Shown: positions 1-60,561 of the stretch, one piece after another | How the letters are laid out: every line of letters begins with the position of its first letter | How positions within the stretch are numbered: position 1 is the stretch's first letter | IMG/VR virus record: IMGVR_UViG_3300020179_000033 | Location: 1 to 60,561 of that record | Source of the DNA: a virus | Reading direction: 5' to 3' (one strand) | DNA: 60,561 nucleotides | Position numbers and translations under genes: made by a program | The notes under the pieces: generated by a model | The model's input: the letters and a program-made list of their open reading frames with translations, nothing else | What the model was told of the DNA's origin: nothing | Database searches by the model: none

Positions 1-302
1 ATAATTGGGGGTGGGGAGGTTTGGGAGGTCATGGGGGTGGTGGAAACGCTGGTCAAATAAATCAACCAACAGGTCAATCAGGATTCAACGGTACTGCAAA
101 TACTGGTGGAGGGGGCGGTGGTGCTAATGGATGGGCTACCGGGCTCAATGGCGGTAATGGTGGGTCAGGAGTTATAATTTTAAGATATAATTCAAATGTA
201 AATCTACAAATTGGATTAGGGATAACTGCTGTTACTGTAGCTATAGGAGACAAAAAAGTAACAACATTTACAGGAGGTGCAGGTACAATTACCTTTAGTT
301 AA
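1..302 (+). CDS. Glycine-rich tail fibre protein, C-terminal part (5' truncated by window)
   Basis: The reading frame is already open at the window edge (first full codon at base 3), so this is the tail end of a longer gene. The visible ~99 residues are a Gly/Asn-rich stretch followed by the motif GGSGVIILRY and a short beta-rich end finishing TTFTGGAGTITFS. The same ending pattern (GSGVviIrY, then a short beta tail ending in F) closes the two other glycine-rich proteins in this window, at 307-1374 and 58925-59944. Such domains occur at the tips of phage fibres, and polyglycine helices form the receptor-binding tip in S16-like gp38 adhesins. A host-binding role is inferred. The stop is 4 bp before the next start, so the two genes form one unit. 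Confidence 0.75.
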   Translation, partial: NWGWGGLGGHGGGGNAGQINQPTGQSGFNGTANTGGGGGGANGWATGLNGGNGGSGVIILRYNSNVNLQIGLGITAVTVAIGDKKVTTFTGGAGTITFS

Positions 303-306
303 TAAT

Positions 307-1374
307 ATGGCCGATGTAACAATATCTGATTTATCTAGAGTATTAACAACCAACACAAGCGCTATTATACCAATTACTATTGGCGGAGTTACATATGGTG
401 TACCTGTTAGTGCAATAATTACTGCTAACGGCAGTGTAGGTACAAATTATATGCAAATTCCTGCAGGTACTGCAGCTCAGCGTACTGGTACGCCTCTTGA
501 AGGAGCAATAAGATATAATTCTACATCTAAGACAATTGAATACTTCAATGGAACAGTTTGGTCAGGAGATAGTATTAATGCAACAGTTTTATTAGTCGGT
601 GGTGGTGGGGGCGGAGGCTGCAGTTATGGTGATGGTACCGGTGGAGGTGGCGGCGGGGGTGTTTTAGAAGTTTCAAAAAGTATATCACGTGCTTCTATTT
701 TTTCTGTAACTGTTGGTCAAGGTGGTGCAGAGGGATCTGGAAGTAACCAAACAGGACAAAATGGTGGAAATAGTGTTTTTTTAGATCAAACAGCTCTAGG
801 CGGCGGCGGTGGGGCAGCGGGCGATATTCCTAATGGCAGAGTAGGAGCGTCTGGAGGCGGAGGGTGGGTAGGAGCTTCAGGAGCTGTAGGTTCAAATGGG
901 ACACCAGGCCAGGGCTTTAAAGGCGGAGACGGATTACCCGGCGGCTATAATCCTGGTGGTGGGGGGGGAGGCGGGGGAGGGGCTGGTGGTCCTGGATCAA
1001 ACGGTGGGCAATATAATCCAGGTGGTAACGGTGGTATAGGTAAATCATCTTTAATTACCGGGACAATTACATTTTATGGAGGCGGTGGTGGTGGCGGTTC
1101 TTGGCAAGCTGCTGGTGGAACCGGTGGTAACGGAGGCGGTGGAAATGGGGGATCGAGAACTCTTGGTACAAATGCAACTGCTGGTATAAATGGACTTGGA
1201 GGGGGAGGCGGTGGTTTTTCTGCTAATGGCGGAGGACCTGCAGGTAAAGGTGGTAGTGGAGTGGTTATTATAAAGTATGAAGGGGTACCTCAAGCAACTG
1301 GTGGTTCAATAACCCAAGCAGGCGGGTTTACTATTCATACTTTTACAGCTTCAGGGACATTTACTGTTTCATAA
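307..1374 (+). CDS. Glycine-rich tail fibre / adhesin-like protein
   Basis: A 355-residue protein. I choose the ATG at 307 because its N-terminus MADVTISDLSRVL matches MADTTISGLNSI of the paralogue at 58925, and the in-frame codon upstream lies inside the previous gene. Residues 1-95 resemble a virion-attachment module (AIIPITIGGVTYGVPVSA, then an RYNSTSKTIEYFNGTVW segment typical of phage fibre bases). Residues ~105-320 are long G-rich runs with scattered Asn, Ser and hydrophobic residues. The end, GGSGVVIIKYEG followed by TGG and HTFTASGTFTVS, is the conserved cap of this family. It is probably a receptor-binding fibre or a fibre decoration, and the exact role is unknown. The minus-strand frame through it is a shadow of the repeats. 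Confidence 0.85.
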   Translation: MADVTISDLSRVLTTNTSAIIPITIGGVTYGVPVSAIITANGSVGTNYMQIPAGTAAQRTGTPLEGAIRYNSTSKTIEYFNGTVWSGDSINATVLLVGGGGGGGCSYGDGTGGGGGGGVLEVSKSISRASIFSVTVGQGGAEGSGSNQTGQNGGNSVFLDQTALGGGGGAAGDIPNGRVGASGGGGWVGASGAVGSNGTPGQGFKGGDGLPGGYNPGGGGGGGGGAGGPGSNGGQYNPGGNGGIGKSSLITGTITFYGGGGGGGSWQAAGGTGGNGGGGNGGSRTLGTNATAGINGLGGGGGGFSANGGGPAGKGGSGVVIIKYEGVPQATGGSITQAGGFTIHTFTASGTFTVS

Positions 1375-1375
1375 T

Positions 1376-2029
1376 ATGGCAAATTTAGTAACATATACTC
1401 AAAGCCCTTTTAACAAGGCACGTAAAGACAAATTTTTATTTGTTTTAAATTTACCTGCCTGCTTAAAAGATATTTCTAGAAAATTTGAACGTGATAATGA
1501 AACAGTAATTCCTGACGCTTTACAATTTTCTGTATTCGGTGCCACTATTCCTGAAGTTTCTGTACCGTCTGTTAATATAAGATATTCTGGTCAGACATTA
1601 GCCAATTCTAGTTATTCACGAGACCCCTATCCCCCAGTGACAATAAATTTTACAGTTGACAACAGATTTAACAATTATTGGATTATCTATAAATGGTTAG
1701 ATCTTTTAAATAATGCCCGGCTTAGCATATTTGATGCCGACAATCTTATTAACAATGATATTAAAGCTTCTTTAAATAAGCAGGCTACTATAGCTAATAA
1801 ACAAAATTCTGCAGGAGCCGATTTTCTTAAGTTTAGAGCTAACTTTTCGTTATTTGCTTTAGACGAATATGACAAGAGAATTATAGAATTTATTTATAAA
1901 GAGGCGTTTCCAACAGCTATTGGAGCTATCAATTTTAACAATAGAGATGCCGGTGAAATTGAAACTTCTTTTACTTTTGAATATTCACAGCTGGAAGTAT
2001 CTCTAGTTGAACAGATAGATAATTTGTAA
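1376..2029 (+). CDS. Tail-tube-fold protein (tube or tube-terminator like)
   Basis: A 217-residue protein starting 2 bp after the previous stop and ending 40 bp before the sheath gene. The order of elements fits the T4 gp19/gp54 tube fold: an N-terminal strand (KFLFVLNLP), a cis-type loop ATIPEVSVPSVNIRYSG, a central strand PPVTINFTVDNRFNNYWIIYKWLDLLN, and a final strand ETSFTFEYSQLEV. A position just upstream of sheath and tube suggests a tube-end or terminator role (gp3- or gp15-like) or a second tube protein. The fold call rests on motif spacing only. The precise role is open. Confidence 0.6.
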   Translation: MANLVTYTQSPFNKARKDKFLFVLNLPACLKDISRKFERDNETVIPDALQFSVFGATIPEVSVPSVNIRYSGQTLANSSYSRDPYPPVTINFTVDNRFNNYWIIYKWLDLLNNARLSIFDADNLINNDIKASLNKQATIANKQNSAGADFLKFRANFSLFALDEYDKRIIEFIYKEAFPTAIGAINFNNRDAGEIETSFTFEYSQLEVSLVEQIDNL

Positions 2030-2055
2030 AAATTGAAAAGTTTTATCTGAAAAAA

Positions 2056-2063
2056 CATAAATA
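2056..2063 (+). promoter_or_regulatory. T4-type late promoter octamer for tail sheath
   Basis: CATAAATA with 6 nt to the ATG at 2070. This matches the T4 late consensus TATAAATA. T4 transcripts start a few bases downstream of the octamer, so the message would begin at or beside the start codon. There is no purine-rich ribosome-binding site between them. Confidence 0.75.
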
Positions 2064-2069
2064 TTTTAT

Positions 2070-4370
2070 ATGGCACGCACAATTCAAAGTCCCGGTGTTC
2101 AAATTCAAGAAGTAGACCTTTCTCTTGCAAACGTTGGAACACCTTCTACTACAGTGTTTATTCCTGGTTTTGCAAATAAAGGACCAACATCAGAACCAGT
2201 AACAATTTCTTCATTATCAGAATTTGAGCAAATATTCGGTACACCGACAAACGGTGCAGAAAGATATTTTTATCATTCTGTTAAAGCAGTATTACAATCA
2301 CCTGCTAATATTATTGTATATAGACTTCCTTACGGAACCGGTGCCGGTGTAGATACAAGTGATGAATACAGCGCATTGGTTTACCCGGTACAAGTTTATT
2401 GCCCTTCTGTAGGTTATGTTGAAAGCGATTTAACTAAAACAGATGCTCGTTATTTCTTTGGAACACCTACACATCTAAAACTAACACAGACAGAATATTA
2501 TAGCATCTTACAGGGTGATGCTTTTGCTTGGGCCGATGATACAGAAAACAGAGCGATCTTTCCTAATGTAGCCTCATTGAGTGGTGCAGGGTTAATTGTT
2601 CTTAATAAGAATCAATCTACGATTAATACTAAATTTGAAGGTACATATATCGGTATAATCGATAATACCAATTTAAATCCTGCTACACCATTTAACGATG
2701 TAGGTAGGGTTTATACCATTAACGACGAAACTGTTGCAGTTCATGGCAATAGTAATTATGTAGAAATTCCTTCTACTAGATTAAACTTTTCTCTAAGCGC
2801 TGATACAACTGGAATGCAGGGTTCAGTCTCTGAAGTATTAGAAAATATACCTTCCTTTGATATATCCTCGAATCAATTTGATGATACAGTTGCAATCGGT
2901 GTATTTAAATTACGTCAGTCTGTATTTTCTCCTGATACAATAGCTTTAGATTATGTTGTTCAGGAAAGCTACACCGGTTCATTTGATTCGAATAGACAAA
3001 TTAACAATGAAAACGGTGGACCAGCTATTAGTTTTTCGATTGAACAGTCTAACGCCGGTTCTTTTAATACTACCATAATTGTTAATCCATATGTTGCTAA
3101 TAAAAACAGCACAACATGGTTAAATCTTTCCGGTGTACCTGAAAAGAAGGTTCGCTTCCTTTCCAATGCATTAGCTATACCATTAGAAGGTGAAACATCT
3201 TCTGAATATTTAACCCGTGTTGGTGCTCCTCAAGTAAACGTACAAGCAATGCTAACCACACTTGGAAGCACCGCTGCCCTTTACCCACTAGGCGATTTTG
3301 ATAATCAAGATTTAGCTACTAAGATAATTGGTAACCTACCACTTAAACTTACAAACGCCACAGAGAGAGTGAATAATGTTGATCTCTATCCAATTACACT
3401 TACTCTTGAAGCAGGTCTGGGTACAGTTTATGTAAATTCGTTTAATCCTTCTACATATACTTACTTTGATGAAACAGCTCCTTTTGAAGAACTGGTTGAT
3501 TCACTAAGAGTACAGAATCCTGCCACATTACCAGTAGGTGTAACACGCTATAATGCAGCAATTCAACCTCTATTAAATCTTGCTGAATCAAGAAAAGATC
3601 ATCTATTAATTCTCGATTCGATTTCGAACATATTTGTACAAGGAGCTAACGTTAAAACATTAGACGTACGTGGTACAAGTTTCTCCGATTACATTTACTG
3701 GCCGCTAAAGAATCAGTTTGCTGCTTACAATACCAGTTTTGCTTGTACATTTGCAAATATTGCTCAGGTAACAGATTCTGCAACTGATCAACAAGTCTGG
3801 GTACCGTTCTCTGGATTTGCAGCAGCTGCAATGGCTAAGACAGATAATAACTATCAGCCATGGTATGCTCCCGCTGGGTTCTCTCGCGGTGTTGTTGTGG
3901 GTGTTAATGATCTTGCCATCTATCCTAAGCAAAAACAACGCGATCAATTGTATAAGATCAATATTAACCCAGTTGCATTCTTCCCATCTGAAGGGTTTGT
4001 AATATTCGGTCAAAAGACCCTACAGAAGAAGCCAAGCGCATTTGATAGAATTAATGTTCGTAGATTGTTCCTTAATCTTGAAACTGCAACTCGTGATACT
4101 CTTAAGTATTTTGTATTCGAGCCAAATACACTCTTTACGCGTACACAAGTTATCAACACAATCAGCCCGTTATTTGAGAATGCTAAGAATACTCAAGGTA
4201 TATACGATTATCTAATTATATGCGATGAGCGTAATAATACGCCCGCTGTAATTGATGATAATACATTGGTTGTTGACATCTATGTTAAACCTGTTAGAAC
4301 AGCAGAGTATATACTTTGCAACTTCTACGCAACTAGAACCGGAACAAACTTCCAGGAGATAGTATCATAA
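2070..4370 (+). CDS. 18: Tail sheath protein (T4 gp18-like)
   Basis: A 766-residue protein, somewhat longer than T4 gp18 (659). It forms the contractile outer sheath around the tail tube. Family hallmarks are the N-terminal SPGVQIQEVDLS strand, which exchanges between subunits, and the C-terminal core with NPVAFFPSEGFVIFGQ, RINVRRLFLNLE, FVFEPNT, and GIYDYLIICDERNNTP followed by VDIYVKPVRTAEYI. The middle (~90-480) is variable, surface-exposed insertion. It is followed directly by its own promoter-tube pair, as in T4 where 18 and 19 are adjacent. The late promoter octamer sits 6 nt upstream of its ATG. Confidence 0.95.
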   Translation: MARTIQSPGVQIQEVDLSLANVGTPSTTVFIPGFANKGPTSEPVTISSLSEFEQIFGTPTNGAERYFYHSVKAVLQSPANIIVYRLPYGTGAGVDTSDEYSALVYPVQVYCPSVGYVESDLTKTDARYFFGTPTHLKLTQTEYYSILQGDAFAWADDTENRAIFPNVASLSGAGLIVLNKNQSTINTKFEGTYIGIIDNTNLNPATPFNDVGRVYTINDETVAVHGNSNYVEIPSTRLNFSLSADTTGMQGSVSEVLENIPSFDISSNQFDDTVAIGVFKLRQSVFSPDTIALDYVVQESYTGSFDSNRQINNENGGPAISFSIEQSNAGSFNTTIIVNPYVANKNSTTWLNLSGVPEKKVRFLSNALAIPLEGETSSEYLTRVGAPQVNVQAMLTTLGSTAALYPLGDFDNQDLATKIIGNLPLKLTNATERVNNVDLYPITLTLEAGLGTVYVNSFNPSTYTYFDETAPFEELVDSLRVQNPATLPVGVTRYNAAIQPLLNLAESRKDHLLILDSISNIFVQGANVKTLDVRGTSFSDYIYWPLKNQFAAYNTSFACTFANIAQVTDSATDQQVWVPFSGFAAAAMAKTDNNYQPWYAPAGFSRGVVVGVNDLAIYPKQKQRDQLYKININPVAFFPSEGFVIFGQKTLQKKPSAFDRINVRRLFLNLETATRDTLKYFVFEPNTLFTRTQVINTISPLFENAKNTQGIYDYLIICDERNNTPAVIDDNTLVVDIYVKPVRTAEYILCNFYATRTGTNFQEIVS

Positions 4371-4382
4371 TCAATAGAGGTT

Positions 4383-4390
4383 AATAAATA
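4383..4390 (+). promoter_or_regulatory. T4-type late promoter octamer for tail tube
   Basis: AATAAATA, then 5 nt, then the ATG at 4396. The whole sheath-tube gap is 25 bp, so the octamer and start occupy nearly all of it. Confidence 0.7.
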
Positions 4391-4395
4391 ACTTT

Positions 4396-4944
4396 ATGGC
4401 AGATGTAAATCAATTAATCACAGACTTCTACAGAGTAGCAACAACACGTGAATTTGCACGTGATTTTAATTTTCGCGTACTTTCTATTAATACCGGTGGT
4501 GCAAGCACAGTAGCGTTTGATGAAAATGATCTAGTATACGTAAAAACAGCAACCTTACCAGCACGTTCTATTACAAATGTTCCGGTACCTTACATGGGAT
4601 TAAATTTTAACTTACCTGGTAATGCTACTTATCCTAACAGTGATAGCTATGAATTAACATTTTATGCGGATGCGCAGTCTCAGATACGTCAAAAGTTTGA
4701 GCAATGGTCCACAGACATTTTTAATGATGCTAATTCTACTGGAAATTATTTTTCTCCTAAGCAAACCGCCATTATCGATCTTGTACAACTTGATAACGAG
4801 TTAAATAGTGTTGGTCAATATCAATTAGTTGGTGTTTCTGTAAGAAATGTTGGTCCTCTACAGTATAATATTGCTACAGGTACTGGTGAAACCATAGAAT
4901 TTACTGCTACTGTCTCCTATCATTATTGGAGAAAGCTTAGCTAA
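4396..4944 (+). CDS. 19: Tail tube protein (T4 gp19-like)
   Basis: A 182-residue protein, close to T4 gp19 (163). It polymerises as hexameric rings to form the inner tail tube through which DNA passes. Seen are an N-terminal helix and strand (REFARDFNFRVLSINTGG), the loop ATLPARSITNVPVPYMGLNFNLPG, the strand YELTFYADAQSQIRQKFEQW, and a final ETIEFTATVSYHYWRKL that matches the typical gp19 ending in an aromatic-rich strand. Placement right after the sheath gene supports the call. Confidence 0.92.
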   Translation: MADVNQLITDFYRVATTREFARDFNFRVLSINTGGASTVAFDENDLVYVKTATLPARSITNVPVPYMGLNFNLPGNATYPNSDSYELTFYADAQSQIRQKFEQWSTDIFNDANSTGNYFSPKQTAIIDLVQLDNELNSVGQYQLVGVSVRNVGPLQYNIATGTGETIEFTATVSYHYWRKLS

Positions 4945-4957
4945 TTTGTAGTTTAGA

Positions 4958-4965
4958 TCTAAATA
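4958..4965 (+). promoter_or_regulatory. T4-type late promoter octamer for gp54-like gene
   Basis: TCTAAATA followed by 5 nt and the GTG start at 4971. The fixed spacing helps to select the GTG as the start. Confidence 0.65.
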
Positions 4966-4970
4966 ATTAG

Positions 4971-5879
4971 GTGAACAATCCGTTTACCAGTGCTTTAAAT
5001 TCACTAGGTCAAAATTTCGTAGATTTGGGTAGAGGAACAAATGCCTCTTTTGCTCCTCAAGCAATAAATCTTTTTGGATTTAATATACCCGGGGTACCAA
5101 TCATTTCACCAAGAGATTATTTCTTGGTTCAAATGGAATCGTGGTTTACCTCCATCCCAAACTCTACTCAATGGATTATAGTAATAGATAATTATCCACC
5201 CTCATTAAGAAGTAGTGTTATTCAAGGATTAGAAAGAACTGATGGCAGTAAAAAGGGGTTTGATATAGATACTGCTCGAGCTATTTTAAATAGTTTTCCT
5301 TTACAAAAAATTGTGGGGTGTTTATTTGCGCATGCAATTACAATACCCACAGAACAGTTTGCTGTAAGTACAGCTTCTATTAACAACAATAGAGGGTTTT
5401 TACCAGGAATATTAGGCGGACCTCGTCTTTCAGAAGCACCTGAGCTAGTAATTGAATTTAGAGAAACTAATACCTCTTTTATTGACTTTGTCTTAAGACC
5501 CTGGGTTATATTAGGATCGCATTTTGGTATGACAGCTCGCCCCGGAGATGTTCAAGGTAATAAAGACCCAAAAAATATGAAAGTAAATATGACTCTACTT
5601 GAATATACTAGAACATATCAAGGTATTTCTATGATCCCAAGAAAGGTGTTTAATTTCTTTAATTGTATGCCATACCAGGTTTCTGAACAATCTTTAGATT
5701 ATTCAGATGAAAAGCTAACTACTTATAGTACAAGATGGACATACTCTAATTATACGGTTGAAAACAATCTTTACTTGCCTATTGCAGATATTGTTAATAG
5801 AATATCTAATGGATCTATTCCTAGAATTACAAGCTTCCAAAATGGACTTGGGAATATTAATCCATTAGGATTTTTATAA
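4971..5879 (+). CDS. 54: Baseplate tail-tube initiator (T4 gp54-like)
   Basis: A 302-residue protein (T4 gp54 is 320) with a GTG start placed by the late promoter. gp54 sits on the baseplate hub and primes polymerisation of the tail tube and sheath. Seen are an N-terminal segment with PGVPIISPRDYFLVQMESWF, a tube-fold core (HAITIPTEQFAVSTASINNNRG, then APELVIEFRETNTSFIDFVLRPW), and a late MIPRKVFNFFNCMPYQVSEQ segment with Y-x-S-x-W-T strands before the end. Known gp54 proteins carry a similar tube-like fold with a conserved assembly motif near the C-terminus. The assignment is by motif pattern and position after gp19. Its stop overlaps the next start (TAATG). Confidence 0.65.
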   Translation: MNNPFTSALNSLGQNFVDLGRGTNASFAPQAINLFGFNIPGVPIISPRDYFLVQMESWFTSIPNSTQWIIVIDNYPPSLRSSVIQGLERTDGSKKGFDIDTARAILNSFPLQKIVGCLFAHAITIPTEQFAVSTASINNNRGFLPGILGGPRLSEAPELVIEFRETNTSFIDFVLRPWVILGSHFGMTARPGDVQGNKDPKNMKVNMTLLEYTRTYQGISMIPRKVFNFFNCMPYQVSEQSLDYSDEKLTTYSTRWTYSNYTVENNLYLPIADIVNRISNGSIPRITSFQNGLGNINPLGFL

Positions 5880-6736
5880 TGGCGTTTTATTTAAATTTTG
5901 AACCACCTACCTTAAAGAAGTCTTTAAAAATAAAGGAACTATCTTTTAAACAGTTTCGTGAACTAAACAAATATATTCTAACAGACAATAATGCTTTTGT
6001 TGAGCATTTTATTAATACTATTATTTTTGATAATCTTGAAGATAAAAATATATTTTTTAAACTAAGTAATTTTGATAAGTTTTGTTGTATGCTACTTTTA
6101 AGAAGTGTATGCATATCACCAGAGCTTGAAATATTTCAAAAAAAACAAAATATAAAAATTTCTATAAGTGATTTTTTAAATAATTGTTTAAATTTTAAAA
6201 AAACTTTTAGTAAAACTTTTACTCATCAGAAATTAGAAGTTACACTCGGATTACCTAATAATTTTATTATAGAAAATTTTTTAGAACTACCCCATCTTGT
6301 CATAAAAAGCGTAAAAATAGAAGATGCTATTTATAATTTTGATAATATAGAAAGTACTTTAAAAGATGAAATTATCGAATCATTACCCGGTAATATAATT
6401 TTTGAAATAAAGACATTTTTTAATGAAATAGTAGAATGTTTTAATTTGCTTGAATTTAAAATACCTAACTTAGAAGAAGCTATTATCTTAAACCCTTATG
6501 ACGGTACTCTAATAGAAATTTTAAAATTAGTTTTTAGAGCAAATCTTTCAAACATTTATGAAATGCAGTATATTCTTGTTAGTAAACTACACTATACCCC
6601 AGATTACTTAGACGAAAACACGTTTACCGAAAATTTGCTTATTGTAAGGCTTTTTGAAGACGAAATAAAAAGACAAGAAGAGCAAAATAAAAAGTCAAAA
6701 ACACCATCTGTACCTATTAACCCTGGAAAACTGTAA
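5879..6736 (+). CDS. Probable tail/baseplate assembly protein (gp51- or chaperone-like, uncertain)
   Basis: A 285-residue, Phe/Asn/Lys-rich, largely helical protein with a C-terminal charged coil (EDEIKRQEEQNKKSK). It has no signal peptide and no recognised catalytic motif. It overlaps the gp54-like gene by one base and precedes the gp26-like gene and the tape measure. In many tailed phages this slot between tube and tape measure holds the tail assembly chaperone, and T4 has gp26 and gp51 for hub assembly. Chaperone or hub-catalyst function is inferred from position. No poly-slippery frameshift site of the classic type is evident. Confidence 0.7.
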   Translation: MAFYLNFEPPTLKKSLKIKELSFKQFRELNKYILTDNNAFVEHFINTIIFDNLEDKNIFFKLSNFDKFCCMLLLRSVCISPELEIFQKKQNIKISISDFLNNCLNFKKTFSKTFTHQKLEVTLGLPNNFIIENFLELPHLVIKSVKIEDAIYNFDNIESTLKDEIIESLPGNIIFEIKTFFNEIVECFNLLEFKIPNLEEAIILNPYDGTLIEILKLVFRANLSNIYEMQYILVSKLHYTPDYLDENTFTENLLIVRLFEDEIKRQEEQNKKSKTPSVPINPGKL

Positions 6737-6742
6737 GACCTG

Positions 6743-6750
6743 AATAAATT
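6743..6750 (+). promoter_or_regulatory. T4-type late promoter (variant octamer)
   Basis: AATAAATT (last base differs from consensus), 5 nt before the GTG start at 6756. The spacing matches the other late units. Confidence 0.5.
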
Positions 6751-6755
6751 ATTAA

Positions 6756-7529
6756 GTGAGTAATAATACGGTATTAGACAAGATTAAGCAAATAGCTATT
6801 TCTAATAAAGTAACTACCTTTGCAAGGTCCTTAAATACAGACGTTGCTTTATTGCCTTTGACAATTAAACAGCAAAAAAATATTATTAAAACCGCATTAG
6901 ATGTAGTACTTTCACCTATTACTTTTTCTTTAACTACATCAGAAATTATTAAAGAAAACTTACAACCTAAAGCAAATTTATCAATTTTAGATAAACCTAT
7001 TGTCCTAATTGCACTAAGGGTTAATTCACTCGGTACCGATTATACTACTGACGGTGAAGATAAGCTTACCGTTAATTTATCTGAAGTTCTTAATAAGCGT
7101 GATTCAATTAACCCTCTAGATTTAGCAGAAACCTTAACGTTTGATAATTTAGAGATTACCACTAAAGTACCTTCTCTAGAAGAAGACTACAGAGTAAATC
7201 TAGAATGTAAAAAAGTACTAGAGAGCCGTAAAAGTGCAGATTCTGAAAAAGTTAAAGACTTAATTGGTGAAGTTTATATTTACGAAATTATAAAATTTAT
7301 AGATAACATTAAAATAGCGGCAGATGGAAAGACAGACGAGGTAAAATTTAATATCCTTTCAATTAATCAAAAAGTAGAAACCGTAGAAAGCCTACCAATG
7401 GCAGTAACAACAAAGCTTATTGAAAGTATAGCTAAGATTAGAAAAGTAGAAAGTGAACCCCTTAAGATATTAGTTGGCGATAAAGAAGTTACGATAAACT
7501 TAGACACTGCATTTTTCACTAAAGAATAG
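6756..7529 (+). CDS. 26: Baseplate hub assembly protein (T4 gp26-like)
   Basis: A 257-residue protein with a GTG start set by the late promoter. The pattern VALLPLTIKQQKNIIKTALD near the N-terminus, then KLTVNLSEVLNKR, then LEITTKVPSLEEDYRVN, resembles the T4 base plate protein family that includes gp26, which acts in central hub assembly. It lies between the candidate chaperone and the tape measure, as expected for hub assembly genes. The match is from memory of the family pattern, so the fold is likely but the exact gp number is less sure. Confidence 0.6.
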   Translation: MSNNTVLDKIKQIAISNKVTTFARSLNTDVALLPLTIKQQKNIIKTALDVVLSPITFSLTTSEIIKENLQPKANLSILDKPIVLIALRVNSLGTDYTTDGEDKLTVNLSEVLNKRDSINPLDLAETLTFDNLEITTKVPSLEEDYRVNLECKKVLESRKSADSEKVKDLIGEVYIYEIIKFIDNIKIAADGKTDEVKFNILSINQKVETVESLPMAVTTKLIESIAKIRKVESEPLKILVGDKEVTINLDTAFFTKE

Positions 7530-7549
7530 TACAATTTTAAAGGTTTGTT

Positions 7550-7557
7550 CATAAGTA
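7550..7557 (+). promoter_or_regulatory. Possible late promoter for tape measure gene
   Basis: CATAAGTA, a one-base variant of the octamer, 10 nt before the ATG at 7568. The spacing is longer than at other sites, so this one would leave a leader of a few bases. Confidence 0.4.
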
Positions 7558-7567
7558 TTAATAGCTT

Positions 7568-9613
7568 ATGGACCCTCAACAGTTTCAGCTATTTTTAGAT
7601 CAATTAACTAGAATTAGTTCTCGGTTAGACACTATATACAATGAAATGCCAGAGCCTGAAGATAAGAATAAAGACAAAAGTAAAATAGAAAGGTTACAGC
7701 CTAAAGAAAAGGAAAGACAAAAAGAAATAGCAAAAATTTATTCCAAGGAATTTGAAAAGAATTTTGAAAAATTAAATAAGAAACAAAAAGAATTATTTGA
7801 TGAAAATCAAAAAATATTTCAAAAAAACGGAATTAAGGTAAGATTAGAATTTGTATCTAGAGATGTTTTAAGAAACCTTAAAAAAGTTTTTTCAGAAAGT
7901 GTTGCAGGAGCATTAGCCCTTCAAACTATGGGCGGCGGCAAAAAAGGCGGAAGTATGGCAGGTGCTGCAGGTAACTTTTTAGGAGGATTAATAGGCGGAG
8001 CAGGACCCATGGGCGCATTAATAGCAGCTATAGCCGCAGTAGGCGGAGTTGCTATTATATTTTTACTTTTAAAAAATTTAGATAAATTAGCTACCTTTAT
8101 GAAAGAAGCATTGCCTGCTATAGGAAATTTTCTGGTAAAAGTATTACCACCCGCTATTGAAAGTGTAGGAAAAGCTATATCTACTATAGTAATTCCGCTT
8201 ATTAAAACATTAGTTGAAAATGTAGTAAAATTAGCCGATACAATCCTGTCTCACATACCGCCCGTCTTAAAATCTATAGGCGAAATTTTACTACCTATAA
8301 TAAACAACATAAAAGAGTTTTTTATGTATATTATTGCAAATATCCCTACTATAGTTGATTCGTTTTTTGGAGGTATATCTAAACTAACAGAAATAATTTT
8401 AAGTAACCTACCTCCTATAATGCCTTATATAACAGAACTTGCAAGCTATGTAAAAGAGATAGCACTTTCTTTAGTAGATAAAATTCCTTTAATTTTAAAT
8501 ACATTTAAAGATGTTTTTTTACCCACTCTATCTGCAATAAAAGATATTATCTTAACTTTAATACCTCCTTTAAAAGATATACTTAGTGAAGTTATTAAAG
8601 GTATTACTACAATTGCACCTTATGTTAAAGATATTTTAATAAGCGCGTTTAATAATTTAAAAGAAATCTTAACTAGTTTATTTACCGCTATTCAGCCATT
8701 GTTACAATATGTAGGACCGGTCTTTTTAGCAACTTTAAACCTTTTACAATCTACTGTTACTGGTATATTTGATGCTTTTTCAAAGTTAATAAATTTTTTT
8801 AAAGATATAGCTTTAAAAGTACTTGATTCTGTAGATAAAATATTCGAAACCTTCAGTAATAATTTTAAGTGGATTATGAGTCAATCCCCAAGCCATATTT
8901 TAAAGGTAGCAGGAGCAGTTACCGCTCTAGGAATAGCTATTGCTTCATTTGGATTATCTGCTGCAGGCGGTAGCGTTGCGTCAGCAGCTGGTACTCTTTT
9001 TAATAGAGTAGTAAACGGTAAAACACCACTGGAGTCTATTATTGAGTTTGCTGATAAAAGCGAAAAACTTAAAATAGCTGCAGATAACGTCGGTATATTA
9101 TCTACAGCACTTGCTTCGTTTACTCAAGCTAAATACGGCGATGAATTTATTGATCAAATGATTAAAGTTGGAAAAGGATTAGAGCAAATTACTAATGCAA
9201 AGGGATTAGAAAAACTAGGTAATTTAAAATATGTAAATGATTTAAAAAATATTGAATTACCTGCCAAGCAAGTTGAAGTCACCAGTAAACAATTACCACT
9301 AATAGAAATGGCAGCTGAAAAAGAAGCTGTTTTTGATAGCCTCTATACTTCTACAACCACTTTAAACGAAAGTATACTTGAACTCAATACTTCATTAAAT
9401 GAAATAAGAGATAGGCTTGATAACTCTATAAAAGTTCAACAACAACAAGCTAAGCTAACAGATAACAGCTTAGGAACTTTAAAAGAAATACGCGATAAAG
9501 AACAAGCCAGTAGTAATGTGGTTGTCAATAACAGTTCTAGCCAGATGGTTTTAACTCAAAAATCACAATCTAACTTAGACTTTAGAAGAGGACTCTTAGC
9601 TGTTAACTATTAA
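7568..9613 (+). CDS. Tape measure protein (T4 gp29 functional equivalent)
   Basis: A 681-residue protein. Residues ~25-95 are a Lys/Glu-rich coiled coil, residues ~120-165 a Gly/Ala-rich hydrophobic stretch resembling a membrane segment, and residues ~165-430 imperfect hydrophobic repeats with Pro at turns (LPPAIESVGKAI, IPPVLKSIGEILLPI, LPPIMPYITELASYV, IPLILNTFKDVFLPTL). A second Ala/Gly hydrophobic patch falls at ~445-475, with a coiled-coil C-terminus after it. Long helical repeats with embedded hydrophobic segments are typical of tape measures, which set tail length and later help DNA cross the inner membrane. Position after tube and hub genes and before gp48 supports this. Confidence 0.8.
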   Translation: MDPQQFQLFLDQLTRISSRLDTIYNEMPEPEDKNKDKSKIERLQPKEKERQKEIAKIYSKEFEKNFEKLNKKQKELFDENQKIFQKNGIKVRLEFVSRDVLRNLKKVFSESVAGALALQTMGGGKKGGSMAGAAGNFLGGLIGGAGPMGALIAAIAAVGGVAIIFLLLKNLDKLATFMKEALPAIGNFLVKVLPPAIESVGKAISTIVIPLIKTLVENVVKLADTILSHIPPVLKSIGEILLPIINNIKEFFMYIIANIPTIVDSFFGGISKLTEIILSNLPPIMPYITELASYVKEIALSLVDKIPLILNTFKDVFLPTLSAIKDIILTLIPPLKDILSEVIKGITTIAPYVKDILISAFNNLKEILTSLFTAIQPLLQYVGPVFLATLNLLQSTVTGIFDAFSKLINFFKDIALKVLDSVDKIFETFSNNFKWIMSQSPSHILKVAGAVTALGIAIASFGLSAAGGSVASAAGTLFNRVVNGKTPLESIIEFADKSEKLKIAADNVGILSTALASFTQAKYGDEFIDQMIKVGKGLEQITNAKGLEKLGNLKYVNDLKNIELPAKQVEVTSKQLPLIEMAAEKEAVFDSLYTSTTTLNESILELNTSLNEIRDRLDNSIKVQQQQAKLTDNSLGTLKEIRDKEQASSNVVVNNSSSQMVLTQKSQSNLDFRRGLLAVNY

Positions 9614-9619
9614 TAAGTA
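9612..9619 (+). promoter_or_regulatory. T4-type late promoter (variant octamer)
   Basis: AATAAGTA, 5 nt before the ATG at 9625. It overlaps the stop codon of the tape measure gene. Confidence 0.5.
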
Positions 9620-9624
9620 ATAAT

Positions 9625-10932
9625 ATGAATCACGTTTTTTCAATAGCTAGAAGCCGTACAGTAGATTCATCTAATTTGAGTGATGCAGAAGTAAACCCAC
9701 CTCTTTTAGTTACACCTAATGTAGCACAAACTGGTCCTGGTGTAGCAGACTCTAATTATACACAAGGTGGAACTACAGTAGATATTGTATCTGATTTTTA
9801 TTGGACTTATTCTAAACTTAAGGAAGCACGACAAGAAGTTCCTAGAATTATTTTAACAGAAAAGAGACTTAAAGCCAATGCTTTAATAAGCCAATTAAAA
9901 TACTCTTTTGGTGTAACAAAAGATACAGTTACCGCTGCGGTTAATAAATTACCAGAAAATATAAAAAATGATTTGAACGATTTTTTTAAAAATGCAGAAG
10001 AAAAAACGGGTATTGGTAAAAAAACTAGTGAGTTTTTTAATCAATTTGACGCGTTACAGGATAATAATGATATATATGATAATAATCCTTATTTAAGACC
10101 ATATAGAAATCTTTACATTACTGAACCTACAGGGTGGCAGTTTGTATTTCCTTACTTTGAAAATTATTCCGGTCTTCAAGCTAATGCATTTTCTGACGAT
10201 GCTCCTAACCCCTTCTTAGGAATTCTTAAAAAAGCAGCAGAGGGGTTAACTGATTTAGCTTCTACAGCAGCAATATTAAGAGGACCAGCTTCAATAAGTT
10301 TTGTAGAAAAATCTAAGTTTTACAGTTATAGTACTGATGGAGAAGATATAACCTTTACTTTCCCTCTTATCAATACCGGATCTGTTTCTTTTGAAGATGT
10401 AATCAGAAACTGGGAATTATTATTTCTACTTCTTTACAATAATAAACCTGCTCGCAGAAACACCGCTTTAATAGATCCACCAAACATTTATCAAGTCGAA
10501 ATACCCGGGGTAAAATTTCTTCCGTTTTGTTATGTGTCAAGTATAGCTGTTGAATTTCAAGGCACTAGAAGAGAATTAACTTTTGATTTATCGTACATTG
10601 ATAATCTTAATCTTGAATCTGCATTACCTACATTTCAAGGAGGTATAGGGAATGCAGTAGGCGGAGTTATTCGTAATTTTCTTAATAATAAAGTAACTGA
10701 GGTTAAAGGATTTTTTAATCAACCAATCAGAAAAAAAATGACAACTATTATACCTGATGCTTATTTAGTTAAAGTAACCTTAAAAAGCCTTATTGCTGAT
10801 TCGAAGAATTTTATGTATTCTATAATTAATAATCAACCATTAGTAACTACAAGCGTATCCGATCAATCAGCTTTAGAAGCCGTTGCCCAAGCAAGAGAAC
10901 AGCTTCTAGTCAACCAAGGCCTAGGAAGGTAA
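9625..10932 (+). CDS. 48: Baseplate tail-tube cap protein (T4 gp48-like)
   Basis: A 435-residue protein (T4 gp48 is 364). Seen are YLRPYRNLYITEPTGWQF, FTFPLINTGSVSFEDVIRNW, a run of Leu/Tyr then NNKPARRNTALIDPPNIYQVEIPGV given here in parts (PARRNTALIDPP; YQVEIPGVKFLP), and the C-terminal tube-like IPDAYLVKVTLKSLIADS. gp48 caps the hub and binds gp54 to start the tail tube. The N-terminal ~120 residues are extended and charged and could contact the tape measure. Assigned by motif pattern and by position between tape measure and gp53. Confidence 0.62.
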   Translation: MNHVFSIARSRTVDSSNLSDAEVNPPLLVTPNVAQTGPGVADSNYTQGGTTVDIVSDFYWTYSKLKEARQEVPRIILTEKRLKANALISQLKYSFGVTKDTVTAAVNKLPENIKNDLNDFFKNAEEKTGIGKKTSEFFNQFDALQDNNDIYDNNPYLRPYRNLYITEPTGWQFVFPYFENYSGLQANAFSDDAPNPFLGILKKAAEGLTDLASTAAILRGPASISFVEKSKFYSYSTDGEDITFTFPLINTGSVSFEDVIRNWELLFLLLYNNKPARRNTALIDPPNIYQVEIPGVKFLPFCYVSSIAVEFQGTRRELTFDLSYIDNLNLESALPTFQGGIGNAVGGVIRNFLNNKVTEVKGFFNQPIRKKMTTIIPDAYLVKVTLKSLIADSKNFMYSIINNQPLVTTSVSDQSALEAVAQAREQLLVNQGLGR

Positions 10933-10933
10933 A

Positions 10934-11302
10934 ATGAGTAATTTAGGTATATATCAAAATAAACTTGCAGATTTACCAGTTTTAAAAAATTTCAGATATG
11001 AAAATATTTTTAGGGTGTACAAAAATAAAGAAAATAATTATTATTATAATTTATTGCAGTCTATTTTTATGCCTGAAAGTCTTAATGAAGATTTAATCTA
11101 TTATCAATCAATTAATTCAAAAACTCCCTGGACACTAGTAAGTTTTAATGCTTACAAAACTATAGAACTGTGGTGGCTTATTTGTCTAACCAACCAAATT
11201 TTTAATCCAGTAAAATTTCCAGATAGAGGAACTATACTTAAGATTATTAAACCACAGTATGTACCGAATATATTGAATGAAATCAAACAAGCATTAAAGT
11301 AA
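10934..11302 (+). CDS. 53: Baseplate wedge protein (T4 gp53-like)
   Basis: A 122-residue protein, shorter than T4 gp53 (196) but carrying its core: a short N-terminal strand region, then TPWTLVSFNAYKTIELWWLICLTNQ and NPVKFPDRGTILKII, a LysM-like pattern seen in the gp53 family. gp53 clamps the wedges around the hub. It starts 1 bp after gp48 stops. AGGAAGG lies just upstream of the ATG but is also the codons for the gp48 C-terminus, so a ribosome-binding role is uncertain. Confidence 0.68.
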   Translation: MSNLGIYQNKLADLPVLKNFRYENIFRVYKNKENNYYYNLLQSIFMPESLNEDLIYYQSINSKTPWTLVSFNAYKTIELWWLICLTNQIFNPVKFPDRGTILKIIKPQYVPNILNEIKQALK

Positions 11303-11305
11303 TAT

Positions 11306-12865
11306 ATGGCTGATTCTGTTGCTTACGATAGAAATTTTGACAACATTATAAACGGTAATAATTATCGATTTAATGTAGGTTTAGTTACTGCAGATGGTAG
11401 ATATCAAGAGTTAAAAATAGCTTCTATTAATTCTCTAGTTATAGAAGATCAGTTTACAGATTTTTTTCATAAAGGGTATATAATAATTAATAATCGTTAT
11501 GATGGAGTTGAGAGGTTAGCAGATGTTAAAAACAAGGAACGGTTAACGGTGTCTCCAAATTTTGTACCAGATAAAGGATTTATTTTTAGAGGAGATTCAA
11601 GAGATTTTTTATTAATTGATATTATGCCTAAATTAGATGATGCACAGTACGGATTTAACGACAACGCTAAAGCAAACAAAGTTTTTAGAATATTATTTAC
11701 ATTTTCAATTTATAATACAGAGGAAATAGCGGGCGAACTACCTGGTGAAAAATTTAAAAAACTATATTTTTGGGATATCTATTATGATCTTTTAAGGAAT
11801 AAAAATTCTTATTTTTCAACATCAAACTGTTTAATTAATAAACAAGATACCATATATCTTTCTAATGCAGATAGAGGAATATCTACCGGTACAGCCATTA
11901 AAAAGTTCTTAGAAGATTTTTTTAATAAAGAAGATGGCCTTTCAGTAGCGATTAATGAAGAAGAATTTGATGCCGGCAGTACATCTATATTTTTTTCTGC
12001 TCCTGCTAGATTTAAGGGAATTGATTGTTTAAAATATCTATTAAGCAGACATATTTCTGATGCTAATAATAATTTTGATCAAGGATTTTTAAGAAAAAGT
12101 AGAAGCGATGCAACTTTTAGTCTTCAAAGTTTAGGTTCTATTTTTAAAAAAGCACTTACTGAAAACAGCCCTTCTATTGGTCAGTACTATTTAGAGACAT
12201 TTAAGCTAGGTGAATATTCAGACTCTAGTAATGAGTTTGTAATAGAAAGCGTAGCATTTACACCACCTAATTCTCTTTACCTAGGAAAATATGGCACCAT
12301 AAGCAACTTTGTTTACGACCCAATGCCCGGTGAATACTCACAACAAGACGTAGTAACAACATTAGTACACAGCTACAATTACGATGATAAATCCTTTAAT
12401 ATCGATCAAGATAGAAATACTATAATGTCAGCACTTTCTGTTTACGGTAAAAACTATGTTGAACCATTTAATAAGCTTTGCCCTGATGATAATGCTTATA
12501 TAAACTTTTATCCAGGTGAATATAGGCTTCAACAAAAAAATGTAAAGAACGTTTTAGCGGTAGTAGAGGTAAATGCAGATCAAAGACTAGCAGCAGGAAG
12601 AAATAAAACTCTTTTTAATAATATATTTTTAAATAACACAGTGTTATTTAAAGTACCCGGGTCTACTCATAGGCAAGCAGGTAGATTTATAGGAATTAAT
12701 AGAGAAGGGGCCACTGCATACAGTGATTTTGATAGTAAAATTTTAGGTGTATATTTTGTTATTGAAGTTAAACATATTTTTGAAGGTAATGATTACTATA
12801 ATGAATTAAGATGCGTAAAAACTTATAGTTATGATAACTTATTTTTAAATACTAAGAGCAGATAA
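11306..12865 (+). CDS. 27: Baseplate hub protein (T4 gp27-like)
   Basis: A 519-residue protein. The N-terminal half has paired beta barrels (YRFNVGLVTADGRYQELKIA; FTDFFHKGYIIINNRYDGVE). The C-terminal part has TVLFKVPGSTHRQAGRFIGI and GVYFVIEVKHIFEGNDYYN, a pattern of gp27/VgrG-type hubs. gp27 trimerises to join the tube to the central spike. It is longer than T4 gp27 (391). The next gene, with a peptidoglycan-cleaving domain, is the expected partner. It starts 3 bp after gp53 and ends 1 bp before the next ATG. Confidence 0.65.
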   Translation: MADSVAYDRNFDNIINGNNYRFNVGLVTADGRYQELKIASINSLVIEDQFTDFFHKGYIIINNRYDGVERLADVKNKERLTVSPNFVPDKGFIFRGDSRDFLLIDIMPKLDDAQYGFNDNAKANKVFRILFTFSIYNTEEIAGELPGEKFKKLYFWDIYYDLLRNKNSYFSTSNCLINKQDTIYLSNADRGISTGTAIKKFLEDFFNKEDGLSVAINEEEFDAGSTSIFFSAPARFKGIDCLKYLLSRHISDANNNFDQGFLRKSRSDATFSLQSLGSIFKKALTENSPSIGQYYLETFKLGEYSDSSNEFVIESVAFTPPNSLYLGKYGTISNFVYDPMPGEYSQQDVVTTLVHSYNYDDKSFNIDQDRNTIMSALSVYGKNYVEPFNKLCPDDNAYINFYPGEYRLQQKNVKNVLAVVEVNADQRLAAGRNKTLFNNIFLNNTVLFKVPGSTHRQAGRFIGINREGATAYSDFDSKILGVYFVIEVKHIFEGNDYYNELRCVKTYSYDNLFLNTKSR

Positions 12866-12866
12866 A

Positions 12867-14918
12867 ATGATTAAAACCTCTACAAAGACATTATATCCAG
12901 AATTAGTAGATTCAAATATTGCTAATTCTGTTGAATTTGTAAAAAAATATTCAAATTTTTTACCTAGAATAGGTAGTATAAATTATACATCACCTGGGCA
13001 AACTACAGATTCTGTAGTATCACAAAATACACCAGGTATTAAGGAAGATGGTTCTTATGAGATGGATGTCCGTGTTACAGGGTATTCACCAGATGAGCCT
13101 ACAGCTGATGAATATACCAAGCAAGGACTTGCCTCTAAAACAAATACTTACGGAAAATTACGTGCTGGTTATAGTGTTGCGGTAGACCCTAATGTTATTC
13201 CTTATGGTAGCAGAATTTCAATACCAGGGTTAGGAGATAGTTTTGTAGCAATGGATACTGGTGGAGCGGTAGTAAGCCGTAAAGCTAGTAGAAGAACAGG
13301 CGGTCAACCAATAGTAGACGTATATTTTGACTCCTACAATCAGCAATTACAGTTTGAAAGAACAAGTAAGCCCGTTTTAACCGCTAAAATCTATCCCCCA
13401 GATGGTAGTGTTATACCTAGTAATACACAAACAGATAAATCTCAGCAACAAGAATTAACACCCGTAGGTGATCTTACCCCACAATTAGAAGCTTCTATCA
13501 ATTATTGGAACGCTAAAAAAAGCGGAGACCCTGTCACAGCGTTAGTAAAGTTTTTTGAATTATTAGATACAAGTATTTTAAAAGAATTTAATAATGATTT
13601 TGTATTTTATTGGTTTAAAAAGTTAAACTCTACTTTAGAAATTGTCAAATCACAGATAGGTTTACGAAGTGATTCGTTATTAGATGAGCCGAGTGATAGC
13701 ATTGGTCTTTTGGTTAATGTAAAAAACAAGTTTGATGATAGTGTATCTCCAATTACTGATGTTGTTTTATCGTATGGACCACCTAATACAGTGCCTGTTT
13801 CATTAAAAAACAAGCTAAGTAATGCTAGTAGCAGTGTAATAAATGAGCTTAATACTAAAAATACAATTTTAATGAAGGGCAATTTACTCAATATAGTTAA
13901 AACAAGCGACCCCACAAGTATTATAACAGATACAACCCAGTCACATGGGTTAAACTTAATGACAGACTATTACTTTTATCAGAATTTTTATAAAAATATA
14001 GATTCTTTCGTTAATGAACTGTTTTCTGAATTTGAAAACACTAAAGAATATATTTCCTTCTTTAGTAATGTAAATGATAAAACTGGATATAACTGTAGAA
14101 ACTATACAAACTGTAATTTACAGCAAATGACTAACATAAGTTTTGATATGTCAGTCGAAAAAATAACTGAATCTTTAGATATTCTTAAAAATAGATTAAA
14201 AGAGTCTATGAGTTCTAAAACAATAAAGAATACTCTTGCTGTAGGTCAACAACTAGTAAATAAACCAACGCTTACAACCAAGGAAATTAACGATAAATTT
14301 AACTACAAACAAAGAACCTTTAACGTAATACCTATTTCAAAAACAACTACTGCAATATCTAACGCTAGAGGAGCTATTCAAAATCTTCAATTACCTAATG
14401 CTAACATATCTAGATTAAATATTGCTGCACAAAAAACAGGTATAGCTGATATTCCTGTTGCTTCGCAGTATTTAGGCAGTGCAAGCGAGCTTTCAAACTC
14501 TATAACTAACTTTGATGTAGTAAAACAAACAGGTAATTTAAATATGCCTTTAGAATTACCGTCATTAAACGCAGGCAGTTTTCCTGAACTAGCAGCAATA
14601 GCAACAAATACGAGCTTTGATACCCCTAATCCTCAGGCTATTTTAGCTCAAGCTGAACAACTCAAGAATACTATATGTGATTTTAAGTTACCTGTTATTG
14701 GTAATTTTGATTTTAAGTCCCTAACAAACGCAGACATAGATTTTGATCCTGAATCTTTAGGTAAAAGACTTAAAGCATTATTACCTAAGATAACTCTACC
14801 TAAAACTGATGACTTTAAGAATATGTTCAAGAAGTTTAAACCTAACTTCAACAACCTTTGGAAGGATTTTTATGCTAAATATTTTGAATGTAAAGATAAA
14901 GGCAATAATTTAGCTTGA
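12867..14918 (+). CDS. Baseplate hub/lysin with 3D domain (likely lytic transglycosylase)
   Basis: A 683-residue protein. Residues ~66-157 form a 3D domain, the double-psi beta-barrel of MltA/RpfB-YabE type enzymes: VRVTGYSP, KLRAGYSVAVDPNVIPYGSR, AMDTGGAV and PIVDVYFDSY, with the three key Asp positions (VDP, MDTG, VDVYFD) present. The rest is helical and Asn/Lys-rich, with a C-terminal segment of short LPK/F repeats ending FYAKYFECK. Directly after the gp27-like hub, it takes the place of the T4 gp5 lysozyme-spike gene, so I infer local peptidoglycan cleavage during infection. No gp5 OB-fold or beta-helix spike is evident. Its end overlaps a minus-strand gene by 9 bp. Confidence 0.78.
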   Translation: MIKTSTKTLYPELVDSNIANSVEFVKKYSNFLPRIGSINYTSPGQTTDSVVSQNTPGIKEDGSYEMDVRVTGYSPDEPTADEYTKQGLASKTNTYGKLRAGYSVAVDPNVIPYGSRISIPGLGDSFVAMDTGGAVVSRKASRRTGGQPIVDVYFDSYNQQLQFERTSKPVLTAKIYPPDGSVIPSNTQTDKSQQQELTPVGDLTPQLEASINYWNAKKSGDPVTALVKFFELLDTSILKEFNNDFVFYWFKKLNSTLEIVKSQIGLRSDSLLDEPSDSIGLLVNVKNKFDDSVSPITDVVLSYGPPNTVPVSLKNKLSNASSSVINELNTKNTILMKGNLLNIVKTSDPTSIITDTTQSHGLNLMTDYYFYQNFYKNIDSFVNELFSEFENTKEYISFFSNVNDKTGYNCRNYTNCNLQQMTNISFDMSVEKITESLDILKNRLKESMSSKTIKNTLAVGQQLVNKPTLTTKEINDKFNYKQRTFNVIPISKTTTAISNARGAIQNLQLPNANISRLNIAAQKTGIADIPVASQYLGSASELSNSITNFDVVKQTGNLNMPLELPSLNAGSFPELAAIATNTSFDTPNPQAILAQAEQLKNTICDFKLPVIGNFDFKSLTNADIDFDPESLGKRLKALLPKITLPKTDDFKNMFKKFKPNFNNLWKDFYAKYFECKDKGNNLA

Positions 14919-15374
14919 TGGTTCAATATCTATTATTTTTGCACTAGTATTAGCACTATCTATTAACATTTTAAACACTTGCTCTCTTGTTGCTAATAGC
15001 TTTTGAGTTGTATCAGCTTCTTTTAATTCTTTTCTAGAAGAAATATCCATATGTTTTGCTTTAATTAACGTCTCGTTCTTTTTATCAGTTACAATTATTT
15101 TGTTTAAAGTCTCAATAGCCGTAGATGTTGCAGCTATTAATTCAGCTAGTGACCCCACATCCTTACTTTCTGGTGCAGAAGATATATATTCTTTTACATT
15201 TGAAACAACCTCTAAACTTTCTTCTACTAATTTACCGGCTTTTTCGACTACAAACCTTTCCATGTCTTCTTTTTTAAGAGGATTAGACTCTTTTTTAGCC
15301 TCTTCCGCTTTTTTGTTAGCATCATTAAGTTGTTCTAACAAATCACCTACCATTTCATTAAGCTCTTCGCTCAT
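14910..15374 (-). CDS. Possible small terminase subunit (gp16-like), or unknown coiled-coil protein
   Basis: A 154-residue acidic, helical protein. I choose the ATG at 15374 (MSEELNEM), since a late promoter octamer lies 5 nt upstream of it; an in-frame ATG five codons earlier lies upstream of that octamer. Residues ~75-120 (DVGSLAELIAATSTAIETLN, then KKNETLIKAKHMDI) recall the central helices of T4 gp16, which binds DNA ends and stimulates the large terminase. Length also fits gp16 (164). No large terminase is in the window, so the call is tentative. It is convergent with the hub gene, and the ends overlap with no visible terminator. Confidence 0.45.
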   Translation of the reverse strand: MSEELNEMVGDLLEQLNDANKKAEEAKKESNPLKKEDMERFVVEKAGKLVEESLEVVSNVKEYISSAPESKDVGSLAELIAATSTAIETLNKIIVTDKKNETLIKAKHMDISSRKELKEADTTQKLLATREQVFKMLIDSANTSAKIIDIEPSS

Positions 15375-15379
15375 AATAT

Positions 15380-15387
15380 TATTTATC
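15380..15387 (-). promoter_or_regulatory. T4-type late promoter octamer, minus strand
   Basis: GATAAATA read on the minus strand, 5 nt before the ATG at 15374. It lies back to back with the sigma70-like promoter for the dUTPase. Confidence 0.7.
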
Positions 15388-15392
15388 ATACG

Positions 15393-15419
15393 TTGATTAT
15401 TATAAACATATATTATAAT
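15393..15419 (+). promoter_or_regulatory. Sigma70-like promoter for dut-clamp loader
   Basis: A TTGATT -35 box (15393-15398) and a perfect TATAAT -10 box (15414-15419), separated by 15 nt, which is short of the ideal 17. The predicted start would fall almost at the dUTPase ATG (15426). This suggests expression by host-type polymerase, unlike the late units on each side. Confidence 0.4.
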
Positions 15420-15425
15420 AGGTAT

Positions 15426-15893
15426 ATGTATAATGTTTCTAAAGATAGTGATCCGAATATTCAGTTTTTACCGGCTCTTAAGTTTGAAAAAACACATGAT
15501 TTAGCTAAACTACCAACTAAAAACCATGAATCCGATACCGGATACGATGTTTATTCGGTTGAAGATAAGATTTTACCTGCCAAAGGAAGTAATGTGGTGG
15601 GAGTAGGTCTTAAGTTCGCCTCAATTCCTGAGGGTTACTGGGTAAAAGTAGAATCTAGAAGCGGCTTAGGATTTAAGCATAGTATTTTAGCCCACCCGGG
15701 TATTATTGACTGTGGATATAGAGGTGATGCAGGTGTTAAGCTTTATAATCTTTCAGATATAGATTATGAGATTAAGCAAGGTGATAGAATTGCTCAATTT
15801 GTTGTTTATTTAAACGTTTCAATGCCTGTAGAGTGGGGGAAAGTAGAGAATAGCGATAGAGGTGAAAAGGGCTTTGGTTCTTCTGGTAAATAA
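15426..15893 (+). CDS. dut: dUTPase (deoxyuridine triphosphatase)
   Basis: A 155-residue trimeric-type dUTPase that hydrolyses dUTP to dUMP and pyrophosphate, keeping uracil out of phage DNA. All five motifs are visible: 1 ESDTGYDVYS, 2 VESRSGLGFK, 3 GIIDCGYRGDAGVKLYN, 4 GDRIAQFVV and 5 DRGEKGFGSSG with the P-loop-like Gly/Ser tail. I start at the ATG at 15426 (MYNVSK), which directly follows a TATAAT box; an upstream in-frame ATG would lie inside the promoter. The stop overlaps the clamp loader start (TAATG), so the two genes are translationally coupled. Confidence 0.95.
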   Translation: MYNVSKDSDPNIQFLPALKFEKTHDLAKLPTKNHESDTGYDVYSVEDKILPAKGSNVVGVGLKFASIPEGYWVKVESRSGLGFKHSILAHPGIIDCGYRGDAGVKLYNLSDIDYEIKQGDRIAQFVVYLNVSMPVEWGKVENSDRGEKGFGSSGK

Positions 15894-16825
15894 TGAGTTT
15901 AAATTTTAATAATCTTTGGGTTGAGAAGTATAGACCTGCCTTATTATCTGATTTTATTATATCAGATAATAATAAATCTATTATAGAATCATATAAAACA
16001 CAAAAAGAGATACCCAACTTACTTTTTATAGGTACACCTGGTATAGGAAAAACTACATTAGCTAAAATTTTAGTAAATGAGCTATTAGAATGTCAATATC
16101 TCTATATAAATGCTAGTGATGAAAACGGTATTGATACCATTAGGACTAAGGTTACTAGCTTTGCACAGACTAAAAGCATTGACGGTAAGATAAAAGTAAT
16201 TATTTTAGACGAGACTGACGGTCTTTCAATCGATGCTCAACGCGCATTAAGAAATACTATGGAGGAATTTGCTAAAATAACAAGATTTATTCTTACTGCA
16301 AATTATAAACATAGAGTTATAACAGCATTACAAAGTAGATGTCAGAGCCTTGATCTTACGCCCTCAATTGATGGTGTTGTTAAGAGATGTGTACACATTC
16401 TAAAGACTGAAAAAGTTTTAATTGCAGTTGAGGAAAAACAAAAGTTAATGGATTTTATAAAAGCCTTTTATCCAGACCTAAGAAAATGTATTAATGAGCT
16501 TCAAAAGTCGTCAGCCAGCGGCTCACTTAAGCTTTTAGATGGTTTTAACGATGATGTACTAAAATTAATTTATGATCAGATAAAAAGTAAAAACGTTTTA
16601 GCATTAAGAAAAGCATTAATAGAAAATGAACAACAGTTTAACAGCGACTACGTAACTTTAATGAGAAATTTGTTTAATTTTATAGATAGTTTAGATATTA
16701 CTACTAATATTAAAAAGAAATATTTGCTAACGTTAGCTGAACATTTATATAGGAGTAGTTTTGTAGTAGACCAGGAAATTAATTGCTACTCTTGCTTTAT
16801 TACGATGTCGGAAATTACTTCTTAG
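15893..16825 (+). CDS. 44: Sliding clamp loader ATPase (T4 gp44-like)
   Basis: A 310-residue AAA+ ATPase of the RFC-small/gp44 class (T4 gp44 is 319). It loads the sliding clamp onto primer-template DNA. Seen are the N-terminal WVEKYRP (RFC box), Walker A GTPGIGKT (residues 47-54), Walker B VIILDETD, sensor/arginine finger in SRCQSLDL (the SRC motif), and a C-terminal helical collar. The partner subunit gp62 and the clamp gp45 are not in the window, so this pair with dUTPase is a replication island inside the structural region. Its last 11 bp overlap the end of the minus-strand neighbour. Confidence 0.95.
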   Translation: MSLNFNNLWVEKYRPALLSDFIISDNNKSIIESYKTQKEIPNLLFIGTPGIGKTTLAKILVNELLECQYLYINASDENGIDTIRTKVTSFAQTKSIDGKIKVIILDETDGLSIDAQRALRNTMEEFAKITRFILTANYKHRVITALQSRCQSLDLTPSIDGVVKRCVHILKTEKVLIAVEEKQKLMDFIKAFYPDLRKCINELQKSSASGSLKLLDGFNDDVLKLIYDQIKSKNVLALRKALIENEQQFNSDYVTLMRNLFNFIDSLDITTNIKKKYLLTLAEHLYRSSFVVDQEINCYSCFITMSEITS

Positions 16826-17417
16826 GTAGATATTTGTAGGTATAAGAAGCGGGGTCGGGGCTTACCGGGGTAGAGGGTATCTTAACGTTAGTATTTAAAA
16901 GCTCTCTATCACCTTTTGAAAGCTTTTTATTACCTAAATCGGATAAACGTGTATCTCCAGGGGAGATAAAGGGAACTTCTTCACTTTCATCTTTTACTTT
17001 CTTAGGCTTGATATTCACACGCGTAGAAGGGTCATCTTTCTTAAAAACCTCAGGTACGTCAGGTAAATTAGGGTAAGAACTCTTTGGTTGCAGCATTCTA
17101 CCAGGAACAGTAACAAAGTCCATATATCTACCAGGTGCAATCTCAGATGTAATATCAACATTATATTCTGTACCGGTGTAGTCAGTGTTACCAGCACCTT
17201 GAACAGCGGGTAATACGCTTTTAATATTAGTTACTCTTAAATTTAAACCACTATTTACCATGGATTGAATCTTTTCTTTAGTGTTTTCGCCTAATGCTTT
17301 ATACCACGAGTCATTAAATGCACCTTCTTTAAAAATAACAACATCACCTGCTAGTAATCCACCTAAAGTATATCTTTGCATGGCGGATTCATATAATTCG
17401 ACAAAATTACGCTTCAT
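16815..17417 (-). CDS. Unknown late protein (200 aa)
   Basis: Not assigned to a family. It starts MKRNFVELYESAMQRYTLGG, followed by GLLAGDVVIFKEGAFNDSW, which reads like a small compact N-terminal domain of ~75 residues. A Pro/Lys-rich, probably disordered C-terminal half follows (PKSSYPNLPDVPEVF; KIPSTPVSPDPASYTYKYLPKK). The ATG at 17417 is supported by a late promoter octamer 6 nt upstream, so it is expressed late and may be a virion or assembly protein. It is divergent from gp25, with only 70 bp between the two starts. Confidence 0.75.
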   Translation of the reverse strand: MKRNFVELYESAMQRYTLGGLLAGDVVIFKEGAFNDSWYKALGENTKEKIQSMVNSGLNLRVTNIKSVLPAVQGAGNTDYTGTEYNVDITSEIAPGRYMDFVTVPGRMLQPKSSYPNLPDVPEVFKKDDPSTRVNIKPKKVKDESEEVPFISPGDTRLSDLGNKKLSKGDRELLNTNVKIPSTPVSPDPASYTYKYLPKK

Positions 17418-17423
17418 TTAAAT

Positions 17424-17431
17424 TATTTATT
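17424..17431 (-). promoter_or_regulatory. T4-type late promoter octamer, minus strand
   Basis: AATAAATA on the minus strand, 6 nt before the ATG at 17417. It is paired back to back with the gp25 promoter about 50 bp away. Confidence 0.7.
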
Positions 17432-17474
17432 CTCTTTACATTTAATAAAACTAATTTTAAAAGAATAAAAATGG

Positions 17475-17482
17475 TATAAATA
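17475..17482 (+). promoter_or_regulatory. T4-type late promoter for gp25 (perfect TATAAATA)
   Basis: A perfect TATAAATA, 5 nt before the GTG start at 17488. It shows most clearly that the start codon falls where a T4 late transcript would begin. Confidence 0.82.
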
Positions 17483-17487
17483 ATATC

Positions 17488-17970
17488 GTGGCCACAATAA
17501 AAATAGAATCTGTTGCTCAACAAGATAAATCACAAAGTAACTTTACGTTTACCGATTTAAAACTAGATTTAGAGTTTGATTATACGCAAAATAACGAATT
17601 ACTTAAGAGAAAAGAGATTAAAGATATAAAAATAGACTACGATTATGCAGCTATTCGTAATTCTATCTTTAATTTACTTAATACAACACCCGGTCAGCGT
17701 ATTTTAAATCCATTTTTTGGTGTTAACCTTCAAAAGTATCTTTTCAATAGAGTTAATGAAATACAAGCGTTTAACATAGGTACAGATATAGTACAAGCCA
17801 TTTCTAAATTTGAACCAAGAGTTATAGTACAAAACGTAAATGTAGAAGCAGATGAAGTTAACCAGCAATATAACATTACACTTACTCTCGGTCTTGTAAC
17901 TATTGATACTACTACTAGTTTTAGACTGGTAGGTACATTAAGTAATTCAGGACTATTTTTAAATAACTAA
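17488..17970 (+). CDS. 25: Baseplate wedge protein (T4 gp25-like)
   Basis: A 160-residue protein (T4 gp25 is 132) of the gp25/GPW family that anchors the first sheath ring to the baseplate. Hallmarks are the mid-protein IDYDYAAIRNSIFNLLNTTP, then GQRILNPFFGVNLQKYLFNR, and the C-terminal beta hairpin. The GTG start is fixed by the perfect late promoter. It is followed 2 bp later by gp6, as in T4. Confidence 0.88.
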   Translation: MATIKIESVAQQDKSQSNFTFTDLKLDLEFDYTQNNELLKRKEIKDIKIDYDYAAIRNSIFNLLNTTPGQRILNPFFGVNLQKYLFNRVNEIQAFNIGTDIVQAISKFEPRVIVQNVNVEADEVNQQYNITLTLGLVTIDTTTSFRLVGTLSNSGLFLNN

Positions 17971-17972
17971 TT

Positions 17973-19829
17973 ATGGCAACAACCTTTAACAATTTTGATC
18001 TTACTAATACAGGCTATGTTGCGTTCGATGCACTCAGTCTAAAAAGTTTAATTAATGCTAGGCTTAATAGTAAGAACTTCTTTACTGATCAAAATTTTGA
18101 AGGCAGTAACATCTCCTCAGTGATAGATATTATAGCCTATGCATACCATGTTTTAATTTTTTATCTTAACAGAACTAGTTCTGAGAGTACTTTTACTACT
18201 GCCGAGCTTTATGAAAATATAAACAAGATAGTAAAGCTAATTAACTATAATCCTATCGGGTATCAAACATCTATTTTATCATTTCTTGCTACAGCATCAG
18301 ATAGTTTACCGGTAAACATCTATACTATACCTCGATATTCATATTTTACTTTAAATGGTGTTAATTATTCGTTTAATAAGGATGTAACTTTTTCGAAAAA
18401 TATTTCAAGCTCAGAAGTTTTAGCCGATTTACAAGAAAATAACTTACTATACCAAGGTAGATTTACGGAATACCCTTTATATACTGCAACAGGTGAACCG
18501 TTTGAAGTCTTAACGCTAACAGTTACCGATCCAAATGGGGCAAATGATATTATTGATCATTTTAACGTTGATGTTTATGTTTTAGACAATACTCTACCTA
18601 CACCCGTATGGTCAAAATGGGAATCAACACAGTCATTATTTTTAGAAAAATCAAACGCACAAAAATATGAAATTAGATTAAATGAAAATCAAAGATATGA
18701 AATTAAATTCGGTAATAATGTCACGGGTAAGCAACTTAATAATGGCGATTCAGTAGCTATTTATTATTTAAAGTCCAACGGAACATCTGGTGAAGTAGGC
18801 CCTGGTATATTAGATAATAATAGATTGTTCTTTTTTAATACAGCTCAATTTAATCAAATAAAAGCAAGTGTTATACCCGGTAATTTAAACTTAATTACAA
18901 ACACAGAAGCTAGCTACATTACATTTTCAAATATAGATGCTTCTACTAATTTTGTAGATATTGAACCTGTAAGTAATATTAAGACAAATGCTATAAATTC
19001 ATTTAGAAGTCAGTACAGGTTAATAACATCCGATGACTTTACAAACTATGTTTTTAAAAATTACAGCAATATAATTTCATCTACAAGAGCTATTAATAAT
19101 TGGGATTATATTTCAGGTCATTTAAAATATTATTTTGACTTAGGGGTAGATAAACCTAACTTGCAAAGCAGAGTGCTATTCAATCAAGTTAAATTCTCTG
19201 ATTCGTGTAACTTTAATAATGTCTATATATATGCTGTACCTAGGTTAGAAAAATTAACATCCCTTACAACAAGAGCTAACTATTTAAACTCAGCTCAAAA
19301 ACAACTATTGCTTAATGATCTACAACAGGTAAAACTAACTACAGCAGAAATTATAGTAAACGACCCTGTTTATGTTGCTGTAGATTTAGGGGTACTGCGT
19401 CCTGGCGAAACACTAACCCCTGAAATAAGTGAAACCACTTTTCTTGAAATTACAAGAGAAATTACTGCTAAAAGAAACCCTGAATCTCTTAAAGACTCTA
19501 TTAAAACTATAATCTCAGATTATTTTTCAACTTCAAAAGATAATTTAGGAAAATTAATTAATTTAGGCGATCTTACCAATCAAATATTTGCACTAGAGGG
19601 TATAAAAGAAATTAATACTATACGTAGAATTAACGATACAATTATTAGGGTGCCAGGAATCAGCTTAATCATCTATAATCCCGTATACCCTTACAATGAT
19701 ATTACAATAACAACACAGGACACACAGCTACCTTATTTTAAGTTTCCGTTTTTAAACAATCCTTTAGACTTTGCAAATAAAATAGTCGTTGAAACACCAT
19801 CTATTCAAGTACTTCAGACGGAGTTTTAA
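17973..19829 (+). CDS. 6: Baseplate wedge protein (T4 gp6-like, baseplate J family)
   Basis: A 618-residue protein (T4 gp6 is 660). gp6 dimers form the inner baseplate ring joining the wedges. Seen are an N-terminal FDALSLKSLINARLNS, then FEGSNISSVIDIIAYAYHVLIFY typical of the J/gp6 N-terminal domain, the central NENQRYEIKFGNNVTGKQL (a conserved gp6/J signature), and a C-terminal domain with LINLGDLTNQIFALEGIKEI. Directly downstream of gp25, as in T4. A TTTAAATA 7 nt upstream of its ATG may be an extra weak late promoter. Confidence 0.88.
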   Translation: MATTFNNFDLTNTGYVAFDALSLKSLINARLNSKNFFTDQNFEGSNISSVIDIIAYAYHVLIFYLNRTSSESTFTTAELYENINKIVKLINYNPIGYQTSILSFLATASDSLPVNIYTIPRYSYFTLNGVNYSFNKDVTFSKNISSSEVLADLQENNLLYQGRFTEYPLYTATGEPFEVLTLTVTDPNGANDIIDHFNVDVYVLDNTLPTPVWSKWESTQSLFLEKSNAQKYEIRLNENQRYEIKFGNNVTGKQLNNGDSVAIYYLKSNGTSGEVGPGILDNNRLFFFNTAQFNQIKASVIPGNLNLITNTEASYITFSNIDASTNFVDIEPVSNIKTNAINSFRSQYRLITSDDFTNYVFKNYSNIISSTRAINNWDYISGHLKYYFDLGVDKPNLQSRVLFNQVKFSDSCNFNNVYIYAVPRLEKLTSLTTRANYLNSAQKQLLLNDLQQVKLTTAEIIVNDPVYVAVDLGVLRPGETLTPEISETTFLEITREITAKRNPESLKDSIKTIISDYFSTSKDNLGKLINLGDLTNQIFALEGIKEINTIRRINDTIIRVPGISLIIYNPVYPYNDITITTQDTQLPYFKFPFLNNPLDFANKIVVETPSIQVLQTEF

Positions 19830-19832
19830 TAA

Positions 19833-22800
19833 ATGGCTAATCAGGTCAATTATAGATACGTTTACTTTAGCGTAAAAGACTATACTGGTAATGAAACACT
19901 ATCCTCCTACACACTTCCAAATACCCCATTAACTTTTATTCCTGATTTTGTTATATCATTTTCTCCAGAAGAACGTACAAATATTTCTAATAAAAAAGTA
20001 GCGTGGGATTTCGGTGACGGAACGTACTCAACAGACTTAACTGCAACCCATCAATATAAATGTCCAGGTAATTACACGCCGGTCTTAACAATTTATGATA
20101 GGTTCGGAAATGCATTTGATAGTTCATATCAACCAACTATAAGCATTTATAATTTTATATATGATCAATTACAGTTTGAGGATTATAGAAAGTTTATTTA
20201 CGATGTTCCGGCAAGCAAGATAGATGACCCGTTAGTAATTAATCGCCACTCTAGTTGGCAATCATACAATGCATTAAGCGCAACAGGATATACGGTAAAT
20301 CTTTATGCTTCTGGTGCTGCAGGCGATTATTTAAATATAGAAAACTTTTTTGAAGACAAATGGTCGCATTTAAGAGCTTTAAGTAGGTTTGTTGAAAGAA
20401 GAAATATTGGTACTGAATCTGAATATTTTCCAGTAAACAAACTAGTTACTACTAATCAAGAAATTTATTGCAGGGTCAATAAATTTAAAGAGCTAGAACT
20501 ATGCGAAAAAAATAGCGAAGGCAGTGTATTCGCTGGTACTACCGGTTCTTGTACTTTCTATTATGTGGATGATAGAGCTAAAAACTTTACATCTAGAGAA
20601 TTCCCAATATTTTTATTTGCTACTTTAGATAGCTCAAAATTTAATGACAAATACTCATTATATAATAACTCTTTTGAATATATTAATTACCCGCCGTTTG
20701 GCTTTCAAATGTTAAAGCCAGCAGTCCTTCCGATTATCAAAGTAAGGCATAACCCAGCACAAAATCTTTCTATATCTACAACCGGAATTGACGGTGAGGG
20801 TACCCTTTCATCTACTAAATTTAACATACCTACTATATCTTGGGAGAATACTGAAATACCTTTTGTTGTAAAAATGAAAGATAATGCTAATTTTACAACA
20901 AAAACTTATCCTCCTCTTTCTTCCTCTACGGTAAACACCTCTCTTACCAGCCTTACAAGCTATGATTTAACTTTCGGGCTTATTGAACATACAGATACCG
21001 GGACAAGACCGTTTACAGCAGTTAAATTTTACCAAGATTTTACAGCAGATGCCCCTCAATCTATAGGAGCATTTTATAAAGGCTATTTTATACCTCAAGA
21101 AACAGCTTTTAACGTATCGCTCACGGCGTCTATAATAGTTCAAGATCCAATCAACTTTCCTAAAGATAGCTTAATAGGCTGGATAGCCGTTCCACAGTTT
21201 AATGTTCTTTTAAGATTTTTTAACTTACAAATTTATGATTATTGTAAAGGATTTTTAGATTTTACTACATCCGCAAGCGGTAAATTTTTCTATAATTATG
21301 AAAATAGAAATGTATACTCTATTCAAGTAGCACCCTCCGGCTCGCTTTTTGGCAGTGACTACCAAACTTGGTTTGCTGATGGTACTACTGATAATATTTT
21401 TAAATTTGATAGTAACGGTAATATATTGTCTTCATTTTCGTTATCTAGCTACCCCGCGTATGATGAGCTTAACATGGTTTCTTATACAATAGACTTGAGA
21501 TCAGACGTGCTTAGCAGTGCAGCTCCAGGCAGTATAGTAATGGATGGTAACAGTGATTTATGGGTTGCTTTGTTTGATGCTGTCTCTGCATTTAAAATAG
21601 ATAAAGATACCGGTTATATTAAAGCTATTGCTTATCCTAACACTTCTAATTTTGTTTATTACTTAAGTTCTGATTATAATATACCCGAATTAAGCGGATT
21701 TGCTGGTGAAAATTTATTACTCCCTGCTAGTATTGATGCAGATTTAAATAATAATATTTGGGTAACTTATACACACCCTGCATCAAACTTTTTAGTAAAA
21801 TATGATACAAACGGTAATGTTCTTAAAACTGTTGTATTTCCATTTTTACATTCACCTGTAGAGGTATGTATAGATAGAAACAAAAACGTTTGGCTTACCA
21901 CATACAATTTAACTACATCATCTACTAGTATTACTGGTAAAAATGATTACCTCTATAAGTTTGATACTGATGGTAACTTACTACCCGGGTATCCTTTATC
22001 TGGGTTTAAAATGATAGGAAATATTGCTATTGACGGGCAGCAAAACGCATGGGTTGCCCAAGACAGACAAACATTAACTAAAATAGACGCTTTAACAAAA
22101 CTTACAACAAATTATATTGCTGGTTCAGGTAACACTACAAATTATATTCAAAGCTTTGGTGGTATAGCGTGTGATACAGCTTCTTTTATTTGGGCTATTA
22201 ATAATTTTGATCAAAAATTATATTTTATAGATGCAACCGAGCAACCTAAGCCTATACAGGAGATACCCTATATAGACTTAATTTTACCAGGTAATAGTTT
22301 ACAAAACCCTATTTCTACTTTTGAAGAAAAGCAATTTCAGGCTTATGGGGATTGGTTAGGTAGCAGATGGCTTAACAAATATATTGATAGTAGCGCTACA
22401 ATCAGAACATTAACAGGAGAATCTAATCTTTTTAATCTTTATCCGTTGTCAGGTAGATATAATATCTCCAAGATTAATGAAGACTTTGATGCAGAATCAT
22501 ATTATAAATCTTTAATACTAACAGAAACATTAGAAGACAAGTTTATATTTTTTAATAGCTTCTTAGGTACAATTGTAGGTAATTTGACTTCACAGCCATA
22601 CGAGCTAGGTAAAACAGTTTATGAAAAAATAGCAAATTATGTATCTAATACTGCCGATATTGATATAGTTAATCTCGATCAACTATTATCTTTCTGTAAA
22701 GAACTTTCTATTCAATTTGAACAATACAATTATCCATTCCCTCCCCAGCTTGCTCGTTTAATTAATATTTTATCAATTAAACATAAGAAACTATGGGGAG

Positions 22801-23297
22801 AAAAAAATAAATTCGAACTACAGTTTAAAAATTACGGTGCTAGTACTAGTAAAAATTTAGGTACTCAACTCTCAACACTTACGAGTATAATTTCTTCTGG
22901 TCAACCTTTAGTAGCATATGAAAAATTTTCTGATACCTATCTTCTAGTTAATAATGTTGAGGTACTATCTTCTAATCAAACACTAAGTTATGGTACTCTA
23001 ATACCCCTATCTTCGTATAATTATGATTGGGGTTGGGGTCTAGTTGCACCTAAATCATTATCAGGTAATAGAATATCTGATTATTATTTATTCTACACTT
23101 TTATACCCACATTTGAAGGCTCTTACAAAGAAAATGTTATAGATTGGAATAACCCTATGACAACACTAAGCTTTTACAATAGCTCCTTTGCAGACTGGAG
23201 TAAAAACGACGGAATTATTCAAAATATACTTAGCTATGAACTAACTAAGGGTCTTCGACTGTTTTTAAGTGCTAGCGAGTTAGTATATAATAATTAA
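19833..23297 (+). CDS. Large baseplate-associated protein with PKD domain and beta-propeller (gp7 position)
   Basis: A 1154-residue protein. Residues ~35-105 form a PKD/Ig-like domain (VAWDFGDGTYST then HQYKCPGNYTPVLTIYD). Residues ~490-810 contain repeated blades of NHL/Vgb type (GSIVMDGNSDLWVALFD; DADLNNNIWVTYTHP; VCIDRNKNVWLTTYN; IAIDGQQNAWVAQD), probably a six- or seven-bladed propeller. The C-terminal ~270 residues include GKTVYEKIANYVSNTADIDI and a beta-rich end. It follows gp6, where T4 has gp7 (1032 residues), the wedge protein that contacts short and long fibres. A gp7-equivalent role is inferred from size and place. The PKD and propeller are not in T4 gp7. Confidence 0.75.
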   Translation: MANQVNYRYVYFSVKDYTGNETLSSYTLPNTPLTFIPDFVISFSPEERTNISNKKVAWDFGDGTYSTDLTATHQYKCPGNYTPVLTIYDRFGNAFDSSYQPTISIYNFIYDQLQFEDYRKFIYDVPASKIDDPLVINRHSSWQSYNALSATGYTVNLYASGAAGDYLNIENFFEDKWSHLRALSRFVERRNIGTESEYFPVNKLVTTNQEIYCRVNKFKELELCEKNSEGSVFAGTTGSCTFYYVDDRAKNFTSREFPIFLFATLDSSKFNDKYSLYNNSFEYINYPPFGFQMLKPAVLPIIKVRHNPAQNLSISTTGIDGEGTLSSTKFNIPTISWENTEIPFVVKMKDNANFTTKTYPPLSSSTVNTSLTSLTSYDLTFGLIEHTDTGTRPFTAVKFYQDFTADAPQSIGAFYKGYFIPQETAFNVSLTASIIVQDPINFPKDSLIGWIAVPQFNVLLRFFNLQIYDYCKGFLDFTTSASGKFFYNYENRNVYSIQVAPSGSLFGSDYQTWFADGTTDNIFKFDSNGNILSSFSLSSYPAYDELNMVSYTIDLRSDVLSSAAPGSIVMDGNSDLWVALFDAVSAFKIDKDTGYIKAIAYPNTSNFVYYLSSDYNIPELSGFAGENLLLPASIDADLNNNIWVTYTHPASNFLVKYDTNGNVLKTVVFPFLHSPVEVCIDRNKNVWLTTYNLTTSSTSITGKNDYLYKFDTDGNLLPGYPLSGFKMIGNIAIDGQQNAWVAQDRQTLTKIDALTKLTTNYIAGSGNTTNYIQSFGGIACDTASFIWAINNFDQKLYFIDATEQPKPIQEIPYIDLILPGNSLQNPISTFEEKQFQAYGDWLGSRWLNKYIDSSATIRTLTGESNLFNLYPLSGRYNISKINEDFDAESYYKSLILTETLEDKFIFFNSFLGTIVGNLTSQPYELGKTVYEKIANYVSNTADIDIVNLDQLLSFCKELSIQFEQYNYPFPPQLARLINILSIKHKKLWGEKNKFELQFKNYGASTSKNLGTQLSTLTSIISSGQPLVAYEKFSDTYLLVNNVEVLSSNQTLSYGTLIPLSSYNYDWGWGLVAPKSLSGNRISDYYLFYTFIPTFEGSYKENVIDWNNPMTTLSFYNSSFADWSKNDGIIQNILSYELTKGLRLFLSASELVYNN

Positions 23298-23300
23298 ATA
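23293..23300 (+). promoter_or_regulatory. T4-type late promoter
   Basis: ATTAAATA, 5 nt before the ATG at 23306, overlapping the stop codon of the preceding gene. Confidence 0.6.
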
Positions 23301-23305
23301 ATTAG

Positions 23306-26300
23306 ATGCTTGACTCTAGTAGATATATTGACGAAAGAATAGCTAATTCAATAACATCGTCAGATAGGTCAGACTTTCCTGTTGATCAGACTAGTCCTTT
23401 AACGTTTCAAGAATGGTTAAAGTATAATAATACTCTATTTACTAATACAGATGATTTTCTTGTAAGATATCAATCTTATTTAAACAATTGGTATATATCT
23501 AAAAATTTTAATACTACACAACATGAAGATTCCATAAAGCAAATGTATGTTTTGCTTATCAATGAAATAGTCATCTCGTACACTTCATCTGATGAAAAGA
23601 GATGGTTGAAAAATATAGACTTTAATAATCCTAAAGATTTGGCTGTAGCTATTCCTTTTTTTGCGCAAAAAATAAAAGACATATGTCTTTATTATAGCAC
23701 TTTAAGAGATGATGTTAGAACTGCAGAGCTTAGATATAGTCTTAAAGGTTCGAACTATGGTATTGAGAAATTAGTTTATAATGAAATTTCTAAATCATTA
23801 GAAACTGAAGATTTAACTGATCTTATTAGAACGCTTTCTCTTTCTTTATCTAATGTTAGAAATAATTTAGTAATTGAAATAGAAGATTTATATGATACTT
23901 ACCCCTCATACCTTGATGTAAGCTATAATAAACCAGCATCAACATACCAAGCTACCGGTACTAGAAAGGACTATTTTAATTATAATCAATATAACATTGA
24001 CCCACAGATTTCGATTGATTTCAACTCAGCAATTGTTTCTGCTATAACATCATATCCTTTCTTTTTAATAGAATTGGGCTCGAATAATTTTAGCATAACA
24101 CCTCAAGTAGGTGCATCTGATTTAAATCTATTAAAAGATAGTGACTACATTAATACAGTTAATAATGAACAAGAATCAAATTTAAATATAAATCTCGAGC
24201 AATTACAATTAGAAAAATTTATAGGTACTGATTTTTATTACCTTTCTACCGGATCTACTAAAAGCGCTTATGTGTCTGGTCTACTCGCTATTTCAAACAA
24301 CCCTTTTGCAAATTATCTTAATAAAAGATACCCTGCTGTTGCTGCTATACCCGAAACTAGCTTTATTAAAACAGCAAAACAGATAGGGCTATTTTTTAAA
24401 CCCGATAAGCTTGGTATCTCTAATTTTAACTGTTTTGGTGTACAGAGTTTTATAGATACTAGCGCATTAAGTGCAAATACATTGTACGTATTTCCTGATC
24501 CTTCAAAATATGGTAATATATCAGGGCTTTCACAAGAAGAATTTAATTACCCACTGGTAATTTTAGAAGATAACTATTTAAATAAAGTAGATTTTTCCAA
24601 TCAATATATGTTTGGTGAAAGCGATACAAGCCCCTACCTTCAAACATTTAGAGCGTACGAAAGCAGAGAACAGTCACTGCAATTACCTACGCAAGGTTTA
24701 TCTAGATATATAGATGCTCAGGACTTTTTTAAAGGAGATATACGTTCAATATGGTCTAATGAAGATATATTTCCTATTATACCTAAAAATTATTTTCCAA
24801 TTGAAAGCAGATTGGAAAAACTATATTCTATTGATCAAACACTCGTAACTTATAAAACTGATATATATGGAAATAGCTATAGTTTATACAAAAATATACA
24901 CCCTGCAAAAAAACTAACTAATACATTTAATTCTAACGAAGGAGAATTATTTAAGTACTGTAAAATATTAAATGGTTATTCTTTTTATGACAATGTGTCG
25001 GGGTATAATTTTGACTGGACGGAAGAAGACCCTTCTAGAGACTATTCTGGAGTAATATTAAAAACAACAACAAACATTCCTCCAGGTACAGGGTATTTTA
25101 CTAGAGCATCTTCACTTACAGGCGTTTCTCCGCTGTCGGCACAATACTACAACAATGGTATACCGTTATTTGCACTTTCAGGAACAATTACTCCTATTAT
25201 ATCTTATAGATTTCAACCAGAAACTTTTTGCTCAGAAACATTAGTAACTAGGTTTTTGTGCAATACTTTTGATTGTGTTGAGTTTAAGGGCAAAGGGGGA
25301 GTAGCTCTTCCTGATGTTTGCTCCGATCTACCCTCTTATAATGCAGAAACAGACGATTTATATTATACCGACTTAATTGATAGTGGAGCATCGCCTACAG
25401 GCCCAGATTTTAGACCGAATTTTGAGCACCCACCAATCTTTACATATACACCCTATTTTACAGCAGTAAAAAATATTGAAGGTGGAGCTTACTTGTTTAA
25501 CGGTGAACAGCCCTGCGGAAGTATAGTTGCTACTAGAAAAGTTGTATATGCAGAAAAAAATAACTTTTTAGATTATAAATTACCTAACAGAAATACTTTA
25601 GTAATTGAAGGAATTAGTGGTGCACCTTATAAGAAATCTTTATATGAAGTAAAATTTAAGGAGTACGGTACCGGTTACTTTAGAGATTCAAACTCCCTAC
25701 AGATCGTCCCGCTTTCTACTGCACTTAGTGGAATTTATACTAAATTTAATCAAGAAATACTTGCCGAACTAAATACAAAACTTATTAATTTCGATGTCTA
25801 TTACGATACCGTACAATTTGAAACAGAAAATTATTTAATTCTTGATAAAATTAAATTTGATTATAATACCAATTTAATAGAAAATGTTACTAAATCAGAT
25901 GCATATTTCTTTAGAGGAAATAATATTAATTTTGAACATATTTCTACTGTTTGGTTTAATGAATTAAAAGATACATTATTCTTTTGCAAGATGGTGCTAT
26001 ATCCTTCTTTAAGCGCAACTAATAAAAAGATAATTTATCCTGAAATTTATACGGTAGACTCTAAAAATTTAAATGTAACTAAACTATACCCACCAATTCC
26101 AGATAGCACTCTTGATGCGGAATACCTTTCTCAGTTTTCTCTATCTGGAAAAAACATAGAGCTTAATATTGTTGAAATTGAAAAGCCTATACTTACGTTT
26201 GATTATCAAACAGAAAGCTTTGTAATTACATATCTAGGTAAAGACCCAGCAAACGTATTTTATGTCTTTAAAATTTACTTTAAATATGTAAACGGTGTTA

Positions 26301-26446
26301 TAACTAATATTAATAATTTTATGTATAAGCTAACACCAGATGTATTTTCTAATAATTTCAATTCTGTGTACCCATACCAATATTCTACATATAATGTAAT
26401 AGGCAGCTCTGGTGTAATAAATGGTATATTCAATTTTGGCCTATGA
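23306..26446 (+). CDS. Large virion/baseplate wedge-like protein (gp7/gp8 region), unknown fold
   Basis: A 1046-residue protein, not recognised as a named family. The N-terminal ~250 residues are helical ([20 protein letters not shown], then [16 protein letters not shown]). The middle and C-terminal parts are beta-rich, with many Tyr, Asn and Ser, and a Cys cluster at ~650-690 ([27 protein letters not shown]). It is the fourth gene of the gp25-gp6 run, so a wedge component is likely. Its stop overlaps the start of the next gene (ATGA), showing coupling with the first Thr/Pro-stalk fibre. Confidence 0.7.
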
Positions 26447-28167
26447 TACAAGATTATTTTTTTACCCCTAATAACAAAACATCTATAGTTTTCTTAGATA
26501 AAACTATTGATACTGCAAGAGACTATATTATAACTTTCGACTACTGCTGCTACGGTCCGGGTGTCTCAGGTTCAGAGGGATTTAGTTTGTTTTTCGTTGA
26601 CAATCAAGTAGCTAATATACAAGGAGGGGGTATAGGACCCGGTTTAGGCGTAACTGCATTAACTGGTTTATCCACACTACCACCATTTGGATTTCCTCAA
26701 ATTAAAAAATTTCCTGGTGTAGCAAAGACAAATTTTGTAATAGGTTTTGATGTAAGTGGGTTTTTTGGTTCCGATATTTTATTTTTAGATGGTAATTTTT
26801 ATCCTCAACCCAATACTATTTCTATAAGAAGCGGTTCGCAAGATAATTTTAAACTACTTTACACTACTGCCAATCTTTCATCTTCAGCATTCTCAGAACC
26901 TTTTAATCTATATCAACAATCAACTACGGGCGATGTCTATAAAACTTTTAGAATTAGAATTACTAATTTAGGTAAAACTGTAGTTGTAGATCACAAAAAC
27001 ACTTCTTCTAACAAATTTATAAACTTATTCTCTTATAATTTACCTAATAGTGCGCCTGTTTCAGTATTTCCTGCTCTGGGGTTTGGTAGAGGTCCTTCAG
27101 AGATGTTTTTAAGAGTAAAAAATATAAATGTTAACGGATTTTTCTTAACACCAACACCTACCTGCACCGTTACACCAACAAACACTGTCACACCTACTGT
27201 TACACCTACAAATTCTGTAACACCGACAAACACTGTTACACCTACAAGAACACCTACTATAACACCGACAAACACTGTTACACCTTCTATTACACCTACT
27301 ATAACACCGACAAACACTGTTACACCTTCTATTACACCTACAGAAACCGTCACGCCTACAGTTACACCAACTGAAACCGTCACACCTACAGTTACACCAA
27401 CTGAAACCGTTACACCGACAATTACACCTACTGAAACAGTAACACCCACTATAACACCCACCACTACAATCACACCTACCAACACAGTTACACCTACAAG
27501 AACACCTACTATAACACCTACAATGACTAAAACACCTACTAATACGCCTACCAACTCTGTTACCCCTACAATAACACCTACTAACTCAGTTACACCTTCA
27601 ATTACGCCCACGATGACTAAAACACCAACAAATACGCCTACAGTTACAGTCAGTCCCTATGTAGCAAGCTTTGCTTCTAATCAAACTAGTATTACTATAC
27701 CTGCTGCTGGTCAAGCAAGTGTTTATCCTATAACATTTACTGCTAATACTACTGTTGCACCTTCAAGAGTCATATTATCTCTTAATAATTTTAACCATTC
27801 TTCACCTTATGATCTAGGAATGTTACTAGTATCACCTAACAACATAAATTGTTTGGTAGCAGGTAAAATACCGTTTGATCCAGATGATCCTCAGCCTGCA
27901 GTTAGCGTCTATGTAACACTAGATGGTACAGCGTCAACACCGTGGAATGCATATTCATCCGGTACTTTCGATACAAATTACGACCCAACAAAGACTTTCC
28001 CATTCACTTCCCCTGCACCTGCAGGGCCATATAATAATACTTTAGACGTGTTTAATGGTATTACTGCTGGAAACGCTACAGGAACATGGAGACTTTATAT
28101 ATTTGACTTTACTTCTGGCGATACAGGCTCTCTTGCAAGTGCTACTCTAAGTTTCATATACAGTTGA
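26443..28167 (+). CDS. Fibre protein: lectin-like head, Thr/Pro stalk, P-domain-like tip
   Basis: A 574-residue protein of three parts. Residues 1-235 are beta-rich with [12 protein letters not shown] and GIGPGLGV, a pattern of L-type (legume-like) lectin domains. Residues ~236-403 are an almost pure T-P-T-x repeat with a few Asn, Glu, Lys and Ser. Residues ~406-574 resemble the proprotein convertase P-domain: [20 protein letters not shown], then [27 protein letters not shown], and [15 protein letters not shown]. The layout suggests a stiff extended stalk holding two binding domains apart. It overlaps the preceding gene by 4 bp. There is no signal peptide, so it is a virion rather than a secreted protein. 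It is the first of six stalk proteins in the window. Confidence 0.82.
27148..27654 (+). repeat. Thr/Pro-coding low-complexity array 1
   Basis: About 507 bp of 12-bp-scale degenerate repeats encoding Thr-Pro-Thr-x. It contains a near-perfect 42-bp tandem (27259-27300 and 27301-27342, differing only at the last base), a sign of recent slippage or unequal exchange. Confidence 0.9.
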
Positions 28168-28192
28168 TAATGGATTTACAATAGTATATAAT
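28164..28192 (+). promoter_or_regulatory. Sigma70-type promoter of the glycosylation island
   Basis: TTGATA (28164-28169), 17-nt spacer, TATAAT (28187-28192): a near-consensus host-type promoter. The expected start at about 28199 is only ~6 nt before the GTG at 28205. It lies in the 37-bp gap after a late fibre gene and would let the island be expressed independently, perhaps early. Confidence 0.7.
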
Positions 28193-28204
28193 TAAAATAT
28201 ACTT

Positions 28205-29446
28205 GTGAAAATATTCATTTCTATTGCATCGTATCGAGATCCAGAACTACTACCAACAATTAGAGATTGCATTTCAAATGCAAAACACCCCGAAAATTTA
28301 AGATTTGGCATTGCATGGCAAAAAGATGAAAAAGAGACATTAGGTGAGTTTGCAACTGACTCAAGATTTAGAGTTATTGAAATACCTTATCAAGAAAGTA
28401 AAGGAACATGTTGGGCTCGTAACGCAATTCAAGAAAAATATGATGGAGAAAAGTATCATTTACAGCTAGATAGTCATCATCGCTTTATAAAGCATTGGGA
28501 TGTTGAATGCATTCAAATGATAAAAGACTTACAGGATAGAGGACATAAAAAGCCATTGCTTACTGGTTATATTTCTAGCTTTAATCCCACTAATGATCCC
28601 GCTGAGCGGATTAATGTACCGTGGAAGATGAATTTTGATAGGTTTATACCGGAAGGTGCAGTATTCTTTTTACCTGCTTCTATTGATGATTTTAAGACAC
28701 GTTCCTTACCGGTACCAGCAAGATTTGTATCTGCACATTTTATTTTTACACTAGGCAAATGGATTAAAGAAGTACCGTACGATCCGTTTTACTACTTTCA
28801 TGGTGAAGAAATTAACCTTGCAGTAAGATCTTATACATGGGGATATGATTTATTTCACCCTCATAAAGTTGTAGCGTGGCATGAATATACACGCCGCGGT
28901 AGAACTAAACACTGGGATGATATTAAAGACTGGGTTGATATGAATAACAAGTCTCATCTTCGTAACCGTAAGTTATTTGAGATGGATGGTGAAAAGAAGG
29001 ACATAAAGTTTGGTAAATATGATTTTGGTAAAAAGAGAACAGTAGCAGAATACGAGAGATATGCAGGTATTTGCTTTAAAAAGAGAGCAGTACAAAGATA
29101 TACTCTAGATTATAATTACCCACCTAATCCAGAAGACTCAAAAATGTCTAATGAGGAATTTGATAAATCTTTATTGAGGATTTTTAAGCATTGTATCGAT
29201 ATTCGTTATGAACAAGTGCCTGAAAAGGATTATGATTTTTGGTGCGTTGCATTTAAAGATAAAGAAGGTAAAGACGTTTATCGTAAAGATGCTGATAAAG
29301 CAGAAATCGAAAGAATGTTTAACGATCCTGACAAATATTGTAAAGTTTGGCGTGAGTTTAATGCAGAAGGCTTACCTCATAGCTGGATAGTATGGCCTCA
29401 TAGTGTTTCTAAAGGTTGGGCAGACCCTATAACCGGTAATTTATAA
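28205..29446 (+). CDS. GlcNAc-transferase-like glycosyltransferase (Skp1 GnT family)
   Basis: A 413-residue GT-A enzyme. The start MKIFISIASYRDPELLPTI, with FGIAWQ and the metal-binding-like LQLDSHHRF followed by HWDVECI, matches the GlcNAc family (PF11397) known from Dictyostelium Skp1 hydroxyproline GlcNAc-transferase and from bacterial and phage homologues. The C-terminal ~130 residues (DYDFWCVAFKDKEGKDVYRK) form an extra domain. The acceptor is unknown. The family precedent of modifying a protein hydroxyproline is notable next to Pro/Thr-rich fibres. GTG start directly downstream of the sigma70 promoter. The stop overlaps the next ATG. Confidence 0.85.
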   Translation: MKIFISIASYRDPELLPTIRDCISNAKHPENLRFGIAWQKDEKETLGEFATDSRFRVIEIPYQESKGTCWARNAIQEKYDGEKYHLQLDSHHRFIKHWDVECIQMIKDLQDRGHKKPLLTGYISSFNPTNDPAERINVPWKMNFDRFIPEGAVFFLPASIDDFKTRSLPVPARFVSAHFIFTLGKWIKEVPYDPFYYFHGEEINLAVRSYTWGYDLFHPHKVVAWHEYTRRGRTKHWDDIKDWVDMNNKSHLRNRKLFEMDGEKKDIKFGKYDFGKKRTVAEYERYAGICFKKRAVQRYTLDYNYPPNPEDSKMSNEEFDKSLLRIFKHCIDIRYEQVPEKDYDFWCVAFKDKEGKDVYRKDADKAEIERMFNDPDKYCKVWREFNAEGLPHSWIVWPHSVSKGWADPITGNL

Positions 29447-30417
29447 TGTTAAAAATTGCTTTTCATGACAATAATTTATGTCTAAGAGGGTCGTCTGTAG
29501 CTTTATATCAATACGCGCATTATAATGAAAAAATATTGGGTAATAAAAGTTATGTCCTGAGTTGCCCAACAGCTAATCTAGATGCTTTACCTAAATTTAA
29601 GGAACGTTTCGATGTACATTTAGCTCATTTTCATGATCATACACCTTTTTTAGTACAAAATAAGATTGATTATTTGTATGTTATAAAGGCAGGTGGTGTT
29701 GACGGTGTAGCAATGAGTAATCCACCGACACTAGTACACGCAGTTTTTTGTTCTAAAACACCTCATGGTCATAGATATGCTTATGTTTCAGATTGGCTTT
29801 GTAAAGCTATGGGATTTGATGTTGAAAAGCATTCTGTACCCCATATTGCTGAGCCTTTACCTTCCCCAGCATATTCTTTAAGAGAAAAATTAGGTATATC
29901 TCCTAATAAAAGAGTATTCGGCTGTTATGCAGGGTTTACTGAATTTAATATTACTTGGGTACAAGAGTTAATATGCTATTTAGCAGCTGAAAACCCAGAT
30001 CTTGTTTTTATGTTTATGAATATAGAGGATTTTAGATTTAGATGGCCAAATGCACCTACTACTACGCATAATAATATTATTTTCTTACCCGGTACTTATG
30101 ATATGCATGAAAAAGCTGCATTTGTGAATGCGTGTGATGCGATGATTCATGCTCGTGGAGGAGGTGAAACGTTTGGATGTGCTGTTGCAGAGTTTAGTAT
30201 GGCTAATAAACCTGTGATCACTTACGGTGAATCAGGTGAACGCAGTCATATAGAGTTGCTTGGTGAAAGAGGTATTTTTTATAAAACACCGGATGAACTT
30301 AAGGATATATTCTTAAATTTTCCTAAATATGTTAAATATGATGATTATTATAAATCATATGATTGCTGTAGCCCTGAAATTATAATGGAAAAGTTTGATA
30401 AAGTATTTTTAAAATGA
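29446..30417 (+). CDS. GT-B glycosyltransferase (GT4-like)
   Basis: A 323-residue protein with two Rossmann-like halves. The second half has EKAAFVNACDAMIHARGGGE then FGCAVAEFSMANKPVITYG, the E-x7-E-type donor-binding region of GT4-like enzymes. The N-terminal half starts LKIAFHDNNLCLRGSSVALY, the typical acceptor-side loop. It is expected to transfer a sugar from a nucleotide donor, and neither sugar nor acceptor can be read from sequence. It overlaps the gene before it by one base and the next by four. Confidence 0.82.
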   Translation: MLKIAFHDNNLCLRGSSVALYQYAHYNEKILGNKSYVLSCPTANLDALPKFKERFDVHLAHFHDHTPFLVQNKIDYLYVIKAGGVDGVAMSNPPTLVHAVFCSKTPHGHRYAYVSDWLCKAMGFDVEKHSVPHIAEPLPSPAYSLREKLGISPNKRVFGCYAGFTEFNITWVQELICYLAAENPDLVFMFMNIEDFRFRWPNAPTTTHNNIIFLPGTYDMHEKAAFVNACDAMIHARGGGETFGCAVAEFSMANKPVITYGESGERSHIELLGERGIFYKTPDELKDIFLNFPKYVKYDDYYKSYDCCSPEIIMEKFDKVFLK

Positions 30418-31253
30418 AAAATAAAATTTTAGTCAGTGCAATTTGCTTTGTTAATAGAAAAAAACCTGGAGCTGAAATTTATGCTACATTTACACGTCGT
30501 TTAATTAATGATGTAATGGTTAAATCACCCTATGATGTAAGAATTGTAACTAATGAGCCAGATCATTTTAAAGAAGATTTAGATAAATGGGGTGAACGAG
30601 TAACAATAAAGCACGATGATTTATCAAAAAATCAATTAACTGTAGGTCCCTTCAATCAGAATTTAAAATACAAGACATTAGAAAATATACCTGAAAAGTA
30701 TCATTGGGTATTATACTTAGATTGCGATGCGGGTTTTACAGATGTGCTGGATGTCACAGAAATTGATTCACATATTGAGCATTGGGAAAAACAGGGTTAT
30801 GATATGCTAGCAACTAGAACTAATTGTACAGTTCTTGGCGAGCTTCAACAATATAAAAATTGGGAACAAGACCATCAGAATGAAATAGCTAAAGGTAATA
30901 CCAGTCATTGGTACCAAGGGGGGCTATTTACTAGAAAATTTAATTTTTATAATGTTACACTTGAAAACGGTCCTGTAGAATGGTTTGATGCTATTTTACC
31001 CAGTGAGCATGTTTTTTTAGTTAAAAATAACAACAAACTCGCAAAAATGGCTGAAGAATTTGAAAAGCTTAATCAAAAGTTTGAAACTCAAGTTACACTG
31101 CCCTACATTGTTACTTGGGATATGGAAGCATTTGAAATAGGCGTTTCTGCTAAAATAGCCGGCTACAATATTGGTGATTTCGATAACTACGGTCTTTATC
31201 ATGTTATAAAAGTGGTATGTAATCATAATAATTGGGAAAAAGTTAAATTTTAA
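30414..31253 (+). CDS. GT-A glycosyltransferase-like protein with DxD motif
   Basis: A 279-residue protein. It begins KILVSAICFVNRKKPGAEIY, carries WVLYLDCDAGFTD (a DxD motif for metal and nucleotide-sugar binding), and later TSHWYQGGLFTRKF and PYIVTWDMEAFEIG, a layout like GT8/GT-A enzymes. Coupled to the preceding gene by ATGA overlap. Probably one step in the same glycan pathway. Confidence 0.7.
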   Translation: MKNKILVSAICFVNRKKPGAEIYATFTRRLINDVMVKSPYDVRIVTNEPDHFKEDLDKWGERVTIKHDDLSKNQLTVGPFNQNLKYKTLENIPEKYHWVLYLDCDAGFTDVLDVTEIDSHIEHWEKQGYDMLATRTNCTVLGELQQYKNWEQDHQNEIAKGNTSHWYQGGLFTRKFNFYNVTLENGPVEWFDAILPSEHVFLVKNNNKLAKMAEEFEKLNQKFETQVTLPYIVTWDMEAFEIGVSAKIAGYNIGDFDNYGLYHVIKVVCNHNNWEKVKF

Positions 31254-31255
31254 TT

Positions 31256-32164
31256 ATGAAGTCAGTTCGTCTTAGAGCTTCTTGGACGAGTGATGAAGAA
31301 ATACTTAAGAGAATTCTCTTACAATTTAAGACATCTGATGAAGACGTTTCAGGCATTAATTTTGTTTTTGATGATAGCTATGATATAATAGTATTTTTTG
31401 GATACATTACAGGTGATATTAAACCAGGAACAAAAGCTTATGTGTTTCCACAAGAACCGTCCTGGTCAGGCGGGCATCCTAGATATTTTAGCGAACATAA
31501 TGGTTTAACTGTATTTGGATACGATAAAAACCTCTATTCAAATCCTAATGTAGTAACTGAAAGCATGAGTTATATGTTTTATGGCGGCAGAGGCCCTACA
31601 TCTGAAGGTTATGATCACTGGACATACGACTTTATTTCAAACTATAATTTTATTAAAACAAAAAATATAGGTTGCTTGATATCTACCTTGGGTACTGATG
31701 ACAGTGAAAAACCACCCGGGTGTATCTATAAAAAACGTATTAAACTAGTAGATCACCTCATAGAAAATGCTAGTTTTATAGATATTTTTGGGCGAAATGG
31801 AGATAAACCTAATTTAAAAGGAGATGCATTGTACAAGTTTGACGGATTAAAAGACTATAAATTTTCTATATGCTGTGAAAACTCTAGTGAAAAGAATTAT
31901 ATTAGTGAAAAGTTTTTTGACTGTATTATTACAAATACGGTACCTATATATTACGGTTGTAAGAATGTTGAAGACATTGTTCCAAAAAACTCTTTTATTT
32001 CTATAGATGTTGATGATTTAGATAGTACATTAAAAAAGTTACAATATGTTAGTGATAACTGTGACAGCTTGTATAATGAAATGCTACCTAATGTTATTAA
32101 GACAAAAAATATGTATTTTAATGACTTTAATATACTAAAAACAATAAAAAAGCTTTGTAACTAA
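31256..32164 (+). CDS. Fucosyltransferase, GT10 family (alpha-1,3/1,4 type)
   Basis: A 302-residue protein. The C-terminal signature FSICCENSSEKNYISEKFFD followed by NTVPIYYGC and SFISIDVDD is the GDP-fucose-binding motif of alpha-1,3-fucosyltransferases (consensus FxxxxENxxxxxYxxEK then PxxxG). The N-terminal half is the acceptor domain. Product: transfer of fucose from GDP-fucose to a sugar such as GlcNAc. It starts 2 bp after the previous stop. No GDP-fucose synthesis gene is in the window, so host donor is presumably used. Confidence 0.88.
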   Translation: MKSVRLRASWTSDEEILKRILLQFKTSDEDVSGINFVFDDSYDIIVFFGYITGDIKPGTKAYVFPQEPSWSGGHPRYFSEHNGLTVFGYDKNLYSNPNVVTESMSYMFYGGRGPTSEGYDHWTYDFISNYNFIKTKNIGCLISTLGTDDSEKPPGCIYKKRIKLVDHLIENASFIDIFGRNGDKPNLKGDALYKFDGLKDYKFSICCENSSEKNYISEKFFDCIITNTVPIYYGCKNVEDIVPKNSFISIDVDDLDSTLKKLQYVSDNCDSLYNEMLPNVIKTKNMYFNDFNILKTIKKLCN

Positions 32165-32175
32165 TACTTTACATA

Positions 32176-32205
32176 TTGAAGCTTAAGAATTTTAAAATAT
32201 ATATT
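32176..32205 (+). promoter_or_regulatory. Possible sigma70-type promoter within the island
   Basis: TTGAAG (32176-32181) and TATATT (32200-32205) with an 18-nt spacer, in the 47-bp gap before the ATG at 32212. The region is so AT-rich that chance matches are likely. Confidence 0.3.
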
Positions 32206-32211
32206 ATATAA

Positions 32212-33159
32212 ATGACAAAAGTGGTTATTCATCAACCTAAAAATTTTGAAAGTAGATATTATCGCTATTATAATTTTTTATTTGATGGATTAGCAAATAA
32301 AATAAAAGAAAATTTTGATTGCCTTGAAGCCAGGTATTTTAAGCATGCAAATGAGACAAGATACCCAGTCAAACTAATGTATGATAAAGAATCAAGAAAT
32401 TCAGATAGTACTTTATTGCTAGAGTGTGAAATGTTAATTGAAAATCACGAAACACAAGAAGTTATAGTGCTTTCAGTTTCAGATGATCTTACACATGCTA
32501 TCCTTACAAATTACCCACATGTAAAAAAAATCTTAATATCACAATTTGAAAAAAATAAAATAAAATCGCACCTGTATAATGGTCAGGATTTCAGAAATTT
32601 TCATCCTTGGGTTTATTTTCCACAAAATATCTATGATTACGACCTATACTATACAAAGCGTCAAGAATTACCCGGATTGATAGATAAATTTTATTTTAGA
32701 GGCACTTCATTAGAAATTAGGGCTATCTTGCAAGGGTTCAATCCAAAATACTTTGAAGGCGGCTTACCTATAGGAGGGTTTGAAACATACGCATCAGATA
32801 TTATTAATTATAAAATCGCTTATTCGACTGCGGGTAGAGGTGAATTCTGTTATAGAGATATAGAGAATATGGCAATGGGTATACCTATATTACGTTTTGA
32901 ATATTCTCATGAAATGAACCCACCCCTTATACCTAATTTTCATTATATTTCTGTTCCTAGACCTTCAATAACTACTGAACATCAGCTTACACCTGATCAT
33001 GCACCTTTAATTGAAAATAGATTTTTGGAAGTAAAAGACGACAAAAACTTTTTAGATTTTATTTCAAAAAATGCCCGGGAATATTATGAAAAGTATATTA
33101 AATTAGATAGTTGTATACAACACACCTACAATCTAATGGAAATTGAACAATGGAAATAG
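32212..33159 (+). CDS. Probable glycosyltransferase (exostosin/GT90-like pattern)
   Basis: A 315-residue protein. The C-terminal segment YSTAGRGEFCYRDIENMAMG then PILRFEY, and a FHYISVPRP segment, resembles the donor-binding half of CAP10/exostosin-type GT-B enzymes (a Gly-rich loop followed by a conserved acidic residue and a small hydrophobic patch). The N-terminal half begins TKVVIHQPKNFESRYYRYY. Substrate unknown. The next gene starts inside its last codons (10-bp overlap), which ties it to the island. A purely structural or modifying role cannot be excluded. Confidence 0.6.
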   Translation: MTKVVIHQPKNFESRYYRYYNFLFDGLANKIKENFDCLEARYFKHANETRYPVKLMYDKESRNSDSTLLLECEMLIENHETQEVIVLSVSDDLTHAILTNYPHVKKILISQFEKNKIKSHLYNGQDFRNFHPWVYFPQNIYDYDLYYTKRQELPGLIDKFYFRGTSLEIRAILQGFNPKYFEGGLPIGGFETYASDIINYKIAYSTAGRGEFCYRDIENMAMGIPILRFEYSHEMNPPLIPNFHYISVPRPSITTEHQLTPDHAPLIENRFLEVKDDKNFLDFISKNAREYYEKYIKLDSCIQHTYNLMEIEQWK

Positions 33160-33782
33160 AAAAGAACATAAGTAAAAAAGTAGATCTCGAAAAAAATGAC
33201 GGCTTATCCGGGTATCTAGGATTTGCCTGTCAGCAGCATCATGGTATTTATAGAGTTTTTTATGATTTTTTAAACGATGTAAAACCTAGTAATATTTTAG
33301 AAATTGGAACAGCTCTTGGCGGGTTTACTCAATATTTAAAATATGTTAATGATCTGATAGGTAATACTGATTGTAGAATTTTAAGCTATGAAATTCACTA
33401 TCAAAACTGGTATGAAGATATGAAAGCGCAAGGTATAGATGTTAGGGTTGAAAATATATTTTCTACTGATTATTCTGAAGTTAAGCCAGAAGTCATTGAT
33501 TTTATTAGGTCACCGGGGACTACTATAGTATTTTGCGATGGTGGTAGTAAAAAAGATGAATTTAATATTCTTTCATATTATTTAAAAAATAAAGATTTTA
33601 TTCTTGCTCATGATTATGGTTATAGTAGAGATATATTTCTTCAAACAGCACATGGTAAAATTTGGAATTGGTGTGAAATAATAGAGGCAGATATAGAAGC
33701 AGCTGTTTCAAGAAATAACTTAAAAGACTATAAAAATGAAATTTTTAATGAGGTTGCATGGACATGCAAAGCTAAAGTATGA
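33150..33782 (+). CDS. Class I SAM-dependent methyltransferase (CmcI-like)
   Basis: A 210-residue Rossmann-fold protein. Motif I is NILEIGTALGGFTQYLKYV. The acidic residue after strand 2 is in ILSYEIHYQNW, and the later strands are TTIVFCDGGSKKDEFN and FILAHDYG, the metal-binding Asp/His pattern of small O-methyltransferases and cephalosporin-hydroxylase-like proteins. In this setting it probably O-methylates a sugar. It overlaps the genes on both sides (10 bp and 4 bp). Confidence 0.75.
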   Translation: MEIEKNISKKVDLEKNDGLSGYLGFACQQHHGIYRVFYDFLNDVKPSNILEIGTALGGFTQYLKYVNDLIGNTDCRILSYEIHYQNWYEDMKAQGIDVRVENIFSTDYSEVKPEVIDFIRSPGTTIVFCDGGSKKDEFNILSYYLKNKDFILAHDYGYSRDIFLQTAHGKIWNWCEIIEADIEAAVSRNNLKDYKNEIFNEVAWTCKAKV

Positions 33783-36097
33783 ATTTATTTGAAAAAATAA
33801 GACATTTTATTAACAGTAAAGTTGATGCTAGTATTATTAATGATGAACAAATTAGTTATCTGGTGTTATATTTAATAGAAGCTCTAAATGAAAAGCTCGA
33901 AGGCGATGTAGTTGAATTAGGTTGCTATGTAGGCGAATCTAGCAAATATTTACAAAAAACACTTTTAGAAGCTAAGGCTAATAAAAAACTATATGTTTAT
34001 GATTCGTTTGAGGGGCTCCCACCATTATCTAAATATGAAGAGCATACAGGCTGGACAGAGGGTGGGTTAGCAACTACAGAAAATGCATTAAGAGCTAATT
34101 TTGAAAAAAACAACTTACCTCTACCGACAATTACTAAAGGATGGTTTAAAGATATTAAACCCGAGCAACTACCTGAAAAAATATGCTTTGCATTTTTAGA
34201 CGGTGATTTTTATGATTCTATTTATGATAGTCTAAATAAAGTTTACGATAGAGTTGTAGAAAAAGGCTATATTTTTATTCATGATTATGATAGAAAAGAT
34301 TTACCAGGAGTAGCTGCAGCGGTTAACGACTTTTTTAATGAAAGACACTACACTTTTAATGTTGTAAAGTTATGTGATCAATTAGCAGTTATTCAAAAAA
34401 ATACACAGTTAGAAGTTGTCGAAATACCGAAATCGCCATATACAATAGTTACAGGTCTTTGGGATATTGGTAGAGATAAATTAACTGAAGGTTGGTCTCG
34501 TTCATTTGAACATTATTTAAAGAAATTAGAAGAACTTTTAAAAACTGATTTTAATTTAATAATTTTCGGTGATCCAGAATTAGAGCAGTTTATTTTTCAA
34601 CACCGTCAGCACTACAATACACAATTTGTTGCAAGGAGTCTGGATTGGATAAAGAAGATGCCATTTTATGATAAAATTCAAGAAATAAGAACAAATCCAG
34701 ATTGGTATAATCAAGCTGGTTGGTTAAAAGATTCTACACAAGCTAAGTTAGAGCTCTATAATCCGTTAGTTATGTCTAAGGTATTTTTACTTAATGATGC
34801 AAGTATTTTAGATAAGTTTAATTCTGAATATTTGTTTTGGCTCGATGCAGGTATTACAAATACGGTACACCCAGGATACTTTACACATGATAAAGTTTTA
34901 GATAAGCTGCCCGCACTATTAGATGATAAATTTTTATTTGTAAGTTTTCCTTATCCTGATGGTGGTGAAATACATGGGTTTACCCGTACAAAAATGAATG
35001 AGATAGCTAATACTTCAAACGTAGAGTATGTTAACCGTGCAGGCTTTTTTGGCGGGCCGAAATCTAGTATTGGTGAAATAAATGGAATATATTATTCATT
35101 ACTTAAGGACACCCTTTCTCAGGGGCTTATGGGCACAGAAGAAAGCATATTTACTCTTATGACATATTTACACCCTCAGCTGTTTAAACGGTTTATGATT
35201 GAGGCTAACGGTTTATTAGTAACATTTTTTGAAAACTTAAAAAATATTAAAGTTGAAAAAGAAGAAACAAAAATAGTAATTGGGGAAAACAATACCGGAA
35301 CGGGTCTTTATGTAATTGGGTTTAATTCCCCCAAACAATTTGAATTGCTATGCGAAAGTTATCTTACGCATTCGGGGTTTATACGCGATACCACGAATTA
35401 TCTTTTAAATAATAGTACAGATTTATCGCTTAACAAAGAATACATTGCTTTATGTAAAAAATATAATTTTGAGCATATTAAAAAGAATAATGTTGGAATA
35501 TGCGGTGGTAGGCAGTTTATAGCAGAGCATTTTGAAACAACAAATTTAAAGAATTATATTTTCTTAGAAGATGATATGACGCTAGTTGAATCACCAGGTA
35601 CAGTTTGTCGTAACGGCTTGGCTAGATATACAAAAAATTTATTTTTTAAAATTCATAAAATAATGGATAAAGAAAAATACGATTTTATTAAATTTTCTTA
35701 TTCTGAATTTTTTGGCGATAATGGTACGCAATGGGCATGGTATAACGTGCCACAGCCAATAAGGGAGAAATACTGGCCGCACTATAATAAATTACCAGAA
35801 ATTGGTACAGATCCTAATGCACCTAGAACTAATTACACTTGTATTAAAACGATTGATGGGTTAAGTTATCTAGAAGGTGATGTATATTATTGTAACTGGC
35901 CACAACTGGTTAATAGAGAAGGTAATAGAAAGATGTTTATTACAACTAAATGGGCTCACCCTTTCGAACAAACTTGGATGTCGCATATGTTTCAACTTAC
36001 AAAAGATAAAAAACTCAAGGGCTCGGTTCTCTTACTATCTCCGGTAGAACATAATCGCTTCGATCACTATAAAAACAATTTACGTAAAGAAAGCTGA
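33779..36097 (+). CDS. Three-domain methyltransferase-glycosyltransferase fusion
   Basis: A 772-residue protein. Residues ~1-205 are a TylF/MycF-type O-methyltransferase: GDVVELGCYVGESSKYLQKT, LYVYDSFEGLPPLSK, FAFLDGDFYDSIYDSL, GYIFIHDYDR. Residues ~220-480 resemble the HtrL/YibB glycosyltransferase-like family: YTIVTGLWDIGRDKLTEG, FNLIIFGDPE, LFWLDAGITN. Residues ~500-772 begin GLYVIGFNSPKQFELL and contain YIFLEDDMTLVES, a GT-A-like DxD segment, followed by an aromatic-rich end. All three activities fit glycan assembly and capping by methylation. It ends the island and is followed by a late promoter. Confidence 0.75.
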   Translation: MNLFEKIRHFINSKVDASIINDEQISYLVLYLIEALNEKLEGDVVELGCYVGESSKYLQKTLLEAKANKKLYVYDSFEGLPPLSKYEEHTGWTEGGLATTENALRANFEKNNLPLPTITKGWFKDIKPEQLPEKICFAFLDGDFYDSIYDSLNKVYDRVVEKGYIFIHDYDRKDLPGVAAAVNDFFNERHYTFNVVKLCDQLAVIQKNTQLEVVEIPKSPYTIVTGLWDIGRDKLTEGWSRSFEHYLKKLEELLKTDFNLIIFGDPELEQFIFQHRQHYNTQFVARSLDWIKKMPFYDKIQEIRTNPDWYNQAGWLKDSTQAKLELYNPLVMSKVFLLNDASILDKFNSEYLFWLDAGITNTVHPGYFTHDKVLDKLPALLDDKFLFVSFPYPDGGEIHGFTRTKMNEIANTSNVEYVNRAGFFGGPKSSIGEINGIYYSLLKDTLSQGLMGTEESIFTLMTYLHPQLFKRFMIEANGLLVTFFENLKNIKVEKEETKIVIGENNTGTGLYVIGFNSPKQFELLCESYLTHSGFIRDTTNYLLNNSTDLSLNKEYIALCKKYNFEHIKKNNVGICGGRQFIAEHFETTNLKNYIFLEDDMTLVESPGTVCRNGLARYTKNLFFKIHKIMDKEKYDFIKFSYSEFFGDNGTQWAWYNVPQPIREKYWPHYNKLPEIGTDPNAPRTNYTCIKTIDGLSYLEGDVYYCNWPQLVNREGNRKMFITTKWAHPFEQTWMSHMFQLTKDKKLKGSVLLLSPVEHNRFDHYKNNLRKES

Positions 36098-36103
36098 TAT
36101 TTA

Positions 36104-36111
36104 AGTAAATA
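36104..36111 (+). promoter_or_regulatory. T4-type late promoter
   Basis: AGTAAATA, 5 nt before the GTG start at 36117. It marks the return from the glycosylation island to late fibre genes. Confidence 0.65.
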
Positions 36112-36116
36112 ATAAT

Positions 36117-38030
36117 GTGAACCTTGTTTTTTATAAGCTTTCAAGCGTCCAAATTCTTGAAAGACCTTATGTACTAAATGGCTATTTATTTGAAGACCCT
36201 GTTTACCCTGTTATAGTCTTTACTAATACTGCAACTGGTAGTTCGTTTTCTGCAACATCAGGTACGTTTGTTTACCCGTACTCTGCATATGGTGGTCAAT
36301 TTTTTCCCTGGGGATACGCTATTCAAAATACCTATTTAAGTGCCGATTTAGGGTTTTTTAAAGGTAATACCACACTTACGTTTATACCCTCAGCATTAAG
36401 CGAAGAGTATTATCCTGTCATAAAAATTATTTACGATTTTGATGATAATAAAATAATTACTGTTGATAAAAAGATAGTTCAAAACGATTTTGTTAATATT
36501 GTAAGTCTCGATCCTAGTTCGCCTATTGATAGTAATATATCACACATATATAAATTACCCGCTTCTGGCATTAATACATACTTCCCTTCTGTAACTGTTT
36601 TTAATGGCAATCTCGCTTTAAATAAGTTTGAATTTAAACTAACGCTTTATCCTGATACTATTTTTGATTTAGATGATTTTCATTTAATAAACTCCACACA
36701 ACTTGATGTTACAGATAATAAATTTAAAAGCTTAGAAATTTTACAAGTCGAAACTTTATCAACAACATATCTAACTCATTTCTGCCTCTTAAGTACAACA
36801 CCAAATTTTGAGCTTAATAGAATTTTAATTACCCCTTCTATCACACCTACACCAACGCTAACACCGACCATGACAGTCACACCGACAAGAACCCCTACAG
36901 TAACACCTACCAACACTCTAACACCTTCTATTACACCTTCCAATACTTTAACACCAACAGCGACACCTACAGAGACGGTTACACCTTCAATCACGCCCTC
37001 TATTACACCTACAGAGTCTGTCACACCAACGATTACTCCTTCTATTACATTAACACCGACGGTGACACCTACTATGGTTACCCCCACACCAACACCGACT
37101 ATTACACCTACAGAAAGTGTAACGCCTACAAATACACCAACAGAAACTCCAACAGAAACAGTTACGCCTACAGAAACACCTACAGAAACACCAACCCTTA
37201 CTCCGACAGAGACAGTTACGCTTACACCAACAATAACACCTACTCCCACAGCATCCCAAGCCGGCTTACCACCTACACCTACTATGACAGTAACCAAAAC
37301 GCCTAGGCCTACTGTAACACCTACTAATACAGTAACACCTACTAATACAGTAACACCTACTAATACAGTAACTCCTACAAATTCTAGAACACCTACCATT
37401 ACCCCTACTGTATCTCAAACAATGACACCAACACCTACAATAACACCTACCATTACTCCTAGTACTGCAGCTACAACTAACAATATATATGTTGAAAATA
37501 ACGGGTTTGAAGTTCCTAATTTAGGTGGTGGCCCCGGAGTACTGTACACACAAAACCCAGTAGACCCGGATTGGACGTTTGTTGGAAAATCGGGTATTGT
37601 TGCTAATACTAGTGTTCTTGGACTAGTAAATGCGCTAAATAAGAACGTAGAATCTGGCAGTCCCGTGTTCAGTACATTAGGTCAAGCAGCTTTCTTATCA
37701 GGCGGAAACGGATTAATTACCGGGGCTAGTAGTACATATTTAGAATATGGGCCTGCTACACTAAGTACATCGCTAAACGCTAAGATAGTATTTTCTTCTC
37801 AGACATCTAATCCAAGCAATGTTACTGTAACCGTCTCCGCTTATGATGGTTCTACATACTATAATCTTGGCTCATTTATACCTACGACAACTACAAGCTT
37901 TACTACACATATGTCGCCGTCTTACGTAACTCTGCCCGCAGGTTCTATTACCCTTTACTTTGTACATGATCCAGCTGCAAGCGCTGATATTACATTTATT
38001 GACACAGTGTTCTTACAGACTCCTATATAA
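36117..38030 (+). CDS. Fibre protein: beta-rich head, Thr/Pro stalk, jelly-roll-like tip
   Basis: A 637-residue protein with GTG start set by the late promoter. Residues 1-237 are beta-rich, with Asp/Asn loops and no named family. Residues ~239-449 are T-P-T-x stalk interrupted by [10 protein letters not shown], with Glu (TPTETPTE) more frequent than in the other stalks. Residues ~452-637 begin [15 protein letters not shown] and run through [15 protein letters not shown] to [12 protein letters not shown]. This ordering (N-terminal GFE, W-F-x-G-x-S-G) is typical of carbohydrate-binding jelly rolls. Probably a virion fibre with a sugar-binding tip. Confidence 0.8.
36830..37465 (+). repeat. Thr/Pro-coding low-complexity array 2
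   Basis: About 636 bp of Thr-Pro codons. It includes three perfect copies of an 18-bp unit (37317-37334, 37335-37352, 37353-37370), evidence of recent tandem duplication. Confidence 0.9.
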
Positions 38031-38033
38031 ATA
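38026..38033 (+). promoter_or_regulatory. T4-type late promoter (perfect TATAAATA)
   Basis: A perfect octamer that also contains the stop codon of the upstream gene, 5 nt before the ATG at 38039. Confidence 0.8.
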
Positions 38034-38038
38034 AAAAT

Positions 38039-41000
38039 ATGGAAATAGCTGAATTAACATCGTCAAATTTTGTAGGATTAACAGCTAGGTATCCTCTTGA
38101 TGAACAATTTACATTTAATGAATCAGTACTCTTTACCGAACAAGATGTAAATATACCGTTTAATGAAGCTCTTCAAGATGTTAATGACCAAAAAATAAAT
38201 AATTTTTCAAATTTAATTTTAACTAAAAATTCATTATTAACTAGCGGGTTTTCAATTAACCCACTTTCATTTTTATACGATTATGGGTTTACAACCTATT
38301 TTGCTGCTAATGCTCCAGGTTCTATTACCCCATCAACTAAGTTTTGGGTTGTGCAGGAGCCGGCGGTTTCAGTTAATCAAGCTGATCTTACCGTCGACGG
38401 TGAATATTCTAATATTAATAATCAATACTTTTTTGATGTTGAATTTATTTCTGAAAAATACTGTAAGATAACTCATGAAAATAATAATATAATTAGGTAT
38501 CTAACAGTTGACTATACAGGTAATCTATCCTTTTGTAAGGATGCTAAGCTAGATGCTTTAGGAGAATATAGCCCTCAAATTTTTATGTACATTTATGATA
38601 GAAATTTTAAATTTTTAGTTTTAATGAAAAACATAAATGATATTAGTAAGTACGTATCATTTAATGCTAATAATAACAGACTAACTTTAGTTGAACCGCT
38701 TACTGCTACTTCAATACCATATTCTACTGCTTCTATTTTTAGAATAAACCCTAGAAGCAAATCTCCAAATAAAACCGATATTAAAGATTCCTGGGTTAGC
38801 TACAAAAAAGACTTATTTACTAATTCTCAAAATATTAATAGTACTAGGAGTTACGAACAAATTAATTCAAATCTGCTTTTAAATAGTGAATATTACAATA
38901 TTTCAGGCTCTTCTATTGATTTTAACATACTATCACTTAAAAACACTAACAGTCCAGAAAATTTTCAAGGCAGAGGTAATCCTTTTTTTGATGAAGCCAA
39001 TGTTGAATTTAGAGATTACCAGGCTTTATTTTCCGGCTCAAATCAACAATTTGGAAACGATAACATCTCAATAGGATATGAAACATATACATCGAATTTA
39101 ATTTTTAAAAAAGATAAAGTTACTTATTTTCATATACCTCAAAATTTTTATCCTTTTCAAAGATTAAATGTAAATGATTCTTATTTAGTAGAATCAGGAT
39201 CGATAGCAGGAGATCACCCTTTAAAATCTGATAAAATTTTTAAAAAGAAAGGCGACTACAGTGCTACAACTCATTTTGGTGATACAATAGAAGAAACAAC
39301 CGGAGAATTTCTATGTGCCTGGTTATCTGGTAGTCCAGATCCAAATGTAAGGCCGATTTGGGTTGATAGGTATTATAATCCAAAAAATATTTCGTTTTTT
39401 AAAGCACTTACATCATCTGATTATAAAGCAGTTCGTTATATTTCTGTTTTTGATTGCTTAGTAGCAGAGGCAAATAAAATTTTAGGTGATGTAGATGTTT
39501 TTGATAAACCTTCAGATTTAATTTTTGAAAAAGGTGCATACTATGCATACCATCACTACGGACCAAAAGATGTAGATAATTTTATTAATATGCTTTCGAA
39601 AACCTTAGTTCAAAAAGATCTTATTAATTATAAATTTTTTAACGGATCAGCTGTTAACAACATAACTCCAGGCACCTATAATTTTGACGGTACTAAATAT
39701 GCCTCGACTGATTCACTTCTTTCTATAAGTGCATCTAATCAATTTACTTTAATTTTTGATGGTTACAGTACTGATTGGAATAGCCCTATAGGCAATCAAA
39801 TTATAGGTAATTATAATTCTGATGGATTCGGTGTCTTTAATCAATTTTCTGTAACACCTTTAGTATTCTTTAATACATTAAGCTCGTTGGATATAGCTAA
39901 TACAGATCTTAATTTGCTCACAAAATTAGAAATTGATTCACCTATAAAAGGTGTTATTAGAACACAAAGCTTAGATGACTTTTTTATTTTTTATGGCGAC
40001 AATTCGATTCGTAGATATAACCTTTCATTTTCAGAGATAAGAAAAACAACATCTAATCTACCAATTAGCCTAACAACAGATTTTACAGCAGATGATAACT
40101 ATGCATATTTATTTTTTAATAGTAATCCTGCAGGTACACCTAATATGAAAGTTGCTAGGGCTGATTTAAATTCAAATGTTGTAGTTGATTATACTAGTAG
40201 CGTATCATTTGCTAGAGTGCCACCAGATACTAATATTTCCTTTTGTAAAACGGTTGATCTGTTTAACGGTAATTTATATTTTACTGACGGTACAAAATCT
40301 GAAATTATAGGTAATGATATTTTTTATTTAACTAACAATCAAATTAAACAGTGGAACAATATTGATACCATCGTTACGCTTACCACAGCATTTTCTACCA
40401 CCAAAACAATAGAAGACTTTACTGTTGACTTTGATAACAATATATGGGTTCTATTTGATAAAAATAAATACGCAAAATATAATAAATTTAGAGAATTTTT
40501 ATTATCAGGATATTTTGCAGAGCCTAACTATTTAAATTATAAGATAGAACCATTAGCTGAATTTAAGAATGGAGAATATGTAGAAGAGATGCTAGTAATG
40601 AGACAATCAATTAACGAGTCTAATAAAATTAATTTTACAAAAATTAGTATGGAAGGTATAACTGTTCTTAGTACACAGTTAAAATATCTTACCGCAGGTT
40701 ATAATAACCTTACTAATGGAAAATTTTTAAGAATTAATAACCAAGCAAACTATGCTCCCGGTAATTTTAGTATAAAAGCAAAGCTTTATAATATATACAA
40801 TTTAAATAGCAGCACAACAGTAGAAACAAAATTTAATTTATCTGCTATTGACCCCGGGTACCATAATTTTGCAATTCGTTTTGATGGGTACGAAGGATAT
40901 ATGCATTTGTTTGTTGATGGGCAGCTACAGGATATAGCAGAATTTGAACCTAGAAAGTATAAATTTAGTAGTATCACTAAAAGACCATTCTTGATTGGTA

Positions 41001-41386
41001 CAAGCACATATTTAAATTCTATCCCTCTATTTGAATTTTTAAAAAATAATAACTATTTAGTTACAAACCTGCAAATAAAGAACTTTTATCTTTATGATAA
41101 ACCTCTTTATGATTTTGATATTATTATGCATGTAAGAAAAAATATGTTTATACGGGATATAAATTTTAATGTTGCAAGCGGTAGAAGAAATTACGTAGAA
41201 GAAGTAGAAAGGTATTTTAAGTTAAGAACACCTGGTTCGAAGTCAACACTATTTAATTTAATAATTAGAAATAGTGGTATAAATGATTACGATTTACAAT
41301 ATGCTTTAGAGCAACGTATCTTAAGTATATTAAAGAATGCTGCCCCAGCATATACAAAAATAAACCAAATTAAATGGTCTAACTAA
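38039..41386 (+). CDS. Large virion fibre/baseplate-like protein with propeller and LamG-like domain
   Basis: A 1115-residue protein. Residues ~600-870 contain blades such as TIEDFTVDFDNNIWVLFDKN and LYFTDGTKSEIIGNDIFYLT, suggesting a beta-propeller. Residues ~895-1010 resemble a LamG/concanavalin-like domain (NFAIRFDGYEGYMHLFVDG, then RPFLIGTSTYL). The last ~80 residues are helical (YVEEVERYFKLRTPGS; YALEQRILSILKNAAPAYTK). The stop overlaps the start of the next gene (TAATG), so the two products are probably made in equal amounts and may bind each other. Exact virion position unknown. Confidence 0.72.
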   Translation: MEIAELTSSNFVGLTARYPLDEQFTFNESVLFTEQDVNIPFNEALQDVNDQKINNFSNLILTKNSLLTSGFSINPLSFLYDYGFTTYFAANAPGSITPSTKFWVVQEPAVSVNQADLTVDGEYSNINNQYFFDVEFISEKYCKITHENNNIIRYLTVDYTGNLSFCKDAKLDALGEYSPQIFMYIYDRNFKFLVLMKNINDISKYVSFNANNNRLTLVEPLTATSIPYSTASIFRINPRSKSPNKTDIKDSWVSYKKDLFTNSQNINSTRSYEQINSNLLLNSEYYNISGSSIDFNILSLKNTNSPENFQGRGNPFFDEANVEFRDYQALFSGSNQQFGNDNISIGYETYTSNLIFKKDKVTYFHIPQNFYPFQRLNVNDSYLVESGSIAGDHPLKSDKIFKKKGDYSATTHFGDTIEETTGEFLCAWLSGSPDPNVRPIWVDRYYNPKNISFFKALTSSDYKAVRYISVFDCLVAEANKILGDVDVFDKPSDLIFEKGAYYAYHHYGPKDVDNFINMLSKTLVQKDLINYKFFNGSAVNNITPGTYNFDGTKYASTDSLLSISASNQFTLIFDGYSTDWNSPIGNQIIGNYNSDGFGVFNQFSVTPLVFFNTLSSLDIANTDLNLLTKLEIDSPIKGVIRTQSLDDFFIFYGDNSIRRYNLSFSEIRKTTSNLPISLTTDFTADDNYAYLFFNSNPAGTPNMKVARADLNSNVVVDYTSSVSFARVPPDTNISFCKTVDLFNGNLYFTDGTKSEIIGNDIFYLTNNQIKQWNNIDTIVTLTTAFSTTKTIEDFTVDFDNNIWVLFDKNKYAKYNKFREFLLSGYFAEPNYLNYKIEPLAEFKNGEYVEEMLVMRQSINESNKINFTKISMEGITVLSTQLKYLTAGYNNLTNGKFLRINNQANYAPGNFSIKAKLYNIYNLNSSTTVETKFNLSAIDPGYHNFAIRFDGYEGYMHLFVDGQLQDIAEFEPRKYKFSSITKRPFLIGTSTYLNSIPLFEFLKNNNYLVTNLQIKNFYLYDKPLYDFDIIMHVRKNMFIRDINFNVASGRRNYVEEVERYFKLRTPGSKSTLFNLIIRNSGINDYDLQYALEQRILSILKNAAPAYTKINQIKWSN

Positions 41387-42975
41387 TGAACCTTATAGAC
41401 AATATACAACTAGTAAGATACCTTTCTTTTAAATTAGAATTACCTAATAATTTTGAAAAAATTAAATTTCAGTCAAATGATACTGTTTCAAGCGACCTGT
41501 TAAACTTAAAATTGAGTCATTTGTACGATAATTTCATATATCTTTACAATGCATCTTTGATTTCATCTAATGTAATACCTGTATCAAGCACTGCGGTTGC
41601 GAGTGTTACTGCAGGGGTTAATAAATTTAAGTGGTATAAAAACGTCAACACTAGTGAATTTGTTTCTATTTCTTCAGATCCAGGCTTAACAGGGCTAGAT
41701 AATACAAATCTTTTATATTTAGTAAGAAATATAGATACGGGAAAGTATTCTACTTTTATGGGAACTTCGACTGCTATAGCTGTTTTTAGTTTTGATGAAG
41801 AGGCATCATACCTAACCTTAAATCAGGCAATTAATGAAGTAGAACCAGGGTTCGGTGTATATTATCAAAGTATTACTGCATTTGAAACTATAAATTTTAA
41901 TCTGTTTGTGCTAGATAATAGACTTAATAAATTAGTAAAATATGATGCTAGTGGCTATTTTACTAATGATATTATTACTCAAAATTCTCTTAGATATATT
42001 AATTCTATAGGTAATTTTGGTAGTTCTAATTCAAAACTAGAATTTAATTCTCCAACCGGTCTAACATCCTTTAATAAAACCCTATATGTGCTCGACTCAG
42101 GTAACAAATGTATTAAAACATACGACACAGATTTAAATTGGCTAGCCACATATAGGCTTTCAATTGATTTAAAAGATATTAACCCCATAGATATTGCAGC
42201 TGATAGTTATGGAAATATCTTTATACTTACTAACAAAAACTTTATAAAATATGATAGCACTTTTCAAAATAAAGAAATATTTGATACGTCTTTAACTTAC
42301 CCTGGAGAATATTTTAATAAAATAGTCTTTTCTAAATTTAATAAAGATATCTTTTATCTAGTTTCTAATAAAAATGTTTATAAAAAAATTGCATCAACAC
42401 CGTCTGATACTATAGGCAAATATCTTCTTTATTTATACAACTACAATTTACCTAACGATAAAATAACAGGATTTGCATCTACTGCTAATAATGTGGGTGA
42501 TAGAAATCTTTTATTTTCGTTTTTTAACAATACCGGCAAATTAGGTAACTTTTTTGATAACTTAAATCTTTACGATGTTTTAAGAATAAGAAATTTTGAT
42601 GTTTATAGTTTTGATCAAATTAAATTTAATAAAGAAGAGTATCTTCAAAACTGGGTCTTTAATAAAGCAATTTCTAAACTTCTTATTAATCATATGAGAT
42701 TTAGGGACCAGATTGCTGGTAAATTTATTGGCTCACAAGACAATAAAGGCAATATTGTATTTGAAGGTACAAGATACCTTTTGCCAGATGAATTAGATTC
42801 AATATTTTTTAGTCAAGATTTGTCTTTTTATTTGGGAGTCAATGAGATAACCACTAGTAGTGTTTTTAATAGAATTACTAAAAAAATATATAATATTCAG
42901 GTAGCTTTAAAAAATGTTTTAGACGCTGAAATAACAAATAACCCTGGGCTTACAATACCTGTATATATAAGTTAA
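41386..42975 (+). CDS. Virion protein with NHL-type beta-propeller
   Basis: A 529-residue protein. Residues ~165-330 contain propeller blades (FNLFVLDNRLNKLVKYDASG; KTLYVLDSGNKCIKTYDTD; DIAADSYGNIFILTNKN). The C-terminal ~140 residues are mixed helix and strand (DVLRIRNFDVYSFDQIKFN; EYLQNWVFNKAISKLLINHM). Similar blades occur in the 1154- and 1115-residue proteins, so these look like a paralogous group of baseplate/fibre connectors. It overlaps the preceding gene and ends 3 bp before the next. Confidence 0.7.
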   Translation: MNLIDNIQLVRYLSFKLELPNNFEKIKFQSNDTVSSDLLNLKLSHLYDNFIYLYNASLISSNVIPVSSTAVASVTAGVNKFKWYKNVNTSEFVSISSDPGLTGLDNTNLLYLVRNIDTGKYSTFMGTSTAIAVFSFDEEASYLTLNQAINEVEPGFGVYYQSITAFETINFNLFVLDNRLNKLVKYDASGYFTNDIITQNSLRYINSIGNFGSSNSKLEFNSPTGLTSFNKTLYVLDSGNKCIKTYDTDLNWLATYRLSIDLKDINPIDIAADSYGNIFILTNKNFIKYDSTFQNKEIFDTSLTYPGEYFNKIVFSKFNKDIFYLVSNKNVYKKIASTPSDTIGKYLLYLYNYNLPNDKITGFASTANNVGDRNLLFSFFNNTGKLGNFFDNLNLYDVLRIRNFDVYSFDQIKFNKEEYLQNWVFNKAISKLLINHMRFRDQIAGKFIGSQDNKGNIVFEGTRYLLPDELDSIFFSQDLSFYLGVNEITTSSVFNRITKKIYNIQVALKNVLDAEITNNPGLTIPVYIS

Positions 42976-42978
42976 TAA

Positions 42979-43806
42979 ATGAAATACGTGTTTAGTGTTA
43001 AGCAAGGTCAAGGTGTACAAAAAATTGTACCGGTTTTACCTACTGCCACAACGACTATGACACCTACACCCACTATTACACCTTCTATAACACCTTCTGG
43101 GTTTCCCACGCCTACTCCTTCTATTACACCTACTATTACTAAGACACCGACCATCACACCTACTATTACTAAGACACCCACTATTACACCTACTATCACG
43201 AGAACACCTACACGTACACCAACAACTACAAGAACGCCTACACCCACACCTACTGTAACACCACTAATACTTTTCAGGCAGCCGTTTAGATATCTCTTAG
43301 TTGGTTTTAACTTTAATGGTAATGATTTTGATGCTGAGGCCGCTGTAAACGATATTCCTGGCTATATAAATAACTATGTACCTGTAGGCGGTTGTCCCAA
43401 TCCTGGCGAAACAACATCTGTAGATTCGCTATCATATGGGGGTGATGTAAAGAGTTCTGTTGGCCAAGAGCAAATACTAATCGATCTTAGAACCTTAAGT
43501 GCTATAGCCATACCTACCACATCAGTGGTAAATATAGGATTGTCGGGTAACTGGTATACCTTATTTTCTATTAACCCTGCATGGTCATTTACATTATCAT
43601 TTAGCGCTATTAATGGTGGGGAAATGACTTGGGATCAAACAAATTATAAGTTTGATATAAGTGGTGGAACTGTTGTTGATACTAAGGACTTTGTATTCCC
43701 TGCAACCTCTCTGGCGAGTGGTCAAGTATGTACACCACCGTCTTATAAGTCTATATCTGAGTTAATTTATTACGTCAATATAGGTGAAATACAGGTAAAT
43801 TACTAA
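42979..43806 (+). CDS. Short fibre protein: Thr/Pro stalk with beta-rich tip
   Basis: A 275-residue protein. The N-terminal ~20 residues ([18 protein letters not shown]) may dock to the virion. Residues ~22-95 are T-P-T-x stalk with Lys and Arg at every tenth position or so ([23 protein letters not shown]). Residues ~98-275 form a compact beta-rich domain ([36 protein letters not shown]). No family recognised for the tip. It ends the run started by the late promoter at 38026. Confidence 0.75.
43042..43265 (+). repeat. Thr/Pro-coding low-complexity array 3
   Basis: About 224 bp. It contains 30-bp near-tandem units (43123-43152, 43153-43182 and a diverged third) carrying the Lys codon that gives the basic pattern of this stalk. 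Confidence 0.85.
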
Positions 43807-43890
43807 TGTTTAATATTAATCTATTAGTCGTGCACATAAAGAAAAGAAAGATAAAAGGTTGAATTCATAAACGAAAAGAATAATTACTAC

Positions 43891-44517
43891 ATGAATATAT
43901 TTAATAACGACAACCCTCACACAAATGGAGAAGTTGAACTAATTTCTTCTTTGCCTAAAAATCTTACTATATTTGATGTTGGTAGTAGGTCGGATAGTGA
44001 ATTTTTAAATTATGAAGGCGTTGTTCATTATTTTGAACCTGTGCCCGAATTTTTAGAGCGCTTAAAAACTTTTTCTAATAAAAACACAGAAAGTTATTTT
44101 AATAATTTTGGTTTATCTAATTTAAGTGAATCACTTTTTTATTATCCTAGGCATCAATCTTTTGTTAACAGATCAAGAGATTCAAAAAACGATAAAGTAT
44201 TGTTACAGCTCATGAAGGGAGATGAATACATTTTAAAAAATAATATATCTAAAATTGATTTTCTTAAAATAGATACCGAAGGGTTTGAATTTAATGTACT
44301 TAAGGGATTTGAAACCTCTATAGATTTAATAGACACTATTCAGTTTGAATATGGCGGTTGTTTTTCTGATAATAATATAACTTTAAATGAGGTTTGTAGC
44401 TTTTTAAAAACTAAAGGGTTTAATTTGTTTTATTATGTAGCACCAACTAACCCCGTTTTATTAAGCAATTTTTCAGACCATTATCAATATAGTAATATTC
44501 TTTGTAAAAGAAAATAA
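43891..44517 (+). CDS. FkbM-family methyltransferase
   Basis: A 208-residue SAM-dependent O-methyltransferase. Seen are TIFDVGSRSDSEFLNYEG (motif I region), VVHYFEPVPEFLERL, and the FkbM signature KIDFLKIDTEGFEFNVLKGF, ending with a short beta segment. FkbM enzymes methylate sugars and polyketides, so it may add to the glycan pathway of 28205-36097 although it stands 8 kb away. The 84-bp gap before it holds no clear late octamer. A TTGAAT 26 bp upstream lacks a good -10 box. Confidence 0.88.
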   Translation: MNIFNNDNPHTNGEVELISSLPKNLTIFDVGSRSDSEFLNYEGVVHYFEPVPEFLERLKTFSNKNTESYFNNFGLSNLSESLFYYPRHQSFVNRSRDSKNDKVLLQLMKGDEYILKNNISKIDFLKIDTEGFEFNVLKGFETSIDLIDTIQFEYGGCFSDNNITLNEVCSFLKTKGFNLFYYVAPTNPVLLSNFSDHYQYSNILCKRK

Positions 44518-44519
44518 CT

Positions 44520-44593
44520 CGCACCTGGCAGGACTCGAACCTGCTACCAACGGATTAGAAATCCGTTGCTCTATCCAGATGAGCTACAGGTGC
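44520..44593 (-). tRNA. tRNA-Arg(UCU)
   Basis: A complete cloverleaf on the minus strand: acceptor GCACCTG paired with CAGGTGC, anticodon arm ACGGA-TTTCTAA-TCCGT (anticodon UCU), T arm GCAGG-TTCGAGT-CCTGC, discriminator G. CCA is not encoded. It reads AGA, a common Arg codon in this AT-rich phage. Confidence 0.93.
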
Positions 44594-44595
44594 AA

Positions 44596-44690
44596 TGGTA
44601 CCTCCGGTAGGATTCGAACCTACGTTTTGCGCTAATCTGGCGCCAAGCACGGGTATAAGCCATGTGTCTTAACCACTAGACGACGGAGGC
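44596..44690 (-). tRNA. tRNA-Ile(UAU)-like with long variable arm
   Basis: A minus-strand cloverleaf with encoded CCA. Acceptor GCCTCCG/CGGAGGT, D arm GTC-TAGTGGTTAA-GAC, anticodon arm CATGG-CTTATAC-CCGTG with U33 and anticodon UAU (AUA codons), T arm GTAGG-TTCGAAT-CCTAC. The variable region is 24 nt and can form a small GCGC/GCGC hairpin, which is a class II (Leu/Ser/Tyr) feature not expected for Ile. The D loop is most like tRNA-Glu. The amino acid is assigned by anticodon only. Confidence 0.8.
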
Positions 44691-44693
44691 AAA

Positions 44694-44990
44694 TTATTTT
44701 GCTTTATCTATATCATCTTGTTCTAAAAGCCCTACAATATCCATTCCATACTTTTCTTTAAAGTATAGCTTTACTTGTTTAAAAGTTTTAGAAAACTCTT
44801 TTTTATCATTAGCATATCTTAATTCTAGTTCCAAAAATCGCCTACAATATTTTTCATATTGCTTTGAATCAAAAACTTCTTGTTTGTCTAGATTTTCAAC
44901 TGCCTCTGCAATTTTATTTGATTCTCGAATTACCCATTTGTAGTTTTCGTTAAGAATATCTAGTTTAATAAGCAAATTATCAATATTCAT
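44694..44990 (-). CDS. Unknown small helical protein (98 aa)
   Basis: Not recognised. I choose the ATG at 44990 (MNIDNLLIKLDILNENYKW) because the longer frame would run into tRNA-Leu. It is Lys/Glu-rich, almost entirely helical, and probably coiled coil (KIAEAVENLDKQEVF; CRRFLELELRYAND; YFKEKYGMDIVGLLEQ). It lies between two tRNAs on the same strand and is probably cotranscribed with them. There is no late octamer before it. Confidence 0.65.
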   Translation of the reverse strand: MNIDNLLIKLDILNENYKWVIRESNKIAEAVENLDKQEVFDSKQYEKYCRRFLELELRYANDKKEFSKTFKQVKLYFKEKYGMDIVGLLEQDDIDKAK

Positions 44991-44997
44991 TTTTTTA

Positions 44998-45070
44998 TGG
45001 CCCAAATCGGACTCGAACCGATACTTGAACGATTTTAAGTCGTTTGTCTCTGCCGTTGGACTACTGGGCC
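44998..45070 (-). tRNA. tRNA-Leu(UAA) with short variable loop
   Basis: A minus-strand cloverleaf: acceptor GGCCCAG/TTGGGCC, anticodon arm AACGA-CTTAAAA-TCGTT with anticodon UAA (UUA codons), T arm ATCGG-TTCGAGT-CCGAT, A73. The variable loop is only 5 nt (CAAGT), whereas bacterial tRNA-Leu is normally class II with a long arm. CCA is not encoded. Confidence 0.85.
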
Positions 45071-45071
45071 A

Positions 45072-45437
45072 TCAATCCTCCTCTGTATTATCTTTAGGAA
45101 TAACAGCCATAGGCTTATCACCTAGTTTACCGTAATATTTCCACAATCCATTAAAATCGTCAGTAATAGTATATTCTATGCCATAGATAATTAAACCAGG
45201 CGTCACATCTACTAACTTTAATATTTCGTTAACTTCTTTATTTGTAATTTCATATTCACCAACCGATTCGTTAAAAAAAGGTCCTGTAAAACAACGATTA
45301 GAATTAGTACAAACCTTAATCTTTGTAATAAATTCTTTATCTTCTAGCTCTACTGGTTTATCAAATTGACGAGGTGAATAAAAAGCCAATTCCTGAAAAG
45401 TATAAGGCAGTCCGTTTTTTACCTTGCGCCGGTACAT
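45072..45437 (-). CDS. Unknown small protein (121 aa)
   Basis: Not recognised. Mixed alpha/beta: LPYTFQELAFYSPRQFDKPV, KEFITKIKVCTNSNRCFTGP, LKLVDVTPGLIIYGIEYTIT, LWKYYGKLGDKPMAVIP. The start ATG is at 45437, and the last codons stop 1 bp before tRNA-Leu. It lies between a 49-residue gene and tRNA-Leu in the minus-strand cluster. Confidence 0.7.
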   Translation of the reverse strand: MYRRKVKNGLPYTFQELAFYSPRQFDKPVELEDKEFITKIKVCTNSNRCFTGPFFNESVGEYEITNKEVNEILKLVDVTPGLIIYGIEYTITDDFNGLWKYYGKLGDKPMAVIPKDNTEED

Positions 45438-45467
45438 TTAAACATTATGGAGGAAAAGGTTATAACG

Positions 45468-45617
45468 TCAAGGATATTTGTAAATTTTCTTACCTTTTTT
45501 GACAATATAATTACGGATTTCTCTGCCTTCCTTTGTAGTCCAATTAACTACATCGAAATTATTGTCAAATACTTTCTTTTTAACGGGCCTGTATTTATCA
45601 CCTTTTCCTGCGCTCAT
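45468..45617 (-). CDS. Small basic protein (49 aa), unknown
   Basis: A short gene reading MSAGKGDKYRPVKKKVFDNN, then FDVVNWTTKEGREIRNYIVK, ending GKKIYKYP. It is compact and Lys-rich. Codon use is like the neighbours, and an AATAAATA late octamer lies 16 nt before the ATG on the same strand. The plus-strand frame covering the same bases is judged a shadow. A DNA- or RNA-binding role is possible from its charge, but nothing more can be said. Confidence 0.65.
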   Translation of the reverse strand: MSAGKGDKYRPVKKKVFDNNFDVVNWTTKEGREIRNYIVKKGKKIYKYP

Positions 45618-45633
45618 AGTATAAGTTTAGCCT

Positions 45634-45641
45634 TATTTATT
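45634..45641 (-). promoter_or_regulatory. Late promoter octamer, minus strand (16-nt spacing)
   Basis: AATAAATA on the minus strand, 16 nt before the ATG at 45617. It forms a back-to-back pair with the plus-strand octamer at 45651, which also has a 16-nt spacing. Confidence 0.55.
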
Positions 45642-45650
45642 TAAAAAATC

Positions 45651-45658
45651 CATAAATA
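45651..45658 (+). promoter_or_regulatory. Late promoter octamer, plus strand (16-nt spacing)
   Basis: CATAAATA, 16 nt before the ATG at 45675. This unit should carry a leader of about 10 nt, unlike the 5-nt class. Confidence 0.6.
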
Positions 45659-45674
45659 ATTCATAGGCTTTAAA

Positions 45675-48464
45675 ATGAATAGTATAACTTATTTATCTGG
45701 CGGAACTACTGTTATTCTTTTTAAAGGCTATAATTTTGATTATACAAGGTTTGTATATCTAAGTACTACCAACGACAATAGTGAAGCATATAGTACAGAG
45801 ACAGTAGATTATTTTCCAGGTTCGTCGTTATACCCCGCATTTACAGGATTTAAATACACAGACTTTTCTATAGCAGAAAATATACTAACATTAAACGTAT
45901 CTAATTTATCAGGCGGTGGGTATTATGATGTTATTATATTTACTAATGCGGGATACACAAAGCTTTCAGATAACAATCTTTTAATAAACGCAAGTAATAT
46001 GGGTGCCTATGTTATTCCTACTCCAACACCTACAGCTTCTATAACACCCTCACCTACACTTACTCCAACAATTACCCCGACGATATCTATCACCCCCACT
46101 ATTACACCAACAGTAACACCCACTACTTCAATTACGCCTACTATAACACCTACTAAAACACTTACACCTACTTTAACTCCAACAAAGACCGCTACACCTA
46201 CTATTACACCTACTGAAACAGTTACACCAACCATAACACCCACTGTAACAGTTACATCTACTACAACCCCAACAAATACAGTTACTATTACACCTACAAG
46301 ATCTTTAACACCTACACCTACAAAAACAGTAACTATAACACCAACTGAAACTGTCACTCCAACTATAACACGCACTATAACACCTACTATTACTCCGACT
46401 AAAACTAACACACCAACTGTAACTCCAACCCCATCAATTACACCTACAGAAACTATTACACCGACTACTACAAAAACACCAACACCTACACCAACTATTA
46501 CTAAAACAATAACACCTACAGCTACAAACACCCCGACAGAGACACCCACTTTAACCCCTACAAAAACAACTACACCTACAATAACTCCAACAAAAACTAT
46601 AACCCCAACCATTACTAATACACCGGGTGCTTCACCCACACCAACAAAAACACCTACACCTACAAGAACATCAACACCTACAATAACACCTACCATTACA
46701 AAAACACCAACTGTAACACCATCACGAACCCCAAAAAGAACACCAACACCTACAAGAACTTCAACACTTACACCTACAAGAACTCCGACAACCACTATTA
46801 CACCTACAATTACACCTACAATTACGCCAACTGAAACCGTAACCCCTACAATTACGCCAACTGAAACTGTTACACCGACAACCACTATTACACCTACAAG
46901 AACTCCGACAAATACAGTTACACCTACAAGAACTCCTACAAATACAGTTACACCAACAGTTACAATTACGCCTACCGTTACACCTACTAATAGTGTTACA
47001 CCTACAATAACACCTACAACCACACCTACTATGTTTGTCTTTAATGTATTTGATGAAGCTAAGAATTATATAACACCTACACCTACAGTTACTGTTACTA
47101 TAACACCTACTGTTACTGTTACACCAACAGTTACTACAACTACAACACCTACTACCACGCCTACTGAAACTGTTACTCCAACAACCACTCCAACTATAAC
47201 TCCTACTAAAACTGTTACACCGACAATAACTCCTACCGAAACTGTTACTTCAACACCAACTATAACTCCTACTGAAACTGTTACTCCTACAGTAACGACA
47301 ACTACAACGATAACACCAACTATAACTCCCACTGAAACTGTTACTCCTACAGTAACGACAACTACAACGATAACACCAACTATAACTCCCACTGAAACTG
47401 TTACTCCTACAGTAACGACAACTGCAAATCTGTCACCCACGCCTACTGCAACCATGACACTTACACCGACGGAAACACCTACTACCACACCTACTGAAAC
47501 TGTTACTCCCACAGTTACTCCTACTGAAACAGTAACCTCTACAGTCACCCCTACTATTACCCCCACAGAAACTGTTACTCCCACAGTTACTCCTACTGAA
47601 ACAGTGACTTCAACGGTGACGCCTACCGAAACTGTTACCCCCACAGTTACCCCAACACTTACGCCTACTGTAACACCTACTGAGACTGTCACCCCTACAG
47701 TAACACCTACCGAAACTGTTACAACTACACCTACTACAACAGTTACACCTTCATTAACTCCTACAGAAACCGTCACTCCAACTGTTACTCCTTCAGTAAC
47801 AGTTACACCTACAATAACACCTACTGTGACGCCTTCTAAATTTGTCTTTAATGTATTTGATGAAGCTAAAAATTATATAACACCTACAGTCACGCCTACA
47901 GCTACAGTAACACCTACTACCACTACAACTGTTACGCCTACAGTAACTCCTACAGAAACCGTCACTCCAACTGTTACGCCTACTAGTAGTATTACGCCTA
48001 CAGTAACTCCTACAGAAACCGTCACTCCAACTGCAACGTTAACGCAAACACCGACTACAACACCTACTATTACTCCGACTATTACCCCTACAAATACAAG
48101 TGTACCGACATTTGCTTTTGAAAAGACATATGCATGCCCAGTGCCTCCTGAATTACAGTTCCAGCCCTCTGCAAGTGACCCTACATATATTGGAATACAG
48201 TATCAAGGTACTTGCTCATCTCCAAACACCTATCCATCTAAAGTCGGTACAACAGTATTTCAATCTAATTCTGTATTTGGACCTATATATTGCTTCTTAG
48301 ACGGTAATTTAAAAACGCTGATTAAGAAAGACGGTATTATCAGTAATTTAAATATTTTCTATGTAACGTTTAATGGTGATGCTACCCAAACTAAATACTA
48401 TGCAAGGCTTGTTGCTAATAGCTATTACTACTTCGTTACGGGGGGTGATTATTGGCCGGTTTAA
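45675..48464 (+). CDS. Giant Thr/Pro-stalk fibre protein
   Basis: A 929-residue protein. Residues 1-113 are an IPT/TIG-like beta domain ([39 protein letters not shown]). Residues ~116-811 are almost unbroken T-P-T-x, about 700 residues, the longest stalk in the window. The stalk is cut twice by the same non-repetitive island [16 protein letters not shown] (near residues 454-469 and 721-737). Residues ~815-929 form a tip with two Cys ([32 protein letters not shown]), possibly a disulphide. It is likely a very long extended fibre or whisker. Dense Thr and Ser make it a candidate for O-glycosylation. Confidence 0.85.
46020..48105 (+). repeat. Thr/Pro-coding low-complexity array 4 (2.1 kb)
   Basis: About 2.1 kb of degenerate ACN-CCN repeats, the largest array here. 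It contains the perfect 60-bp tandem listed separately and two ~45-bp island copies. Confidence 0.92.
47281..47423 (+). repeat. Perfect 60-bp tandem duplication within the stalk
   Basis: Bases 47281-47340 and 47341-47400 are identical over 60 bp, and a third copy continues for 23 bp. Each unit keeps the reading frame and adds 20 residues. Since other repeats here have drifted, this copy event is recent. Confidence 0.95.
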
Positions 48465-48487
48465 GTGTAATTTAAGTATGGTTTATA

Positions 48488-48495
48488 CATAAATA
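48488..48495 (+). promoter_or_regulatory. T4-type late promoter
   Basis: CATAAATA, 6 nt before the ATG at 48502. The octamer-to-start sequence is nearly the same as at 58911. Confidence 0.75.
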
Positions 48496-48501
48496 TATTA
48501 T

Positions 48502-51500
48502 ATGGCCGGTAATGCACGATTTCATAATAAATGGCATAGAAGAAATCACCATTCTTCGCCTTCAACAGGTTATCCGGACTCTGGAACAGATCCAATAGCC
48601 TCATCTGAAGAACCATTTATTGGTGATTTTGTAACTTATAATTCAATCTCTGCACATGAAAATCTTTATATTGATGGCGACGCTACTATTCAAGGAAATT
48701 TGTCGGTTTACGGAGAATTTACTTATTTAGATACTGTTGTTTCTGTTACAAGCGCATTAAGCGTCATTAATCACGGCACAGGACCAGCACTAACAGTTGA
48801 ACAATGGGGCCCTCAACCAATTGCAAGATTTATTGATGGTGATGCACAGGGTGGACCAAAAACTGCTTTGTTTATTGCAGATCAAGGACATGTTATTGTA
48901 AATGGAGTTTCTGCTGCACAAAAATATGATCCTTATCAAGGCTTGTCGGCATCAGTACCTATGGATTTTTCTGTATATGGTAATGCTTATGCGAAAAAAG
49001 CTTTTATTTATGATAGACCAGATGGTAATACTGTTTATGTAAGTACTACCGGCTCTGATTTAAATAGCGGATTAAACCCATCTCAAAAAGTTCGAACAAT
49101 TAAAAAAGCCTGTCAAATAGTTTTTAATGTTTACGGTACTAATAAAGCTACTATTCAAGTTGAAGCAGGCGATTATACAGAAGTAAATCCAATTTATGTA
49201 CCGGCAGGTACTTCGATAATTGGTGAAGCGTTTTTACGAAGAACAAATGTAAGACCTTACCACAAACAAATGGATATTTTTTGGCTTAACACTGCATGCT
49301 ACATGTGGGGCTTTACTTTTCGTGATACCTGGGACCCTTGTGCTGCAACAGCATTTCCTAATTTAGATAAAAGAAGCGCAGCTTACAAGGTTGCGTTTAA
49401 TACACCTGGATATGAAATAGACACTACAAAACCTGGTGGTCCTTTTGGTTTACCAATCGTATCTAAACCATTTGTTACTACCAGCCCTTATACTCAGGGT
49501 ATGAGCTCTATTACTAATTATTTAAAAGTACCTATACAACCAGATTTATTTCCAAGTTACTTTTTACCCAATACACAGCACTTTGAATTATTTGATGACG
49601 GGGAAAATGTAAAAAGATTATTTAGCATAATTACTGAAACACTCTCTACCGGTATTGTACCTACACCACCGGCCATATTTGCTCCTAACAATTATACACC
49701 TACTGCTACAAACATACTTACATATAGTTTAAGCTCTATAAAAGAAGAAGTAATTAACTATATTGATAGTAATTCTCCTCCTGATGATTATGATAAAACA
49801 AAATGCAGGAGAGATCTTGAGTATATAATTAATGCAGTAATTGATGGAGTTACTACTGGTACATCTACCTCTGCAGTCAATGCTGCTAACGCCTATCTTA
49901 TAGGAGGATACGTACCAATAGGTGGATTACCAGAAGATCAAATTGAATCAACTATAGGAGCGTATAATTATGCGAAGGATCTTTGCCTTGCAGCTATACA
50001 ACCCGGTAAGCAAGAGCAATCTAATGTAGAGCTTTCTTTTGATGTTGTGGCTAATATTATTGAAACAGGAGTATCTCCTTTACCAGTAACCACAACGCCT
50101 TCTATTGGAAGCGCTATGGCGATAACGTTACTACAAACAAATAGTGCATTTATTCAAGAAGCTACAGTAAGATGGGTTTCATATAATTATCCCTTACTTG
50201 CATATAGTAGAGACAAATGCTTTAGAGATGTGGGTTATATTATTGAAGCTACTGTTTACGATTTAGTTAATAATACAACATTAAGTGCTATAAGTGCAGG
50301 TCAATTTTATTTTAGCGGCACATCTAGTGTCCTCCCAAGTGATCAAGTTACACAAACTGCAGATGCTATAAGATTTGCAAAATCTGTTGCAGTAGATGTT
50401 ATTAATAACAAATATCTTAAAACATATGAACAAAGATTTGATAACACCTATACTAACGGCTATTTAGCTACCAGTTATATTACTAGCGAATTTAATACAA
50501 TTATTAATATTATTAGAAACGGTGTTGCAGTATTGCCACCAGTGGTTTCAATACCTGTTAATAATGATGCTGCAACACTATTAAATCTCAATAAACCATT
50601 TGTACAAAAAACAGTAATTAATTATGTTGATAAAACATTTCCGGGGTTTGCTTATAGTAGAGAAATTTGTGAACGCGATGCAGGATTAATTATCGATTGT
50701 ATTGTCGATGATCTTAATAATGGAACTAACGTAAAAGCTATAAGCGCAGGTAGTAGATATTATAGAGGTAATTCTAGTGTAATTATTGGTCAAGAAGTAC
50801 AAACTATTGCAGCATTAAGATATATTAATTTCTTAGCTAATAAAATAGTTACAAATACACCAGCCATTACATCTCAAACGTTTAATCCGTTTCTTTCTTC
50901 TGGCTATTTATTAAAAGAAGATGTAGCTAGATCTTTCGATCAAATAACTGATATTATTTTAACTGGAGAGAAGCCAGAAAATCAATTTTTTGATCCATTA
51001 ATGCCAAGTGGTGGCTTAGCTGCCGGGTTTGTTGCTGATTCTTGGAATTTAATAGCAAATATAATAGCTAGTAATGGTACATTTTCACCGCCCGTAACAA
51101 GCTCGGGATCTTCTGTGCCTGGAGCAGCAGATGCTATATCTTTATTAACAGATAATAAAAAGTATATTCAAAGATTAGTGGTTGAATATGTAGATAGAAT
51201 TTATCCTAAATTAATTTACAGCAGAGATTTATGTTTTAGAGATGCAGGGTTAATTATTGATAGTATTGTTCAAGATTTAGTACTAAATACTAATTTCTTT
51301 AGTATCTCCGCTGGGCAAGCTTACTTTAAGTTTAATGAAAGCTTAATACCCGGTCAAGAATCGCCTACAGTAGCTGCTATATTGTTTGCCAATTTAGTAT
51401 CTCAAGCTGTAATAACGAATACTCCGTTTAGTTACTACACACAACAATATGATCCTGCATATGCTCAGGGAATTACTGCAGGACCATATGTACAAACAGC

Positions 51501-53118
51501 TTATACAGTAGTTTCTGGAATTATTTTAAATGGTATTGGCTCAATTTCTCCTGGTACGTTTACACCGCCTTCTCCTGGTGCGGTAGATGCAAATTATCTA
51601 CTTAATCTTAATAGATCGTTTATTCAAAATGAGGTTATAAACTATGTTAATACCACTTACCCGTCCTTAAGATATAATATTGCATCTTGTTTTAGAGATA
51701 CTGGCTACATAGTAGATGCTGTTTCTTATGATATAACACAAGGTAATTATCTAAGCAGTATTAATGCAGGTAGTTACTATTATAACGGGACAGGTCAGTC
51801 ATTAGTTAAGGGCCAGCAAAAACAGACTGCTGATGCTTTAAAGTATGCAAACATAATTTCACAAAATATTATTAATAACACGCCTATTACAAGCAGAGCA
51901 GATGCAGTCGCACTACTACAATCAAATAGGCTGTTTATCCAGAAAGAAGTTATTGAATATGTTGATAAAGCTTATCCAACATTAGTTTATAACAAAGATA
52001 AATGTGAAAGAGATGTCGGTATCATAATAGATGCAATATGTTACGACATTACAACAGGTACTACTATTAGTGCTATAGAAGCCGGTAATGCATATTTTGA
52101 TAATGTAACTAACGTTTCGTTAATTTCAGGTCAAGAAATACAAACCGTGATGGCAATTAATTATGCTAAATATCTTGCCTTACAGATAATAGCTAATGAA
52201 CCGGTTCAATTTATTGGCGCAGGCTGTGGTATTAGAGTTGACGGTGAACTAGCTTCAGGGTTCTTAAGAAGTTTTGTTACTGACTCGTTTACTCAATTTA
52301 ATGCAGGTGGTAAAGGTATACATATTATAAATTGCGGTTACGCACAGCTGGTTAGTACCTTTACCATTTGTACAACAGAAGGAATAATTACAGAAGCTGG
52401 TGGTCAGTGCAGTATTAGTACTTCTAACTGTTCGTTCGGGCTTTCGGGATTAGTTGCTACAGGTAAATCTAAATTCCCAGTACTGACAGGTTATCAGACC
52501 ATTACGACACCCCTTGCTGAAAATTTTGTTTATATACAAGACGTAACACCCAGGCCTCTATCTGCATTTGTTGCTGCCTTGCAAGCCGGTTTTGAATTAG
52601 AAGGTATACCAGTATTAGAACCGTATAATGGATTGCTTATTAATATTGAAGATGACCCTGCAAGTGATTACGATGAATTCTTTAACCCAGGTGCATTGCC
52701 TAAGTATCATAGTATTAAGTCGGTTAGCGCCTTAGATGTAGGGTACCCTCCTTATACATATAGAATAGAACTTGAATCCAACATTCAAGCACCATTAACA
52801 GCTTCTTCTGCACAACCTAAGTACGTAGAGTTTTATCTAAGAAGTCTAATTGCCACATCTTCACATGCATTTGAATATATAGGTACTGGTGTTGATCTAG
52901 AATTAGCTGTTCCATCATTAGGTGGTAAACCTATTAATGAAAACGAAGCAGTATTTTCGGACAACGGTATAGTATACTATTCAAGTACTAATGAACGCGG
53001 AGACTTTAAGGTAGGAGGAGGCTTTAAAGTAGTACAGGGTAAAGGAACCATTGAAGGATTAGACTTTAATAAGTCAATTCTTGCATTAGTTACACCTTTA
53101 ATACTTAGTCTAGATTAA
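48502..53118 (+). CDS. Giant tail fibre-like protein with six internal repeats
   Basis: A 1538-residue protein. Residues 1-110 are a fibre-attachment region (NLYIDGDATIQGNLSVYGEF). Residues ~180-300 look like a right-handed beta-helix start (YVSTTGSDLNSGLNPSQKVR, then KATIQVEAGDYTEVNPIYVP). Six helical repeats begin near residues 408, 539, 688, 877, 1029 and 1134. Each has a version of LLxxNRxFIQxEVIxYVxxxYP, then a Cys followed by RDxGxIIDAxxYDI, then SAIxAGxxYF. The C-terminal ~290 residues include STNERGDFKVGGGFKVVQGK and GTIEGLDFNKSI, an ending I associate with fibre-like proteins of T4-like cyanophages. Likely a long tail fibre or attachment protein. The repeats are of unknown function. 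Confidence 0.8.
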   Translation: MAGNARFHNKWHRRNHHSSPSTGYPDSGTDPIASSEEPFIGDFVTYNSISAHENLYIDGDATIQGNLSVYGEFTYLDTVVSVTSALSVINHGTGPALTVEQWGPQPIARFIDGDAQGGPKTALFIADQGHVIVNGVSAAQKYDPYQGLSASVPMDFSVYGNAYAKKAFIYDRPDGNTVYVSTTGSDLNSGLNPSQKVRTIKKACQIVFNVYGTNKATIQVEAGDYTEVNPIYVPAGTSIIGEAFLRRTNVRPYHKQMDIFWLNTACYMWGFTFRDTWDPCAATAFPNLDKRSAAYKVAFNTPGYEIDTTKPGGPFGLPIVSKPFVTTSPYTQGMSSITNYLKVPIQPDLFPSYFLPNTQHFELFDDGENVKRLFSIITETLSTGIVPTPPAIFAPNNYTPTATNILTYSLSSIKEEVINYIDSNSPPDDYDKTKCRRDLEYIINAVIDGVTTGTSTSAVNAANAYLIGGYVPIGGLPEDQIESTIGAYNYAKDLCLAAIQPGKQEQSNVELSFDVVANIIETGVSPLPVTTTPSIGSAMAITLLQTNSAFIQEATVRWVSYNYPLLAYSRDKCFRDVGYIIEATVYDLVNNTTLSAISAGQFYFSGTSSVLPSDQVTQTADAIRFAKSVAVDVINNKYLKTYEQRFDNTYTNGYLATSYITSEFNTIINIIRNGVAVLPPVVSIPVNNDAATLLNLNKPFVQKTVINYVDKTFPGFAYSREICERDAGLIIDCIVDDLNNGTNVKAISAGSRYYRGNSSVIIGQEVQTIAALRYINFLANKIVTNTPAITSQTFNPFLSSGYLLKEDVARSFDQITDIILTGEKPENQFFDPLMPSGGLAAGFVADSWNLIANIIASNGTFSPPVTSSGSSVPGAADAISLLTDNKKYIQRLVVEYVDRIYPKLIYSRDLCFRDAGLIIDSIVQDLVLNTNFFSISAGQAYFKFNESLIPGQESPTVAAILFANLVSQAVITNTPFSYYTQQYDPAYAQGITAGPYVQTAYTVVSGIILNGIGSISPGTFTPPSPGAVDANYLLNLNRSFIQNEVINYVNTTYPSLRYNIASCFRDTGYIVDAVSYDITQGNYLSSINAGSYYYNGTGQSLVKGQQKQTADALKYANIISQNIINNTPITSRADAVALLQSNRLFIQKEVIEYVDKAYPTLVYNKDKCERDVGIIIDAICYDITTGTTISAIEAGNAYFDNVTNVSLISGQEIQTVMAINYAKYLALQIIANEPVQFIGAGCGIRVDGELASGFLRSFVTDSFTQFNAGGKGIHIINCGYAQLVSTFTICTTEGIITEAGGQCSISTSNCSFGLSGLVATGKSKFPVLTGYQTITTPLAENFVYIQDVTPRPLSAFVAALQAGFELEGIPVLEPYNGLLINIEDDPASDYDEFFNPGALPKYHSIKSVSALDVGYPPYTYRIELESNIQAPLTASSAQPKYVEFYLRSLIATSSHAFEYIGTGVDLELAVPSLGGKPINENEAVFSDNGIVYYSSTNERGDFKVGGGFKVVQGKGTIEGLDFNKSILALVTPLILSLD

Positions 53119-53121
53119 ATA
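53114..53121 (+). promoter_or_regulatory. T4-type late promoter
   Basis: ATTAAATA, 5 nt before the ATG at 53127, overlapping the previous stop. Confidence 0.65.
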
Positions 53122-53126
53122 ATATT

Positions 53127-53489
53127 ATGGCTAATATACCTTTAAATTATTTTACGAGAAAAGCGTTTTCGCTTACCCCGACTCTATCTTCTTTATATAC
53201 AGCACCTTTTGATAGGGCTTCGATTGTATTAGCAGCATATGCTACCAATTTAACGTTAAACGACGTTACAGTTACTTTAGGATTATCTGGTGTAGGGGCT
53301 CAATTTGTACCTAAGCAACCTTACGTTGATTACGCAAAAGATATTCTTATTTCTGGTAATGACACTACAAGCCTAGTACCAGCCAAATTGGTATTACAGC
53401 AATATGATACAATAATAGCGTCTTGTAACACTCCAAATGCGGTAATATTAAACATATCTATCCTAGAAACGCTTAATACTATAACTTAA
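53127..53489 (+). CDS. Small virion protein (120 aa), unknown
   Basis: A compact beta-rich protein (SIVLAAYATNLTLNDVTVTL; VPAKLVLQQYDTIIASCNTP; NISILETLNTIT) that looks like a single Ig- or jelly-roll-type domain. It lies between the 1538-residue fibre and a fibre with a beta-structured tip, so it may be a fibre connector or decoration. No family recognised. Confidence 0.7.
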   Translation: MANIPLNYFTRKAFSLTPTLSSLYTAPFDRASIVLAAYATNLTLNDVTVTLGLSGVGAQFVPKQPYVDYAKDILISGNDTTSLVPAKLVLQQYDTIIASCNTPNAVILNISILETLNTIT

Positions 53490-53491
53490 TT

Positions 53492-54448
53492 ATGGGAAAG
53501 TACATTACCACCCCTGAAACAATAAGTGGGAAAGTAAAAGTACGATTACCGACCCAGGCGCAGGCTCTTTCTGCACGTTATACGTTTTTAAACCTTCAAA
53601 ATGCTGAACCTAATTTAGGTACTCCCGTAAATCCCGGGTCTGCATGCCCTGATCCTAACAGTATCAGATACATGCTAATGTCTAACAATAGTTATGGAAC
53701 TAGTGTAACGCCGCCAACCGCGTGGAGGGTATGGTCTGTCGACTATCCTAGAATTGCAGCTTACGCAGATAAGAGCAGTTTAGCTATCGGTAACGGTCAA
53801 CCAGTAAATAAAAATAGCTTAGTATTTAGTAACTACAATTATTCAACAAATAATATTTATAATAGTCAAACGTTTGATGAAAATACCTTTAATGTATTTT
53901 CTATGAGCGGTATTTATTTGTTTAACGCTACAACAGTTGGAGACCCCGCTAGTGCAACCGCATTTATTGTTACTGAAAACGGTAATGTGGGCATTAACAC
54001 GGATAACCCAAATACAAACTTAACAGTAAATGGAAGTATATCTGCACGCTCTAATGTGTTTGTAAGAAGCGCATTAACAGTTTTTGGAAATACTACATTA
54101 GGCGATCAAAAATTTGATACAAATACTTTAAGAGGTGAAGTGTATATAGCAGATAGTTCGCCTACATCATTAATTTTTGGTGATGGCAATGCAAATTATG
54201 ACACCAATTTATACCGAAGTGATGCAAATTTACTCAAAACAGATGATTCATTTCATTGTAATTCATTAAGTTCGATGAATGCTCTTACCGGGGCAGATAT
54301 AGTTCTTACAAACGCATTTGTAACCACCCTACCGTCAGCTACCGCATCAGGAGAATTTTTAATTTTAAATATAAACGGAGAATATAAAGCTATTAGATTG
54401 TGGGATGCTCCTACTATAGGATCGTTCCCTGTAGCTACATTACCATAA
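53492..54448 (+). CDS. Tail fibre protein
   Basis: A 318-residue protein. It starts GKYITTPETISGKVKVRLPT. Residues ~155-215 carry FIVTENGNVGINTDNPNTNL followed by TVNGSISARSNVFVRSALTV, the repeat pattern seen ahead of intramolecular chaperone tips in phage fibres. No catalytic Ser/Lys peptidase S74 domain is evident at the end, so the chaperone tip itself is absent or diverged. It starts 2 bp after the previous gene and ends 1 bp before the next, in one late unit. Confidence 0.75.
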   Translation: MGKYITTPETISGKVKVRLPTQAQALSARYTFLNLQNAEPNLGTPVNPGSACPDPNSIRYMLMSNNSYGTSVTPPTAWRVWSVDYPRIAAYADKSSLAIGNGQPVNKNSLVFSNYNYSTNNIYNSQTFDENTFNVFSMSGIYLFNATTVGDPASATAFIVTENGNVGINTDNPNTNLTVNGSISARSNVFVRSALTVFGNTTLGDQKFDTNTLRGEVYIADSSPTSLIFGDGNANYDTNLYRSDANLLKTDDSFHCNSLSSMNALTGADIVLTNAFVTTLPSATASGEFLILNINGEYKAIRLWDAPTIGSFPVATLP

Positions 54449-54449
54449 T

Positions 54450-56693
54450 ATGAGTAATCCTTTTAATTATACCTTATCAGATTTTTTTGATACTAATATT
54501 CCTGCTGTTTACGATCAAGATTATTATGTTGATTATAAAAGCTTAAGATTTCAATTATCTTCTACGTATTATCAACAATTAACAGCTCTAACTTGTAATA
54601 ACAAAGGGCTTTGTGCACTTGATTTGGGTAACTTGCCCAATTTGTCATCAGTTTCAATAAGAGAGCCCAGCTTAGTGCAGTTTCAATCATCTACTAATTT
54701 GACATATATAAGCGCAGAAAACGTAAGTGTACCTAATTTAGTTCTCTCTGGTGGTACATTTACTTATTTTGGTATATTTTATTCTCCTGCGCTTCAATCT
54801 ATAGATCTAACCAATGTTAAATCAATAGGTAATTTTGTTATGGTAATTAATAATTACCAATTGTCAGAAATTAACTGGGGAAATAGTTTAAATACTGTTC
54901 CAACTTTTTTAATTTTAGGTAGTAATAATTTAAGTAATGAAACAGTCGATACGCTCTTTTCATCGATTTGCGCGGTAAGCGGTAATACAGATTTAACAGG
55001 CAAAACAATAACTGTATCCAACCCTAACTCCGGTACTAATACCGGGTATGAAGCATTAACTGCATTACAAGACGAAGGCGCATCGATATCTGTATCCGTT
55101 ATTTCTCCTACACCTACTCCAACGCCCACTATTACACCTACGGTTTCTCTAACACCCACTATTACACCTACTGTATCGCGAGGTGCAGCAATCGGATTTA
55201 TTATATGGGTGGCTAATGAAACAGTATCTACTTACGGTACAAATAATGATTGCGCAGTACAAATTATGCTTATATCGCCAGAAGGAAGAACATTTACTGT
55301 TGCAAGTGATTTAGGTTCTACCACAGTATCTTCGGGTTCAGTGACTACTATTAACGGAGTTCGAGCATCTGTTTGGGGATCGGGGGAGACTAAGACTATT
55401 ACTATTACCGATACTACAAACGGTAGTAGCTCAACTACAATATTTGTTACACCTGGATATAATACTGGAGATGTTTCTATAACAGCTACCCCCGCCGGTG
55501 GCTCACCTACCACATATAATAATATTGCAGGATCTACTAGTTTTAGTAATCCTATTTCTTTTTATAACGGCCAAAATGTAACCACCACGCCCACGCCTTC
55601 GATTACCCGTACTCCAACGCCCACTATTACACCTACAAAAATACCTACTGAAACTGTTACGCCGACAATAACACCTACGGAAACAGTTACGCCTACTGTT
55701 ACTCAAACAATTACACCCACGCCAGGTGCCTCGCCTTCCGTAACACCTACAAGGACGCCGACAATAACACCTACTCAAACACCAACCGTTACACCTACAT
55801 CTACATCTACTTCTACAGCATATACTATTTGGGATGAAAGCATAAACGGTTCTCTTTCTAACAATGAAAATATACCAACACAAATAACTTTAAACAACGG
55901 CAACGGTCAAGTTATAGCTTCAGTAACTAGCGGCGTTCAAAATGCTGATTATTTTACCTTCTCTGTAGGAAGCAATCAGATATTAAATAAAATTTTCCTT
56001 AGAAACTACAGTTCTTCTGACAATGTTGCTTGGTTAGGCATCAAATCGGGATCGGATTGGACCATTGGTTATGACCAATCCCAGATGTTAGCACAACAAC
56101 ATTTTGGACCTGGAAATGTAAATCAAGAAATTTTAGGAGGAGCAGCACCTTATAATCCTGGCAATTATACAGTGAGAGTACAGCAGCTAGGTTCCAACAC
56201 TAATTATACTTTAGAATTTCAAGTTATAGCTGCCCCTACACCAACACCAACACCAACTAATACACCTACTATTACACCTACTATTACCCCTGAAGGCACA
56301 CCTTTCTTAGATATGACTATATGGGTGGCTAATGAAACAATATCTACTTACGGTACAAATGATGATTGCGCAGTACAAATAAGACCTAATTCACCTCCAT
56401 TAAAAACATTTACAATTAGTAGTGACTTAGGATCGTCTTCTGTTGCTACTAATTCTACTGCTACATTTAATAACAGTAGATCTAGCGTATGGGGCTCTGG
56501 TACTGCCAAAACATTTACTATAACTGCAACCGATAATAGTGTAGGTGCAACTCTACTAATTACACCGGGATATAATACAGCAAATACATCTGTAACTGTA
56601 ACACTTACAGGAGGTACACCTACATTAAGCAGCTATGCAGGTGTAACAACATTTACTAAACCTGTAGAGTTTGTCAACGGAGCATTTGCATAA
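54450..56693 (+). CDS. Mosaic fibre protein: LRR-like head, three Thr/Pro linkers, duplicated beta domain
   Basis: A 747-residue protein. Residues ~45-205 resemble irregular leucine-rich repeats (LTCNNKGLCALDLGNLPNLS; PALQSIDLTNVKSIGNFVMV; LGSNNLSNETVDTLFSSICA). Thr/Pro linkers lie at ~220-243, ~376-457 and ~593-617. Two homologous beta domains lie at ~245-372 and ~620-747, both with IWVANET, STYGTN, DCAVQI, and SVWGSG followed by TITxT and TPGYNT. A separate domain at ~459-590 ends NPGNYTVRVQQLGSNTNYTL, like a pre-peptidase C-terminal domain. A multi-tip adhesin is inferred. Confidence 0.78.
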   Translation: MSNPFNYTLSDFFDTNIPAVYDQDYYVDYKSLRFQLSSTYYQQLTALTCNNKGLCALDLGNLPNLSSVSIREPSLVQFQSSTNLTYISAENVSVPNLVLSGGTFTYFGIFYSPALQSIDLTNVKSIGNFVMVINNYQLSEINWGNSLNTVPTFLILGSNNLSNETVDTLFSSICAVSGNTDLTGKTITVSNPNSGTNTGYEALTALQDEGASISVSVISPTPTPTPTITPTVSLTPTITPTVSRGAAIGFIIWVANETVSTYGTNNDCAVQIMLISPEGRTFTVASDLGSTTVSSGSVTTINGVRASVWGSGETKTITITDTTNGSSSTTIFVTPGYNTGDVSITATPAGGSPTTYNNIAGSTSFSNPISFYNGQNVTTTPTPSITRTPTPTITPTKIPTETVTPTITPTETVTPTVTQTITPTPGASPSVTPTRTPTITPTQTPTVTPTSTSTSTAYTIWDESINGSLSNNENIPTQITLNNGNGQVIASVTSGVQNADYFTFSVGSNQILNKIFLRNYSSSDNVAWLGIKSGSDWTIGYDQSQMLAQQHFGPGNVNQEILGGAAPYNPGNYTVRVQQLGSNTNYTLEFQVIAAPTPTPTPTNTPTITPTITPEGTPFLDMTIWVANETISTYGTNDDCAVQIRPNSPPLKTFTISSDLGSSSVATNSTATFNNSRSSVWGSGTAKTFTITATDNSVGATLLITPGYNTANTSVTVTLTGGTPTLSSYAGVTTFTKPVEFVNGAFA

Positions 56694-56700
56694 ATAAATA
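56693..56700 (+). promoter_or_regulatory. T4-type late promoter
   Basis: AATAAATA, 5 nt before the ATG at 56706, following directly on the previous stop. Confidence 0.72.
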
Positions 56701-56705
56701 ATATT

Positions 56706-56978
56706 ATGGGCAAAGAAATAATTACACAACCTCAAGAATTTAAAGATCTAGGTATTAGCGCTGAAAAATTTTATTCTTCAGGAGGCAACAATTATGTAAA
56801 TATTAATATAGGTGATATTTCTTATTCTTTACAAGTTATAGTACCTACACCGACAGTCACACCGACTGTCACTTTAACACCAACTCCTTCTATTACTCCA
56901 ACTCCTTCTATTACTCCAACAGAAACAGAAACCCCTACCCCGACACCAACACCAACAATTACCCCAACACCTCAGTAA
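56706..56978 (+). CDS. Short Thr/Pro-stalk protein without a tip domain
   Basis: A 90-residue protein. Residues 1-46 form a small beta domain (KEIITQPQEFKDLGISAEKF; NINIGDISYSLQVIV). Residues ~47-90 are stalk, ending [11 protein letters not shown] directly at the stop. Every other stalk protein here continues into a folded tip. It has its own late promoter and stops 4 bp before the tmRNA 3' end on the other strand. It could be a truncated remnant or a genuine short tether. Confidence 0.7.
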   Translation: MGKEIITQPQEFKDLGISAEKFYSSGGNNYVNINIGDISYSLQVIVPTPTVTPTVTLTPTPSITPTPSITPTETETPTPTPTPTITPTPQ

Positions 56979-56982
56979 ATCA

Positions 56983-57384
56983 TGGAGCTGGAGGGATTTG
57001 AACCCTCGTCTTAAACAATTTCATTTATAAGCCCTACAAGCTTATCTTAGTTTAACTTCAGAATAGATAGAACTAAGAAAAACCTATTCGATATGGTAAT
57101 TCTATACGCCTGATAACCAATTACCAAAACACGTCAGGTCGAGAATTTGTAACACACCTTACTTTACCAATTCTAATCTACAGTAAGACGATCGAGTTAA
57201 ACTAACTCGAGTTCAGCTTCTGAATCAACGAAGCCAGTCGATGCAAGAATTGCATCTGCCTCTTCTAGACTCATAGCCATGTCGAAGGTTTCTTCGGCAT
57301 TTAATAGTTTTGCTATTTTTTAATCGGAATGCCCCGATACTTGCTCTCATAAACCACACTGTTTAATCGATTCCAGTCAGCCCC
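56983..57384 (-). ncRNA. ssrA: tmRNA (one-piece)
   Basis: 402 nt on the minus strand. The 5' end GGGGCTGACTGGAATCGA and the 3' end GAGGGTTCAAATCCCTC then CAGCTCCA form the tRNA-Ala-like domain: acceptor GGGGCTG with CAGCTCC including the G3-U70 pair that directs alanylation, A73, and a normal T arm. CCA is not encoded. A resume region AAAAAATAGC precedes a 38-codon tag frame that ends TAA in the loop of hairpin CGAGTT-AGTTT-AACTCG, as in bacterial helix 5. It rescues stalled ribosomes and tags the product. Phage tmRNAs are known but uncommon. The tag does not end in the usual -LAA. Confidence 0.93.
57197..57313 (-). other. tmRNA tag-peptide reading frame (38 codons plus stop)
   Basis: Starting at GCA 57313 or the next codon AAA (same frame), the tag would begin AKLLNAEETFDMAMSLEEAD and end EAELELV, then TAA. 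It is acidic, much longer than the common ~10-residue tags, and lacks a terminal -ALAA. Both plausible resume points give the same frame. Confidence 0.7.
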
Positions 57385-57397
57385 ATGTCAAAGAACG

Positions 57398-57471
57398 TAG
57401 CGGGGGTTGGATTTGAACCAACAATCTTCTGGTTATGAGCCAGATGAGTTACCGGGTTTCTCTACCCCGCG
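57398..57471 (-). tRNA. Initiator-like tRNA-fMet(CAU)
   Basis: A minus-strand cloverleaf: acceptor CGCGGGG with CCCCGCT, so positions 1 and 72 (C and U) do not pair, the hallmark of bacterial initiator tRNA. A11-U24 in the D stem is also of initiator type. Anticodon arm TCTGG-CTCATAA-CCAGA, with two rather than three G-C pairs. T arm GTTGG-TTCAAAT-CCAAC. The overall sequence is close to E. coli tRNA-fMet. CCA is not encoded. Confidence 0.88.
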
Positions 57472-57511
57472 ATAATTACTTATTATACCGGTAGATTTTA
57501 TAATGTCAAGA

Positions 57512-57519
57512 ACTAAATT
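57512..57519 (+). promoter_or_regulatory. Weak late promoter match
   Basis: ACTAAATT, 6 nt before the ATG at 57526. One base off consensus but at the standard distance. Confidence 0.4.
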
Positions 57520-57525
57520 AACTAT

Positions 57526-57723
57526 ATGTCAGCCCCAGCTAAAGTAGGTTCCGGTGCACCAGGTCATAGAAATTCCCGACATAGGTTTCGTTATGTGGGC
57601 GAAAAAAGAGTACAGCCAGTTATGACAAAAGGCGGCAAAATGATTGGTTATATTGACGGTGAAGCAGTAGTAGATAAAGATGGAAGAGAAATTCCTTTTA
57701 AAAAGATTGGTGAATTGCGTTAA
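57526..57723 (+). CDS. Small unknown protein (65 aa)
   Basis: A basic protein beginning SAPAKVGSGAPGHRNSRHRF, followed by RYVGEKRVQPVMTKGGKMIG and DKDGREIPFKKIGEL. The second half is a small beta unit, and the first is flexible and Arg-rich. It is the only plus-strand gene in the tRNA/tmRNA cluster. It ends exactly where the minus-strand gene at 57724 ends. Confidence 0.65.
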   Translation: MSAPAKVGSGAPGHRNSRHRFRYVGEKRVQPVMTKGGKMIGYIDGEAVVDKDGREIPFKKIGELR

Positions 57724-57918
57724 TTAGGCTGCAAAATCAATAGTTCTAAAAGCCCATTGATCGAATATATAATAGCTAGTTAATGCAGGGCTTATCGTAT
57801 TATCAATTCTTACTGATGTAGTAGCTGGATAAAGAGAACTATCTTTTTGAGTAAGATTTACAAATGATTGATTAAATCTTGTAGCAGGTGTGTCGACTTT
57901 AATTATTTCAGAGGCCAT
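57724..57918 (-). CDS. Small unknown late protein (64 aa)
   Basis: ASEIIKVDTPATRFNQSFVN, then TSVRIDNTISPALTSYYIFD and QWAFRTIDFAA. Its start is fixed by a CATAAATA octamer 5 nt upstream. It is convergent with the 65-residue gene, with stops adjoining. Probably a small virion or assembly protein, but no family recognised. Confidence 0.65.
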   Translation of the reverse strand: MASEIIKVDTPATRFNQSFVNLTQKDSSLYPATTSVRIDNTISPALTSYYIFDQWAFRTIDFAA

Positions 57919-57923
57919 AATAT

Positions 57924-57931
57924 TATTTATG
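57924..57931 (-). promoter_or_regulatory. T4-type late promoter, minus strand
   Basis: CATAAATA on the minus strand, 5 nt before the ATG at 57918, in the gap after tRNA-Thr. Confidence 0.72.
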
Positions 57932-57952
57932 CTTTTGATGTGTAAAAAAATG

Positions 57953-58024
57953 AGCCGAAGATCGGGATTGAACCGATGACCTGCTGATTACAAATCAGCT
58001 GCACTACCGCTGTGCTACTTCGGC
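57953..58024 (-). tRNA. tRNA-Thr(UGU)
   Basis: Acceptor GCCGAAG/CTTCGGC, D arm GCAC-loop-GTGC, anticodon arm GCTGA-TTTGTAA-TCAGC (anticodon UGU), T arm ATCGG-TTCAATC-CCGAT, discriminator U, CCA not encoded. It reads ACA, the Thr codon that recurs in the stalk genes. Confidence 0.93.
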
Positions 58025-58028
58025 AAAA

Positions 58029-58622
58029 TTATTTCAGCCAAACGTAGTTTGGATCCAATGCTTGAGTATCAAGATAATCCCAAACAACCCAATTATTAGT
58101 TCCCAAACGAGCTTCATACAAGTTGTGGATAAAAGCTTCCAGATCTTTGATATGCCACACATCGTCTAATAATTTATTACCGGTAGTACGCTTTTTATGG
58201 GCAACATGATCGGCATATGAATATGCAAACCCAGTAAATGGAGGTACCATACAACCCAGACCTACTAAATTACCTAAAATTCTAGAGCATACCTCTTTTC
58301 CACCTACAGAATGCATAGTAACAATAGCACCTGCAGGCTTTCCGAGTAGATGCTTCTTACCTTCAATTTGAGTCATCTTTTCAAATAGTTGCTGCATTGG
58401 AGAACCCCAAGAATCCCAATAAGTTCCGGTAGTAAAAATTAAAGCATCTGAGGCTTTAATAGCCCTTCGTACCTTTACCCAATCAAATGAGGGAGAAAGG
58501 TGTATAACCCGTACTTTCGTGCTAGGATCGCGTTTCAAAATAAGTTTTCTAACCTTTTGTATAAGGTTATTAGTATTTCCGGTACGTCCTCCGAGAGAAC
58601 CGTTTAAAATAGTAAAAGTCAT
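58029..58622 (-). CDS. Flavodoxin-fold NAD(P)H:FMN reductase-like oxidoreductase
   Basis: A 197-residue protein. FTILNGSLGGRTGNTNNLIQ is the FMN phosphate-binding loop (GSLGGRTGNT), ASDALIFTTGTYWDSWGSPM is the second flavin loop, and GKPAGAIVTMHSVGGKEVCS the third, the order seen in NADPH-dependent FMN reductases and WrbA-like proteins. It probably transfers electrons from NAD(P)H to a quinone or other small acceptor in the infected cell. It is unusual for a phage and may be an auxiliary metabolic gene. It sits between tRNA-Thr and tRNA-Glu. A TAAATA 4 nt upstream of the start overlaps the tRNA-Glu 3' end, so it may be expressed late. Confidence 0.85.
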   Translation of the reverse strand: MTFTILNGSLGGRTGNTNNLIQKVRKLILKRDPSTKVRVIHLSPSFDWVKVRRAIKASDALIFTTGTYWDSWGSPMQQLFEKMTQIEGKKHLLGKPAGAIVTMHSVGGKEVCSRILGNLVGLGCMVPPFTGFAYSYADHVAHKKRTTGNKLLDDVWHIKDLEAFIHNLYEARLGTNNWVVWDYLDTQALDPNYVWLK

Positions 58623-58626
58623 ATGT

Positions 58627-58634
58627 TATTTACC
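58627..58634 (-). promoter_or_regulatory. Possible late promoter overlapping tRNA-Glu 3' end
   Basis: GGTAAATA on the minus strand, 4 nt before the ATG at 58622. The first bases are the last bases of tRNA-Glu. Confidence 0.45.
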
Positions 58635-58702
58635 CCGTAGCGGAGTCGAACCGCTCTTGCAAGAGTGAAAATCTCGAGTCCTGACCGATAGACGAACGGG
58701 GC
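58631..58702 (-). tRNA. tRNA-Glu(UUC)
   Basis: Acceptor GCCCCGT/ACGGGGT (G1-U72 wobble), D arm GTC-TATCGGTCAG-GAC, anticodon arm CGAGA-TTTTCAC-TCTTG (anticodon UUC), T arm GCGG-TTCGACT-CCGC, A73, CCA not encoded. Confidence 0.92.
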
Positions 58703-58744
58703 ATATAAATTAATATACAGGAATTACAAAATAACTCAAGTTTA

Positions 58745-58891
58745 TTAGTTCCATTCGACTAACCCTAACTTCTTACGTATCAAAAACAACTCTTTAATAG
58801 TCTTACAATTTTTTATTTTTTGGACTACCGTTTTTTTGCCTTTTTTATACTGTTTTAATGTGTGTTCAATACAACCACCCAAGTCTTTCAC
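58745..58891 (-). CDS. Small basic protein (48 aa), unknown
   Basis: A short minus-strand frame with GTG start: KDLGGCIEHTLKQYKKGKK, then TVVQKIKNCKTIKELFLIRK and KLGLVEWN. It is supported by an ACTAAATA octamer 5 nt upstream of the GTG, the same spacing as real late genes, and by Lys/Leu-rich helical content. It fills the otherwise empty 220-bp gap between tRNA-Glu and the glycine-rich fibre. Chance is not excluded. Confidence 0.5.
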   Translation of the reverse strand: MKDLGGCIEHTLKQYKKGKKTVVQKIKNCKTIKELFLIRKKLGLVEWN

Positions 58892-58896
58892 CAAAA

Positions 58897-58904
58897 TATT
58901 TAGT
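58897..58904 (-). promoter_or_regulatory. T4-type late promoter, minus strand
   Basis: ACTAAATA on the minus strand, 5 nt before the GTG at 58891. Back to back with the octamer at 58911, only 6 bp away. Confidence 0.5.
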
Positions 58905-58910
58905 CATATA

Positions 58911-58918
58911 GATAAATA
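58911..58918 (+). promoter_or_regulatory. T4-type late promoter
   Basis: GATAAATA, 6 nt before the ATG at 58925. Confidence 0.72.
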
Positions 58919-58924
58919 TATTAT

Positions 58925-59944
58925 ATGGCTGACACGACTATCTCTGGTTTAAATAGTATTGCAGATAATCAAGTTATCGGTTCTCTTGTTGTACCTTCTT
59001 CTGTAGGAAACTCTACTTATAAATTAACTTTAAATCAAGTAAACAACTACATCCTACAAAACCTAGGCCTTATATGTGATGTATTAATTGTAGCAGGTGG
59101 TGGTGGAGCTAACTTTTCAATATGCGGTGGTGGTGGGGGGGGCGGCGTATTATATGTAGAGAATTATACTATAGCTTTAGGGCTTACTATTCCTGTTACA
59201 GTTGGCGCGGGTGGAAGAGCGGGATCTCAAGGGCTTGGCAGTGATTCAGCTTTGAATGGCGATAATTCAAAGTTTAATGATGTAATAGCTGTCGGCGGGG
59301 GTAGAGGCAGTATTACGTACGGAGCCTCTAATGGTGATGGTAGAGGTAGAGCAGGAGGTAGCGGAGGCGGAGGTGGTAGATCTAATGGTCCAGGTAATCA
59401 CACACAACCGGGGGGTGGGTGTGTTCCCGGGCAAGGTTATCCGGGTGGAAGAGGCAGTAATACCGGAAATGCAGACAATTTTGGTTCAGGTGGAGGTGGC
59501 GGTGGTGCTGGCGGCCCTGGTTATAATGCCGGTCAAGTTTCTGAAACGAATGCAGGGGCATATGCCGGTCACGGAGGTCCTGGGGCAGTATGCTTAATAG
59601 ATGGTAACGTATCTTGCTATGGTGGAGGTGGTGGTGGAGGTGCGAATACTGGTGCGGGCGGTGTAGGCGGGGAAGGCGGTGGTGGTAATGGTGCCGGCAA
59701 TGGTTCAGTTAACGGTAGTCAAGGCACCGATGGCCTTGGTGGTGGTGGTGGAGCGGGAGGGTACCAAGCAAGTGGGGCTTCTGACTCAGGAGGTAGAGGA
59801 GGTAATGGTATTGTAATTGTTAGATATAAAGGTAATCAGGTTGCTACAGGAGGTCAATCTATATCAACCTATTCAATAAACGGTATAACCTACACAGTAC
59901 ATAAGTTTACTACGACAGGTAATTCAAATTTTGTAGTGGCTTAA
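58925..59944 (+). CDS. Glycine-rich tail fibre / adhesin-like protein (paralogue)
   Basis: A 339-residue paralogue of the 307-1374 protein: same N-terminus (MADTTISGLNSI), an attachment segment NSTYKLTLNQVNNYILQ, then CDVLIVAGGGGANFSICGGG and long Gly-rich runs at ~55-295. The conserved cap GGNGIVIVRYKGNQVATGG and YTVHKFTTTGNSNFVVA follows. Unlike 307-1374 it has its own late promoter and stands alone. The duplicated genes flank the structural block, and their Gly codons are diverged, so the duplication is not recent. Confidence 0.85.
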   Translation: MADTTISGLNSIADNQVIGSLVVPSSVGNSTYKLTLNQVNNYILQNLGLICDVLIVAGGGGANFSICGGGGGGGVLYVENYTIALGLTIPVTVGAGGRAGSQGLGSDSALNGDNSKFNDVIAVGGGRGSITYGASNGDGRGRAGGSGGGGGRSNGPGNHTQPGGGCVPGQGYPGGRGSNTGNADNFGSGGGGGGAGGPGYNAGQVSETNAGAYAGHGGPGAVCLIDGNVSCYGGGGGGGANTGAGGVGGEGGGGNGAGNGSVNGSQGTDGLGGGGGAGGYQASGASDSGGRGGNGIVIVRYKGNQVATGGQSISTYSINGITYTVHKFTTTGNSNFVVA

Positions 59945-59951
59945 GTCAAAA

Positions 59952-60365
59952 TTAATCCCAACTCTCTTTTTTTGTACCGTAATATTCTCGGGCATAGCCA
60001 TTATCTAATAAAAGCTGTCTAAGGCTTTTCCCATCTATAAGAACATCACCTAAAACTCTCCCCCCAAACTTATCCCACATTATAATTTGTATTTTTATTT
60101 CTTTTGCCTCAGAAATTTGTTGTTTAGTAAACTCCGATGCTTTTAATCCTAGTTCGTTTTCGCGTTGGCTTTTTGCCCTCCACCCCTTTTCAGGAGTATC
60201 AACACCCCACACTCTTACATATAATTTATTTCCAAGTTCTTTCGGTAAAAAATCTACATTTACTTCAACTGTATCACCGTCTAATACTCTTGTAACTTTC
60301 CAATCGTATAAATCTTGACTATAGACTAGAGAAGTAAGGCACAAAAATAATAATATTTTTTTCAC
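59952..60365 (-). CDS. Secreted staphylococcal-nuclease-type nuclease
   Basis: A 137-residue protein. Residues 1-16 form a signal peptide (MKKILLFLCLTSLVYS). The SNase fold follows: WKVTRVLDGDTVEV (Ca-binding D29/D31), YVRVWGVDTPE with R51 and E59 at the catalytic spacing of 8, and WDKFGGRVLGDVLIDGKSL with the second Arg, then LLLDNGYAREY. It is expected to act on DNA or RNA in the periplasm or outside. GTG start 2 bp after the stop of the 63-residue gene upstream on the same strand, so they form one unit. A possible use is degradation of host or competitor DNA. Confidence 0.9.
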   Translation of the reverse strand: MKKILLFLCLTSLVYSQDLYDWKVTRVLDGDTVEVNVDFLPKELGNKLYVRVWGVDTPEKGWRAKSQRENELGLKASEFTKQQISEAKEIKIQIIMWDKFGGRVLGDVLIDGKSLRQLLLDNGYAREYYGTKKESWD

Positions 60366-60367
60366 AA

Positions 60368-60559
60368 TTAACTGTTCTTTACACAGTTATTAACTCTTTT
60401 ACCGCCCTTTAACTTAGTACCTTGCTTATGATAGCCCTTCCAACATTTTGGATCTAATCTACGCTCTTCGTTTTCGCTTCTTTTCTCTCTTGTCGTATGA
60501 GGACCTGATGTAGGCTTTGCTCCTTTTGGTATCATACCCGTCTGTTTCATATGGGTCAT
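60368..60559 (-). CDS. Small Cys/Lys-rich protein, unknown (start may lie outside window)
   Basis: 63 residues are visible: THMKQTGMIPKGAKPTSGP, then RRLDPKCWKGYHKQGTKLKG and GKRVNNCVKNS. The KCWKGYxKQGTKxKGGxRVNNC core is, from memory, found as a short conserved protein in many T4-like aquatic phages. Two Cys flank the basic core. The start is at the window edge, and upstream sequence could lengthen it. It is immediately followed by the nuclease gene. Confidence 0.7.
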   Translation of the reverse strand: MTHMKQTGMIPKGAKPTSGPHTTREKRSENEERRLDPKCWKGYHKQGTKLKGGKRVNNCVKNS

Positions 60560-60561
60560 TA

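Follow-up and report, generated by a model that had tools for sequence, protein, structure and literature searches.

An uncultured freshwater virus encodes a one-piece tmRNA with a long, conserved tag that ends in LELV instead of Ala-Ala

The DNA analysed here (the window) comprises the 60,561 bases of an IMG/VR virus record, which belongs to an uncultured freshwater bacterial virus with its own ribosome-rescue tmRNA. A tmRNA tag is usually pictured as short, some ten residues with LAA at the end, whereas the tag of this RNA has 33 codons, ends in -LELV and has been conserved across no fewer than 30 related virus contigs. Of the explanations that we weighed, we consider it reasonably probable that the tmRNA rescues ribosomes together with the host SmpB and that the LELV tag is a two-part degron that would be read outside the Ala-Ala pocket of ClpX. 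No earlier description of long phage tmRNA tags was found in the openly accessible literature.

The first-pass annotation had described a phage-encoded one-piece tmRNA of the Ala type at 56983-57384, and this was borne out by a cmscan of the window, in which RF00023 was matched over its full length on the minus strand (57384-56980; 89.6 bits, gathering score 47; E 1.6e-33), as well as by the acceptor stem with its seven of seven pairs, G3-U70 and A73 (Table 1). In the covariance model, the elements follow the contiguous standard order over model positions 1-374, and the RNA is not of the two-piece (permuted) type. The CCA end is not encoded.

Table 1. Positions of the tmRNA, its parts and the adjacent features in the window
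Feature	Position	Strand	Basis
One-piece tmRNA gene (ssrA), mature body G1 to A73	56983-57384	minus	RF00023 match
Discriminator A73	56983	minus	acceptor alignment
Acceptor stem, 3' strand CAGCUCC, contains U70	56984-56990	minus	pairing with 57378-57384
T arm GAGGG-UUCAAAU-CCCUC	56991-57007	minus	5/5 pairs, compensatory changes
Helix-5 hairpin UCGAGUUA-GUU-UAACUCGA, holds the stop codon	57192-57210	minus	covariation
Tag stop codon UAA	57197-57199	minus	codon table
Tag reading frame, 33 codons from GCC, AEETFDMAMSLEEADAILASTGFVDSEAELELV	57200-57298	minus	covariance model and conservation in 30 contigs
Hairpin inside the tag frame, GAUGCAA-UUC-UUGCAUC	57240-57256	minus	read by eye
Frame-determining A at -4 of the resume codon, equivalent to A86 of E. 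coli	57302	minus	A in 30/30
Pseudoknot PK1 region, stem 1 AUCGG/CCGAU, stem 2 uncertain	57312-57338	minus	covariance-model alignment and PK1 sequences of relatives
Acceptor stem, 5' strand GGGGCUG, contains G3	57378-57384	minus	7/7 pairs with 56984-56990
tRNA-Met(CAT), 12 nt upstream of the tmRNA	57397-57471	minus	ARAGORN and cmscan
Sigma-70 consensus promoter TTGACA-16-TATAAT, 12/12 matches, upstream of tRNA-Met and tmRNA	57482-57509	minus	sequence only

Starting from the tail sheath of the window (766 aa), we reached a family of virus contigs, most of them fragments, and a tmRNA was present in five of the 43 family records that were searched whole. A search with the tag peptide gave 29 IMG/VR loci, some of which lie within the same records as the tail-sheath family; together with the window, they form a set of 30 sequences, among which the tag occurs as 25 different DNA sequences and 21 different peptides. 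All 28 readable members of this family keep a fully paired acceptor (7/7) and G3-U70, over five distinct acceptor stems, and A73 is kept in 27 of the 28, the discriminator of L111 being T instead. The T-arm stems of the relatives (GAGGG, GAGAG, GTGGG, CTGGG and GCGGG) differ by compensatory changes and PK1 stem 1 also covaries, whereas PK1 stem 2 and PK2-PK4 are model-aligned with low posterior values. Evidence of this kind, drawn from sequence, establishes the RNA of the window as a functional and conserved one-piece tmRNA. Instead of forming PK1 stem 2 in the usual way, the GGCAU of the invariant PK1 GGGGCA could pair with an AUGCC that overlaps the resume codon (57296-57338).

The covariance model placed the resume codon at GCC 57298-57296, from which 33 codons are read. 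The frame of 37-38 codons that had been proposed earlier is thus too long; the open codons that precede the resume codon (AAA ATA GCA AAA CTA TTA AAT) belong to PK1 and the spacer. The other two statements about the tag hold, i.e., that it is unusually long, the most frequent published length being 10 residues (PMC11915505), and that it lacks LAA and ends in EAELELV. With the charged alanine, the full tag, (A)AEETFDMAMSLEEADAILASTGFVDSEAELELV, has 34 residues, which is about three times the usual length. In E. coli, mutation of the A at -4 abolishes tmRNA activity (PMC2481249). A short -LAA-type tag in another frame, which the first-pass annotation had named as the outcome that would overturn its reading, was looked for with the covariance model and did not appear. 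Moreover, the tag frame is open in 30/30 sequences and the other two frames in 0/30, so the frame is not due to chance.

The tag has 33 codons in all 30 sequences except for L110, in which a moved stop gives ...LELVY; the C-terminus is -[LF]ELV in the other 29, and the canonical Ala-Ala that is read by ClpXP is absent from all 30. The variable sites are distributed over the codon positions as 12/8/22, and the mean pS of 0.362, pN of 0.087 and pN/pS of 0.24 are descriptive figures as the sequences are related. Among the first six members, 25 of the 33 residues are invariant. The pattern of substitutions demonstrates purifying selection on the 33-residue peptide as a protein. Constraint is also seen at the RNA level, where synonymous sites are frozen in 25/25 at A1 (GCC), F5 (TTC), D6 (GAC), S10 (AGT), A16 (GCA) and L18 (CTT), in contrast to L11, which uses five codons. 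The A16 and L18 codons flank a putative in-frame hairpin that was read by eye (GCAA-NNC-UUGC), and the codon of I17 in its loop varies.

As the first-pass annotation had stated, the stop codon lies inside the helix-5 hairpin, and this is the case in all members. In part of the family, the stop covaries with the last Leu codon (UUA...UAA vs CUA...UAG) within the same short stem; further covariation is found as UCGAGCU/AGCUCGA vs UUGAGCU/AGCUCAA, and in other members the stem is longer or displaced. Since the last codons are shared with this stem, selection on LELV as a peptide is less certain than selection on the body of the tag.

Given the strong host-type promoter upstream, the tmRNA is probably transcribed together with tRNA-Met, which is kept at the same place in several relatives. 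The relatives without tRNA-Met have promoter-like sites directly upstream of the tmRNA, and an upstream site of this type reached p<=0.05 against shuffles in 7 of 18 distinct relatives of this kind. Ahead of the tmRNA, most members have a leader that resembles GUUCUUURACA (57385-57396 in the window), irrespective of whether tRNA-Met is present. Elsewhere in the window, an FMN reductase-like gene lies between tRNA genes (58029-58622), and the structural gene region includes a gene (33779-36097) whose product combines TylF methyltransferase and HtrL_YibB domains. The best DNA match, LR745206, had only tRNA-Met in common with the window and was set aside.

The tag was absent from 50,697 phage records in a tblastn search whose positive control, a 22-residue tag, worked, and a scan with one 9-residue pattern found no bacterial genomes that encode it. 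An approximate form of the Bxz1 tag gave no match and was dropped. Clues to the host were sought as well: neither psbA nor WhiB was found in 34 records, no related tail sheath turned up in bacterial contigs, and the relatives of the tail sheath in isolated phages are only distant and T4-like. No genes for SmpB or ClpP were found in 15 long related viral contigs, all of which are possibly fragments, and host factors are therefore assumed.

Scanning with a pattern for the 5' ends of canonical tmRNAs revealed L170, whose tag is AESNFDFAPSVAEADAFLKASGFVDAELLAA, and a follow-up scan revealed four such contigs, L270-L273, with the tags A[EK]S[NQE]FDFAPSVAEADAFLKA[SA]GFV[DE]AELLAA and with resume codons that were placed likewise by the covariance model. 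The tag body of this sister clade is homologous to that of the window, judging from an alignment score of 84 that was reached by 0/5000 shuffles. Both clades have a one-piece tmRNA and share a homologous body of 27 residues (58% identity over the tag), but in the sister clade the tag ends in LLAA, CCA is encoded and the tmRNA body is another one. Because the body is homologous and the end is LLAA, it is the C-terminus and not the body that has switched, in either direction. With the same body carrying an LLAA or an LELV end, nature offers a swap experiment in degron design.

A long tag in itself does not set the window phage apart. In a pattern-based sample of 40 distinct viral tags, some of which were read by our own frame assignment, 14 had at least 20 codons, six had at least 30 and 31 ended in AA; the only one ending in V was L196/L247. 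One viral tmRNA family, AEDNTSDLLAEAEYIFNNADEFL...LAA, has tags of 32-45 codons and 104 matches among viruses; the tags of the 80 that were retrieved and read (L318-L397) share LLAEAEYIFNNADEFL, mostly end in LAA and are apparently unrelated to the window tag. Another family, GEGYDSIEELLEAAREEY...EMVA, had seven matches, and L398-L404 together with L245 carry long tags of 34-40 codons, GEGY[DN]SIEELLEAAREEY...E(L)xM[VA]A. These families are similar to the window tag in being long and acidic, yet homology to it was not supported when tested; for the larger AED-N-T-S-D-L-L-A-E-A-E-Y-I-F-N-N family the hhalign probability was 0.9%, with 68% of shuffles scoring as high, and it is kept apart from the window family. 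Rescue tags in viruses can far exceed the known bacterial ones in elaboration. ARAGORN reported six tRNAs in the window and no tmRNA at 56983-57384. It detected four of the 30 members, one of them with a wrong 8-residue tag, and missed the other 26. It read the tag of L101 as AEAKLELV instead of the 33 codons, and that of L245 (same contig as L189) as EDATALYEAEELPMAA instead of the 40 codons, that were obtained by alignment or the covariance model. As most members are missed or their tags misread, current phage annotation probably overlooks the long-tag class.

In the mechanism that we propose, the host AlaRS would charge the tmRNA via G3-U70, as follows from established tmRNA biology, and the host SmpB and EF-Tu would bring it to ribosomes that stall on broken mRNA during infection. 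The ribosome would resume at GCC, add Ala and the 33 residues and stop at the UAA or UAG in helix 5. The body, FDMAMSLEEADAILAxxGFVD, which is shared with the sister clade, may serve as a docking or adaptor segment; it is partly helical in an AlphaFold2 model of medium confidence (one helix, residues 11-20 of the window tag; mean pLDDT 69.6), and a helix of higher confidence was predicted in a second long-tag family. The C-terminal -LELV would be an altered hook, read by another host protease or adaptor in place of the LLAA that is read by ClpX, and the rescued fragments would be sent down a route that is independent of the usual Ala-Ala contact. The first-pass annotation had proposed that the tag may recruit a different protease or adaptor, or label stalled products for another fate, and the sister tag, in which a homologous body ends in LLAA, lends this indirect support.

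A degron with a different reader is favoured over the loss of degradation because ClpX depends on Ala-Ala, which is the most important part of the tag for E. coli ClpXP (PMC7652416), the clade lacks it and the body is nonetheless conserved. Rescue without destruction, in which the LELV tag would deliberately be no degron and truncated phage proteins would be spared from ClpXP, agrees with the absence of the Ala-Ala that ClpX needs from all members and with an E. coli assay in which tag function was dispensable for phage propagation (PMC2481249). We nevertheless consider it unlikely, as an unread tag needs no conserved 33-residue peptide, while both the 25 invariant residues and the pN/pS of 0.24 speak for one. 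That the tag is an ordinary degron for ClpXP (or ClpAP/FtsH), with a host ClpX that tolerates Leu-Val or an adaptor that is bound to the body and compensates, appears quite unlikely, although the sister clade does end in LLAA and the N-terminal AEDNF is presumably similar to tag starts that bind adaptors, such as ANDNF. For E. coli ClpXP, replacing the last two alanines raises KM (PMC7652416), and all members have kept -[LF]ELV, even with LLAA present in the sister clade.

The long conserved body, and the recurrence of long tags in several viral tmRNA families, would also suit a tag that marks stalled products for another fate, e.g., binding to a phage factor or relocation. This seems very improbable: the window tag had no Pfam match and only weak chance matches in solved structures, the other ORFs of the window contained nothing like it beyond weak local matches, and most of the 14 sampled viral tags with at least 20 codons end in -AA, which points to degradation. 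Within the clade, ATG is conserved at both residue 7 and residue 9 of the tag, as would be expected of a small protein gene that starts at residue 7, but the sister clade lacks both ATGs and yet keeps the peptide, and the codons from GCC up to the ATG are conserved as well. Such a gene is hardly credible, and the same is true of a decayed tmRNA remnant, which is disfavoured because the acceptor and T-arm pairing is intact with compensatory changes.

Beyond the two-part degron, we tentatively suggest, while leaning against it for now, that large aquatic phages may run a trans-translation channel of their own, with long modular tags made of a conserved body and an exchangeable hook that is here redirected from the Ala-Ala pocket of ClpX. 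If this is true, phage ribosome rescue would be separated from host quality control. It raises a testable question: do phages only rescue ribosomes or do they also decide where the rescued proteins go?

Among the known systems, the tag of Mycoplasma sets the precedent, being likewise extended with its ALAA end replaced; ALAA was lost where ClpXP is absent, and the extended tag goes with Lon (PMC3985003), which reads it according to Gur and Sauer 2008 and Ge and Karzai 2009, as cited in that paper. It is, however, cellular rather than viral and no sequence similarity was seen. Moreover, the described Lon degrons have a C-terminal His, and acidic residues weaken them (PMC11986505), so the parallel is not a sequence match. 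Mycobacteriophage tmRNAs, i.e., those of Bongo, Rey and EniyanLRS (list in PMC4131195), are also phage-encoded and lie within a tRNA cluster, and the EniyanLRS tag is annotated as 22 residues, but the EniyanLRS and Bongo tags end in VAA and have no detectable homology to the window tag. The Melnitz-type viral tmRNA (PMC9004378) is, similarly, an aquatic myovirus tmRNA and uses the host SmpB, but it is two-piece and of the alphaproteobacterial type. From bacterial ssrA (RF00023), the window tmRNA differs in its 33-codon tag, the lack of an Ala-Ala end and a CCA that is not encoded, while it shares the Ala-type tRNA-like domain, the resume codon with A at -4, the stop in helix 5 and the one-piece architecture.
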